From Echinarachnius parma (lineage: Eukaryota; Echinodermata; Echinoidea; Clypeasteroida; Echinarachniidae): a stretch of 64,000 nucleotides of DNA. Numbering within the stretch: position 1 is the stretch's first letter; the number at the start of each line of letters is the position of its first letter. Below the pieces are notes generated by a model that saw only the letters and a list, made by a program, of their open reading frames with translations, was not told where the DNA came from and did no database searches. Shown here one piece after another: positions 1-64,000 of this stretch. The stretch spans positions 170,899 to 234,898 of the forward strand of contig JBAMJV010005553.1 of assembly GCA_037951105.1 (NCBI GenBank). The letters are read 5' to 3'. Position numbers and translations under genes: made by a program.

Positions 1-890
1 GTCGGGATATTTTCGCGCCGATGTTGGAACTGGTAGCAATTAAAAAGGTCGGTAAATGATTGTAACATTGATGTCGGACCAATGAGTTTTATTGGACATC
101 CATATGACATCTCAATTATGACGCCAAAGCGATATCCTGCCGATGTCATAAATGGCACCAATGAAACTAATCATTAAATAGTCATTAAATGGATGTTGTG
201 CCGTTGTCAATAATTCGACATGAATATGACATCTCAAATATAAAATCGGCCTTCTATCGCCCCGATGTTGGAACTGGTAGTAATTTAAGAGGTCGGTAAA
301 ATGCTGTGAAATTGATGTCGGGTCACAGTTATTAATTAGACATAAATATGACATCCAAAATATGACTTTGGGCCTATACCGCACAGATGTCGGAACTTTA
401 CGAAATTTTAAAGGTGGGTAAAAGGTTGTGAAATAGATGTCGGGCGGATGTCATTACTCCTACATAAATATGACATCTCTACTATGACGTCAGTCCGATA
501 TTGTGATGATGTTGTATCTGGTAGCAATTTAAGAGGTCGGTACATGGTTGTGAAATTGATGTCTGGCCAATGTTATTAATTGGACCTCAATATGACATCT
601 CTATATGATGACGCCAAAGCGATATCCTGCTGATGTCAGAACTGACAGCAATTAAACAAGTCGGCAAATGGTCATTAAACTGATGTTGTGCCGATGTCAT
701 TAATCCGACATGAATAAGAGATCTCAAATATGACGTCGGGCTAATATCGCGCAGATGTTGGAACTGGTAGCAAATTAAGAGGTCAGTCAAAGATTGCAAA
801 ATTGATGTTGGGCTTATGTTATTAAATATACATAAATATGACAGCTCAAATATGACGTTGGGTCAATGTTGTACCGATGTCGGAACTGGC
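1..890. repeat. 122-bp tandem satellite, seven units, cut by the window edge
   Basis: The phrase ATATGACATCTCAAATATGA recurs at about 101, 223, 343, 467, 591, 714 and 836, spacing 120-124 bp. Each unit also carries GATGTYGGAACTGGTAGCAA and GAGGTCGGTAAA. Divergence is moderate. Units are built from short words around GATGTCGGG or GATGTTGGGCC. No coding signal. Confidence 0.9.
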
Positions 891-1490
891 GACCATTTGC
901 CGGCTTGTTTCATTGCTGCCAGTTCTGACATCGGCAGGATATCACTATGGCGTCATCATTGAGATGTCATATTCATGTCTAATCATTGACTTCGGCACAA
1001 CATCAATTAAATGACCATTTGCCGAGTTGTTTCATTGCTGCAAGTTCTTACATCAGACTGACACATTTATCACATTCATGTCTAATTAATAACATCGGAC
1101 CGATATCAATTTTACTACCATTTACCGACCTCCTTAATTGCTATCTTTTCCGACATCGGCGCGATATTAGCCCGACGTCATATTGGAGATGGCATATTCA
1201 TGTCCGACTATTGACATCGGCGCAACATCACTTTTATGATCATTTGCCGACTTGTTTCATTGCTGTCAGTTCTGACATCGGCAGGATATCGCATTGACGT
1301 CATCATTGAGATGTCATATTCATGTCGGATCATTGACATCGGCTCAACATCAACTTAATGACTATTAGCCGACTTGATTCACTGCTGCCCATTCTGACGT
1401 CGTAGGATTTCGATTTGACGTAAAAATTGAGATGTCCTATTCTTGTCTCATTACTAACATTGTCCCGACATTAATTTCACAACCATGACT
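890..1490. repeat. the same 122-bp satellite in opposite orientation
   Basis: The reversed phrase GAGATGTCATATTCATGTC recurs at about 959, 1068 (partial), 1188, 1309 and 1431. The switch occurs near 890, between GGAACTGGC and GACCATTTGCCG. With the preceding block this makes an imperfect palindrome well over 1 kb long, the layout of foldback elements whose arms are tandem subrepeats (the sea urchin TU elements are a described example of that type). Confidence 0.85.
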
Positions 1491-2030
1491 GACCACTGAC
1501 TGAATAATTGATGTTGGGTCGAAATCGCAAAATGACGTTTGGCCAGCATTAAAAAAACAAAATCGCCGCGCTGATGTTGGGCTGGCGGACATTTTTACGT
1601 CGCGGCGACGTCGGATTTTTAATGTAGGCCCAACGTCGTCTTAAAACGACTTTTTACATTGGCCCAATGCTGGCACAACGTCAGGTGGCTAGCTGGGTAG
1701 CGACCTCTTAAATTGATACCAGTCCCAACATCGGCGCTATATTAGGTCGACCTCTTATTGGAGATGTCATATTAATGACATTGGGCCATTGTCAAATTTT
1801 GATGTTGGTCCAGCATCAAACGTCGGGCGAACGTCAAGATTTGATATTGGGCCAACAATAAAAAATAACGTTGGGCTAATGTCGGGCAGGCGGACAATGT
1901 AATGTCGGGCCAACGTCAGAATTTGATGTTGGCCCAACGTCTGGATTTGATATTGGGCCATTGGCGGAAATTGACATTGGGCCAAAATCACAGAATTATG
2001 TTGTGACAATGTTGGGCTAGTGGACATTTT
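1490..2030. repeat. degenerate GATGTTGGGCC-word repeats
   Basis: Continuous run of words such as GATGTTGGGCCA, GGCCAACGTCAG and GGCGGACATTTT without a clear longer period. GTCAGGTGGCTAGCTGGG occurs near 1680 and again near 3217, bracketing the 250-bp array. Confidence 0.7.
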
Positions 2031-3170
2031 AACCTCGCGCCCATATCATAATGTTATGTTGGTCCAATGTCATGAGTTGATGTTGGGCCATTGTCAGAAA
2101 TTGACGTATCACAAAATGACGTGGTGACGATGTTGGGCTGGCGGACATTTTAACGTCGAGCCCACATCAGAATTTGATATCTGTCCTATGTCAGGATTTG
2201 GTGTTGGGCCATTGTCGGAAATTGACATTTGCCCGACATCACAAAATAATGTTGGGACAATGTTGGGCTAGCGGACATTTTAACCTCGCGCCCACATCAT
2301 AATGTTATGTTGGTCCAATGTCATGAGTTGATGTTGGGCCATTGTCAGAAATTGACGTATCACAAAATGACGTGGTGACGATGTTGGGCTGGCGGACATT
2401 TTAACGTCGAGCCCACATCAAAATTTGATATCTGTCCAATGTCAGGATTTGGTGTTGGGCCATTGTCGGAAATTGACATTTGCCCGACATCACAAAATAA
2501 TGTTGGGACAATGTTGGGCTAGCGGACATTTTAACCTCGCGCCCACATCATAATGTTATGTTGGTCCAATGTCATGAGTTGATGTTGGGCCATTGTCAGA
2601 AATTGACGTATCACAAAATGACGTGGTGACGATGTTGGGCTGGCGGACATTTTAACGTCGAGCCCACATCAAAATTTGATATCTGTCCAATGTCAGGATT
2701 TGGTGTTGGGCCATTGTCGGAAATTGACATTTGCCCGACATCACAAAATGATGTTGGGACAATGTTGGGCTAGCGGACATTTTAACCTCGCGCCCACATC
2801 ATAATGTTATGTTGGTCCAATGTCATGAGTTGATGTTGGGCCATTGTCAGAAATTGACGTATCACAAATGACGTGGGACGATGTTGGGCTGGCGGACATT
2901 TTAACGTCGAGCCCACATCAGAATTTGATATCTGTCCTATGTCAGGATTTGGTGTTGGGCCATTGTCGGAAATTTACATTTGCCCGACATCACAAAATGA
3001 TGTTGGGACAATGTCAGGCTAGCGGACATTTTAACCTCGCGCCCACATCATAATGTTATGTTGGTCCGATGTCATGAGTTGATGTTGGGCCATTGTCAAA
3101 AAATTGACGTATCACAAAATGACGTGGTTACGATGTTGGGCTGGCGGACATTTTAACCTCGAGCCAACCG
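2031..3170. repeat. 250-bp tandem repeat, about 4.5 units
   Basis: TTAACCTCGCGCCCACATCA recurs at about 2031, 2283, 2533, 2784 and 3033. Units are very similar, differing by single bases and small indels, so the amplification is younger than the 122-bp block. The last unit ends at ACCTCGAGCC near 3165. The period is about twice the 122-bp unit and uses the same words. Confidence 0.92.
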
Positions 3171-3412
3171 CGATAAGCCGACATCCGGCCAACAACTTAT
3201 GACATCGGCACGACGTCAGGTGGCTAGCTGGGAAGTAAGAATTATGCACATTTGGATACCAGAGTCCACGCTGACAGACTGATGTCGTACGTTATGAGTC
3301 CTGTAACACTAATATTAGTTCGAGCAAGCGTATCCATCTTATCCTTTTCTAAATAGTGAATTTTATGAATATGAACCTTTCGTTAAAGTATTATTAGAGA
3401 TGTCATTGTAAA

Positions 3413-3548
3413 AATTATGAATAGTGACCCCCATTTTATGTATGACTGGCGGTCCTTATAAACTTCACAAGTTTATGAATAGTGACCCCTGTTTTATCTA
3501 TGACTGGCGACCCTTATAAACGTCACAAGTGTATGAATAGAGACCATT
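3413..3548. repeat. 58-bp tandem repeat, 2.3 units
   Basis: TATGAATAGTGACCCC followed by ATGACTGGCG and CCTTATAAAC occurs twice, 58 bp apart, with a partial third unit at 3533. Confidence 0.8.
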
Positions 3549-3905
3549 ATTCAGCATTATTACTAGCGAAGTTTATCATGCATGCGCTGAGGGGTCATAA
3601 TGCCTTTGAAAAAAAATTTAAAATTATGAATACTGGTCCTCTAGAATAACGACAAGTTGACCATGGTGACTGACTGATGTCATGCGCTTATATAGTCCTG
3701 TCACACTTGCGTCAGTTTTAGCGCCGAGTAAGATGCCAGTATAGTTACATGTCGAGTTGGGTGCATGCAGAGTAAGGCACTGGGGCCTGACTGGCGGGAC
3801 GGATGATGAGAGAACACCGTCCATCCAGGTATCATGATATTATTTGACCATGGTGACCGACTGATGTTGTACGTACGTTCGAACGGTTCGGTGTCCTTTC
3901 ACACA

Positions 3906-4107
3906 AAAGCCCGGCGCAGACAGAGCCGACTCGACCCGATCCGACTGGTTTTCAGCCTAATAAACTCAGTGTGTGTTGCCTCAGGACTCCAGTTTTGCCA
4001 GTCAAGAGCCAGACGGAGGTCATTCGAGGCCAATTCAACATGTTGAATCGACTCCGACTGAAAACCAGTCGGATCGGGTCGAGTCGGCTCTGTCTGCGCC
4101 GGGCTTT
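3906..4107. repeat. perfect 50-bp inverted repeat with 102-bp loop
   Basis: Arms 3906-3955 and 4058-4107 are exact reverse complements over 50 bases, about 60 percent GC. The arm begins AAAGCCCGGCGCAGACAGAG. Homology stops sharply at both ends. GACCATGGTGACTGACTGATG at 3659 recurs near 3847, just outside the left arm. No gene is visible here; the open frames are by-products. Confidence 0.93.
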
Positions 4108-4109
4108 AT

Positions 4110-4720
4110 GGACTCATGGCGTTTGTCACCAGTTGGTTTAATACAAATTGCCTCGGGAAAGCCGACTGTGGTGTATTTGCGCAGACAAACTCATCCAAAA
4201 CACAGGGTAAAAAAGTCAAGGTTAAATCAGACGGGCGGCAATAGAAAGGGGCGTCATTCACACGAGAAGATGGTACATGTATGTGCAAAATTAGAATTGG
4301 TGTTATTAATGTATTTATCTACTTTACCCTGGGTGCGAGTGGGATAAGGGGAGATTTAAAAAAAAAAAAAAATGAAAATGTATACAGACATGCCCCCGAC
4401 TACGCTGGCCGATTACCTCGACCAACCCGACTGTGAGAATGTGCAGACAAACTCATCCAAATCCAAGGTTGGCAACAATTGAAAGGGGCCAAATTCTCAC
4501 CAGGGGAGACATGTGCGAAATCATAATTGGTGTTATTAATTTCTTTATTATTTTGATATATCCTTGGCGAAATGAGGGAGGGTTGGGGGTAACAATTCAT
4601 TAACGGACGAATATATAAAATATATTCCTGCCCCTGACTACTCTGAACGATTATACTGGGGCCAACCCGAGCGACTGTGAGGTTGCGCAGGCATGCCGGC
4701 AATCTCGAATGTTATCCAAA
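4110..4720. repeat. tandem duplication, unit about 235-260 bp, 2.5 copies
   Basis: GCAGACAAACTCATCC occurs at 4181 and 4442, TTGGTGTTATTAAT at about 4298 and 4530, and CGACTGTG at 4161, 4429 and 4672. Diverged copies with indels. Confidence 0.7.
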
Positions 4721-4899
4721 CAAAAACGTGGCGCTCTTGAAATTGATCCCTGATCCGGCTCAAGATATTGTATCGTTTTTCTTTTGGGTAATTCCAGGAA
4801 TCCGTATTCAGCGCATGCACGGGTGATGTTAATAGCTAGGATGGCGCCACGGGGTTGTTAGGGGGTTTGAAGGGACTTTGCTCCTGATATTGCCGATTG

Positions 4900-5280
4900 A
4901 TAATTTGAAACCATTCTCAGCTTAGTGTGTATTATTGATATTCTAAAAGTTTCCAGTATTGTATTGATTGTATCCTCCTGGATGTAAATATAAACCAAGT
5001 TTATCCTCTACTGCATCATTCTAGTCGTAGGAAAACAAAATTGAGCGAACTGGAAGAACTTTTAATTAATTTGTAAATTATTCCTTATTCTTCAATAAAT
5101 GAAGCACATACGAATATTATCCAGTTTTATCATCATGATAATAAAATTGTACGAGCAATGCTTTTTAGTGGACCCCTCTTGTTCCAATATGTGTATCTCT
5201 ATTTTTTTGTAAATTATTATAATTCATTTGTAATGTTTTGTTGGAAACAAGATTAAATTGAAATTGAAATTGAAATTAAT
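4900..5280 (+). mobile_element. possible LINE 3' end with TTGAAA tail
   Basis: The stretch ends GGAAACAAGATTAAATTG followed by three ATTGAA units near 5252-5276. Short tandem tails of this kind, rather than poly(A), end CR1/L2-type LINEs. No coding remnant is seen upstream, so the call rests on the tail alone. Confidence 0.3.
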
Positions 5281-5488
5281 AATTCAATTCTATTTACATA
5301 ACTTTAATTGTTCTTCTTCAAACAATTCGACCGAGCAAGGAGGTGCATACCTCCGAATCACTAGCTCCGAGTTCGGCTATATACCCACAATAATTATGTT
5401 GTAATAACGATATAAACATAATAAACATTGGGTATTAACTATTATACAAATATGACGTTTAATTGCACAGAGATCTACATTGACTGAA

Positions 5489-5902
5489 ATTCACAAAGGA
5501 GGTTTATGTTAAACAATGGTTTAACCCGTGATTAAAATGAAAGTATGGTGCGCCTTTTGTTAACTGATGGAAAAAAAGAGAGTACGTCTTCTTAAATTCG
5601 TAACAATGTTGAAGCTATACATTTGCTAAAGACACCAAGTAATGGTCTATGTCTCAAGGTTCTCAGAAGGTGAATTGTATAACTTTTGTATTTGAGTTTA
5701 TTGAACATATAAAAACAGCCAGTGGAAAACAGAAAAGACGGAAGCCCAAACAATGTCTGTTTTCCATTGGTTAGTATTCACCGACATATTATTATAAATT
5801 AGCAAGTATGATTTCTTTACTACTAGTGGCACTCCATAGTTTCAAACCATGGTTTAAAAGGGGGTCTAAACTATGGTTTACATAAACTTTCTATGTGAAC
5901 TC
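5489..5902. mobile_element. foldback/MITE-like element of the AACCATGGTTTAAACC family
   Basis: Left end AATTCACAAAGGAGGTTTAT and right end ATAAACTTTCTATGTGAACT are imperfect inverted repeats, each with copies of AAACCATGGTTT. A closely related element lies at 26162-26452. No transposase. Confidence 0.65.
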
Positions 5903-6234
5903 CAGCCCAGCCTAGTATAGAAGTGTTTCTTCTATGTTAATTTAGTATCGCTACAATCATCTTCTTTTATTTCTTTTCCCGGCCTCCTTCGGCCCCCTCG
6001 GCCCACCAGACACGCGTCCGGGGAAATGATTGCGCTCGGCATATATCGATAAATATCGATCACTTGGTATCGGGTGTCAATTAGTTCGGCGGGATTTCAG
6101 CCAGAGGGGGGTGGGGGGCTGGATGCATGGGGGCGCTTTAAAGGTTTGAGGTAGCTAGTGGATTCGTGAATGTCAGGTACTTTGAATACAGGTCTTACAC
6201 TCAATCATCAATATACTGGAGAAAGGGAAAATAA

Positions 6235-6750
6235 ATTTGAAAACGTAGCCAGACCTCTTTTATGACACCAAAAACCAAAGTGCCTGCGGAATTTGGTCAT
6301 GTGATTAAGATTGAAACAACACTTCGGCACTGTAGCCGAGACATCACATTTCTTGGCGTTAGCAAGGTTACAGGGTAGTATGAAATGGTGCATGGAAAAG
6401 ATGGCCATCAGGAACTGTATTATTTACCCCCAAAATTCCTGTATAATTAATGATAAAAATAACATAACTAATTAAGTAATAATGAGATTTTAAAAAGAGT
6501 ATGCCATCTTCAAGTTTTGTGAAAGTGCCCCTTTCAGTTTAGGTGATGTATTTAAGAAATATCGCGATATACGTAATACAAATGTGGCCGGAAACAGAGG
6601 TAAGCCTCTTTCATGACACGAACATACAAAATGCCCAAGGATGTTCGTCACGTGATTGCAATTCAAATCATACTTCGGTGGGCCGTACCTCACGTTGTTC
6701 AGTGACAAAAAGGTCGGGGTATTATGAAAGGGTACATACTTTGTATTTTT
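6235..6750. repeat. diverged direct duplication, offset about 350 bp
   Basis: TCTTTTATGACACCA and TCATGTGATTAAGATTGAA near 6257-6315 correspond to TCTTTCATGACACGA and TCACGTGATTGCAATTCAA near 6607-6665. Both are followed by ACTTCGG and, later, GTAGTATGAAA or GTATTATGAAA. Function unknown. Confidence 0.55.
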
Positions 6751-6849
6751 AAAATGCAATAGTGAACACAAGCCCCAAAGAACATTTGCATATATCTTTA
6801 ATACGGGCCAATTAATTGGCTCACATTAGCTCAAACAAAATGAAGTTTA

Positions 6850-7385
6850 ATACAGAATGAAAACAACTATTATCTAAATAGAGATGAGGTTTTAAGTGCT
6901 CGGCCTTTGAAGGATAGGAGACCAACGTTTGTAATTTTACCAACGACATTTTGAGGGAGAGAATTCCATATTGGGACAACACGGTGGATAAAGCTTCTGT
7001 CCAACGTGTCTGTCCTGGCTTCAGGGGTAGTGACTGCATGGTCTGGCACGAATGAACTCAACCGGGTCACGCGCCGTCTTTTCAATGGAGGGGGAAACAA
7101 GTTGGCCATGTCTTGTTGAGGACAGTCGTGGTGTGCATTTTGTATAATGCCGATACTGTTGCTATGTCTCTTTTATGAGACATGCTATAGCGAAGGATAG
7201 TGGTTGAGTGCGGTCAGTAGTGGCATCAACTTCGATTCTGAGAGCCTTCTTCTGGATGTTGTCTAGTTGCCGATAGGTCGGAGCCAACATATGATACAAA
7301 TATGTATTTACACAAAATTCATAATTAACATGAGGTTTCGTTAGCTCAATCACTGTGTTAGCTTCGTAACTTTGTTCACACAATT
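6850..7385 (-). pseudogene. non-LTR retrotransposon remnant (3' end of the reverse-transcriptase ORF)
   Basis: Minus-strand pieces read YRQLDNIQKKALRI (near 7270-7234) and, in another frame, RSFIHRVVPIWNSLPQNVV followed by SFKGR (near 7020-6900). The order (I/L)..IQ..ALR... then F..R....WN.LP..V......FK is the usual C-terminal tail of CR1/Jockey/I-type LINE reverse transcriptases. The polymerase motifs are missing and frameshifts separate the pieces, so it is a dead 5'-truncated copy. Confidence 0.7.
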
Positions 7386-7599
7386 TGCATTGGCTTTAAC
7401 TTAATCAATGTACATTCTGTTCTAGTATGACCATGTTTATGTATCTGTATGTATCATGTGATTATGACAAAGCAAGCTAAGGGTCACGGTGAAGTGGGCC
7501 TGCTATGGTGTATTCATGCATACCTATCTAACCTTGTCAGCCAATTAATTCTATTTTCCTTTTGGCGACCCAAATTTACGACGACGTATCGATAAACAT

Positions 7600-8580
7600 G
7601 CTGCCGCCACCGAGGAAGGAACTAAAACACAGAGATATAGGGAAGTACATTAGTATGGGAGAGCAGCTATGAAAAATAGAGGAAGGGAGAAAGGCAGGGG
7701 GGTGTAAAGAGGGGGAAGAGGGGGAAGGAGCGAGAGGGGAGGGAGAAATATGGGGTATACAATGAGAAATTACATAAATTAGGAGGAGTGATGTCAAGAA
7801 GTATAGGGGAGGGACTTTGGAGCCCGGGGGGGGGGGGGGGGTACTCAGATTATAGTCGGACGGGGGTGTGCGGCTGAGACCTCCAAACCCATACCCACAT
7901 CTAAGGGTCCTTTTGCGAAAAATGGACCTATGTCTAAGGATTTTTTTCCGCCTGCGGCGCATGTTTTGGGTGTATTTCCCGCAAATGTTGTGGCTTTAAG
8001 TTAGCGAGCGTAGCGAGTTTGAAAAATTTGGCAATTTCACATCGGCAAATCCCAAAATTCCGTATAAAAAAGGGGAAATATGAAAAAAGGGACCCATGTC
8101 TAAGGATTTTTTTTTATGAAAAGGGGACCCATGTCTAAGGATCTTTCTTGAAAAAGTCACCCTTCCCAGCGGCACATCCCCGTATACCCAATATACGTGA
8201 GTACCCCCCGGGCTTTGGAGATTAGTTTGTATATAGAGAGAAAGACACGTGGAGAAGGAATAATATGCAACTACAACGAGCTAGCAAGATGATGGGAAAC
8301 GTAGAAATAGTCAAGATAAATTCGGTACAAGAGATACTTAAAGATTCATAAATAAAGTAACCTACAAAAGGAACACAACTGTTTACGGAGAGGGGATATG
8401 AGAAAGATGGAAGAAGATACATGGGTGAAAATAAGTTAGAGAGAGAGACCAATCAAGAGGAAGACGGAATGGTCGGAAGAGAGATAGAGACGGGGGATAA
8501 GAGGGGCGGTAAAAGAGGGGTTTGCTATGGAGAAGACCAGGGATAGAAGAGGGGAGGGAGAGAATGATGCAAATCGAAAG
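7600..8580. repeat. purine-rich tract on the plus strand
   Basis: Long runs of GGGAGAGG, GAAGGGAGAAAGG and GAGAGAGA words either side of an inserted element (7823-8212). No long open frame with coding character. Confidence 0.7.
7823..8212. mobile_element. hAT-like non-autonomous element with 8-bp target duplication
   Basis: Begins CCCGGGGGG...GTACTCA and ends TGAGTACCCCCCGGG, an inverted pair. Flanked by CTTTGGAG on both sides (7815-7822 and 8213-8220), an exact 8-bp duplication, the length made by hAT transposases. Inside, GGACCCATGTCTAAGGAT recurs about three times. No transposase. Confidence 0.8.
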
Positions 8581-8854
8581 TGGTATTTTATTTGATCTTC
8601 GATGCTTGACGGGATACCTTCACAGTCCGGACCGCATCACTACTCAACCAAAGTCATCTTGAAGATGAGAGAGTTGGCTGGGGTGGTGATAAGATAATTG
8701 GCGCACCGCGCATGGTTGTATACGTGTCTGGCTGTTCATGAGTTTGTTTAAGTGTGTTTGTGTTTGTGTGGGTGGGTGTTTGTTCGTGAGTTTGTTTATA
8801 TATGTGCTTGTGTGTGTGTGGGGTGTTGTTGTTTGCTTGTTAGTTTGTTTATGA

Positions 8855-8855
8855 T

Positions 8856-8951
<96 letters not shown>

Positions 8952-8996
8952 TGTGCGTGCGTGCGTGCGTGTGTGCGTGCGTGCGTGTGAGTGTAT
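8855..8996. repeat. GT microsatellite with GTGC variants
   Basis: Nearly pure GT dinucleotides, interrupted by one TATG, then GTGCGTGC words at the 3' side. Apparent cysteine/valine proteins here are microsatellite translations. Confidence 0.95.
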
Positions 8997-9459
8997 TTGT
9001 ACGTGTGTGTGGTCGTTATTTGTGGGTGTGAGTGTTATTCATTAATTAACATTCCATTCGGAATTGAATTTGGTAGATCTTTGGAATGTGCTCACAAATG
9101 TTTGTAATATCAAGTTCGATTTATGTCACGAGTTGTTATACTAACAAATTATTCACTGCTGGTAAATTAAATTTCTCTTGAAATTTATGATTGACAGTTG
9201 GCTTATGTTAACGGTACTCAAACAAATACGATCGATATTTTTCAAACGTCCAATTTCTTTTATACAATATAATTATCAAGGAAAAACGTGGTACAAGTTC
9301 TTGGAATAATTATTGCAACTTAATTATTCACTGAGTTTGGGAATACCGTTAGGGGGAAAATCTTCTCAAAATAAGCTTTGATAAACATGGACCCAATTAA
9401 TTTCATTTCGGAATTCATATCACATTAAATCCTCAGAGGAAACAGAAATAAACATACTT

Positions 9460-10290
9460 AGGTGAAAGCGACTGGGGGAAAAGACAACATACATATGGGA
9501 GAGAGTGAAAGGGAGAAGTTTATGCAAGAAACGAGAACGATGAAGATGAGAATTCAAAATGGTTACCGCGAGTTATGACAAGTGAGCTGGAAAGGAGGGA
9601 GAGATACAAAGAACGTGGAGGAAATAAATATGAGAAGACAAGATGAAGAAAATGAAATAAGACAGCAAATTTAATTGACTTGGAGGCTTCGCGATCCATG
9701 TTGGGATTTTGGCGGGACTATTATGAGATTATTTGGATAAGGATGGGTTCGCTATAGCTCTTTACCCTCTGTGGGATCACATCTCTCCCATCCACTCTCT
9801 CCTTTACCATTTGTCCTCCCCCCCCCCCCCCCCCCCTCTCGTCGCGCTTGATCTCTTTCTCTTTTTCTTCCTTTATATCTATCTATATCCCTCTCTATAT
9901 AATTATCTCTCTAATTATCACTCTCTCCATCACGTTTCTCTCTGTCTCTTCTTCATTTCTCTTTCTATCAATTGTTCAATCTCTCTATAAATCATGTTAT
10001 ATCTCTTCATCCCTGCCACTCTCTCTATCAATCTTTGTACTCGCCTCTCTCTATTTTATAATTCTCTTTATTTTCTTTCTCTCTCTCTCTCTTCACATCT
10101 AGTCCCCTACCTCTACCTACCTCTATCTTTCGCATGTATCATCTTCTTTTATATCCACCCCAATCTCTCTTACTATTCATTCTCTTGTTTTGTTCTCTCT
10201 CACACTCTCTTACCCCCCCCCCCCCCCCCTTCCCTTTCCTCCTTTCTACTCTCCTCTTCTCCTTCTCCTTCTCTTCAACTGCTTTATGAC
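9460..10290. repeat. purine-rich block followed by a long pyrimidine-rich block
   Basis: 9460-9660 is rich in GA words. From about 9760 to 10290 the plus strand is almost all C and T (CTCTCT, TTCTCTTT, and C runs at 9818-9836 and near 10213-10228). The change of strand bias is abrupt at about 9700. Confidence 0.75.
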
Positions 10291-11779
10291 AGCGTGTGTT
10301 TTGACTCATACAAAATATGATAAATACCGATGCACTTCATTTCGCTGGTACGTGTCATCTTAGAGAGGGGGTTGTCGGTCCGGCGCGCATCTCTGGGGAT
10401 TTAGGAGAAAATCACGCCAATTAAACTGGCTTAGTCTAATGTCATAAACACGATGTCATCATAACGGCGGGGCAGTGTAAGGTCTCATGTTGTATGTGTA
10501 TGGGGGTGAGGTTGGGCGATAATAGATAATAATTCATACTTTAACATTATGACGACTGTTCTTGCAAAAGGCGATTATTCAAAATAATGTCAATCATAAT
10601 CATTCTTGAAATTAATTAATGACTTAGTACGACATCGAAACAGAAATAGATCTGGGGCATTATTATTGTTATATTATTAACATGCACACATACGCACGCA
10701 CACATACACACACATATAGTAATAACATAAATACACAATACTAGTGTCTATCTTGTTCCACGTTCTCAGACAATCAAATAAATGTAAACAATCATTGTTT
10801 CATGATCAGCGACTTTATCATTACACTAATATTCAGGTTTATTTGTCCGCATACACCCCAACCCTCCCTCTTATGTGTCTTTGTCCGCATCTTTCTCGCT
10901 CATTCTCCACTCATACCGTTGCTTAGGATGGTTTTTTTTCTTCTTTCTTTTATATAAATAATGAGAGATAGTATGCCTTTAAGATTTGATATGAAACTTA
11001 CTTCAAAAACTGATCACTTTCAACCTGTTCAAGGCAACTATGATAAATATATCACACTTTCATGCTTTACTGTGTCTTACCCACAGGCACATTTGACCTA
11101 GAAGAACTCCATAATTATTAACCGTTTCCTTGGCACATATTCTGACTAAAATTTATGAAAAAGCTTATTCATCGGTTACGTTTTATTTTGCATTCATGTT
11201 ACCTATCATTTTGGTGGGTAAAAGTAATCCATATTAGTTAAAGATACCTTGAACACCTGGGGTTTATCCGGCATCCCTAATTGCATGGCTTAGGGTTCGA
11301 TTATAGGTGTACGCACATACGTACACGAACACAAACATACACATAATACACTTCAAACATTCGCGTTCACACACCTGCTACCCATTTCAATCAATTCCCC
11401 TTACTACTCAGTCAAATATTTACACAATTACAAACATTCACCCATACATCCACATAAATATTTACGCACAGACATGACAGACAAAGAACATGATATAAAC
11501 ATGCACTGGCGATCTGCATATTCTGCGAGATACAAATTTGAAGCCGGGATCCGGAGATAGCAAAAAAAAACAACAAACAAACAAACAAACACACTCACAT
11601 AAAATACAAGCACTTACATCACTTTCGCATCACAAAGTGGGTTGTAACAGTTCACCGAACCTTGTGACACACAATGTACACATACGTACATACATGGAAC
11701 AAACACAAACACGTACATATATACATACATACATACATAAATACAGACACACAGCCAAACTCTAATACATACACATACA

Positions 11780-11964
11780 CACATACACTCACATACACAC
11801 ACACACACACGCACACACACGCACACACACGCACACACACGCACACACACGCACACACGCGCACATACGCGCACACACGCACACACACGCACACACACGC
11901 ACACACACGCACACACACGCACACACACGCACACACACGCACACACACGCACACACACGCACAC

Positions 11965-12039
<75 letters not shown>

Positions 12040-12054
12040 CCCACACACACACAT

Positions 12055-12122
<68 letters not shown>
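11780..12122. repeat. CA microsatellite with an ACACACGC octamer core
   Basis: From about 11803 to 11970 the unit is the octamer ACACACGC, about 20 times; then pure CA to 12034, an ACATGTACCC interruption and CA again to 12118. Translations in all frames are spurious. Confidence 0.95.
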
Positions 12123-12124
<2 letters not shown>

Positions 12125-14340
12125 CATAACATTCTTACATCGATATCTATGCCAGAGCTATAACCGTCCGCCCACCAAAGCTATCGTGTGGCGCTCTCCT
12201 ATAGCGGAATTTTTGATGTCTAGGGGTAAACACGTCACAATATTGAAGCTGACACCCCTATGATTGGCTGCTTAACCATCATTACCCTACTAAATACAGT
12301 GCAGTAGATAGGAGGGGGGAAAGGAGGTCTAATTGCCCCTCCCTAAACACCCTCCTCATGTTGGTATTGCTTCATCTGCCCCCACCCGGGAAAGTAGAAT
12401 TACATAATTATATAACACATATTATGACAAACACAAACACATTCTCGCGCAGGCATTCCCCCTGAATTGCTAACTTTGCCACCCCCCCCCCCCCCCCAAT
12501 TCTACCCTCAATTCTCGTTTATTACGGGTACGCCCCTGACTAGACCCTTATATCAAGAACGATGACCCGTATCTTATTAACATCCCGAGCCCTCTTGCAC
12601 TCTCGCATGGGCTTAAAGGTATAATTCAGACTTTCGCTTCCCCAACATAGACATGGGCATGACGGGTAAAATGAATATCAATTTTGGTCAGGTGTGTCAC
12701 GATGTTGAAGATGACACCCCTGTATATAGAGACATATACTAATCCCAAAACAGGGATATTTTCCCCTATCCAATCCAACATCCCTATCGGTATACTATCG
12801 ATTTGATGGCATTTGAAGGAGCATTACACATCAAAATAATGTTCCAAGCATTCAGGCCAGAAGCAGTGCGTTAAATGTAACACTTTGTAACATTGCGTGA
12901 CATGAATTACTATTTAACACCTAATGGACTAAAGTAACATAGAATGTAAAGTTATGATAAGAATTGGAGCATTATACCTCTGAGTTCCAAATTTGATTGC
13001 AAGAATCCTGCACTCTCTTTTGGCCTAGTTGCATTCCAATCTCTATCCTCGTTATTCAAAATGAATATGAGCTTGTTCAGAGGTCAAGTTTGTATAATAC
13101 AATTCATTCAAATTAAAATTTATGTTTAAAGGAACAAATCAGCAGATCTAATGCAATTCTATTGTTATTGTGACTTGCGTCAACTATGACTCAAGACAAT
13201 ATGTAATGAGTATTTTGGAGATAATATATTGGAGATTTTCCGGTTTCTTTTATTCACATGACATACTCTGAAATGTCCATATCTACCATAGATTCGTTAG
13301 GTCCTTAACCCTCTATTTCCTACGGGCATTTTGAATGACGTTTCTACCGTCATAACTAGACGATTAAAGTGGCAATTTAAACGTCAAGGAATGTGTCAAC
13401 ATTAAAATGAATCAATAAAATGCGGTAATTTAGTAAATAACTTAAGAGGTGGATAACTCAAGGGGGCGACAATAATGCAGACAAGTGTGGAAAATAACGC
13501 TTAAGCTTGGTATATACCTTCCACCACAATATATACAGTTAATTGCAGGTTGAAGGGGGCGTTGAATTAAATTAGATAAAGAATTCTGTGCAAACAATGC
13601 TAGCAGGCATGTCACATGTCACATGACTTCTTAACACGCTACTGTCAGGTGACCTACTCCCATCCGTCCCTCCACAGGGGGTCTATTAGAGGCGCGGAGA
13701 CGGGTGACAGGAGCCCCCGTGGATAGTTACGGCAGCTGTCTTATTATGTCACGCGGTCACCGTCATATGATTATCTGATTATAGGGGCTGGATTAAAGGT
13801 TGAACAGGTAAAATGGTAGGGATTCTGTGTTAGGTTTGTGTGTAGCATTTTATGTGACTCATTACAGTTAAACAGTTAATAAGATCCCTTCCCCCCTTCC
13901 CCTTCCGCCCCCCCCCCCCCCCAAAAAAAAAAATGCATACACCCTCTAACTAAATGTTTAATTTCGTACCAGACCTTCGTTTATTTGATTTGTTGTTTTA
14001 TCTGCATGGATTATTTCTTCCTCTTCTCATTATGTTGTATTATCCAACGTATACTATTTTACTTTCTTCCAGCTTCGCCCCAGTCCTTTTGTCTACCTTC
14101 TCATTCCCGTTCCGTCACAATTCCGTCTTCCCCTCTCCCTAAAAGCGTTATACTCGCTTCACCTTTGGCGATCGCCGCGTGGGATCGAGAGATCTGTCAG
14201 TGAGGGTATTAACTTTACCCTTATCGGGTCCCACCGAATGTATCCTCTCGGTCTAACCCTAAACCCGTCCGGGATATTTGACAATTCCCGGTATTAAGGT
14301 GCGAGACGTACGGAGGGAGAGCGAACCCACCGTCGTGTCC
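12123..14340. other. no gene seen
   Basis: Mostly AT-rich single-copy-looking DNA with homopolymer C runs near 12481-12498 and 13908-13921. No reading frame shows family motifs, splice-linked exons or RNA-gene structure. GACACCCCTRT occurs at 12250 and 12713 in similar contexts, a weak duplication. Confidence 0.5.

Positions 14341-14341
<1 letters not shown>

Positions 14342-14371
<30 letters not shown>
14342..14371. repeat. uninterrupted run of 30 C
   Basis: Thirty consecutive C in the assembled sequence; the length is probably approximate because such runs are hard to sequence. Confidence 0.9.
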
Positions 14372-14372
<1 letters not shown>

Positions 14373-15600
14373 TTTAAACAAATCCCGTCATCAGGCTACT
14401 ACGCGTTCGGGGAATTTGCAATAAACGACTTAATTATAGGTGAGGAGAGATAAGGGTCTCGCGTAGGGGTGTGGTGCGTGTGGTTATGTGTGGAGAGCGA
14501 GGAGTGAGAGGGAAGGGGGAGGGAGGAGGGAGGGAGGGAGGGGATGGGTAGAGATATTAAAGTGTATAGTGTGCGGAATTCGTCTACGCATGTTTTTCCG
14601 ACTTTGATAGAAAATTGTGCATATAAAGATTTAATTTAAACATGCCACGTGAATTTTGGTTGTTTTTATTTTAATACTCGACACTTGGAGATTGGACAAC
14701 AAATGAAATTATGCGCAAAAATCTAATATCGTTGTTGGCAGTCTTGCTTTGAAATTATATGACTTGTCATGAAGTTTTTAAATGTATAATGTATAAATGT
14801 ATAATTCAGGGTTACCCTATTTTTTTGGAGGATATCTTTTAAAAGAATCATATTTGGGGGACTTCACCAAACAATAATGACACAGAACAAACCAGTGCTT
14901 TTTATTTAGAAATTGCCTTTATCTTGAGTAAAGAACTTCAAACACATACTTTTCATAATATAATAAATATCATGTTATATATTTGATGTATGTTATTATA
15001 AACAGTTCATAAGTATATTATTTACACTAGCAAAAGAGCATACACACATTTCAATTCTGGCGTAGATAATTCAAAATAATTGATCACCCATCAAATTAAT
15101 TAACGTTACCAATAATCAAAATTAAAATGCGCTCTACGAAAACTTAGCTTGAATAAAAAATCTAATTGTTAAACCTATTTAACATCCATCCATATAAGGT
15201 GTGTACCCACAATTATGCTCAAATCAACCTCTAGTCATAGAATATTCATGCTTTGTTCTTTTTTCTCGATAATTGCAGGTTATCTATTTAAAATTCACAT
15301 ATATATGATGCATCTAAAAACAGATTTTGAATACTTCTTTGTCGATTATTGCTATTTTTCTTAAATCACATAATACGTTTAATACAGAAAATCAATGTAG
15401 AAACTGTATACCATCATAATCATATAACTTCTATATGATTACACCACTAATACACAGTTGTATTAAAATCAACACCTATACTGCGTAATATACCAATTAT
15501 TGTAACTACCATGGCAACAGCTGAAATGCTCCATACTGATTGGCTGCTTACCCAATAGATACAATAATTGGACACTTACAACAATTGCAAGTGTTCTATG
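14372..15600. other. no gene seen
   Basis: A G/GA-rich start (14440-14560), then AT-rich DNA without coding character, repeats or RNA-gene structure that I can recognise. Confidence 0.5.
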
Positions 15601-15611
15601 AAATGGGGCAC

Positions 15612-15926
15612 TGGGTGGTGTTTCACAAAGATTTCAAATTGAGCTTAGATTTAAGTTAGACTTTAAGTCATGGAAAGCTATTTTTCTCTTTGTAAATTTT
15701 CTCTTTGAAGGAGCTTTAAAACGGGGCATCAAATTATGTTTAAAAAATCATAATTATTTGTTCAGAATATATGATATTTCATGTTCTTGATGTGAAATTT
15801 CTTTTGAAGTTTCAAACATAAGCAACTATGTTGCTGATGTGTGTTGTCTTCCAAGGTTACAGATGGCTTCCCATAATTTAAAGTCCAACTTTGAATTTAA
15901 TTTCAACTTAGAGTCTTTGTCAAACT
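15612..15926. mobile_element. MITE-like element of the GTGTTTCACAAAG family
   Basis: Left arm GGTGTTTCACAAAG followed by TTAGACTTTAAGTCATGGAAAG; right arm CTTCCCATAATTTAAAGTCC, then AACTTAGAGTCTTTGTCAAAC. These are imperfect inverted repeats of about 65 bp. A related element is at 30112-30360. Confidence 0.65.
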
Positions 15927-16403
15927 TCCTCCTGATATTTTAACAATCTAATCCAGTGTGGGGGGAAAAAACAGCAGTCTTAACCCTGCACAAACAACAG
16001 GTCGATGTAAATTCAGTCGTTTGGTAGAATGATCAACTTGCTTTCCTAATTCCGATAACATGTTCAAACATCATTATTGTTCGATCTCGAATCGTATTAT
16101 GGGACTACTTGAGCAAAACAAATCTAAGAGAAATACTTAAAGAAATCAACATGGTATCAACATTTTGATTCAAATTTCAGTTCATTAATTAATTGAATAC
16201 AAATTTGTCCTTATTGAATTAACCCAAAATTATGCATATCGCTTAATTCGTTACGTAAGTATTTAATTGATACCGGCCCTGGGTCACGTATCATAAAGAT
16301 GCAGGATTAATTGATTAATAGTATAAATAATCGTGAATATTTATTTAACGGGGACAAGTTCTAGCACTCCATGGGTCGCATATTCAAGTTTAGCTTTAAT
16401 TCC

Positions 16404-16660
16404 CGGGGGGGGGGGGGGGGGGGGGGTCACTCCCAACATGACTGGCTACGCACCCGCGTCCAAAAAAAGCGTCGAAAGGGTATCATTTTCAGCTATACGA
16501 CGTGGTCGGTAGACATTTTTCCTTATAAAAAGGGGTGATTTTCAGCACTCGTCAAAACAAATTACAAAACGGTACCTTTTCAGGTGCATTCTGCGCCATT
16601 AAGGGTAGGTTTTCAAAGCATTGTGCCATTTAGGGGTGTAAACTTACGACGATGCCATTG
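16404..16660. mobile_element. one-ended relative of the CCCGGGGG...ACTC element
   Basis: Starts CCCGGGGG with a long G run and GTCACTCCC, followed by AAGGGTATCATTTTCAGC and TAAAAAGGGGTGATTTTCAG. This resembles the left part of the element at 7823, but no matching right end is visible. Confidence 0.4.
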
Positions 16661-17340
16661 CTCATATCGCATGGGGAAAAAAGGAAGATAGATAACTTAG
16701 CATAAGGTAATTTGGTTTTACAAACGGAAAAGGATGAGATGTAATTGATAAATAAACAATATCAAACAACAGAACAAGGACCACTCAATGTGGAAAAATG
16801 AATTTATAAATCAAACCAAAACTTTAAAATATGAAATTATGTTTGTTTCAAATACGACAAAGGATACGAAAGACATATGGAAGATGAATAAACACAATCA
16901 CATATCAAAGCGAATACTCACAAGATCATGACAGTTGATTATAGCTGTGTCATTTTGATAATAAAGTCAAATGTAACAAGAGTATATATACCGTAAATAC
17001 ATAGGAATTCAAATATTTCAATCAATGGTTGGTTTATGTCAATTGAATCAGCAAACAAAAACATGCAGCATAAGTAATTTCGTACTTAAATCAGTCTTAA
17101 TTTCATGTGTTTAAAATAAACTGAAATGATATAAAAACCTTGCAATCAACGCATCATTTAACTTCCTTCTTATGACAATTATTTCAAAATTGATATAATT
17201 AATAGAGATATATTTTAAATGTTGGGAGTAAGCACATCGGAAAGTGTTCCGCTATTTCGTTCTTCGTATGTTTGCCAAATCTTAGCAAAAGAATACAATG
17301 TTGAAATCAAATAACATTTTAGAAGCTTTATTTCTAATCT
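16661..17340. other. AT-rich DNA downstream of nAChR, no gene seen
   Basis: Very AT-rich with no coding motifs. The apparent frame at 17406-17215 on the minus strand begins in the last degraded unit of the exon-6 array and is not a gene. Confidence 0.5.
17328..17333 (-). promoter_or_regulatory. candidate poly(A) signal AATAAA downstream of nAChR
   Basis: The minus strand reads AATAAA here, beyond the tandem array. Earlier hexamers lie inside exon 6 coding DNA and inside the array units near 17770 and 17570. Which of them is used cannot be told from sequence. Confidence 0.3.
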
Positions 17341-17359
17341 ACAAAAACGTATGTTAGAA

Positions 17360-18415
17360 TACTGGTGTTGTTGTGTGGAAGTCGTTATACGTTTTTCTAA
17401 CATCAACGAATTTAGTATGATGCATACTATATATTTCGAACAATCACTTTAAAAACTCTGTGTCAGATATATGACAATATTTCATAGACATGCTAAAAGG
17501 CTAGTGGTATATTTGGGTGAAAGTCGTAATCGTTTGTCAATCGACATGATCGATGACGATATAATAGGTTTTATTGTGATGTCCTTCTTTCTCTCAGAGC
17601 AACGGAGCATTGAGAGTGATGCATATAATATTCTTTCACAATAACAGTTCATTATTTAAAATAATGTATGTGTAATATATCAACATTATACTACAGAATG
17701 CTGGTGTCGTTGGGTGGAAGTCGTAATACGTCTGTCTATCGATGACAATTGGTTTTGTATAATTGGTTTTATTGTGATGTCCCTCTTTCTCACAGAGCAT
17801 CGGAGCGTTGAGTATGATGCATAAAATAGTTCTTTTACAAAAAAAATAGTTTCATTATAAAAAAAATTCCGCTAATATATCAACATTATACTACAATGCT
17901 GGTGTCGTTTGGTGAAAGTCGTAATTCACCTCTCTATCCAAGACAATCTGTTTTGTATAATTGGTTTTTATCGTGATGTCCCTCTTTCTCCAAGAGCATC
18001 GAAGCGTTGAGTATGATGCATAAAATAGTTCTTTTACAAAAAAAAATAGTTTCATTATAAAAAAATTCCGCTAATATATCAACATTATACTACAATGCTG
18101 GTGTCGTTTGGTGAAAGTCGTAATTCACCTCTCTATCCAAGACAATCGGTTTTGTATAATTGGTTTTATCGTGATGTCCCTCTTTCTCACAGAGCATCGA
18201 AGCGTTGAGTATATTGCATAATATATTTTCAAAATTACATTTTAAAGTACGTTTTCAGTCCAATCTTTAACCAGAAACAAAACTATGCTAAAAAGCTGGT
18301 GTCGTTGGGTGGAAGTCGTAATACGTCTGTCTATCGATGACGATCGGTTTTGTATAATTAGTTTTATTGTGATGTCCCTCTTTCTCCCAGAGCATCGGTG
18401 CGTTGAGTATGATGC
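17360..18415 (-). repeat. tandem array (about 199-bp unit) seeded by the 3' end of nAChR exon 6
   Basis: Units at 18296-18415 (inside exon 6), 18097-18217, 17898-18019, 17700-17820, 17500-17622, and a shortened one at about 17360-17422. Start-to-start spacing is 198-200 bp. Each carries the codons from about GIILNAPM to the stop, joined by AT-rich spacers; the spacers of the middle units are nearly identical to each other. State of the frame: 18097 unit open with a stop after PAL; 17898 unit frameshifted by one extra A; 17700 unit open; 17500 unit has an early TGA; last unit internally deleted. The array would lie in or just beyond the 3' UTR. The 17700 and 17500 units keep an AATAAA. Confidence 0.88.
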
Positions 18416-18503
18416 CGAGCGTACCGCTGAGGCAGATGGCTGAGAAGAGCCACAGGAAGACGCGGTCCATGACCAGGGCGACGAACCGCCAGTCCTCGCT
18501 TAT
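18288..18503 (-). CDS. CHRNA-like: nAChR exon 6: TM4, extracellular tail and stop
   Basis: 216 bp, phase 0, encoding residues 455-525 and a TAG stop. Acceptor TTTCTTGTCACAG. It begins [20 protein letters not shown], matching the conserved EDWK.VAMV.DR.FLW lead-in to TM4. After TM4 the tail [18 protein letters not shown] continues to TTPAF: 32 residues, long for this family, with two overlapping-range sequons at N500 and N503. The coding sequence itself contains AATAAA (His-Asn-Lys). The 3' half of the exon is the first unit of a 199-bp tandem array continuing downstream, and the 5' half has a copy in intron 5. Confidence 0.95.
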   Translation of the reverse strand: MSEDWRFVALVMDRVFLWLFSAICLSGTLGIILNAPMLWEKEGHHNKTNYTKPIVIDRQTYYDFHPTTPAF

Positions 18504-21500
18504 CTGTGACAAGAAATAAAATAAAATGAAATCGTATTAAATTAGATCAAATCGATTCGAATCAACTTGAATCAAATCAAATAAGATCGAATCGGACTGA
18601 GACAGATAGCTGAAAAGAGCCACAGGAAGACGCGGTCCATGAATAGGGAGACGAACCGCAAGTCCTTGCTTATCTGAGGCAAGAAATCAAATCAAATCGT
18701 ATTATAATTAGATCAAATCGATTCGAATCAAGTCGAATCAAATCAAATCAAAGTAAATTAAAAATTTAAATTAAAATAATTGAAATCAAATCAAAACAAA
18801 TCAAATCACTTCATCTCTAATCCAGTCAAATCATATTACGATGTTATCGAATCGATCAGTATGTCTCATGTTGACGTCGTATTCACAGTCTTTCACATTA
18901 AAAAAAACTAAACATATCTTACAAAATAATGGTATACTGTACCACAAACCTAAACTAAAATGTTAATCTGTAACCAGGGAAACCGTAGTTTGAGTATGAG
19001 ATCAACCTCAGGTTGTATCTTGAAAAGAAAAAAACAAACGTGACTGGTAACTAAAGATCAAAGAAAGTACTGTTGATGAGTGGCCCATGAATATTGTCCC
19101 GTCTTACCTGATCTTCGTCATCCTCCCTCTGCAGATGCCTGGCAATGATCTCCACACTGTCGATCATCTCTAGACACTCCCTAGGAAGAGAGTCACCTGA
19201 CGAGTTCATTTCTCGATTCCGACTCTCAATCTCCTCCAGGAGCGACGGCGTGATGGTATCAATGACGTAACGCGCGCCGGAGTGAAGGTATCTCTTGTCC
19301 GACGAGATCCCGAACAGGCGGCCGCACAGTCCCGCTGACACAAACCGCTTCTTCATCTTTTTCGCCGACTTGAACTTCTCGTGCTCGAAGGGCGCGACAG
19401 GCCTCTGCATGCACAGCACGTTGGGCAGGAGCGAGAGGAACATGTAGCGTATCCATGGCGACATGTAATGCGTGCGCGAGTTGCGGAAGTGGAAGTTGAT
19501 GACGATGACGGTGATGGTGATGGAGAGGGTTACGAGCACCATGGTGAACAGCATGTAGCGACCGATCAACGGCAGCGTGGTCGACGTCGGGGGGATGATG
19601 TCGGGGATGAGGAGGAGGAACACGATGAGGGCGAGGAGGATGGAGATGGAGAGGGTGATCTTCTCCTGCGCGTCCGAGGGGAGGAAGAAGACGAGGATGG
19701 TGAGGAACGAGATGAGGAGACAAGGCACTACGAGAGTCACCACGTAAAACAACGGCTTCCGGTGGAGCACGAACGTAAACGTCACGTCCGGATAGATATC
19801 CACGCAGCACGGGTATCTGATCTCGTTACGCTTGGCGGGCGATTCGACGATTTCCCATTCGCCATTCGCCCAATAGTCCTCCTGGTCGACGACGTCGGAT
19901 TCGGACAGCATGTCGATCTTGAGCGTGTCGTGGGTCCAGGGGCCAAACTTCATGATGCATCGCTGTTCGTCGAAGGGGAAGTAGGCGATGTTGATGGTGC
20001 AGGAGCTCCTGTATATCGCTGGAGGAAGCCATTGCACGAAACCGGTACTGTTCACAATGGCATTCACCAGGAACTGGATGTCAAAATTACCGTTGGCACT
20101 GTGAGAGGGATTTTAAAAAAACACACACAAATTCCAAATCAATTAATTTTCGCCACATTTTCAATTCAATTTCAATTTCAATTTTCAATTTCATTTTCAA
20201 TATCAATTTCAATTTCATGAAGGATGTTGATATTGCAAAGAAGAAAACAAAAATAGGCGCTGTTTCCGGTCAGTCAACGCATAATTAAGAATACCCAAAT
20301 TATTATGTATGCGAGCAGGAAACGGAATGCCATTCACTGTGCATATATATACAAGGGCAAGAACCAAATAGATAGGTATACAATGTGAACAAGTAAGGAT
20401 ATTAATTAATCTAATATATTTCAATAATTCCACTCGGTCGCTTCAACAAACTGTGCTCATTGATATGAGTGAAGAGGTATATTACTCTATACCATTTCAA
20501 TGATTTAACTCTGTCACTTCAAATTTCGCTATTAAATGTATTATGTAAACAAGAAGACAGATTATACATTGAATTATAACCGAAATCAAATCACTTAACA
20601 ATTTACTAACTCATAGGTACAAATTAGGTACATCCACATTTATTGGATTATATTATTCTCTCTGGTTCAAGATCAAGAATGATATTAAGTTTAAATATAA
20701 TTGATTTATATTACTTACTTGTTGTATAGCAGAATATCGGGCCGCCATATGAGACTAGCGGGAATATGCATGGTGGCGATGCCGTCATATTCATCGGGAT
20801 TCCACGTCAGATGATGGTCAATCCAACCCTGAAAAGGAGATAAGGTATCGAATACTTATTTAGTGGACGTGGTGTGGCAAGATTGGTAGAGCGCGTGCCT
20901 TCCAATCGTGAGGTCCCGAGTTCGAACCCAGAGTATGCCCATCGCGTTTTTCCTTCAGCAAGAAAAATTGTCCACATTTGCTGCTCCCCACCCAGGTGTA
21001 TAAATGGGTACCCGGAAAGATGGAACGTTATTCCCTTAGCATTGTGTGCGCGGTGTGCGCCCGCAAGGTTTTCCGTGGCTGGAATGCTCCCCAGGGAGTG
21101 GAGGAAAACGTGCACTTTGTGTGTTGGATTGATTGCATAATGTATCCGATGACTTTTATCAAATAAGTCCAAAGACATTATGAACTTCATTTTAATAACA
21201 TATGACACTTCCGGATGATCTACCCAGATCTAAAAGTATCTGATTGTTATTTAACCATGAAAGGATTATGCGACGCAATTAAACCATGGCTAAATATATC
21301 AACGGTTTGATAGAGCACCGCACGTTCATCTTTCGTTTACAAAATAAGGAACATAATCAGCCTTTAAATCTACTAAACAATAAAATTATTAGCATAAGCA
21401 TGATAAGTAAAAGAACATTAGATATTAATTGTAATGCATATAATTATGTTCATTCATTTTGCCACAGAATAAAAATCATTTTTTACAAATGAATATGGAA

Positions 21501-24500
21501 AGATAAACACCTTGGCCTCCCATAGAACAGTGGTCTTAAACCATGTTTTGAAATTACATCAATTATGACGCATAATTTAAACCATGAATGAAGAGCTTAG
21601 TTTTAAAAGGCGCTAAATCCACTTTCCATACAAATTGAGTTAACGATAGCAGTACACCAGTAAGTAGAGCTCTATAAATCCTCATTTTAGAACAAAATAC
21701 AAAATCAAAAACAAAATATGGAACGTTTCATTTTCATATTCCCATAGGCGTGTGTAAAAAGTTGGACAAAGAGACCCGTTTTTCTTCAATATTGAAAAAG
21801 TGGATTTAGCGCCTTTTGGAATTAAGCTCTTCAAATATACTACTCAAAAAAAGTTAAGGACCACTTTTTTTCTTTCTTCTTAACTTGTATTTTTTTCCAA
21901 GCAATGAGTGAGGTCTAATTCTTCCATTTTTTGTTCGTCTAGATGGTGTTCTCATTGGAATAAACAAATAAAAACATGTTTCGAAACATAAAATGCACAT
22001 TTTCATGATGAGAACTTGGGCAATCTTATATTTTAAAAAAAAAGTATGCACAGAATAAAAAGTGGTCCTTAACTTTTTTTTAGTAGTGTATGTTAATTTG
22101 TTAATTACAGCCAAAATGTACTTACATGTTTGACCCAAACACTGGTGATCATGACCTGGTTCTTTTCGTCCTGTTAGGAAAAAGGACAATTAAAAAAATT
22201 ACAAAAAGACGTTTATCGCAAATAATTTATAAGAGTTTGACATCAAGGCAATCATCTTTAGAATAGCGTCAACGATCTTTATAAAGAAGCTGTTAATTTG
22301 CATTAAAAACACTCTCCTACAAAATTGTTAACGAGGCACTGCCACGCTGTAGGTTTGAGTTCTACTATTGATAAAGATACTAATGGCATTTTCTTGAATG
22401 TTATCATTAAAAATTTGAAGTGATGGTCTAGGTTTAATGAAAGTGAGCAATAAAAGATAGGTATTTTTGTTATGTATTCACAATAGCTAATAGGAAACCT
22501 AAATGGTATGGTTGCGTATCGAGATCGTCATGACTTGCCACAGTATGGTTCAGCAAGGTACGGTAGAGGGAGGGGGGGAGGGGGGGGCAGCAGAGAAAGA
22601 GGTGTGGGAACGTTGGTTGCCAAGCAAGTGGTATCACCTCCATGGTCAATCAGACCACGGGAGAGCAAACTTGAGGTAGGTTCAATGATGGCTAATTTAA
22701 TACTTGTTACCGTTATAATTCAGTAGCGAGATGGACAAACTTAAGTCTACAATGAATGAACGGGTAACGTCCTGTTTAGGCCTGATTTTTACTGCTGATA
22801 ATAAGTACTTGTATTTCCCTGAACATCATAAACAATATTTTCTATAATTTCCATCTATACTAATTTGACCGCTACTCACTATTGATATGTGTTGCGAGAA
22901 GGACAATCCGAAGTCCACGATGACCTGTTGAGGTCTGGACATTACTATATCTCGTTACCATTGGTATATTCTGAATGTTATAATTTAATAGAGGCTAGAA
23001 TTTACTGACAATACTTACTATTGATATGAGTTGCGAGATGGACAGGCCAAAGTCGACGATGACCGGGTCACTCTCGTTCTTCACTGGTCTGATGATCTCC
23101 TTGTAGTCATTTGTCAGTCTCGCGTAGAGCCGCTCGGCCGCCTCTGATGCAAGGCTCCCTGGAGAAAAAAATAAAGAACAGCGATATACATTACAGTTTG
23201 AGTTTTTGTTTTCTAAGGACAAGTTTTGAAGCACGAAAATAAATCTCTGGAATCATTTAAATCAGCAACTATTGTCATCATCATCATCATCATCACCACC
23301 ATCCTCTACATATATATGTATCCCACGTACTCGATCTCTATACTCTTCCTCTACTATGATCTTCGTCTTCTGCATCATCATCATCATCATCGTCATCATC
23401 ATCATCAGCATCATCATCAGCATCATCAGCATCATCATCATCATCATCATCACAAGCACCACTATCATCATCATCATCATCATCATCACAAGCATCACGA
23501 TCATTAGCAGCAACATCATCAGCAGCAGCAGCATCATTATCATCGTCATCATCATCATCACAATCATTAGCAGCAACATCAGCAGCAGCATCATAAAATA
23601 CAAAATAATGATAAAAAATCAAGGTAGAATGTGTGATAGAGCCATGAATGCATTTAGTGCTCTTATGTATGTATACATGCCAGTTGTGTTTAAGCCTATC
23701 AAATTAAAATGACTCGCTGACTTGTTCCAAGAGACGGACGCACATATAGCATGAGGGTTTACTTCGAGTCAGTGAGTTGGGACAAACGTACTTTACATTA
23801 CGACGAATCAAAAACAGTAATCATATAACCTTGGTATGTTAAGTTCATCGTTCTAGAAATAGGTAAAATTATATCAGTTGCTGTCCTGCAATGCATGCAG
23901 TGGTCGATTGCATTGATTTAGCACGGGGCACGGATTGACCGGTTGTTTGGTCACGTGACCTGAAATCGAAAGTTCTCTATTTAATCGCTACATACCTATG
24001 ATATTCATGGCTACTGCATTTCAATGGACTATTATTATTATTTTCTACCTGTATATAAACATGGCTACTGCATTTAAATGACTAATTTTCTGCCTACACA
24101 TACCTGTTTACACGACTACTATACTTTCTAATGAATAATGTTCTTCTTTTCTAAAAATGGAAACATGGAAAAGGGTTGAGCTAAGAAATTATTGTATTTT
24201 AACTCGTCATGCTCTGACGTCTTTGGACTTCTTTATAATCAATCGAAAATGGAAAATGTTAAAGGTTCAAAACATCTCTTATGGAAAAAAAAAACCTCGG
24301 AAAACGTTTATATTCCAATGCCTTATAATATGTTTGAAATAAATATACATCGAAAGTATTTATAATGTTAATAAACATCCTTGTAAACATCCTTGTTTTA
24401 CAAGAATTGCTATAAAGAGTTCAAAAATATTTGTGGGAAATGTTGAAAGGCCGAAAACGAACCATGATTGACGTATAAGATGAAATATGAAAAGCATTTG

Positions 24501-27500
24501 TCTAACGTATAATATATCAAAAGATTAATACTAATACTAAAGATGAAGAAACTTTTAAACAAGGATTGTTTTGTATTTGTTTTGACAGGAATATATACTG
24601 ATGTAATCATACAAAAAAAACATCACTAGATAACGACGACATGAGATATCAATTCGATTGTGCGAATGGGCAAACAATGGGGCTAGATTCAGGTTTATCG
24701 AGTGATCTGTCGGGCTGAAATTGATTTGAGTATCAGTCGGGTAATTATGTGCAATTATGCAAGGTCACATAGTCGTTGTCTCACTAATAAAGCATGAATA
24801 CGAGCTAGCGAGACGATGTTAGATTTTTGAAAGATGCCCTACCAGCAAAGTTTGCTATCAAAATGAGTATTCATAATTAATGATACAATTTATTCTAAGT
24901 GGGCCATATGTATTATGTTTATAGGCTATATCGGAACTTCCACATTCTGCATTATGAATTACATAAAGATTAAAACAATCCAGATCTAAGAAATATAGAA
25001 AATTGTTATCATGAATTGAAATTAAACAAAATGTTTCATAAATATATACCGCTGACTACAGCACAATCCTGTACCAATTTGTACCAACTATTACTCGTAT
25101 TTATCCGAGTGTTTATCTGATTTAATCTCAGCTCAGTGGAAAGAGACATACTGTAAAATCCACAACCAGTTGTGTTCGGCTAGTGATTTCCTTCAACAAT
25201 TCGTACGCTCTATTAACGTTACCATCAGTCGCTTGGTCATTGTGAGGTCGTTTACGTAAATACCCATTATTCATGACAAAATGCGTAAAATGAGATTTTT
25301 TTGTTAAAAGGGAAAAGAAAGGGAAGATTGGCGGTTGGTCCCGGAGAAAGGCATCTTCAAGAGGATTAAATCTCGGCGGGGGACTCAATCTTTCATTAAT
25401 TCCTCGAAATCTTTAATAGATTCAGCTGTATCTAGACGTGCTAGCGACAAGTTAGGACTTTTTGTTGGTATACTCTTTAAAAAAGAAGATCCCCGCGTTG
25501 GGAAAGTCGATGTTTGTATTTGAAGTGAGAAGTGGTAAACACTCTTTATTCAGCTGAATTGTCCTATCACTGTGAAGGGTGTTTTTACTCTCTTTTCAAC
25601 TTGCATCTCGGATGGGTTTCCTTTTATCCCTGTATCTATTTTGATGACGGGATTTCTCTTTAGAACCTCTCCCGCGGAGCTTTTATTATATTTCATCATA
25701 ATAAATGCACCTCTTTTTTATTATCGTGAATACATAATAGAAACAAACTCTTATCACGCTCTCCCGAAGAAATTCAAATAATTTCGAAAGTGAAAGGTTA
25801 GTAAACATATTATCAAACCGTGCTTTCTTTGCGGGCAAGTATTCCTCAAAAAACACTTTGTCCCTCGTATAGGACCGTCACTATAAATGATGGTACCATG
25901 TCTGTATTGTATGAGACAGACAAATATTATCTCAGGAACGTGAAAAATAATCATTCTAGAGTATCATAACCAAGTCAATATATACTGTTATAAGAATCTC
26001 CAGTGTCGAAGGGGGTAAAATTATGATATTATGCAGAACCAGAACCGCTAAAGGAGTTCTTTAAGCCAAGGGTTTTAACTTTATTATTATAATTATTGGG
26101 TAGGGGTGCAACCATAATGAATAATTATAGGTAAAGACACAGGCACTGTATAATGGGTGGAATTCACAAAGGATGTTTGTGTAAACCATGGTTTAAACCA
26201 TGGTCTACATCTATGGAGTGTCATTTGTAAACTGATGGAGAAAGAATGTAAACTCCTTACTTGTTAACAATGTTGATGCTACACATTTACTACAGGCACC
26301 AAATAAATGATGGTGAAATTTGCTGGTTAGCAAGCACCAACTGTCATATCATTAAAAATTAGAAATGGTTTTAGAAATGGTCTATACGAGCAGCACTCCA
26401 TAGATGTAGACCATGGTTTAAACCATGGTTCACATAAACCTCATTTGTGAACCCGGGCCAATGTCTTTGTAATATTATCAATTAAAATCCAAAAGTATAT
26501 CGAAAATATTGGTTAAATAAAGATATGAGTTTAATATCTCACTAAGATCAATAGGGTAAATACTTACGAGTAGGGGACACATCATTTTAGTCTTAATGCG
26601 TGGCATTATTTTTTGGTTGAGTACCAAACTTATTATGATGAATTTTATGAATGCCAATCCCTCTTGCGACCTTAAAGTTAAAACAGAATAATGGTTATCT
26701 CTGGTGTTTTTTTTAGTGTTGTTATTTACTTTTGAATCCATATGGAAGTACAATTAGTAAGGACTTATAAATAAGAACGATCCTTCCTCCAGGCGCTGGC
26801 ATATTTGTAAAACTATAGGACAGTTCTCATGAAGGCTATAAAGCGTTTTTTTTTATAAAGAAAACTTTACAAAGCTCGACCTGTACTCTTTATCATCTTT
26901 AAGCGTGCAACTATTTGGTTTCTTCGTAATTAAGGTATGGGCCTACAATGCATGGTCGTCACAACAAGCGCGACGTGAAAGGGACATCGCAAAACAGTCT
27001 TCATTAAAATCACAAAACAGCCTTTATTAAGTTCACGAAACAGTCTGTATTAAATTTCTCGGCGGGAGTCGAAACTCGATGTCTACTGCGGCTTCGCAAT
27101 TAAGTGACTTAGTAACTGCTAACAGTCATGAAGGTTGGTTTATCATAAGATACAGCTATGGAATTTGTTGTCTATGATTCTTGATGTGACCAGAAAACAG
27201 CAACATTTCACAAGAGACATGGCAAAATAAGTGTATAGTTTGTACTTCAATACTATTGTAGATAACAAAAAAAAATTATAACTATGTCACCACAGTTCTT
27301 TTCAGAACTACACCAACAGTCCTTTCTAGGACTACCATAGTCCTTTTCAGGACTTACCAATCCACCCATCTTACATGGTGTACCCGTAAACCGCACGTAT
27401 TATGTCACTGTTTTTGTTATAACTTTGGTTATAACGTAATTTTCAAATTTTCTTTTACTTTAAATGAATTCAATAACGTTATACCACTACAGTGAAGTAG

Positions 27501-30500
27501 AGTAGGTGAGTTTATTTTGCTTGTATTGTATATCAAACCTATTAAAACGATTCGCACGGTTACAACTAGTTGTAACAAACTTTAATGAAATCAATAACTT
27601 GCAATTATAGTGCCACGCGTGGCTTCCTGTAATTTGTACTTTATCATTAGTAATTTGACCCGCAGGTTATACTTTGTAATACAAAATACCTGAACTACTA
27701 TTCTAATCAATGTCATTATATTGGATTCGTGACGCCCTGTCTAAATGTAGGTATTATAGAGATATCTTCAACAATTGGTCGATGAATCTGCTCAACTTTG
27801 GAAGGACTTACAATACAGTATAATGTTGACGAAATATCTAACAACATGAGATCAAATCATGTGGCAAATAAGATGATGTACAATGTTTGCATGGATGACG
27901 TCATCCCATCATGCGGAGATGTCACGTTTTATCTTATATTATTATGTGTGTCTTAATTTGTCTGATTGGGAGCGGTAATTACTCTAATAAGTGGACTTAT
28001 AGATTTAACGGTTCAATTCGCGATATCGATGGTACGCGTTGAATAGAGTGAGACACCATCGGCATGTATCCCCGTGTCTGCCCCCTATTGTCCCCCTCCA
28101 AGGGGTGCATTGATTACCCCTCCCCGAGTGGTTGTGCACCCCTGCATGTGGTCATGGTATTAGACTATGCAGACGCGACGCCCCTCTAAATGCCCAAAGG
28201 TCGTCATGCTCAATCATGTGCCGTTGCAGCGAGACGCACTTTTTGAAGATCCTTTACGTGTAGAGTCGAGCGCATTATTATGTTTTAAACAACTTTGTAT
28301 GACGTCAACAACTTTCAATATGATATGAATCGTCTATTTAATATTATATGACACAGTTTGTTAACATTGTAATTTTTAGAATGCACGATGAAAATGATTT
28401 TTTAAATAGTTGAAATCCTTTCTCAATATACTATAGGCTAATAAAATATCAGTTTGTCAAAAAATAGATGTCTTGTCCCAATCATGCCAATCGTGAATGT
28501 AATGGCCTAGTCCCACTGCACCATTTCTCCTTCCGCGTCCTATCCGTTTGACATCCGGAAGGTACAAGCAGAACACGAATCGATCAGCTAATATAGGCAT
28601 AATCAAAACAATGCAGTATTACAGGTAATTACTGCATTTCAACAGTTCATATATACATGTGATATTTCAGCTATTGGTTCTTGGGAAATACAGAATGAAC
28701 AAGATGTAAATGAACGGAATGAAATGATTTGATAGCTTATCACACCCTCACGTTAAACATTTTTAAAATATAATCAACGTAAAAGCCCTGTAAAGTCCGA
28801 TGTATATAAATAAAACAAAAACAGACAAGAATTCCAGTATTAACAAACCCGCAGCAAGAGCATGTCACGCATCACACAACGTCTCAGCTTTGTTAATCGA
28901 TATCTAGATGGGGCAATCGATTTTCTTTCGTAATCTCTTGTAGAAAACTCAATTGTCCGTCATCATTGTGTAGCTACGGTCATCATTTCGCTTGGCTTGG
29001 CATGAAAGCCCTTTCCAATATCAGACATCCAAAACAGGTATGATGAGCGTTACGGTGGGAGGGGCATGTTTACTGGACCCCATGTTGTGAGAAGTGAATC
29101 ACTCGCCCACTTCACCGCAAATAGAAAGTCACTTCCATCGCAATAATCGAACTATTTCAATTATTTGAATCATTTCGCTTGACTTAGCACGTGAGCCTTT
29201 TCTATTAACATACTCTGAAGTGCCCCTTTTCCCTTTAAAAAAAGCACTTTTTACGAAATAATCGAAATATTTCAATTATATAAATCATTTCGCATGACTT
29301 AAGACAAAAGTTCTTTCCAATAATAGACAACCAAGACAAGTACAATAAATTTTTTTAAATGACATATGCGGTGGGAGGGGCAGAGGTACCGGTTTAAGTT
29401 TGGTTTTTAACCGCCCTAAAAAAAAATCTTAGAAATAGTCGAAATATTTCAATCATTCATATTATTTCGCTTGTTGTCTCACGAAAACCCTTTCCAATAA
29501 CAGACGGAAAAGGGTATAATGGTAAAAGTTATGATGGGATGGTTAGATATGTGTTTAAAGTCTGACGTGAAGACTTCATATTATAAGAACACAACCAACT
29601 TACAAACAAGTATACATTAACATAACAAAAACAAATATATAGCTTTTTTTCCCTATCTATAAACATGGGGTAGATAGCACTTTTCTAAAGCTCATACCGT
29701 GCCAACTTCTATATAAAGAATCCAAATGGACCCTTTGTTTCGATTATTGATTAACTGTTAACTCTGAAAAGTATGCGTGGGGTATAGGTATAAGAGATTT
29801 AACGAATGATGTCACATAGTAAGCACATTCCTGTTGTTCTCTGTAATTCGTGATGTACCGTTGGATTGATTCGATGTGACTGTTATAGATTATCATTGTT
29901 TTGTTGTAGGAGCACCCCACATGAAAGAGCACTCCTCTTACGTAACAATGCCAACAATATAACATAACTTAATGTCTCTGTTTATTTAATTCGTTTCAAA
30001 GAGAAAAGTATATTATTTACAATGCTGATGTACCCCTTGAAGGAATCCCTTAGTCACTTTGTCTAAATCAACAAAATTATCTTGCATCTCTGTAGTGGTT
30101 CTTTCATGCCTGGGGTGTTTCACAAAGTTGGACTTTTAAAATATGGTAAGCCATTTGTAGCCTTGGAATAAAATATATTCAAAAGCAAAAATGCAAGTAT
30201 TTTAGACTTTTCATAAATTTTACATGAAGAACATGGAATCTCCTTGATAATAGAACAACTATTGATGATTGAAAGAACATTTTATTACAACAATTTGTCA
30301 AAGCAACTAATGGCTTTCCATACTTTTTAAGTTCCACTTAGGATCTGTGTGAAACACCCCCTGGTTGTTTTACTCCTACTAATGGAAGTATAATGAAACC
30401 AGCTTTGGCTTTCAAATGTTTCTTTGTTATTGATTTATTTTATACAAAATCCCGGGGATGATTTAAACTGTGTAAAAACTTATTGCAATGAAGTAAGAAA

Positions 30501-33500
30501 TTAACTTTAGATTTTCGCTCATTACTGACCAAAGCCTATTTTACACATAACTACAATGTAGGTGAATAGAATTATCTGGTCACAGAAATACATGTTTTAT
30601 GAACCCTGTGTCAGTGTTGCATTTTATGTCAACATAGTAAGAGTTACTAGATCCCTTCATGATGCTCACCGAATGTATAGTTGCGAGTGATTCTGACCAC
30701 TCGCTGTCCCAGCACTACATCTATACTGCATGCGACAAATACTACATACTACTTATCGAATGAGGTGGTGAGATTGGGGTGTAATGAGAGCCGAACTGCC
30801 CCGGGCTAGCACGGCGATGGCCACTATCCGCGCTCCGTCCGCTGGCTATATTACACACACGGCTACATTCGCTTAATATGACCACACAGTATACCCATGC
30901 ATCGTTAAAGGGATGTTTCCCCCATAGTGGTGGTCAGAAAATGTTGGCTATTTTCATGCGTTTTTCAAGTTATTTTACATGATTGGAACCATTTTAAGCC
31001 AAATTTGTAAAAACAGAAAACGTACACACACATACACACAAACAAACCAAACACACACACAACAAAAATACATTACTATTATTATAATTTGATAAGCGTG
31101 ACCTCAAAGTAAACAAAAAACACACATATACAATCTTCCCCTTTAAGCTAGGGTATAGGGGCCAAACTCCGTGTTTTTCCTTGCATCATTTACATGCCTT
31201 TTCCGTGGCGCCACTTTCCCGGTAGAAAGCTATAGGTCACGTGATCGCAGTGTACAACGCGTTATGTGACGCCACAAGATTAAAGGTATACGCATTAATG
31301 CATCCAGTTACCTGTTGATGGTTTTATTTACAATGTGCAAGTTTCGTTTGTACAATATTGGGCTTATAGTTCTCATTGATGAACCTCTTATTTCCACTTT
31401 ATATCGATTGCATCTTCATCTGTATATGAGAAAAAATGAAAGTGTTGATAATTCGCATGATTCGTATGATAGCGTTGAATGACACGTTGATGTAAGGTGC
31501 AAACTGTACGTTTCCAAACTTTACCCAATCTTACCCCGGTCTACGATGCGTAAAATATGGTTAGTTTACCACAAAATTAACACTTATTAGACATGATTCA
31601 TAAAGCAACTTCTTAATTGTTCAAAATTACTTTTGGTATGTTACTTTTTCAAGCCACTTCAATCAAATCGTAATTCATTCGATGTGTATTAATGTTTTCT
31701 TCAATTTTAACGCATGACAAAATGGACAGACGATCAAGCAAAAACAAAATCAGTATTTTTTCAAGATGGTTATGCAGATCTTGTCTCGGTAAGCATGTGG
31801 TTCGGAAATAACAGAGTAGACAATCAACTATAAAGGGAGGGAAAGGCGCCCCAATGTGTATCCTTGATACAAGCGTGAACCCTAAAGATTATGAAGCACA
31901 CAGAAGCGTAGCAAATTAGGGGGTGGGGTAGGGGAACTGCCCCTATAACAATTCTCTCGCTGTCTCTTTCTTGGAGAAACGATGGCTATGTCTTGAAAAA
32001 AATATAAGATATTATTATGATCTCACAATTATTGTATATGTTTTGGTGGTTATTGTGTTCAACAGAAATATGAAATAAAATATTGTGGACAGGATGTCCA
32101 CCGCCCCTCCCCCTCATGAAGTACATTGCTCATTATGTGACCTTGAATGTCTGTATCGATCTCGGCCACACCCCCTGGCTGTGCATACTAGATACCGGTA
32201 CGGATGAGTATATGAATTGATATTGCAGAGGAATTGTCCCCTGTCTTCTGTCTCAGTGGCAAATCATATCACTGTGGGGTTCCCCCCCCCCCTTCTTTGC
32301 TTTGACCCCCCCCCCCCTACCCCTCCCTGGGTTGACCTGGCTACCCACGGCTGCTTTGCACAGATGTGGCAGCGTATATGAATTAATACTGCAGAAGTAT
32401 TGTCCCCTGTCTTCTGTCTCGCTGGCTAATCATGAATATCACTGCCTCCCCCCCCCCTCTTTGACCCCTCCCCCCTCCCTGGATGGACATGGCTACACCC
32501 CCTTGTTGCTTTGCACCCTACAATATAGGATGCGGCAGCGTGTATATGAATTGATATTGCAGAGGAATTGTATCCTGTTTTCTGTCTCAGTGGCCAATCA
32601 TGAATATCACTGCCCCCCTTCTTTGAACCCCCCCCCCCTCCCCCTCCCCCCTCCCCCCTCCCTGGATGGACACCCCCATGGCTGCTTCGCCCCCTACATG
32701 TAGGATGCGGCAGCGTATATATGAATTGATATTGCAGAGGAATTTCCCTCTGTCTTCCGTCTTCTGTCTGGCCGGGAGATGAAGACGAAGATGGAGATGG
32801 AGATGAAGATGAAGATGAAGATGGAGCAAGGAACTTGACCTTTCGAGAGGAGGGTAAGATGGATGAGGGGACGGGGACTGCGAATCAAAATGAAAGGGGA
32901 GATGGAGTACGGGAATGATTGAAGGTAACTCGAGAGAGCGCTATATGTAGGGGGTAGATTGAATCACGCTTTTTTGATGGGACTGGTATGCGGACTATTG
33001 AATGCAACTGTAGAGTCTCTTGAAGGTATTATGAAGAGGGCATGCAGTGGTATATCGAATCACGCTTTCTGATGTGACTGGTTTGATGGTGGTATTGAAT
33101 AACTCTGAAGTTCATAGTATCATGAAAGGGCATACTGAATCGCGTTTTAATAATATATGCATATATATTGTATTGCATTAAATGTAGGGGGGCATCCGGG
33201 ATCACGCTTTTAGATGGTAATTATAATGTAAGTACATGTAATGTGGATTTTTAGGAAAGACAACTCTAAAGATTCTTCATAGGGTGCATATTAAATCCAG
33301 CTTTACATATTAAACCAAGTTAACTATTTTATTTTTGTTTCTCTATTTTCGTAATAGGCTGCCCTCCCCCGGAACCGTTTCCTCTTGTTGTTCCTAGTCT
33401 ATAAGGTACATCCTGGCTACGCCATGGATCAAGTCCGAAAAGGGTAAACCCATGCCTTCTTGCAAATTAAAACAAATCCCCAAATCCATCCGTTCGATGG

Positions 33501-36500
33501 CATTCAATTGCCCCCCCCCCCCCCCCCTCTCTCTCTCTCCGCTCTAATTGAGTCACGGGGAGAGTTGATTTGTAACTTCTAGGAAGAGAAGCATATATCA
33601 ATTTCTATATCAATTTCTATTATTTCTTATTGTTCTCGTGTCCACCCTTACTCTGAGTGTTGGGGGATTCTTTCGAGTGTTTACTTAACTTCACACGGCC
33701 AATATTAATGACTACTTCTAAAAAAGAAACTTCGAAACGCGCAGTGTTACGGTGGTACATTATATTTGGGTGGTAATTATGCAGATTTTGACGTTTTTAT
33801 TCGAGATTGGCTACAGGCATGTGATGTGTGAACGCATTTTTGTTTTCGATATTTTAAAAACGTGATACATTACATCAGCGCATATTTACCCTAGACTATA
33901 GAGTGAAGAGTACTGTGTGGACACATGCCACTGTTAGATTCCAGATCTTACCCACGACTCTGGGTCAGACAGTATTACATGTGGAAGCAGGGTTTTTATG
34001 TTTTTAGATCAGCCTTCGTTTTACCTTAGAACGTGTAGAATATAGATCAGAGGTAACAATATGCTGTGTGGACGCTGTATCAGATCAGCGTATAACAATT
34101 TACTCGAAACTCGGGACAGACATAATAGATGAAATTATGCTGTGTGGACGCAAAGTTTAGCGTATATTTTACTCGAGACCCAGGGACTGACTTATGCTGT
34201 GTGGACACATCGATTGATTACTCTCGTAAGACAATATCAACTCATATTTCACAATTGCTCCATAAGTCTCAAGTTCTCGCATTGAATACCGCATAGCCTT
34301 GCCCTTTGCATGGTAATTTATTTCGATGAAAATCGAAAAACAATTTTGGTGCATTTGGTGCAAGACGCCATCCTATATACGGTGGCCCAAGAAATAACTT
34401 CCGAAACCAACGCCGAAATATAATCTGGATTTGCCGATACATAATATAATACTTTGAGAATGAGTACAATTGTTAGAATGATGAAATAACTCTATAGGAA
34501 AACATAGACAATTGTAAATTAACCCTTGCACAGTCTGAATACTTGCGTTATCACAATTATGGTTTGTAGCCGAATTCATACATATTGAATTGTATATTAG
34601 TTATCTATAATATGAAATGATTTATTTAGTATATATTACTATATTGCTAATTATGACAGTTAATTAACACAATTGTTTTTGTCCGCATATTCGATCAACA
34701 AGACCAAAATCTCGATCTTGACAAAAATCATGCAACAAAACTCTTCTTATATAAAGGAAATAATGATGTATGCTTTCATAAGTATTCATTTTTAAGCAGC
34801 GTTCTAACAAAAAATGCTTATGACATGGATACAGTATAATCTGTGTATAACACGTCCTTTATATATCGTGTCAATAATATTTGTCGCCATTTCAATTGGA
34901 GATAATCGCGATGAACTGCTTAAACAAATAATGCAATTACTTCAGCCAAACATTGTTCCCAACAATTTCCTGACACAGTTAGATAATCTCATTTCATATT
35001 GTTATTTGTATTCATTACTCGTTGCTGTTGTATGCCCATAGTAGGGCCCCTATCAGTTCATCCCTGTTTTATCCCCCATATCTTGCAGTATTATATAGTA
35101 GGCGAATTGAGATGATAAGGCAAAAATACTATAGTATTAGAAGAAACAGGACGAGTTAACAGCGAAATAATACAATTGTCCGAAATTATTTGAAATAACA
35201 AACTTATTATGCTACATGAGTATTCATAATTACTATATGTCATTATAGTATATATAAATTAATGATAATGATTATACTATTGATAATATCTTATCATTAT
35301 TATATTACAGGTATACTATTATTCAAAGAAGTATCACTATAATATAGGCATTTAGGCCTACACAGTAAGTTGCACTAACAACTCTCTGACACTAACAGTA
35401 GCACCGTGCAAAGCCAATCGCATAATTGACATTCTGACACCATCACTACACACACGTTAAATGTTCATTAACGGCCTTTTGACACTGACCAAACCCAGAG
35501 AGGGACGCATTTTTCCAGATGTGTTGCTGAAGTTGATAGATGAAAATGAACTCGATTAGAATGTCAGCAGCAGCTGTTAGTGCGGACTGGTGAAGCGAGC
35601 ACGGCAGCGCGCCGGGGCGTCGGGATGGTATTAGCAGACACGCCGCATGGGCGCTCGGAGAGCCATGAAGCCATTCCGGTTTTATTCTTGGTTATAAATT
35701 TTGTTTCAGTGTCTGTGTCTGTGTCAGATGGTCGTTAATGCAACTAACTAGTAGTTTGTATATAGTGCTAACGAGCATCTGGTACGTGCAAGAGACAATT
35801 CAATTTTCGTGATGATGGCTTGTTCATGCGTTTGGTAGGCAAGTATGTCCCATGCCTTCGATACGTTTCCTTTTCTATACCTTTGTATCATCTATTCTGG
35901 TGATCAAATAGGACTGATGACATTTAGTTTTAGATGTTTATAGGTGATGGAATTTTTCTTTCTGCGTCCCTGGATCTTTTATCTCTCTTTCAGGTCATTT
36001 CGACCTTTTTTTACGACAAAAGTGTGTCGTTACAAATCTAGTCAGTGTGCATGATGGAATTCAAAATTATTTAACCCAAGAGACACCATAACCTTAAAGG
36101 GGTAGTTTAGTTTTGGTAGAGAGGGCGCTGCACATTACAATTTTTTTGTGAGGTAATGAAAAACTGAGTGTCGAATTTGAGAGAACATGCAATTTTAATG
36201 GCAGAATAAACTTTATTTGGTCAAAATCGACCCAGAAACGGCTGAAATATCAATAAATATATCTGATCTTATAATTATTTGGGGCCCAAATAATTAGATG
36301 ATTTTTTGAAAAAATTTAAAAAATGCTTGCACTTTTTCAACAAATTTTAAAAGCGTTTTTTAAATGGTTGTTGATGATCTCGCTATTTAATCATTATATC
36401 AACAAAACATCACATGCATAATTTTGGTTGAAAATGGTTGAAACCGATGCCTTTTAAAAAAGCGCCCTCTTGTGTTTTAATGGCTCTTTTCGAATGATAA

Positions 36501-39500
36501 CAGGCGTTTTACTTGGTCGTTTGTAATTTTGTATACCTTTCGAGCATGGTGGAGTTATAACTATTACTTTATAATGTTACTGTGCAGGTTTTGGCTACTA
36601 AAGTTCAGCCTTACCAAAACTAAACTACCCCTTTAACCCCCGTTGCAGAAAGAGTCGCAATCGATTGTAAATTTGCTATTTATTGCAAGTCTGATTGGTT
36701 CAAATGTGCATATTGTCTGACTTGCAATTATTAATTACAACTTTACAATCGATTGCAAGTCTTTCGGCAACAAAACAATGACTAGCTATACGTCTTCTTT
36801 ATTTCAAAATAATGTTAAATACTAATAGATAATACAAACAAAATCATAGATTAAAATATAACCATAACACAAGAGTTGTTTAGTTCATACACTACGCTTC
36901 TTATAAGCGCAGTAGAGTATATATTTATAGTAGCTGCGCTATACAAATGTTCGTATTATTATTATTATTATTCTGTATTTCACCGAATTATTGACTAATA
37001 TACAGAGATGTGAACTCGTTGACTTCTGATACATTATTCAACAGTAATTTCCGAGTAATGGGAAAGCAATATTGATTGTTCATCTTCACCTTCTTAGTAT
37101 ATATCTGCACCCCGATTCGTGACATCTTCGCCTAAAAAATACGTGTCATTGACGTTTTTTGCTCGATAGTAATTTAACCCTTAAAATACCAGTTATGCCA
37201 CCCCAATGCATTTCGTTAAAAGGTGTTCGTATTATTAATTATCCACTGTAAAGTTATAACCATGTGCAAAGTCAGTGCACTGAGTTAGCAAATATAACTT
37301 TGCATTGTTGCTCCTTACACGGCCATATAACATCCATTCAACATGAAATGTTCACACATTACCAAATCACAACAATATGGATTTTATCAACCGTTGATCA
37401 CTTTTGCACATGTCAACAAAGTTACTACATCCCTTTAAAATACCATTTAATTATGCCACCCTAGTGAATACAACGTCACATATATAGTCAAACATGTTTA
37501 TAGTGATCACATGAAGGAAATATACAGGTTATCGCTGTTACCAGGTTACTGGCAACTTTTGGCAGGTTGTCTGCTACAGACAGGGGGCCATGCACTACGA
37601 CATTTTTGACTGAACATGATCATTATCACCGACCATTAATATGGAGGAGCCACTATCGCCATTATACATGTTATATTATACAGTTGTTCACTGGTGGTGG
37701 AGGGAAAAGCACGGAATGTTCCACTCCCGAGGGATTTTAAATGCTATTGAGGGAAGAGTAAATAAGTCACGAGACGTAGTCGAGGGACTTATTTTCTTCA
37801 CGAAATAGCATTTTAAATCACGAGGGGAACGTTCCATGATTTCCCGACAGCAAAGTTAACAACTGTATTATCATCTGATTGCCATGTAACAGTGCCATGT
37901 AATATCCAAAAATATTACATGGCAGCTCATGTACTGTATTTACTAAGTCAGGTGATAAATGGTTATACAAGATGGTGCAGATTTCAATTAAAATGCAATT
38001 AAGCGGGTGATAATTAATTCAACACTCCAGCCACTGATGATACATCGTGCATAATCATATCTTTGTAGGTGTCAGTACGGGAAGCTATAGGCCATTTTAA
38101 TTTATCCACCAAAATGCTAAGTGCGGAGACTTAATTGACTTCTGAAAATAAGAGAATGTATACAAAGTGGCAACAAGTAATGTGTGTATGTTGCCAGAGC
38201 AGCAAAAAACGTATTGGGAGCTGGCGAGGGGGCGAAGCGACCGAGCCTGGGGAGGGAGTGGGATAGTGGTATAATACAACATCCACGGTATATAGGGACT
38301 TTCTTTAATGATGGGTATTGACAAATAGTTTGGGAGACGTTAAGCCGCTTGGAAGGAATGCTCCCCAGGGCGTGGAGATGGTGCACATAAGTTGTGCCGG
38401 TTTGCATTGTATCATATGACCGGGGTAATAATATCAATGTAAAGCGCTTAGAGATGGTTATCAATCATATTCGGCGCTATATAAATCGAGTATATTATAA
38501 TTATTCCCGAACAACTCCATTTGTGTACGCCAGTGCATGATATTGCAAAGGAACACGAATTACTGGTTATCTATATAAGCATGTTTGTTTGTCATCATTA
38601 AAAAATACATACTCAAATCAGACTTTATTACCATTTAAAAATATATATATTTTTGCATGCAAATAGGCCTATACAAAATATATTACGTGTTATTAACAAT
38701 ATCAAATGTAATTAAAGAAAGAATATAATAAGCATGTAAGATTCTCCTCTCATACGAGTGTTATTTTCACTTAACCTGGTGTAATTAAAACTGCGTGTGC
38801 ATAATCATTATACTCATAATGAAAATCTACTTTTTCATTACAAGTAACAACAAGATGAATAGTCGTGTAATTGTATTACAATAATTACGTGATATATACA
38901 CGAATTGTATACGTGTATACTAGGAGACCATCAACATAGCAATAATATGGATACGGGATACAAACGTAAAGATGCATTTTGTATTACAATCATGTCCCCA
39001 CGTACATCGACCACGCTACAAGATGGATAGCGGTGTAGAATGATAAATTTATCGTTCCTATTTGACATGCTATTCCACCTCCTCAAATCAATTTTTAACA
39101 AGCCTATTTCCTAAATTCAATTTCTATAGCTCGCGAAGTGCAACATGTTTTCAATATTGTGAGCAAATCCATGCAGCGCTTGTCGAGGCAGAGCGGAGTA
39201 ATTGCACGCTATACATACCAGACAATCGGAAAATTAGATTAACATGTCTACATCTTGTAAACGAGTTTTTATAAATACATGTACATATTACCTAAAGCTG
39301 TAGATACAACCGCAATTTAATATTGGATAAAGTTCATACTTTGTACGGGGACGGTATATCAAAAGTTATTTACAAAGTACTGTGATATTTTCAGAGCAGC
39401 ATTTCTTTTTTCATTTGACTAGTATTTCATTTTCAAACCACAATTCACTTGTTTTGACAAAGTCAATAGCCTTTGGAGATTCTAGGATTCAATATCGATT

Positions 39501-42500
39501 TATTCTGTCCTTTTTGGAGAGTCAGTTTTTAAAATAGATTCAATTAAATCTCTGATCTGTATTTCATATTTCTTAAGGTCAATATTGAGAGAGGTTGTAT
39601 ACGTACATTCATGGGTTTGATGTTTACGTTTTTGGATTGGACTATCATAATTATTCACATCCAGCGTTCTTCTTTTGGGATGAATTTGATTCATTTGACT
39701 ATTAAAGGACCTCAAGAATACAACGTACTTTGGCACTTATTCCATAGTTGATGACTTGTAAAATAGGTCTGCCGAAAAAAAATCAATGAAAATAAACACA
39801 GTAGTGATTTAAGACTAATTTTCTGATGCCAAATCTCATTTAGCAGCCAGTTTACGCCCCACCCACATTTAGGGTCCAGAATCGGCAGCGTGATTGACAT
39901 GTGATTGACAATTCATTGGCTTACGTCATGACGCGATATCTACAGAATTTAGTTCATTAGTCCGTACTTTAGATGACGTCACATTTTGGCGATTTAAAAG
40001 GGGCGTTCCCAGGACAATTAGATATTTACTAATTACCCCAAAATTGATTGATTTCATGAGAAATGACTGCCAAATTCTTTTTCTTCAGGAAAAATTACAT
40101 ATAGAGAGCCGAATTGTGAAAATTATGCCATCTAGACGCTGTAGGTCCTTTAAATGTGTCACGTGAATAAATGGGAACAGTTGAGATTTCATATTGAGCT
40201 ATTTTCTGATCGCTTGTCATATTAAAATCGCATTTTTGTTGTTGGTGATAATCCTGATAATATACAGTTTTGTATTGCGTGAATCCAATCCGATTTTGAT
40301 GAAATCTGATTATAGATAATCGTCCTATATATATTTCAAAATATCAGTATAATAATTATGTAAACGTGAACTTTTATCAAAAATTCTTTCTTGTACAATT
40401 GTTTCCATGTATTGTGGTCCCATCTATCAAAATGAATACATAATTTAAGTAATTTATTGCATCATGAATAGTAAATACATAATTTGAGTATAAATTCAAT
40501 ACCGTGTGTACTCTGTAGATGTACTCTATAGTATATAGGACATTTGCTTTAATTTCATCATGTATTAAACTGCAGGCCGCGGTTACCATTCATACGCTGT
40601 GAGGGTATATACATTATATGGGGCTGAATTCTTAACCAATATCCTTCTCCATCAGGTAACATCCACAACGAGATGGGTACATAAAAGTACTCTGTGATTC
40701 ATAGGACGTTGAATTCTCAACCCGATACTCGTTTCTCCGTCGGGCAACATCATGTACATGTACATCAGCAACGAGCTATATAGCAAGCTGGTTACATAAA
40801 TGTACTCTGCGAATTGCCAACCCAATATTCATTTCTCTGGCTGGTAACATCATCAAAATATAGATAAATATATTCTCTTTGATTGGAAATAGGGAGCTAA
40901 ATTCACAACCCAATATATCCTATCAGCAACGAGCTAGCATGCAGGCCGGATGGCCGGTTACATAAAATGTACTCGATGATTCATCTGTTCATATAGGGGC
41001 TGAATTCTCAACCCAATATTAATTTATTCAGCAGGTAGCACAAATAAGGGGCTAGCGGACCGCTTTATACATAAAATGTACTCTGTGATTATAGGAGAGG
41101 AATTTTATAACAAAGTATTCATTTCTCCGGCGGGCAACATATAGGATAATAGCAGGTATCTATATCTGGCAGACGTATACAGAGTTTGTTTTCTTCTTGG
41201 AATGAAAGGAAGGCATCGGTATGCGATGACGTTGTTTTTAATGTATCGATGCCGTTGTTTTCATAAATGTGATCCATATTTAGACAAAGAGAGAATTAAA
41301 CATACCTAAGACATGATCAAATACAGAGAGTGGATGGCATTCATCAGAGGACATCGCCCTATTCCTCGCCCATCAAAAGTACAGTCAAACCTGTCTTAGC
41401 GGCCACCTTTCTATATAGCTGCAGCCAACCTGACACCAAACGTGATCTTCTGCATAGGACAACTGTTACGGACCCTGTCTACAGCGGTCATCTGTCTACA
41501 TTGACAACGTATCTGTTTATATAGGCGGTCGTTATACACAGGTTTCACTTTAAGTACAAAAAACATGAAGAAGGGCAAAACATTGGTCTTTATAAGCAGG
41601 TGGTGTTTGTATACAGGTTCATGCAACCTACTTCATATTGATGCATTATAAGTGCATAAAGGTCGCTCGATTAGGTTCGATGGTAAAGTGCGGAAAGCAG
41701 TTGAAAGTTAGGCATGTTTAGGGGGCATTTGATACAAATCAAATAAAAGTTGTTTAAAGCATGGATACACATTTAAATGTAATTTATATAACTTTCCATC
41801 AGCTTCAAAAATATGTATATATACGCTCTGGATGTTTTATTAGAAAACAGATGTTTATAATCGTACACACTTACACTATTGGTATGTTAGCATGGTTAGT
41901 ATAGTGTAAACTGTATACACGTATTTCAATGAAGATATACTCATTACCATTTAATGTTAGTGCTAGCAATGGTACTTAAAGGGGACCACCAGGCAAAGAA
42001 CAACACATTATTATATGTTTTGTTACCGTTTTGTGATATCAAATAGATACCCAACATTTTGCAAAGGGTTGTGTAATTCATAAACAAAGCAATTAATTTC
42101 CACCACTTACGGAACGACTGCTATTTACTGGTTCCATACGGGCCAACCATTTGCGAATGCGCCAATGCAGCTATTCACGCGCACGTTTGTAAACAATAGA
42201 TTACCGGGCGATTCGTTCGCTCTGCATGCATTGCAATTCACCGCATACATAGCAGTCTGCGTAATTCAGACCTCATGAACGCATGCTTTAGAATGGTGAT
42301 GCGTTTCCAATTATATTGTTTTCTTTCTGGAAACATATTTTTGTGAACTTGTTGATGGAATGGAATACTAAAGATGTTACCTTTCTTTAATAAGAATATT
42401 ATTTGTGGGTGGTGGTACCCTTTAACCTTATTGATAGCGCCTATAATAACTTCGTTAGATGAAATATGTTGAATAAATAAATAAATAAATAAACAAGTAA

Positions 42501-45500
42501 GATGGAGTATCATGAAATTCATTTGCAAACTGTCAATGACAGAATGAGGTTAATGGTAGTTTTTGCAAGCTTTTTAAAAATAAAAGAATGGGAATCATCA
42601 CTTCATAATTATTATTCTAAAAATAGGATGTAAAGAAGTCACTTATTGTCGATTGCTTCCAGTGACCAGACTGAACGCAGAGAAAACACACACATATATT
42701 AGCGGCAATAGAGCTAGCCTAATGAACCAATGTGACGTCATCCGTTTTTCTTTCAGACTGTTTTCAAAGGGAATCATTAAAGTAACATAACCAATCGTTG
42801 ACATGAATGAACTATTTTTTGTTTGAATCTATCGAACAGAAGGTTTCACATTAGCAGGACCAACTCGAGGGGTTGCCCTCTTTACAAAGGGCATATGATA
42901 TGCTCGGTTAAAGTGATCTTGTATAACTTGTGTTGACATCTGCAATAATATGTGCAGAAAAAACATTAGCGTTGAGAATAAGGTGTAATGTTTTGACCCG
43001 ATATGTCCACTGAGTAATGTGTGAAAGTCTCATGATTAATGAATTTCATATGGCCAGGGAAAGAGCGAAGAAGTAAAGTATCATAGGCTGAATCACTTTC
43101 ATAAGTCTGTACACAGTTGAGATAATCCTTTAACTTTTTTTTTCTTTTCCAATTTCAATCATAAGTATCTCAATACCGAAATGAAAAGTGCAAAATAAAA
43201 ACTGGTTTAATACTTTTAATATTGAGAGGAAAACATGATGAACCACTAGGGTTTCAAATGCGTAATAGTTGCTTCGGACACAGTTTAATACTAGATCCCT
43301 TTAACAGCATTCTTTTCATATCGAGGCGAACCCAATTCGTTCCGGCCTGACGACTCCAACTTAAAACGGGGACTATCGATCGATCGATCCCTGACCTTAA
43401 TGCGATCGTATACATCGGTTCTTATTTATTATCATTATTGTTTGGTGACAAATCCCTTGCAAATGAGATGTCTGAAGGAAGATAAAAAGCGAAAACTAGG
43501 CCTATTCATTGGCGCGATGACGCCACACAAAACGATACGTGTGGGTCTAGCTAGATTAAATGAACATTTTTGAGAAGATGTTTCATGCTGAGAATGTTAT
43601 TCATTAGCTTGTTTGTTTCTTTTTTTCTTTGCAAATGCGCGAAGAAAAAAAACATTATTTAAGAAGGGATAAACTTCTAACCGTATCATTGGTGTAAATT
43701 TGAACTGCCATTACTCAGTATTTACAGCTAGATAAAAGACTCTGCATTTTGATAGGCTACGGATGGACATACTGATACAAACAAAATGTTGATGCGAAAA
43801 ATGAATACGTTTGTGCCGAAATATTATAAAGGTTAGCACTGTCCAAACGGATAATAAACTTTGTTTTGACTAATAATTAATAGTCACAACTATACGATTA
43901 CTGTTTCAAAGAGAATGGGAAATTCAAATCTACTCAAGATAGTACATTGTATGTTTGTTGATCGAGAAAATTACTTTGCAACATATATACATTACAATGC
44001 ATGTGTATTATCAGCAAAATGACGATAATTATCTTTGGCATGCATATTTCGATAATGTTGCAACATGAAAATAAGGTTTATGGATTACAACCAACGGAAT
44101 CGAGAGATGAAAACGTGTGCCCAACACATCTTACGTGTATGTTCTTATACGTCCCAACCCCTGTTTTCTCCACATGCTAGACATGTGGCCTAAATTACAT
44201 AATTTTGTTGAAAACTCGATGACGTCAATATTCGATCTTCGTTAAATGTGAACCCATCAAGTGCTGTAGTTTTATACAGAGATGCTAATGTGTATGTACA
44301 ATGTACTTTGCACATATTTTGCATGAAGATGTGGAATAATTAAGAAATTCACGAATTGAGTATGTACAGACAAGCGTCATGACTAACTTTAATTAACCTA
44401 CATCCCGTATCAGCTAACCTGAGGTTACCTAACAGTGAGTGAGACCGGTTCTATCTATATTTTATAGTATGTCATTTAAGGGGTAAATATGGTACTTTGT
44501 TGAAGAAAATGATAAATAATATGCGAGAATTAGGTCAAATGCTCAATATCTTCGGCTCTTCGTCTATTAATTCTGAATTAGCCTGGTTTTCAGAAACATT
44601 AATGGGCTATAGCAGGATAATGGACAGTTAAATGCATGTATAACATTAAATAGTTTGAACATTATTTTTTGGTAGAATAAAAACGTATATCGCGCAGAGT
44701 AATAATATTTCATAGTATGGTAAGAAGCTATTAATGTCAGAGGAGTGGATGATTAAACATTATCTACTTTGGGAAACCGGTGGACCATTATCATAATTGT
44801 CAAATCTGTTTACAATAATGGCAATTTAACTTTCTATGGAAACAAACGAGTTTAATGTAAAGTTATACAGCAAATAACAAATAAATAATCTTTTGCGTAG
44901 CGTATAGACGGACTGATCGGAGATACGCAAATTATTTGGGGCATAATTTATGTATTTCTTATTTTTTTCAAGAACCCCATTTTGTTTGTATATTTTCGTC
45001 AAATTATTGGGGGCACATGCCCCCGTACCCCTACGCCCCCCATATAAAGCTATACGCCACTTTAATACTGTTTTGCTCTAAACTGATATAAACACAATTG
45101 GCGGTATTCTACTAAATGTATCAACTTGGGCTGGACTAAGTTTATAACCTTGGACTAACTAATCCACACTTTAGTCCATACCTCAGATTAGTTTGACCTG
45201 CACAATTATCACGTTAGGCTAGCTTAAAGTCAGTCATAAACAGGCCAATATACCAGAATACGAAATTTTAGTCCGGACTAATGTTATCAACTTAGACGGG
45301 GGTTATCTAGTCGACATCACTTAGTTAGCACTTTAGGCCGGACTAATTTACCGGCAAATGATGCTGTTTCATGTATGCACCTCAAGATGGGTACCGAACA
45401 TTGCGTCACGGGGAGATAAAAGGGAATCAATCTTACCAATCTTTAAGTTAATTTATTTCATGACAGATGTAACAAAAGAACAAAGTCCCAGCAGAGGAAG

Positions 45501-48500
45501 CCGCTCATCACGTTCGGCGATTTAATGACCACTCCCAATCAATACCTCAAAGCATAATCTCGTTAACAAATTGCGGTTTACGACCGGACATTTAACAATA
45601 ATTTTATGAGAATGTATCTGTATCATTCTCGATTCCATCTATAAGAAAAAATATTCCATTTTATAGAAACGTTGTTATTCGTGAGGCTTAAACGATAATC
45701 GATACACATTTAAACGTCACTGAGTAAAATGAAACACAAAAGAAAAAGAAACATGAAAACTCTTGCGCAAGGGGAAAGTGACATTAACAATGTTGTTTTC
45801 TCCGAACAATATACGGCCGCATTGTAAGCCAGTATGTAAGTATGTTTTATAGTGTGGATACGCACAGTCATCCTGATTCCCGTGGGGGTAATAAATAGAT
45901 ATCTATTACATCGATTTGGGGGCTATGTGAATCCCCCATGAGCCATCATTTCACACCATCCAACAATGGCAAATTCAATAAAATGTCACCATGCATGTGC
46001 GAATCTATTAGGGTGCAAATTCATACATTGGGGTACATGGAAAAGCAGAGAAAGCTAGGGGCGATTGCATGTATTGCAATGTCTTGGATAAACGGTAACA
46101 AATAGAACAATAAATTAATATCTTGAAATAATAATAATTATGACAGGGCCCCGTTACAGAAAGAGATATAAACGATTGTATAAGTTACAATTTAATTGTA
46201 AGTCAGAAAATTTGGGCGTTTCAACCAATCAGATTGATCTGAAACACATGATCTGACTTACAATTATTGCAAGGAATAATGAATTAAATATGATTTTAAA
46301 ATATAATGCTCTTCGTACATATAATCAGGATGATAATATTAATTGTCATGTGAATTAAACAAAAATCATATTTGAGGGGAATTTATTTTCAATGGGACGC
46401 TTTTGCTAACAGCAAATCATCTCATTACTAAATAATATTTACGACTATCGAATTCGTTTCGAGTGGATAAAAAACGCGTAGGGCTGAACATGTCGGCTGA
46501 AACACACAGCTGAAACATCACTTATACAATATCATTTACAGCTACATTATATACTGTCCTCGTACGTGTTAAGGAAAGTTCTATATTATAATCATCAAAG
46601 TAATCCTATCTAATTACCCTCCCTTTCTGTACTCAAGGCCGAAATTACTACCATCCGATACCATCCTTGCTACAAACATCATTATAATCAGCCGAGGCCA
46701 CTGTCTCATAAATGATTGCTAATTCGATTCTACGAAAATCGAAATAACAGGGATCGATTGTATCATATAGACCCCTATAGATGCAAGAATTATATCATGA
46801 ACAATGTTTTGAGCATTTAGCAGTTTGGTCGTTATTAAAGGGATCTAGTAACTATGTTGACATATGCATACATTCGCGGAGGGTTGATTAAATATGTATT
46901 TCTGTGATATGATAATTATGTCCATTGAGTGATGTGTGAATATTTCATGTTAATGAATGTCATATGGCCGAGTAATGACCGAAAACGCAAATTGTTATAT
47001 ATTATATTCATATTCATTGTCAAAAGTTTGTACCAGTACAAATGATTCCCAAGATTTTTCTCGAAATTCAATCATAATTATCTCAAAAATTGTGAGAAAT
47101 TGTAAAACATAATGCTGGTTTCATGCTTATATTAATATGAGGATATTAACCAGGTATACGTGGAAGGGCCGCTACAGTACACATGCAACTGAGTTTGGTC
47201 GCTTCAGACAAAGTATTATATCTCTTTAAAGGACCTACAGAATACAACGTACTTTGACACTTATTCCATAGTTGATGACTTGAAACATAGGTCTGCCGAA
47301 GAAAAATCCATGAAAATAAACAGAGTAGTGATTTAAGACTAGTTTTCTGATGCCAAATCTCACTTAGCAGCCAGTTTACGCCCCACCCACATTTAGCGTC
47401 CGGAATCAGCAGCGTGATCGACATGTGATTGACAATTCATTGGCTTATACGTCATGACGCGTCATCTACATAATTTAGTTCATTAGTCCGTTCTTTAGAT
47501 GACGTCACATTTTGGCGATTTAAAAGGGGCGTTCCCAGGACAATTAGATATTTACTAATTACCCCAAAATTGATTGATTTCATGAGGAATGACTGCCAAA
47601 TTCTTTTTCTTCGGAAACAATTGCATAAAGAGAGCCGAATTGTGAAAATTAGGCCATCTAGACGCTATAGTTCCTTTAAAGCGATCTCAGCACATTTCCT
47701 GTTCTATCGGACCGAGGCCTCCCTCCTTTGATTACCGATAATGCGAAACGGAACAATTAACTTTCAGTTGATCGATACTTTCACACCATGAATGTGGAAG
47801 TAGTCGAAACTGAATTTTAATAGCCTGAGTAGGAAGAGTACATTATGTGTTGGTGTGAATCGGCAGTTCGATGATAGTTCACACCTTTATATCGTTATTA
47901 GTTGTTGTTGGTATTATCTCCCGATGATTAGATATACGTATGGCTATATGTACTCTTATCTCTGATATATACCTGTCTACATAGACGTTGTAGTTTCAAT
48001 CATTATCATTGATTATTTTGAACAAAAACAAAAATTCTGGAATCGGTTTAATCAAGTTTAATAGTGATTTAATGAGCCTTGCCCAAAACTAGAAAAGTCA
48101 TCTCAGCTCATTTAAGACAACTGAATCGTTTGTAAAGGAGTTACACTTTTCAAGTCAAATGAAACAATTTGAATGAAACTGCATCAAGACATATATACGT
48201 TAGCTGTTGAAGAATGATGTATCAGTCTTTGTATTTTTTCGGGAAACCCAGACCATACGGCTCCGGTCCAGACGCCTTAGTTTGGGGTTCGAGTACCGCG
48301 CCCTTCATGAACTAAAACCTCTGTCTGCACTTCAAGTGGTGGTTCTCAAATTTTCTCCTCTACAGTCTTGTAAATTATTGACAAAGGGGTCATTCGTGTA
48401 CCAGTTCTGCTCAAATAGGATTTGGACCACCTCGGACCTATTGTTCTATTATTTCGGGGGCTCTCAATACCCACCCAAGACTGGGGCGTCCTTCGGGGGA

Positions 48501-51500
48501 TAAAGCAGTGTTTACCGAGATGCTAAGGGCTATTGTTTCTGCTGCAGCCGTTGACATGGTTGAAGTATAAGTAGTTTTTACATCGGCGCGCGTAAGCCCC
48601 GGCGCCATGGGCACTGGGGGTGTACGAGTGGGTTGCGTCAGAATGGAAAGGTATCTTAAGTGGTGTCTAGAAAAATCTTCAAGAGTGCCTTAACCTGTCC
48701 CCTACTAGATGTTGCAACCTTCATATAGAGTTGATACAGGACCCACCGTGTTCCTGTAGGCGATGGGTTAATTAAGACCCCGTCCACAATACGCAGGTTA
48801 CATTTACAACCAGAAGAAGCAATTATAACTAAGACACTAGAGTGGTAAGGGGTGTTAAGTTATGATGTCACACCAGTTCCTGGAATTTCCTCACCATCAA
48901 TGTATCATCGTGAAAAGGGGGAACTATCTCCACGATACAGACACCGCGAACTTTGTCGAGCTCATAGACCATTATAAATATTCAGGCATAGGCTAAACAT
49001 GGTAAATGAGGCATGTTATGTTTAGAGTAAGGAAACATGTGAATAAGAGTAAAACATTTGAGAATAAAGCCGTGTTTATCAAGATGTTAATGATCCATAG
49101 TGTCTTGTAACGATTTTTTTTGTAACGGTTTAGTTGCCGTCTATATGGTTTACTGAATAAGTTATAAATGCCTACCCAGACAACGCTAGTAAGTGACTGT
49201 CATAAGACATCTTTGGTTTGCCTATATTCATCAACATCCAATACGGGTTCTTTTTATTTTAATGGACACAAGTGAGCATTATATGGAGATTTGCAGGTTG
49301 CATGACGATGCAATGGACCATTTCAAAATACGACATCCCAACATTGGCAATGGCACGTGACGTGAGCTAAATGAGATTACTTTCACCGTCAAATAATAGT
49401 AATATAGTCAAGACATGTATCAAGATTGAGAAAAGCCATTATTTCCTACAATTCTTCCTAATATTGTACGCTCTGTCTTTTTCATTGCTCAACCGTGTTT
49501 TGCTTTACTATCTAATACCATGAAATAAATGCAGCGAATTCTTGTTCTTGAACAACCGAATATGTTCATTAACTTTTCTATTCTATTTATTTATTGGTTC
49601 ATTCATGCATTTCATTCAAAACTAGATTCATTCTATTTCGCAGACTGCATTTTCTCGGACTCGAACCTGGCATCATTGGTAGAAACTTCCTTGACGTGAT
49701 TAGATAGTACGTTATCCTGACGTTCTTATTTTACTTACGCACAAGAGCAGCTGCTTGCAGGTCCAATATAACATCTGATTAGGGGACATGTTGGGCCTGA
49801 TTAAACCCAGATCGAAATCGACGACATAAAACACACGGGGTAATTTCGGCCAGTAAATTACGGGGCAATTTTGGGCGCGTAATTGCATGAATGAGTTCTG
49901 GCAGGCGGCTGGGTGTATCCATCCATCCATCCATCCATCCATCCATCCATCCATCCATCCATCCATCCATCCATCCATCCATCCATCCATCCATCCATCC
50001 ATCCATCCATCCATCCATCCATCCATCCATCCATCCATCCATCCATCCATCCATCCATCCATCCATCCATCCATCCATCCATCCATCCATCCATCCATCC
50101 ATCCATCCATCCATCCATCCATCCATCCATCCATCCATCCATCCATCCATCCATCCATCCATCTATCGATCCACCTATTCTATTCATCCTTCAATCCACT
50201 CCTCTCTTCCTCACTTCTCCATATTATCCATCTTCTAACCGAAAGTTTTATTTTTTCTTGAAGTTAGTTCACGTTAACAGGTTTAAAATAAAGAGGGATA
50301 TTATTATTTTAGCAATTTAAAGGAACTGGTAGAACGGATGGGCATGTTTGTACTATTATGTATCTATATTTTACGGGCATTGCATTATTAACGTTTAGGG
50401 GGGAATAGCTAAACTCACTATTATTAAAATGGGATCCTATTATTGTGGGTAAAGTCATTGGTCTTTCCAACTGTGTGAATATTGAGTATTAAAGGGATAG
50501 TTGAGTTTTGGTATAGAGGGCGCTACACAAAATAATTTTTTGTGAGATAATGAAAAACTGAGTGTCAAATTCGAAAGAGCATACAATTTTAATGACAGAA
50601 TAAACTTTATTTGATCAAAATCGGTTCAGAAATGGCTGAAATATCCATAAACATATTACCATTTGTAATAATTGTGGGGCCCCACATTTATTCGATAATT
50701 TTGAACCAGCCGTAAAAAAAAAAAAAATGCTTCCTCTTTTCAAAAATGTACAAAAGAATTTTTTAAATAGTTGTTGATTATCTCTCTATCTAATTACTAT
50801 TTCAACAAAACATCACATGCACAACATTTTATTTAAAATGGCTGAAACCGATGAGTGTTTAGAGAGCGCCCTCTTGGGTTTTAACGGCTCTTTTTGAATG
50901 ATAACAGGCTTTTTACTTATTCATTTGTAATTTTGTATTCCTTTCGAGCATGGTGGAGTTATAACTAATAGTTTGTAATGTAATGGTGCAGGTTTTGGTT
51001 ACTAAAATTCAGTTTGACCCAAACTGTACTCTCTTTACCAGAACTCCACTATCCCTTTAACATTATTGTATCAACAGATTCTGGTATCAAACGGGTTAAC
51101 GAGACAATGATTATGAAAGACATCACAGCTTGAGCTCCCGGAGAGAGTCATGTGAGGAGAATGCAACATCCAGGGTGCGTTTAAATAAATGTGTCCATAC
51201 CAAGAAACAGTGTTATGAAACGTGTTACAAGCCAATCTTTGCACATAGTAAGCATTAGCCTGAAACCAATTTCGAAGCGCTGATTCTTTGCTAAACCATT
51301 CTATTCAAACGCGCCAAAGACGAATGCACGCGCGGGAAAGCGTTATTATCTTCTTGTTTCTGTTTTGTTTTGCCTTGTTCATGACTGTGCTGGATGTCTT
51401 TGATCAAATCGAGCACATGGGTAAATTCGAGTCGATTGGTCAATTAAACGGTCATTAATAAGATGATTAGATTATTGGGTGGTATATAACTTCGAGATTT

Positions 51501-54500
51501 TGACATAGCTACGTGATCAAACTAAGGAAGTTCCGTGATGTGTAATTGCACATCAGTGTTTTGCCATCACTTTCATGTCATTTTAAAATGACTTATGTTA
51601 CAAAATGTATATGACATGTTTGAGTGAATGTTCCAAGTATCGCAACGTATTCGCAGCGTATCATGTTTAAGAAAGGAATTAGTTAGAATGTATCAAGAGA
51701 TAACTATTGCAAGAAATATATTATGATGATCGATCGAAACAGCGTGATGTCGGCATCATATACTAGTTTTAATTAAAGGATGACAATGCAAACACTCAAT
51801 GGAATTATCAAAGATTTGTGGCACATACATGTACATTTTGGTATTTTTTTGAAGAAAAAGAGGTTGATGGACTAACAAATTAAAAAAAAGAGAAATGCAG
51901 TATAAATGTGGTCATAAGTAATGGTTAATCACAAGCCACAACATGACTTTACTATAGTTACGGTGCCCGTGTTGGTGGATTTAAGTGAGATTTTAGTTTC
52001 TTTTGAGGGTTAGTGTAGTTGGTTTCTACTTTCTATATAACGCACGTAAGACGTCATAGCAAAACCACATGCTCCTTAATGGTTTGAGTCAAGTAGGACT
52101 TGGGGATTGTCGTTAATATTTCAGTATTTTAGCTTTGAATAACATGAAAGCGATGCTCTTCCAACCGATAAAGATTGGGATTAGGATCCGAATTTCTATA
52201 ATCCGTATCAAGATCAAGCGTTGAAACTATTAGATCGATTTGTCTCTTCGGCATTAGAAGAATATATTGTATTCCTCGAATATATAGGGACCTTGGGCAA
52301 AGATTCGGCGATTTAAAAGGATCAAACTGTTCATTAGTTCTGCTGGTGCTTAATAACATGTATAATATGGATATAGGGAGTATGTATACCAACTGAAGAC
52401 TTTCCAAGTCTTCTTACCCTCTCCTTTTTGAAGAGATTCGATCTAGTCCGCTGCACATTATTTGATAGATAATCAGACCAAATCCTCTGGCTACACGTAT
52501 GCATCATTGTAAAAGGGATCAATGTACTAGTAACTTGCCAGCGCATGATGACACCAAATGGTGGTTTCTCTAAAGTCTTCAGCGTTCTCCTTGAATAATC
52601 CTCGCCCGAATTCAAAGAAAAAGCAGTGTTTTGACCACTAAACTGACCCACCATTAATCCCCATAATGCCAGTCCATGAGTGGAAGGCCACTGAATTCAT
52701 ACACGACCAAAGCAACCAAGGTTCTGATGGTATCTATCAACAAGTCTAAATAAAAGTTGGTAACAACATCTTCATGACTGTGCTTTTCAAGTACACCATG
52801 GAACCTTCAGCTGAAGAATAGAGATACTACTACTAGTACCGCGCGGCAAGCTATTAATGGGGCAAGAGTAGAGCAGTACAAAAAGTCCAAAAGCATAATT
52901 CGTTATTACTTGTGTTTTAGATGTTGCTTGTATGTTTTAGATGTTGCGGTGAGCCCCCTCCTACCACCCACCCTCTCCTTATATACAATAACTATACCGG
53001 CGATGTAGCTCTTATAACTACAAGCTCAATAAAGAATACCAACATCCCTTTCCAGGACTACCACAGTCCTTTTAGGGACTATCCTCGAAAGAATACCAAC
53101 ACTCAACAGTCCTTCTCAGGACTCTCCAATCCTCCCTTCTTGTATGGTGCAACCGCAAACCAACGTATTACTTGTGTTTTTGCATCATGTATATGCCATT
53201 AAGTCTGAGTGACCAATGTTGATACATGCATCGCCCTCCGACAGGGAAACATTACATTGTCAAGGCCAGGTAAGATTACAGTATGGCATGATTCAAATGG
53301 GGATGTAGCAAAATAAAGACACATTCACAGCAAAACCGAAATAATTATATGTTTCTCTTTGGTTAAAATGTCATCTTTCAATCATTATTTCTCATGACTT
53401 TCCCACGGTATAAGGGTTTGTGAAGATATTACAAGGTATAGCACTCTGAGGGAAGTGGGCGAGGATACAAAATCAAGCCACTGATTGCAGAAAGCGCAAA
53501 TGTGCAATTGTTAACAGTCTGACAGAATGGAGATCTTCCATTTTCAGTTGTGTGCAATCTCCGCTAAACAAACAAGGATGGTTGAAAGAGCGAGAGATCG
53601 GATTGTTTTGAGAAGAAAGGGCAGAGAGCAGTCAATCAATAACACCTTTTGTGTCATCAAATTCGGTTACGACTAGAAAGATTTCCAGCTCAGGTGCCCG
53701 ATGGATAAAAAAAACAAGATGATTTGCAAAGTCATAGTAGATTAAAAACGGAAGAAATGTTATTGAACTGTGTACCAAAACATGATTTATTTCGTACATA
53801 ACAGCCTCCTAGTCCTAGCAACATCATGACTGTGTATGAAGTACAATGCGAATCTGTATAAATGTGAATTTATTGTGCATGTATTGTAGGGGAAAACCCA
53901 TACATTATGTCGGGAAAGACGTGATTGAATTAGCGGAAGAGGTAGAATGTAGGTGACAAGGGACAGTCGATGGAGTAAGATAATCGAATTTAACACTTGC
54001 ATCCCCTCACATCATCGTGACTTTTATCTGACTTGCAATATCCCCTACCCTCAAAGTAAGGATACCTAAAGGGGTGTGACATTATTGCGTTATTCCAGCT
54101 CAACGCGTTTCCTTATAGCTCCATTATGATTAAAGAGGGGTCTGGGATGGTCTCCATCATAATTTGAGGAGTTCACTGATGCAGCGGGAAGGGGGCAACT
54201 TCCAACATTAATCTACCGTGAAATTTCGCTTCGTGACTTTTATCCGACATCGGTCAGTCCTGACATTGATGTACAGATGTAAGGATAGGGGTGTGACATG
54301 GTTGCGTTATTCCGGCTCAACAGGCATGTTTAGTGACCATTACGGAAGGGTCATGGTATACCTGTAGGTGGCCATCGAGTTTAAGAAAGTATATTGGGAG
54401 GGGGCAACCATACCAACATAACTATATCAAAATATATCTACAAAATATCTTGATGCATTATTATGTACGTTATCGTAAATATCAATTTATATCAACAATA

Positions 54501-55295
54501 ATGTGAACGTACAGTATATCTACCGTATCATCGTGACTGTTTCATAACTTCAGAGAGACATACTCCTGTATATGGAGGATTGAGTACCACTTTTCCAGTT
54601 GTCACTAATTGCATATTCTGTAATTTTGACTAAGTTCAATGGATGGTGTTCGTTGTAAATGACATTATATCCACAACAAAAATGAATTAACCAATCAATA
54701 ATCGATATAAAACAGACCACCTTACTTTACTAATCAAACTTGTTTTTCTTTAGCAGCAATAACACTACAGGCAAGCAATCATAAATGACTGATCATCAAT
54801 GTTTTCATTTTAAGAAACAGTGCTACTAAAAGTTATAAAAGGAGATTGCAATGCTCTATCTACATGTATATAGTTAAATCTACTCCATATGGATGATATA
54901 GCAAGTCCGTGTCTGGAAGATGAAATATTAGAAGGCTATTTTATTTATTGTACGTTAGGCCTAATGGACCGAGGTGTGTACCGAAGGAAATTTCATTAAT
55001 GGTTTAACAAAAGGTGCCACCGCCAGTATACCAGACGTTGCCATTAAAACCACTAAAAGGCTCTCAATTCATTACTGCAATTTACAATTTGATTATCTAC
55101 CCCACAAAATGCACACAATTGGTCGTGATGGTTGGGGGTGGCGCGTTGGTGGTAGTGGTATGTGCGTTTATATAGGTGTGTATTTAGAAAAAAGAGTATT
55201 TATGTTTGTTTTGAAGAGATACGTGTGTGTGTGTGTGGGTGTGTGTGTGTGTGCGTGTGTGCGTGTGTGCGTGTGTGCGTGTGTGCGTGTGTGCG

Positions 55296-55362
<67 letters not shown>

Positions 55363-55383
55363 GTGCGTGTGTGCGTGTGTGCG

Positions 55384-55444
<61 letters not shown>

Positions 55445-57875
55445 GTACATAAATGCAGCAAATATAAATGCCACGAAATATCTTTGAAACAAAACGTTCA
55501 TCATACAACAATAAATATTTCTCACCATCGAGAAGCAACTAAATGAAAAGGAAGGAGTTTGATCGAGTGCATTTTTATGTCCATACGTTTCTTTCCTAAA
55601 TGCCTGTTCTTTTTGCAAAACAGAAGTCAAAATAACAATGTCAGAAACTGAGTTGCTTTATTGATACGCTTATTTTGAAGTAAACCTAAAATAATTAGGA
55701 AGATTTTCTTTGCATTTGTATGGATTTTGTTTACAAAAGTTTCAAGGAAACGAGAAATACAACCCATATTATATTCTTCACCGTTCAATGAGAATTGATG
55801 TTTGTTAGTTATCTATACTAGTTGGTATAAGATTGTAGACATGATACAGTGTACAGGTTCCTGCAAATAATGAGTTAAATCGGTTGCTAGATGTCTGTCT
55901 TGTATCTATAACGACCGTATAGCCTCGGCTGGTATTGATTGTGGTCAGAACGGATCGTCGCAGTGATTGAGTTAAATTATATGTCCGGTCAGATATAACA
56001 TGAATGTTCGGACACATTGGACACATGCTCCTGTTTACCCTCTTCCTCGATCTGTTGTATCGTCTAAATGCCCACAAGCAGACAAGCTTCTTGGAAGGAA
56101 TGCTCCCCAGTGAGTGGGGATGGTGCACACAATGTGTCATGGTTTGCATTGTATCATATTACCGAGGTAATGATAGTGTGTAACGCGCTTAGAGATGATA
56201 TTTTATTATATAAAGCGCTATATTATATAAATCGAACGTATTATTATTATTATTATCCTAAATTTATCTTTCTATGATATTTCATGGGGTTGTCCTTTTA
56301 ACCATCCATATCATTTTCATCCTGAAAGTTTGGCTAAACTGGGCACTTTGCATCATCCTTCAAAATATCCATTCAATATTTATTTTTCGATGTAATATGC
56401 ATTTTACATAATGATGGTTTTAAGAGTTGTCAAAGTTTGACTGGTCATATAGGTATCAAGAACGGCCAGCTAAACTGGACATTTCTTCTTCATCTCCAGT
56501 ATATGTCCCGCCCCATTTCATCTTGCATGTCAGTGGTGAAGCTACTGGCGGGGGTTACATGGGCACATGCTAGAAAAAAGTTGGACTCCGCTACGTTACT
56601 TTTGCATGAAAACTTTTGCTGGAATGCTGGAAGCAGCAACAGTTTATATTTGTATATCAATTAACTATAATAGGTGTGATATTTTGCAAACAGTTGTAAT
56701 GGAGTGTGGTTTTGTCCGGCCATACAGATATATTATCATTAATGTCTGTATGTTAGAGATATACTTGGAGGTGTATATATAATAGTAATTTAATTACATA
56801 AAATGATTATATCAATACAATAATCTGAACTATAGACATAACAGTTTGGGATATATTATAGAAAGGTCAGTACACATACAATAACATTAACACACATCCT
56901 CAAACACACACAAAAACACACGTAACACGCTAACGCCTATGCACACGCGAGCGTATGTACGCACACATACACACGCACACATACACACTCAAACAAATAT
57001 TCTTCATTTTATAGACATTACTTTCAATAAAAGATGCTAATCCGCATCATGTGCTACAGTAAGATGAGTTCATATATAAAGATACTTTGGAGGGAGACAT
57101 AATGTGCCTCTTCACATAAAATGAGGTAATCAAATTAAGAATGCAATGTCGGATTATTTGATCAACCATGTAATATGGTTCAGGGTCAAAGTACATCCCC
57201 GTCTGAGCTGAATGCAGTAACAGATAATCTTATTCCGATCGATAAAACCTCCGGTCCGTGTATAACATAAATTAAAGATGCAAGCAGTTACATAATTTCA
57301 TTAAGATGGATCTTCACGTTCGAATAACGAGCCATGTACACTAAAATAAAAACACACACACACATACGTCTACACACAAACACATGTATAGGCCTATATA
57401 TACACGTATATGTAAACACACATACAAACAAATTAACACACTGCACAAACAAACAAAAACACTAACGCTCATCCACACACGAGCGTACACATGTACGCAC
57501 ACACACACACACTCACCTGACGTACGTATACACAAACAATATATGTATTTACTAAATAGATACACACACACACGCACATGTTTATATTATATAACTGCAT
57601 GTGTTCATATATAACAAATAAATATTGGAATGTGAGTTATGACAATAACCAATATAAAAGTTGAACCTAAATTCTACAATTTTTGCAAAATAATGAACCA
57701 ATTTAATCAAAAATTAAAAAGAAATTATAGGTTTAAACTTTTCGATTTATACTAATCTAATTTTTAAAATACTTAATTCTAAAGTGTTCAGTATCTTACC
57801 TGCAACACATAAAATGATGTAAACAAGAGCTGTTTGCAGCCAGAAAGTTGCCATCTTCTTCAGGAGTAACGCCAT
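18288..57875 (-). CDS. CHRNA-like: nicotinic acetylcholine receptor alpha-type subunit (neuronal alpha2/3/4/6-like), six exons, 525 aa
   Basis: Subunit of a pentameric cation channel of the plasma membrane opened by acetylcholine. Join: 57875-57800, 23158-23019, 22170-22126, 20828-20719, 20098-19108, 18503-18288; all introns are GT/AG and all phases agree. Seen in the protein: signal peptide about 1-25; loop D W84; loop A Y122 in [10 protein letters not shown]; Cys-loop C157-C171 enclosing YFPFDEQR; loop B W178; loop C Y219 with vicinal C221-C222 and Y226, which makes it an alpha subunit; TM1 about 241-263, TM2 270-288, TM3 300-325, a cytoplasmic loop of about 135 residues, TM4 about 462-487, and an extracellular tail to 525. 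E269 at TM2 position -1' predicts cation selectivity. Sequons: N53, N140, N500, N503. Odd: Q at -2' where G is usual, and PD at 19'-20' where vertebrate alpha3 has TE. The family call is firm; the orthology class is inferred from general likeness. Confidence 0.95.
18520..18830. repeat. ATCAA-type pentanucleotide repeat in intron 5
   Basis: Imperfect runs of ATCAA, AATCA and ATCGA words on both sides of the duplicated exon-6 fragment. The fragment lies between two blocks of the same repeat, which suggests it was copied by slippage or unequal exchange within the repeat. Confidence 0.75.
18572..18673 (-). pseudogene. partial duplicate of the 5' half of nAChR exon 6 (possible alternative last exon)
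   Basis: Directly matches exon 6 from the acceptor through CLS. It keeps an acceptor (GCCTCAG) in the same phase and reads [20 protein letters not shown] then SAICLS before leaving homology and ending at TGA after PIRSYLI. Against exon 6 I count four replacements (E to K, W to L, A to S, V to F) and five silent changes. If spliced to exon 5 it would give a 487-residue subunit whose TM4 is cut short. It is more likely a decayed duplicate, but the intact acceptor and open frame leave use possible. Confidence 0.75.
19108..20098 (-). CDS. CHRNA-like: nAChR exon 5: Cys-loop, binding loops B and C, TM1-TM3 and cytoplasmic loop
   Basis: 991 bp encoding residues 124-454 after completing the split Asn codon of the LYNN motif. 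Acceptor CCCTCTCACAG, donor CAG/GTAAGACGG. Contains the Cys-loop (C157, C171), FGPWTHD (W178), [13 protein letters not shown] (loop C), TM1, TM2 ([16 protein letters not shown]), TM3 ([10 protein letters not shown] onward) and a basic and acidic cytoplasmic loop ending REDDEDQ. Most vertebrate alpha genes also keep these parts in one large exon. The open frame reads 18 codons past the donor to a stop at 19051; retention of intron 5 would therefore give a subunit lacking TM4. GC content is clearly higher than in the flanks, as expected for coding DNA. Confidence 0.97.
20155..20218. repeat. TTTCAA-type hexanucleotide microsatellite in intron 4
   Basis: Imperfect repetition of TTTCAA and TTCAAT about 60 bp upstream of the exon 5 acceptor on the transcribed strand. 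Confidence 0.75.
20719..20828 (-). CDS. CHRNA-like: nAChR exon 4 (110 bp)
   Basis: Encodes residues 88-123 plus two bases, from [16 protein letters not shown] to the loop A motif WRPDILLYN. 110 bp is the conserved length of this exon across the family. Acceptor CTCCTTTTCAG, donor AA/GTAAGT. W..D.LTW.P.(D/E)Y is the typical beta2-beta3 segment. Y122 corresponds to Torpedo Y93, an agonist-binding aromatic. Confidence 0.95.
20864..21160 (+). mobile_element. tRNA-derived SINE
   Basis: The head resembles a tRNA: TGGCAAGATTGGTAGAGCGC (A-box region), a loop CTTCCAA and the B-box GAGTTCGAACCC. The body contains CAGGTGTATAAATGGGTACC and GGAATGCTCCCCAGGGAGTG. The second phrase is shared with SINE pieces at 38350 and 56095. 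It lies in intron 3. The ends and target duplication are not clear. Confidence 0.8.
21249..21588. mobile_element. decayed inverted-repeat element with AAACCATGG words
   Basis: TTAACCATGAAAGGATTATG near 21252 and the reverse-related CATAATTTAAACCATGAATG near 21570 form a weak inverted pair, with ACCATGG and AAACCATG words as in the elements at 5489 and 26162. Confidence 0.35.
21590..21832. mobile_element. 243-bp MITE with 36-bp terminal inverted repeats
   Basis: Left end GAAGAGCTTAGTTTTAAAAG followed by GCGCTAAATCCACTTT. The right end 21797-21832 is its reverse complement with about three mismatches. No coding capacity. It lies in intron 3, six bases from the next MITE. Confidence 0.8.
21838..22088. 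mobile_element. 251-bp mariner-like MITE
   Basis: Inverted ends CTACTCAAAAAAAGTTAAGG and, on the other strand, CTACTAAAAAAAAGTTAAGG, both followed by ACCACTTT. TA on each side (21836-21837 and 22089-22090) fits the TA target of Tc1/mariner. It ends 37 bp from the exon 3 donor site. Confidence 0.8.
22126..22170 (-). CDS. CHRNA-like: nAChR exon 3 (45 bp)
   Basis: Encodes [15 protein letters not shown], residues 73-87, phase 0 at both ends. Acceptor TTCCTAACAG, donor GTAAGTAC. A 45-bp third exon carrying DE.NQ....WL.. is a hallmark of nAChR genes. W84 corresponds to Torpedo alpha W55 (loop D, complementary face of the binding site). The exon sits beside a mariner-like MITE (21838-22088) in intron 3. 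Confidence 0.95.
22880..22924 (-). pseudogene. 45-bp duplicate of the 3' end of nAChR exon 2, with splice-like ends
   Basis: Reads [15 protein letters not shown], differing from the end of exon 2 ([15 protein letters not shown]) at two residues. It is followed by a donor-like GTGAGT and preceded by CCTCAACAG. Length 45 bp and phase 0, so inclusion would insert 15 residues in frame. The tract before the acceptor is poor in pyrimidines, so use is doubtful. A second, worse copy lies at about 22715-22770 ([12 protein letters not shown], no donor). The three copies are spaced about 145 bp apart, so this is a small tandem duplication over the exon-intron boundary. Confidence 0.7.
23019..23158 (-). 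CDS. CHRNA-like: nAChR exon 2: N-terminal helix and first beta strands
   Basis: 140 bp, entered in phase 1 and left in phase 0, encoding residues 26-72. Acceptor TTTTTTCTCCAG, donor ATA/GTAAGTATT. The peptide runs [15 protein letters not shown], then [23 protein letters not shown] and LSISQLISI. This is the strongly conserved start of neuronal alpha subunits (RLF..L...YN.IIRPV...SDPV). N53 lies in a sequon (NES). Two degraded copies of the 3' end of this exon lie just downstream in intron 2. Confidence 0.93.
23270..23600. repeat. ATC trinucleotide microsatellite in intron 1
   Basis: Runs of ATC with AGC variants (CATCATCAGCAGCAGCAGC). The His, Ser, Ile and Asp runs in the six frames are artefacts of this repeat. 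Confidence 0.95.
23600..26160. other. intron 1, no further gene seen
   Basis: Mostly AT-rich. GGCTACTGCATTT occurs at 24009 and 24063 in a 54-bp direct duplication. Short open frames, including 25388-25128 on the minus strand, show no family motif. Confidence 0.5.
26162..26452. mobile_element. foldback/MITE-like element, second copy of the AACCATGGTTTAAACC family
   Basis: Left arm AATTCACAAAGGATGTTTGT followed by GTAAACCATGGTTTAAACC and ATCTATGGAGTG. The right arm is its inverse: CACTCCATAGATGTAGACC, then AACCATGGTTCACATAAACC and TTTGTGAAC. Arms are about 60 bp and better preserved than at 5489. Confidence 0.75.
27294..27420 (+). repeat. dispersed repeat with three tandem histone-like stem-loops (copy 1)
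   Basis: Three 16-nt hairpins, each with a perfect 6-bp stem and 4-nt loop: AGTTCT-TTTC-AGAACT (27294), AGTCCT-TTCT-AGGACT (27318), AGTCCT-TTTC-AGGACT (27339). All are bordered by ACCA- or CACC-like sequence. A shared tail follows (ATGGTGTACCCGTAAACC). Size, loop and flanks resemble the 3' hairpin of replication-dependent histone mRNAs, but no histone coding sequence is nearby. Confidence 0.7.
27421..28930. other. intron 1, no gene seen
   Basis: AT-rich DNA with no motif-bearing frames and no repeat I can define. A short GC-richer patch near 28060-28250 has many stops in all frames. Confidence 0.45.
28940..29560. repeat. diverged tandem repeat, unit about 115-185 bp, four copies
   Basis: ATCGAAATATTTCAATTAT and ATTTCGCTTGACTTAGCAC, followed by CTTTCCAATA.CAGAC, recur near 28985, 29150, 29265 and 29440. 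GGTGGGAGGGGCA occurs at about 29055 and 29371. Copies differ by many indels. Confidence 0.7.
30112..30360. mobile_element. 249-bp MITE of the GGGGTGTTTCACAAAG family
   Basis: Left end GGGGTGTTTCACAAAGTTGG, then ACTTTTAAAATATGGTAAG. The right end GGATCTGTGTGAAACACCCC, preceded by CTTTCCATACTTTTTAAG, is the inverse with mismatches. A clearer copy than the one at 15612. Confidence 0.78.
30585..30658 (-). mobile_element. fragment of the AGGGATCTAGTAACT element
   Basis: ATGTCAACATAGTAAGAGTT followed by ACTAGATCCCTT, preceded by CACAGAAATACAT. This is the inverse of the left end of the elements at 42912 and 46839. Only one end is present. Confidence 0.6.
30700..32190. other. intron 1, no gene seen
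   Basis: Contains a GC-richer patch (30770-30860), CA-rich stretches near 31025 and otherwise AT-rich DNA. No frame with family motifs. Confidence 0.45.
32195..32770. repeat. minisatellite, unit about 165 bp, 3.5 copies with C-rich segments
   Basis: TATGAATTGATATTGCAGAGG followed by TCTTCTGTCTC recurs at about 32213, 32376, 32548 and 32719. Between copies lie runs of C and the phrases TCCCTGGATGGACA and GGCTGCTTTGCACC. The 32302-32703 reading frame is a translation of this repeat. Confidence 0.85.
32775..32830. repeat. GATGAA/GATGGA hexanucleotide microsatellite
   Basis: About nine imperfect copies of GATGAA, GATGGA and GACGAA, abutting the minisatellite. Confidence 0.85.
32950..33310. repeat. 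diverged minisatellite, unit about 70-100 bp, four to five copies
   Basis: GAATCACGCTTTYTGATGKGACTGGT recurs in decaying form near 32959, 33057, 33145, 33203 and 33294. Each is followed by AACTSTAGAG or AACTCTGAAG and a TATTATGAAGAGGGCAT-like phrase. Confidence 0.65.
33870..34212. repeat. diverged tandem repeat carrying TGCTGTGTGGACGC
   Basis: CAGCGTATA, then TTTACTCGAGACTCGGGAC and TATGCTGTGTGGAC recur, with the last phrase at 33911, 34062, 34138 and 34192. Unit length varies from about 55 to 150 bp. Confidence 0.65.
34213..36090. other. intron 1, no gene seen
   Basis: Very AT-rich, with one GC-richer patch at 35580-35670 (AGCGAGCACGGCAGCGCGCC). Small reading frames such as 34814-35041 lack recognisable motifs. 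Confidence 0.45.
36098..36632. mobile_element. piggyBac-type MITE, family A copy 1, TTAA-flanked
   Basis: Inverted ends AGGGGTAGTTTAGTTTTGGT and its complement ACCAAAACTAAACTACCCCT, with TTAA on both sides (36094-36097, 36633-36636). The interior holds GAGAGGGCGCTGCAC and a second inverted phrase GCGCCCTCTTGTG. No transposase. Relatives at 50493, 60619 and, reversed, at 60124. Confidence 0.85.
36642..36771. mobile_element. 130-bp inverted-repeat element (GTTGCAGAAAGAGT family)
   Basis: GTTGCAGAAAGAGTCGCAAT and ATTGCAAGTCTTTCGGCAAC are inverted ends. Next to them is CGATTGTAAATTT and its inverse. It abuts the family A MITE. A partial relative lies at about 46150-46275. Confidence 0.65.
36890..36972 (+). 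mobile_element. SINE or LINE tail with ATT microsatellite
   Basis: TATAAGCGCAGTAGAGTATA, then GCTGCGCTATACAAATG and seven ATT units. The GCGCTATA.AAAT-(ATT)n ending is shared with 38333 and 56080. Confidence 0.5.
37677..37870. mobile_element. 194-bp foldback element
   Basis: Ends TACAGTTGTTCACTG and AAGTTAACAACTGTA are inverted. So are GGAATGTTCC with GGAACGTTCC, and TTTTAAATGCTATT with AATAGCATTTTAAA. Almost the whole sequence can fold on itself. Confidence 0.65.
38333..38505 (+). mobile_element. SINE 3' part
   Basis: GGAAGGAATGCTCCCCAGGG, then GGTTTGCATTGTATCATATG, AAAGCGCTTAGAGATGG and GGCGCTATATAAATCGAGTA. It is about 75 percent like the copy at 56080 and shares the NNAATGCTCCCCAG core with the complete SINE at 20864. 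Confidence 0.7.
38506..39700. other. intron 1, no gene seen
   Basis: AT-rich. Short frames, including 39062-39274, have no recognisable motifs. Confidence 0.45.
39706..40149. mobile_element. piggyBac-type MITE, family D copy 1, TTAA-flanked
   Basis: Ends AGGACCTCA and GTAGGTCCT with TTAA at 39702-39705 and 40150-40153. Very similar to 47230-47675 over its length. Shared interior phrases: CACTTATTCCATAGTTGATG and AAAAGGGGCGTTCCCAGGAC. The minus-strand frames in both copies are remnants or chance. Confidence 0.85.
40615..41150. repeat. diverged minisatellite, unit about 75-110 bp, six copies
   Basis: GCTGAATTCTCAACCCAATA, then TTCATTTCTCCGGC.GG.AACAT and ACATAAAATGTACTCTGTGA recur at about 40623, 40709, 40815, 40892, 40997 and 41098. 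Confidence 0.75.
41381..41551. mobile_element. MITE with CAGTCAAACCTGT ends
   Basis: Left end ACAGTCAAACCTGTCTTAGC then GGCCACC. The right end GGCGGTCGTTATACACAGGT then TTCACT is the inverse. GCGGTCATCTGTCTACA repeats the theme inside. No coding capacity. Confidence 0.65.
41980..42421. mobile_element. piggyBac-type MITE, family F, TTAA-flanked
   Basis: Ends AGGGGACCACCAGGCAAA and TTTGTGGGTGGTGGTACCCT are inverted with gaps. TTAA lies at 41976-41979 and 42422-42425. Length 442 bp. Single copy in this window. Confidence 0.7.
42912..43300. mobile_element. piggyBac-type MITE, family E copy 1, TTAA-flanked
   Basis: Ends AGTGATCTTGTATAACTTGT and TTAATACTAGATCCCT. TTAA at 42908-42911 and 43301-43304. 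The inner phrase TGTCCACTGAGTAATGTGTG is shared with 46839 and 61727. Confidence 0.7.
43305..46145. other. intron 1, no gene seen
   Basis: AT-rich. GGCACATGCCCCCGTACCCC near 45013 and TAGTCCGGACTAATGTTATC near 45271 (with a weak inverse near 45125) look like old transposon debris. No coding motif. Confidence 0.4.
46839..47225. mobile_element. piggyBac-type MITE, family E copy 2
   Basis: Ends AGGGATCTAGTAACTATGTT and AAGTATTATATCTCT. TTAA at 46835-46838 and 47226-47229. The right TTAA is also the left TTAA of the next element. Length 387 bp, against 389 bp for copy 1. Confidence 0.75.
47230..47675. mobile_element. piggyBac-type MITE, family D copy 2
   Basis: Ends AGGACCTACAG and CTATAGTTCCT. 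TTAA at 47226-47229 and 47676-47679. Closely matches 39706-40149 in the same orientation. Confidence 0.85.
47680..49716. other. intron 1, no gene seen
   Basis: Includes a less AT-rich stretch at 48230-48640 with an open frame (48207-48503) and the phrase GGTTCGAGTACCGCG, which weakly resembles a tRNA B-box. I see no matching A-box or protein motif. Confidence 0.4.
49917..50160. repeat. perfect ATCC tetranucleotide repeat, 61 copies
   Basis: 244 bases of uninterrupted ATCC, then decaying variants (ATCTATCGATCC) to about 50230. Every frame stays open, giving SIHP- and WMDG-type frames that are not genes. Confidence 0.98.
50493..51056. mobile_element. piggyBac-type MITE, family A copy 2
   Basis: Ends AGGGATAGTTGAGTTTTGGT and ACCAGAACTCCACTATCCCT. 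TTAA at 50489-50492 and 51057-51060. Interior phrase GAGGGCGCTACAC; clearly homologous along its length to 36098-36632. Confidence 0.85.
51061..53040. other. intron 1, no gene seen
   Basis: AT-rich to mixed DNA. The minus-strand frames 52129-52407 and 52334-52654 overlap in different frames and carry no motif I recognise. Confidence 0.4.
53044..53180 (+). repeat. dispersed repeat with histone-like stem-loops (copy 2)
   Basis: Hairpins AGTCCT-TTTA-GGGACT (53065) and AGTCCT-TCTC-AGGACT (53108), with a degraded one at 53044 (ATCCCTTTCCAGGACT). The tail TATGGTGCAACCGCAAACC matches the tail of the copy at 27294. Spacing between the two better hairpins is longer here (43 bp). Confidence 0.65.
53181..54010. 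other. intron 1, no gene seen
   Basis: AT-rich DNA with no recognisable motif or repeat. Confidence 0.4.
54013..54435. repeat. 215-bp direct duplication
   Basis: TCGTGACTTTTATCYGAC, then GGGGTGTGACATKRTTGCGT and TATTCCRGCTCAAC appear near 54016 and 54230. Both copies end in GGGGGCAAC. A possible third start (ATCATCGTGACTGTTTC) lies at 54528. Confidence 0.75.
55218..55440. repeat. GT microsatellite with GTGTGCGT octamers
   Basis: Two blocks of the octamer GTGTGCGT (about 55248-55305 and 55355-55395) separated and followed by pure GT. It is the complement of the ACACACGC design at 11803. Confidence 0.95.
56080..56250 (+). mobile_element. SINE 3' part
   Basis: TTGGAAGGAATGCTCCCCAG, then GGTTTGCATTGTATCATATT, AACGCGCTTAGAGATGATA and GCGCTATATTATATAAATCG, ending in ATT units. 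Same order as at 38333. Confidence 0.7.
56880..57590. repeat. CA-rich microsatellite-like stretches
   Basis: Interrupted CA, ACACAT and ACGCAC words at about 56880-57000 and 57350-57580. GCACACGCGAGCGTATGTACGC and CACACACGAGCGTACACATG are related phrases near 56941 and 57475. Confidence 0.7.
57800..57875 (-). CDS. CHRNA-like: nAChR exon 1: start codon and signal peptide
   Basis: Encodes residues 1-25 plus one base: [12 protein letters not shown], then a hydrophobic run ending ILCVA, a normal signal peptide shape (K6-K7, then a hydrophobic core). The start has A at -3 and G at +4. The exon ends G/GTAAGATAC, phase 1, which fits the phase of the exon at 23158. An in-frame second Met at residue 8 could also start translation. 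The next exon lies about 34.6 kb away, so intron 1 takes up most of the window. It was found from the signal peptide and donor because the reading frame is too short to stand out otherwise. Confidence 0.85.
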
Positions 57876-58300
57876 GATTAAACGTATCGAATAGAATGTC
57901 CTTTGCAACGAAAACTCGGTGGATGTGGCGCCCGGTAGTGTGCCGGAAGCCGCCTATGAGGTACACCTCGACATTCGCACGGTTATAGGTTGGTAACAGT
58001 ACCTCGAGAATGCTCTTTTGTTTTCCTTTGGGGTTTTTTTTCTTCTTTATTTATCCGTCGTCCATACGATATCGTGGTTGAAGTCCAATCCGACGAGGTT
58101 ATTTCAAGAGTTTCCTCTGAACCAGAGCGCGGGGTTGTATTGGCTATCCCGACCCTGGAGCAGTCCTTGACACGGCTTGTATTTTCTCTCAAGACAGTTC
58201 AAGTTCCTCAAAGGCAAATGTAAATAAAACTGATGAAAACAGGCTGGCCAATGTAGCGATGAATTCAATATGATTGTTGGTGGCAGATCTTCCCCGGTGT
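57876..58300 (-). promoter_or_regulatory. putative nAChR 5' UTR and promoter region
   Basis: Sequence just upstream of the start codon. On the minus strand a TATAA lies near 57983-57987 (context CCTATAACCG), followed by a moderately GC-rich stretch before the ATG at 57875. If it works as a TATA box the 5' UTR would be roughly 75 nt. No upstream splice acceptor is obvious, but a further non-coding exon cannot be excluded. Confidence 0.35.
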
Positions 58301-58953
58301 GGGATAGTCGGTATACACGTAACTATAATCCCATGGGGTATACAAGGGGGTCGTTCATGCACCCCCTTTAATCGCGACCGGGTCGTTTGTACACCCCTAT
58401 AATCCTATACACACCTCCGTGGCGTCCCACTGAACGTTCTGCGGCGCCACGGCGTTCCACGGGACTCCGCGAGGAAAACAATAAATAAAACTTCGATCCG
58501 CAGGACGATAGGAATATTATTATTCCCGAAAAAAAGGCAACATAATGTTTAAATTTCTTCTTTTGCAAATAATTAACAAAGTGTTTACACGTGAGTTATA
58601 AAAAGAATATTGAACTGCCCAATCAGATGATGAAGAGAGATCACACACACACGCATAATATTGATAAACAAACAATCATCCGTAGATAACGGTGGCTACC
58701 ATAATCCTATACATTCGCGGTCAACGTGCATTCCTCAGTCGGCCGCGGTATAGGTCGGGTCGGTCATCACCGTGCTTCAATCGGGGGTGCTAAGGCGGCG
58801 TGCGAGCAGCCAGTGAAAGTGCGAAGCTATCGTCCCATATTGTTGACAAGTGTTCGTGTGCGATGCCTCAGCGGACTGCAGACGACGCCCGGGATAACAA
58901 ACCCACACATACAGCAGCCGTTTTGTTCGTGCTCAACACTGCGTATCACCTCA

Positions 58954-58967
58954 CCACCAGATGGCGG
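58954..58967 (+). promoter_or_regulatory. CTCF-like motif
   Basis: CCACCAGATGGCGG fits the core consensus CCASYAGRKGGCRS at every position. It is about 1.1 kb upstream of the nAChR start codon, in a stretch (58720-59000) with more GC than its surroundings. CTCF is known across bilaterians. A chance match in 64 kb is possible. Confidence 0.4.
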
Positions 58968-59154
58968 CATCTTCCTTTTGAAATCGAACCAATTTAATTC
59001 GAATCTGGTCGCTGAGCTGTTCCAAATCCAAGGAGTCCTCGAAAAACAATTAAATATAAACCTCACGAGTCTGTTAAAATAGGGATTTACTAGTTGATTT
59101 CACATGTAGGTATGTTTTCGTATAGTAAATATAGTTTCGCTGTAACTGGCTCGA

Positions 59155-59390
59155 CATTAGCACTTGCCCTATTGCCCGGGGCAAGTAAAGATTGATGTCG
59201 GGCAAGTAAAATTTCATAAATGGCCTAGTTTGCTTGCCCGACTGGGCAACCAAATTATTGATCAACTACTGATAATAATTAAAATCCTTATATGTAGATC
59301 TCAGCTAGAAGCAAGTGGACAATTCAATTTTCTGTTCGGGCAAGACAAAGTTATGATTTGACTTGCCCGAATGGGCCAGTAGAGGAAAAA
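59155..59390. repeat. element with repeated CTTGCCCG / CGGGCAAG words
   Basis: CACTTGCCCTATTGCCCGGG, TCGGGCAAGTAAA, GCTTGCCCGACTGGGCAAC, TCGGGCAAGAC and ACTTGCCCGAATGGGCC occur in both orientations within 235 bp, able to pair with each other. Identity unknown. Confidence 0.55.
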
Positions 59391-60441
59391 GTTAGTGTGG
59401 AGGCCTGTCCTATATATATGATGCAAAATAGTCACTAGTGACTGAGTCGCCATTTAAGCCTTTAAAAAAAAAATTTAAACAAATGCTGCAAAATAATTTT
59501 TGATATGATGTAGGGTGCAACATTATACATGTACATGAAGCTGCAAATCTCAAGTATACACATTTTTTATGTACCATTTTTCACAATATGCTGTGCCACA
59601 TTAATCAGTTACAAACTCTGTTCTAACAGCTATATAACCATGCAAGGAGGTACCTCCTTGCTATAACTATTTATAAATTTCTTCATTCGCGATCTCCTGC
59701 CTATAGAAGGCAATGTATTTTGAGGAATCTGTATTATCTGTAAATTTGTTGTGATAATTATTATGTATGTATTTTGTTGCCTTTTAACTCCACAAACATA
59801 ACAACTTTAACAAGCGCTGGTGTAATAATTTTGTTTGTGTATCCATCGTTCATTTTATTTATTGCTTCGTTTGCAAAATATAACAAAATAATATAGATTC
59901 GATTATATTTTTAAAATGTGTTTATTTCATGTCACCATCCAGAACTGTAAATTAATGCGCCACTCTCTATATAAGTGGCGCATTACATAATAATTGTTAC
60001 TCTCTAATTACTCCCTAATAAATCCCTAAATCCCTGAAGAAGCCCTATATATAATTATAATTATAATGGGCAAACATTTGGATTGGGAAATATGTTTTCT
60101 AGGTATAACGGTGTTTATTTTAAAGGGACCGGTTACAGTTTTGGTCAAACTGAATGTTAGTAAACTTGCACATAATATTGTTATAAACTATTAGTTGTAA
60201 TTCCATCATGCCCGAAAGGTAGAAAAACTTCAAACGGCTAACTTAAAATGCTGTTATCATTCAAAAAGCAACCGTTAAACACAAGAGAGCGCTCTCTAAA
60301 AACGTATTGGTTTTAACTGCAAATTGTAAATGTGATGTTTTGTTAAATCAATGATTCAATAGACATATCATTCACAACTATATAAAAACATCTTTGGCAA
60401 ATTTTCGATAAAGGGTATAGCATTTTGTTCTCTTAAATAAT

Positions 60442-61243
60442 TGTGACCGGCTATAGCAAAACCCTGCACTATTTGCATTATATAGAAAGGCCTCATCGCA
60501 AGCTTTCATTTCATGCTTTTTTCTAACAAATAATTAGTCAATAATTGGCGAAGGTATGATTGTTTCAATTTTACAACCATAAGTCTTTTACACACATTAT
60601 GTGAAGTTCAACTTTTAAAGGGGTAGTTCAGTAGTTCAGTATAGAGGGCGCTGCACAAAATAAATTTTTTGGGAGATAATGAAAAACTGAGTGTAAAATT
60701 TGAAAGAGGCAAAGAGCATACAATTTTAATGGCAGCATAAACTTTATTTGATCAAAATCGGTTCAGAAACGGCTGAAATATCAATAAATATATCCAATCG
60801 GAATAAATCTGATGGGGCCCAGATTTATTCGATGATTTAAAACAAAAATTAAATAATGCTTACACTTTTTCAAAAGTTTTCAAAAGAGGTTTTGAAATAG
60901 TTGTTGATGATCTCTCTATTTAATCATTATTTCAACAAAACATCACAGTCATGCATACTTTTGTATGAAAAATGGTTGAAACCAATGTTTTTTTAGAGAG
61001 CGCCCTCTCATGTTTGTATTGCTCTTTATGAATGATAACAGGCTTTTTACTAAGTCGTTTGTAATTTTCTATACTTTTCGATTATGGTGGAGTTATAACT
61101 ATTGATTTTTAATGTTATTGTGCAGGTTTTGGTTACTAAAGCTCAGCCTTACCAAAACTGTATATATACTACCCCTTTAAAATGCCAATTTCTTCAAAAC
61201 ATTAATTACCGACAAGTGCAGGGTTTTGCTATAGCCGGTCACA
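60442..61243. mobile_element. element B with perfect 29-bp terminal inverted repeats, inserted in a family A MITE
   Basis: Left terminus TGTGACCGGCTATAGCAAAA followed by CCCTGCACT. The right terminus 61215-61243 is its exact reverse complement. Its interior is mostly taken by another family A MITE (60619-61176), so the original element was only about 240 bp. The target duplication is unclear; AAT or AT borders both sides. Confidence 0.85.
60619..61176 (+). mobile_element. family A MITE, copy 3, nested inside element B
   Basis: Begins AGGGGTAGTTCAGTAGTTCA and ends ACTACCCCT, with TTAA on both sides (60615-60618, 61177-61180). Same orientation as 36098. Intact at both ends. Confidence 0.85.
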
Positions 61244-61644
61244 ATATTGTTGAATAAAATGTGGGACTAACTTTTATTCCAATCGGATACATTTATTGAT
61301 ATATCAGCTCTTTCTTAACCGATTTTGATCATATAAAGTTTGTTTTACTTTTAAAAACACGTGCTCTTCCAACCTAAATAACAATTAGTTTTCCATTACC
61401 TCACAAATTAATTATTTCATATTATTTCATGAAGCGCACTCGAAGCCAACACTGGAGTCTTGCCTCTACCTCAATAGTACACCGGCGCAACCAACGTCAT
61501 TATGAGTTATATACCAACAATCATAATAATGTGATGAATACTAGTAAATGATTTTAACGCTCGATACAACTGTGTAATTAGTCTGGCATCTGCAGACCCT
61601 TTATAACTGAACCAAAAGTATCAATTATACAAACAAGGTGATTT

Positions 61645-61900
61645 GAAGTGATCCTAGTAACTTTGTTGACATGTGCGAAAACTTATGAAGGGTTGACTAT
61701 AATATGTGTATTTCTGTGATCTGATTTTGTCCACTGAGTGATGTGTGAAAATTCCGATCAAGTAACTATCATAGTGGAAAGTGATACTGTATTTGCTAAA
61801 TTACTCTTTGAACTAACTTTGTACACAGATGAAAGTTTCCCATGGAGAGTTTCAAATCCGAACACTTCAATCATAACTATCTTTATATATAAACGAAAGA
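61645..61900. mobile_element. family E MITE fragment
   Basis: GTGATCCTAGTAACTTTGTT, GACATGTGCGAAAAC, TTTCTGTGATCTGATTTTGT and CCACTGAGTGATGTGTG match the left and middle parts of 46839-47225. The right end is lost. Confidence 0.6.
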
Positions 61901-62384
61901 GAAATTTGGAAACCGAAACACAGCTATTCTTGAAGATGCCTGCATGCTCAGATAACGCGGACACTATCCGAGTCCTTATTATACTTTACAACAATGTCAC
62001 TCATAATACGTCTCTTTGGCTTGCATCTTTGGCATGCATACTAATAATATAGGCTACATTCGCGATACATGATCTGAAATAAAATATTCAATCCTTCCAT
62101 AAGAAGGTAGCATTTTTTTTGTTCTTCATATATCTGTATACCATTCACTTTGTTTTGTTATATATAAATCATTTTTATTTATTCAAATCAATCGAATGTT
62201 ACAAAGAAGGGTTGAAACCCAGGTCCATGGGAGAAGTTGAAAATAAATTCGCATTCTGCAATTGGCAGGGTGAACAGGATAATACATACAGACAGAATAA
62301 CTGGAACAGTTTACAAATTAATTCTTACGAATTTATACATAGGCCTACATGTAACAAACAAATTCTTATTCCTTTTTTTAATTA

Positions 62385-62700
62385 TACAAGTGTATTTTAT
62401 TACTCATTACAACTTTTCCTAAGTTTATTTTTTAATTCAAAAAAGGTAAGTAGCATAATTATGCGATTATTCAAACAACAACCAAACAATGTATTTATCA
62501 TTATTACGAAAAATTTACCTACAATAATTAATGTATCATTTTCATATAATTCAAATGTATTTTATCAATCATTACAACCTTTCATAAGTTTTTTTTCAAG
62601 AAGCTAAGTAGCTTGATTATAAATTCATTCAAACAACAATCAAACAATGTACTTATCATTATTACAAATAAGTAGCCTACAATTAATAAATCCTTTTTGT
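62385..62700. repeat. 169-bp direct duplication, AT-rich
   Basis: TGTATTTTATTACTCATTAC at 62388 and TGTATTTTATCAATCATTAC at 62557, both followed by CATAAGTTT-like sequence, ATTCAAACAACA and ATTATCATTATTACRAA. The long plus-strand frame 62119-62607 runs across this and has no coding character. Confidence 0.75.
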
Positions 62701-62719
62701 GGCGTGGCTATACAGTATA

Positions 62720-64000
62720 GAGCTCTACACAAACTTAATGAACTACATTATTGTACTACTTATAGTGAAACAATAATCGAACTATGAATCAACCAGTGCA
62801 GATCGAAACAAGAGTATATCGAGCTATATAATTATTCAGCGTATATACAAAAAAAAATATATATAATGGCTTTTGACTAATATTAATATTATTATAAAGT
62901 AAAACATACATATTTTCCTAAAAATAATACTATACAAGTCACAATGACTAGAACCACAGACGTACAGACACCGCAATGGATGAGGGAACCTAATTCTTTT
63001 GTTCAACCGGTGTATACGAGTTTCGGACGGTGTATACCGTTTTGGACGGCAAAGATATATCAGTGAACTAATAGCGCGCGTAAAGGTTTTGGCGCATGCG
63101 TACTGAAGCATATCTTCTGGGCATGCTCAGTTCGCTTTATTTATTCTCATTTCCAGGCGTCTCGATAAGATTGTCATCTGAACACCAAAAACACCACATA
63201 TTCACGCATTTATAGAACGAAATAATCAAAATAGACCAAATATATTTGCGGGAATGTAAACAAAAATACCGGGCAAACATTTGTTATTTGAGGGAATTGT
63301 ATCCTATTGAATAGAAAGAGGTTCAATTTGAGTGACTAACTATAAATAATATTTGAACAAATTAGAAAACTATGCAATTTGTATTTATTTTGTGCTTTTA
63401 TAAGTTTTAGGGGAAACCGTGGGGAAACAGCCTATACAGCGAAACAAAAAATCAGATTGGACGTAAAATGCTGCACTTTAGCAGTAGCCACGACCTAATA
63501 GTATAAAATACCCAGTGGCATTTACGGTGCTGGGGGCACAAACACAATGACAGCAGGCCTGTATAATTATAGCCATTATTTTAAAGGGGGTGGCGGGGGG
63601 GGGGGGGGGGGGGTGCATAAATTACAAATGTGGCACGAGACCGAATGAGGTTGAGACACCGAGACCACTGGTTTAGTTGTGTAAGCGAGGGGGAGGGGGG
63701 GGGGGGGGGTGCGAGGTGCTCAGTATGTCAATTATTTGTCACCCAGTCAGGCCTACTGGGTTATTTTGTCCATAGGGTACGTGCCAATGTGGGGGCCTTG
63801 CATTTATTTTAAATTTGTATAACGGTTTTCGCCTGGCAAGCCAGCATACAGCATTCACCATGTGACCGATCACTGTGTGTGTGGGGGGGGGGGGGGGGGG
63901 GGGACCCATGAGTGTGCAAGGAAGAGAGGGGACATCATGATATTCATTTAATTGGACATATTTTTCATTTTTTACTCGATAAGCATGGTTTGTTAGTGGT
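62720..64000. other. upstream DNA, no gene seen, several G runs
   Basis: Runs of G at about 63592-63614, 63692-63709 and 63881-63903. GGCGCATGCG at 63091-63100 resembles an NRF-1 site. No reading frame with motifs. Confidence 0.4.

Follow-up and report, generated by a model that had tools for sequence, protein, structure and literature searches.

The locus described here is best compared, in general terms, with tandem repeats that undergo gene conversion and concerted evolution; minisatellite or VNTR arrays that overlap coding ends provide another comparison. With regard to nAChR genes themselves, a study of insect nAChR alpha6 describes exons 3 and 8 as duplicated in tandem and spliced in a mutually exclusive manner (PMC1919356).

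Within the 64,000-nt stretch of DNA analysed here (the window), which stems from a 1.2-Gb genome, we observed five tandem copies of the tail of an nAChR last exon together with the start of its 3' flank, a local duplication lying behind the gene. As in the concerted evolution of tandem repeats, the copies are closer to their own exon than their age, judged by the spacers between them, allows, and a sister gene on the minus strand of contig C7026, hereafter C7026(-), shares variants between its exon and units; unlike that process, the repeat consists of last-exon tail and 3' flank rather than a whole gene, and one member is a coding exon whereas the others look non-coding. As in minisatellite or VNTR arrays at coding ends, units of about 150–200 nt lie head to tail with the distal ones more decayed, but here the unit starts at nearly the same place in the protein in three paralogs. 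The likeness to insect alpha6 (PMC1919356) lies in tandem copies of part of an nAChR exon; the difference is that here the partial exon lies behind the stop, a usable acceptor was not found and there is no sign of splicing. No nAChR tail array was present among the literature matches listed, the scope of which leaves out most subscription journals. What is new is that tail arrays were also observed in the two nearest paralogs of the window gene by identity.

The window gene and the array behind its stop codon

Exon 5 of the host gene scored above the Pfam cut-off for PF02931 and PF02932, its best PDB matches were nAChR alpha-4 (5.7e-89), alpha-3 and beta-2, and it carries YPCC at 19815, i.e. 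the YxCC vicinal cysteines of alpha-type nAChR subunits. Exon 6 alone fell just under the Pfam cut-off (25.7 vs 28.1 bits), with a best E-value of 5.8e-9 against PDB nAChR subunits in phmmer. Scored with a rough splice-site PWM against every AG of the window, the acceptors of exons 3, 4 and 6 reach the 99.8–99.9th percentile and the exon 5 acceptor percentile 97.7. Judged by these matches, the host is an alpha-type nAChR subunit gene on the minus strand (Table 1).

The downstream copies of the exon 6 tail (E), U1–U5, follow on the minus strand at a repeat length of about 198 nt, and all five spacers (after E and after U1–U4) measure 71–73 nt, each beginning where the stop codon stands. The in-frame TAG of U1 is found at the position of the exon's stop. 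When exon 6 DNA was used as a query against its own genome, six matches were reported among the best candidates scored, all of them local. Judging from the poly(A) signals given below, the array is probably part of the 3' UTR or immediately follows it; it is probably untranslated.

Table 1. Features of the host gene and of the tail array, with positions in the window
Feature	Position	Strand	Basis or state
Exon 5 (end of ligand-binding domain, TM1–TM3, loop)	19108..20098	-	Pfam, PDB matches, splice sites
Copy of exon 6 5' half with its acceptor, in the intron preceding exon 6	18597..18697	-	88% identical
Exon 6, last exon (TM4 and 42-codon post-TM4 tail)	18288..18503	-	Frame, acceptor, phmmer
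E, repeated part of exon 6 (exon tail)	18291..18415	-	
Stop TAG of exon 6	18288-18290	-	
Spacer after E, beginning at stop codon	18218..18290	-	
U1, tail copy	18093..18217	-	Open up to in-frame TAG
Spacer after U1	18020-18092	-	
U2, recent duplicate of U1	17894..18019	-	1-nt frameshift
Spacer after U2	17821-17893	-	
U3, near-identical copy	17694..17820	-	One private substitution; stop-removing 2-nt insertion
Spacer after U3	17623-17693	-	
U4, old copy	17496..17622	-	With stops; 88/122 sites equal to exon
Spacer after U4	17424-17495	-	
U5, remnant copy	17357..17423	-	Internal deletion

Other partial exon copies are present in the window. The coding part of the copy of the exon 6 5' half differs from the exon by four silent and four replacement changes, 33 codons are open before a stop is reached and its acceptor ranks in the 98th percentile; if used, this copy could give a receptor with TM4 but without the tail. 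The ends of the 198-nt tail array and of this 170-nt exon-half copy lie ~11 nt apart inside exon 6 (18415–18427). A further minus-strand exon, the nAChR loop-D exon (about 23019–23110), has two copies of its 3' end in the intron that follows, at 22873–22925 and 22705–22757. The nearer of these copies has 45 nt in frame with four silent and two replacement differences, is preceded by an AG of the 81st percentile and followed by a GTGAGT of the 98th, and is a possible cassette exon. Long minisatellite arrays with 122-nt and 130/251-nt units fill the start of the window (1–3165). Enrichment of local duplications at exons was weak: three of 14 clusters in the window overlapped the five exon spans (P = 0.049 by placement), the clusters beyond base 3300 having been grouped by us and the exon spans entered by hand, and the comparison is biased because a conserved exon leaves old copies easier to detect.

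Differences between U3 and the exon tail

U3 and the exon tail are equal at 117 of 123 aligned sites. Our recount agrees with the sequence-only reading of this locus, which had counted six silent differences (GCA/GCT, ACT/ACC, CCG/CCA, ATC/ATT, GCT/GCA and TTT/TTC) and one replacement (TGG/TGT, W to C); at a naive chance by which 23% of changes are silent, at least six of seven silent has P = 0.0008. As the TTT/TTC difference falls inside a 2-nt length change (U1 GCATTGTAG, U3 GCATTCTGTAG), the safer count is five silent substitutions and one replacement. The frame of U3 continues beyond the tail because this 2-nt change removes the in-frame stop, rather than through constraint; given the local composition, a frame would stay open for 19 more codons with P = 0.23. 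The same reading had described this frame as open for 19 codons past the homology: the run-on itself holds, whereas the homology extends past PAF, the U3 spacer being clearly homologous to that of U1 (z = 9.1).

The closeness of U3 to the exon is real and unusual. When an exon under constraint was simulated alongside an equally old neutral copy, at least five of six changes were silent in 0.9% of cases (P = 0.009), compared with 77% when both sequences were constrained and 0.3% when both were neutral. The E–U3 pair alone would thus favour constraint, but the changes, once polarised, are not placed on U3. At four of the silent differences (GCA/GCT, ACT/ACC, ATC/ATT and GCT/GCA) the exon alone differs, with U1, U2 and U3 in agreement at all four; U4, which is hard to align at these sites, has the array codon at two of them and the array third base at the other two. 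As such, the silent bias reflects mainly the exon's own purifying selection. The C codon is common to U1 and U3, with TTG in U2 and a stop in U4. Among the paralogs the corresponding residue is F in C5191, K in C5790 and V in C831, with one row gapped, and since it is W in both C7026 genes and in C463, C is probably a derived change of the array. This leaves, on the branch of U3 itself, one substitution (the silent CCG to CCA, the only one private to U3) and one 2-nt insertion that destroyed the stop. Neither a silent bias on its own branch nor an intact stop was found, and coding constraint on U3 is not supported.

The neighbouring units have a different record. U1 and U2 share 10 private changes, one of them silent, and eight of the ten lie within 32 columns (P = 0.004). 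Between themselves they differ at five sites in three codons, with the residue changed in all three, and their spacers are identical save for gaps (63/63 sites). U2 has thus been duplicated recently from U1, so that the contrast with U3 concerns one lineage and perhaps one event, the patch having been counted twice. The view that the units nearer the gene changed in a manner unlike U3 is therefore reduced largely to one patch shared by U1 and U2, although a difference in private changes remains (1 in U3 vs 10 in U1/U2, P = 0.012).

We also considered a role of the units in the 3' UTR, e.g. in the choice of poly(A) signals, that would preserve their nucleotide sequence. After the stop, AATAAA occurs at 17773 (inside U3), 17575 (in U4) and 17332, the first two being the first signals found downstream, and the next signal-like site appears only at 16400; U1 and U2 lack the motif through an A to G change. 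However, AATAAA is present in the exon tail itself and so is copied along with any tail copy, and the RNA of U3 folds no better than shuffles (z = 0.78), on which account RNA structure in U3 was set aside. Such a role is very unlikely.

Unequal divergence of tails and spacers

Maximum-likelihood trees of tails and spacers, from which U5 was left out, gave an E–U3 path of 0.049 (0.009–0.077) for the tail and 0.79 (0.56–1.06) for the spacer (5–95% of 40 bootstraps). The branch of U4, on the other hand, is alike in both (0.318 tail, 0.325 spacer), as a neutral copy should show. With a permissive pairwise alignment of the spacers, E and U3 differed at 6/123 sites in the tail vs 14/61 in the spacer (P = 0.0006), and no such gap was found for U1–U3 (P = 0.81) or for E–U4 (P = 0.61). 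These short, AT-rich spacers are difficult to align, with small numbers throughout, and the match of the E spacer to the U3 spacer is hardly above shuffles (z = 2.2). The discordance between tail and spacer indicates that the tail of U3, and to a lesser degree those of U1 and U2, is younger than its own flanking spacer, as is expected of a conversion tract. Differences between E and U3 are spread over the whole tail, and the edge of a tract inside the tail was not seen.

Neutral tandem copies without any conversion, of which U3 happens to be the least-mutated and in which the silent pattern comes from purifying selection on the exon, would be compatible with much of the record given above: private changes of the window units are not silent-biased, neither among those shared by U1 and U2 nor between these two; the clustering of the shared changes leaves the contrast with U3 as possibly one event; and U3 was picked from five units as the best-looking. 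The more than tenfold disagreement between the E–U3 path lengths of tail and spacer speaks against this account, as does the low chance of the silent excess under equal-time neutrality, and we regard it as unlikely, though still plausible.

The indirect evidence of young tails points to gene conversion from exon to unit as their simplest cause. Of the explanations that had been proposed from the letters alone, constraint on the copy or repeated conversion, the former fails on the single U3 substitution, the lost stop and the silent changes on the exon's side, whilst the latter gains from the tail–spacer discordance and from a four-gamete pattern in C7026(-), described below. Following a local duplication behind the nAChR gene that would have given rise to five copies of the last-exon tail and the start of the 3' flank, the tails of U1–U3 would have been reset to the exon sequence by conversion after their spacers had diverged; since then U3 would have changed little, and the exon, under purifying selection, would have gained silent changes. 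Against conversion it may be said that plain conversion by the exon does not itself make differences silent (0.009 for an equal-time neutral copy). Moreover, U3 has too few changes against the four silent ones of the exon (3/125 vs 4 of ~29 silent sites, P = 0.024, where the 29 sites of the Fisher tests are our estimate and the computed count is 25.7), and for this reason the donor may have been another allele of the exon. Overall, we favour, at a probability of roughly 0.6, an array of exon-tail copies behind the stop that is intermittently overwritten by its exon; conversion together with the exon's own constraint is a more likely source of the closeness of U3 than a function of the copy.

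Tail arrays in paralogous genes and possible translation of the copies

A protein search with exon 6 gave 31 matches in the genome, and arrays were sought at the stronger of these, with C3268, C7020, C13596 and those below left out. One locus (L037, contig C7026, 29500–39400) holds two convergent nAChR paralogs, each with a tail array. Behind the exon of C7026(-) there are four 153-nt units, of which the last has a deletion. All four keep the exon's frame and its TGA, past which the spacer stays open. The tails of its U1–U3 differ by five silent changes vs one replacement (P = 0.0025–0.0064 against neutrality, by kappa), and the replacements between exon and units are S/A, T/N or K, and K/T. 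Codons 6 and 37 occur in all four combinations among its E, U1, U2 and U3, for which exchange or repeated mutation is needed. The array of C7026(+) is decayed, with units of about 150 nt that are 66–73% alike and with stop and spacer best kept; the C7026(-) array is the young one of the two.

By one rule, multi-copy tail arrays were found at three of nine nAChR last exons vs none of 20 GPCR genes (P = 0.023), and without the window gene, which was the reason for looking, at two of eight vs none of 20 (P of about 0.07, calculated by hand). The remaining six nAChR last exons had none. The nine last exons are the nine paralogous places minus C4390 (poor TM4 match) plus the window gene, and C463 and C5547:2557, being near-identical, may be one gene in this count. 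The GPCR set consists of the highest-ranking of 141 matches with evident duplicates skipped, the stretches reaching about 0.85–1.25 kb past the stop; L073 and L076 have the same end residues and may be one. The rule is loose and also picks out one GPCR (37 nt, 78%) and C5790 (55 nt, 67%); each of these has a single short, weak match and was for that reason not counted. The near-identical genes mentioned above lie on two contigs (C5547:2557–5113 and C463:446984–449535), the C463 copy has stops in its exon match, and the pair is perhaps two alleles assembled as separate contigs or a recent duplicate.

In exon 5 the C7026 genes are 61 and 57% identical to the window gene, followed by C463 and C5547b at 53–56% over the longer half or less (a 42% piece of C463 being left out) and by the others at no more than 50%. 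By this identity and by tree path the two C7026 genes are its closest relatives, although by raw score C5191, with a longer match and no array, comes first among the paralogs, and the tree joins the three array-bearing genes with the array-less C5547b at 83/84, which is under the mark of good support. Units start at exon positions 89, 95 and about 104 in the three genes, aligned by hand on a shared W, and thus within five codons of one another (P = 0.015 for three random points). Homology between the spacers of the three genes found no support (z = 1.8, 1.6 and 0.1 vs plain shuffles), and a single origin of the arrays is therefore not established. The common structure in the three genes points either to an old array that has been kept homogeneous in each of them or to a place in the exon that is prone to duplication in all three.

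The young array also bears on a possible translation of tail copies into alternative C-termini that selection on the protein would maintain. Such selection would account for the silent excess between E and U3, given how often the simulation with both sequences constrained reached it, as well as for the silent-biased tails of C7026(-) with their common frame and conserved TGA. However, in the window U3 has lost its stop through the insertion, U2 is frameshifted, U4 has stops and the changes of U1 and U2 are mostly replacements. In the spacer that precedes U3, the highest-scoring AG, at 17831 (percentile 91.6), is out of frame (frame by hand). No AG ranking in the 90th percentile or higher would let U3 begin in frame, and those at 18030, 17457 and 17338 (96–97th percentile) lie before U2 or beyond U3; that no good acceptor precedes this unit had already been remarked from the sequence, and is borne out. 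In C7026(-) the AGs at the unit starts rank only in the 35–44th percentile, the only better ones (94th) being out of frame (by hand) and located within the E, U1 and U3 tails, and in the decayed C7026(+) array the best-kept stretch crosses the stop into the spacer. We consider translation of this kind very unlikely. U3 as a spliced C-terminal exon was rejected for want of an in-frame acceptor, and splicing of exon 5 to a unit would yield a product without TM4. Readthrough in the window gene was rejected on account of several in-frame stops in the spacer after the exon. The silent excess of C7026(-) is a genuine loose end; it was noticed post hoc, in a single array.

Three nAChR genes of the same subgroup might keep arrays of copies of the extracellular C-terminal tail that persist through exchange with the exon and form a reservoir of tail variants writable into the receptor, and the in-frame, silent-biased units of C7026(-) might even be expressed; on sequence comparison we hold this to be quite unlikely. 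As a caution, silent-biased differences between an exon and its copy can stem from constraint on the exon, and need to be polarised against further copies before the copy itself is said to be under selection. The three paralogous receptor genes offer a natural test of exchange between an exon and its non-coding copies, with the spacers as an internal clock.
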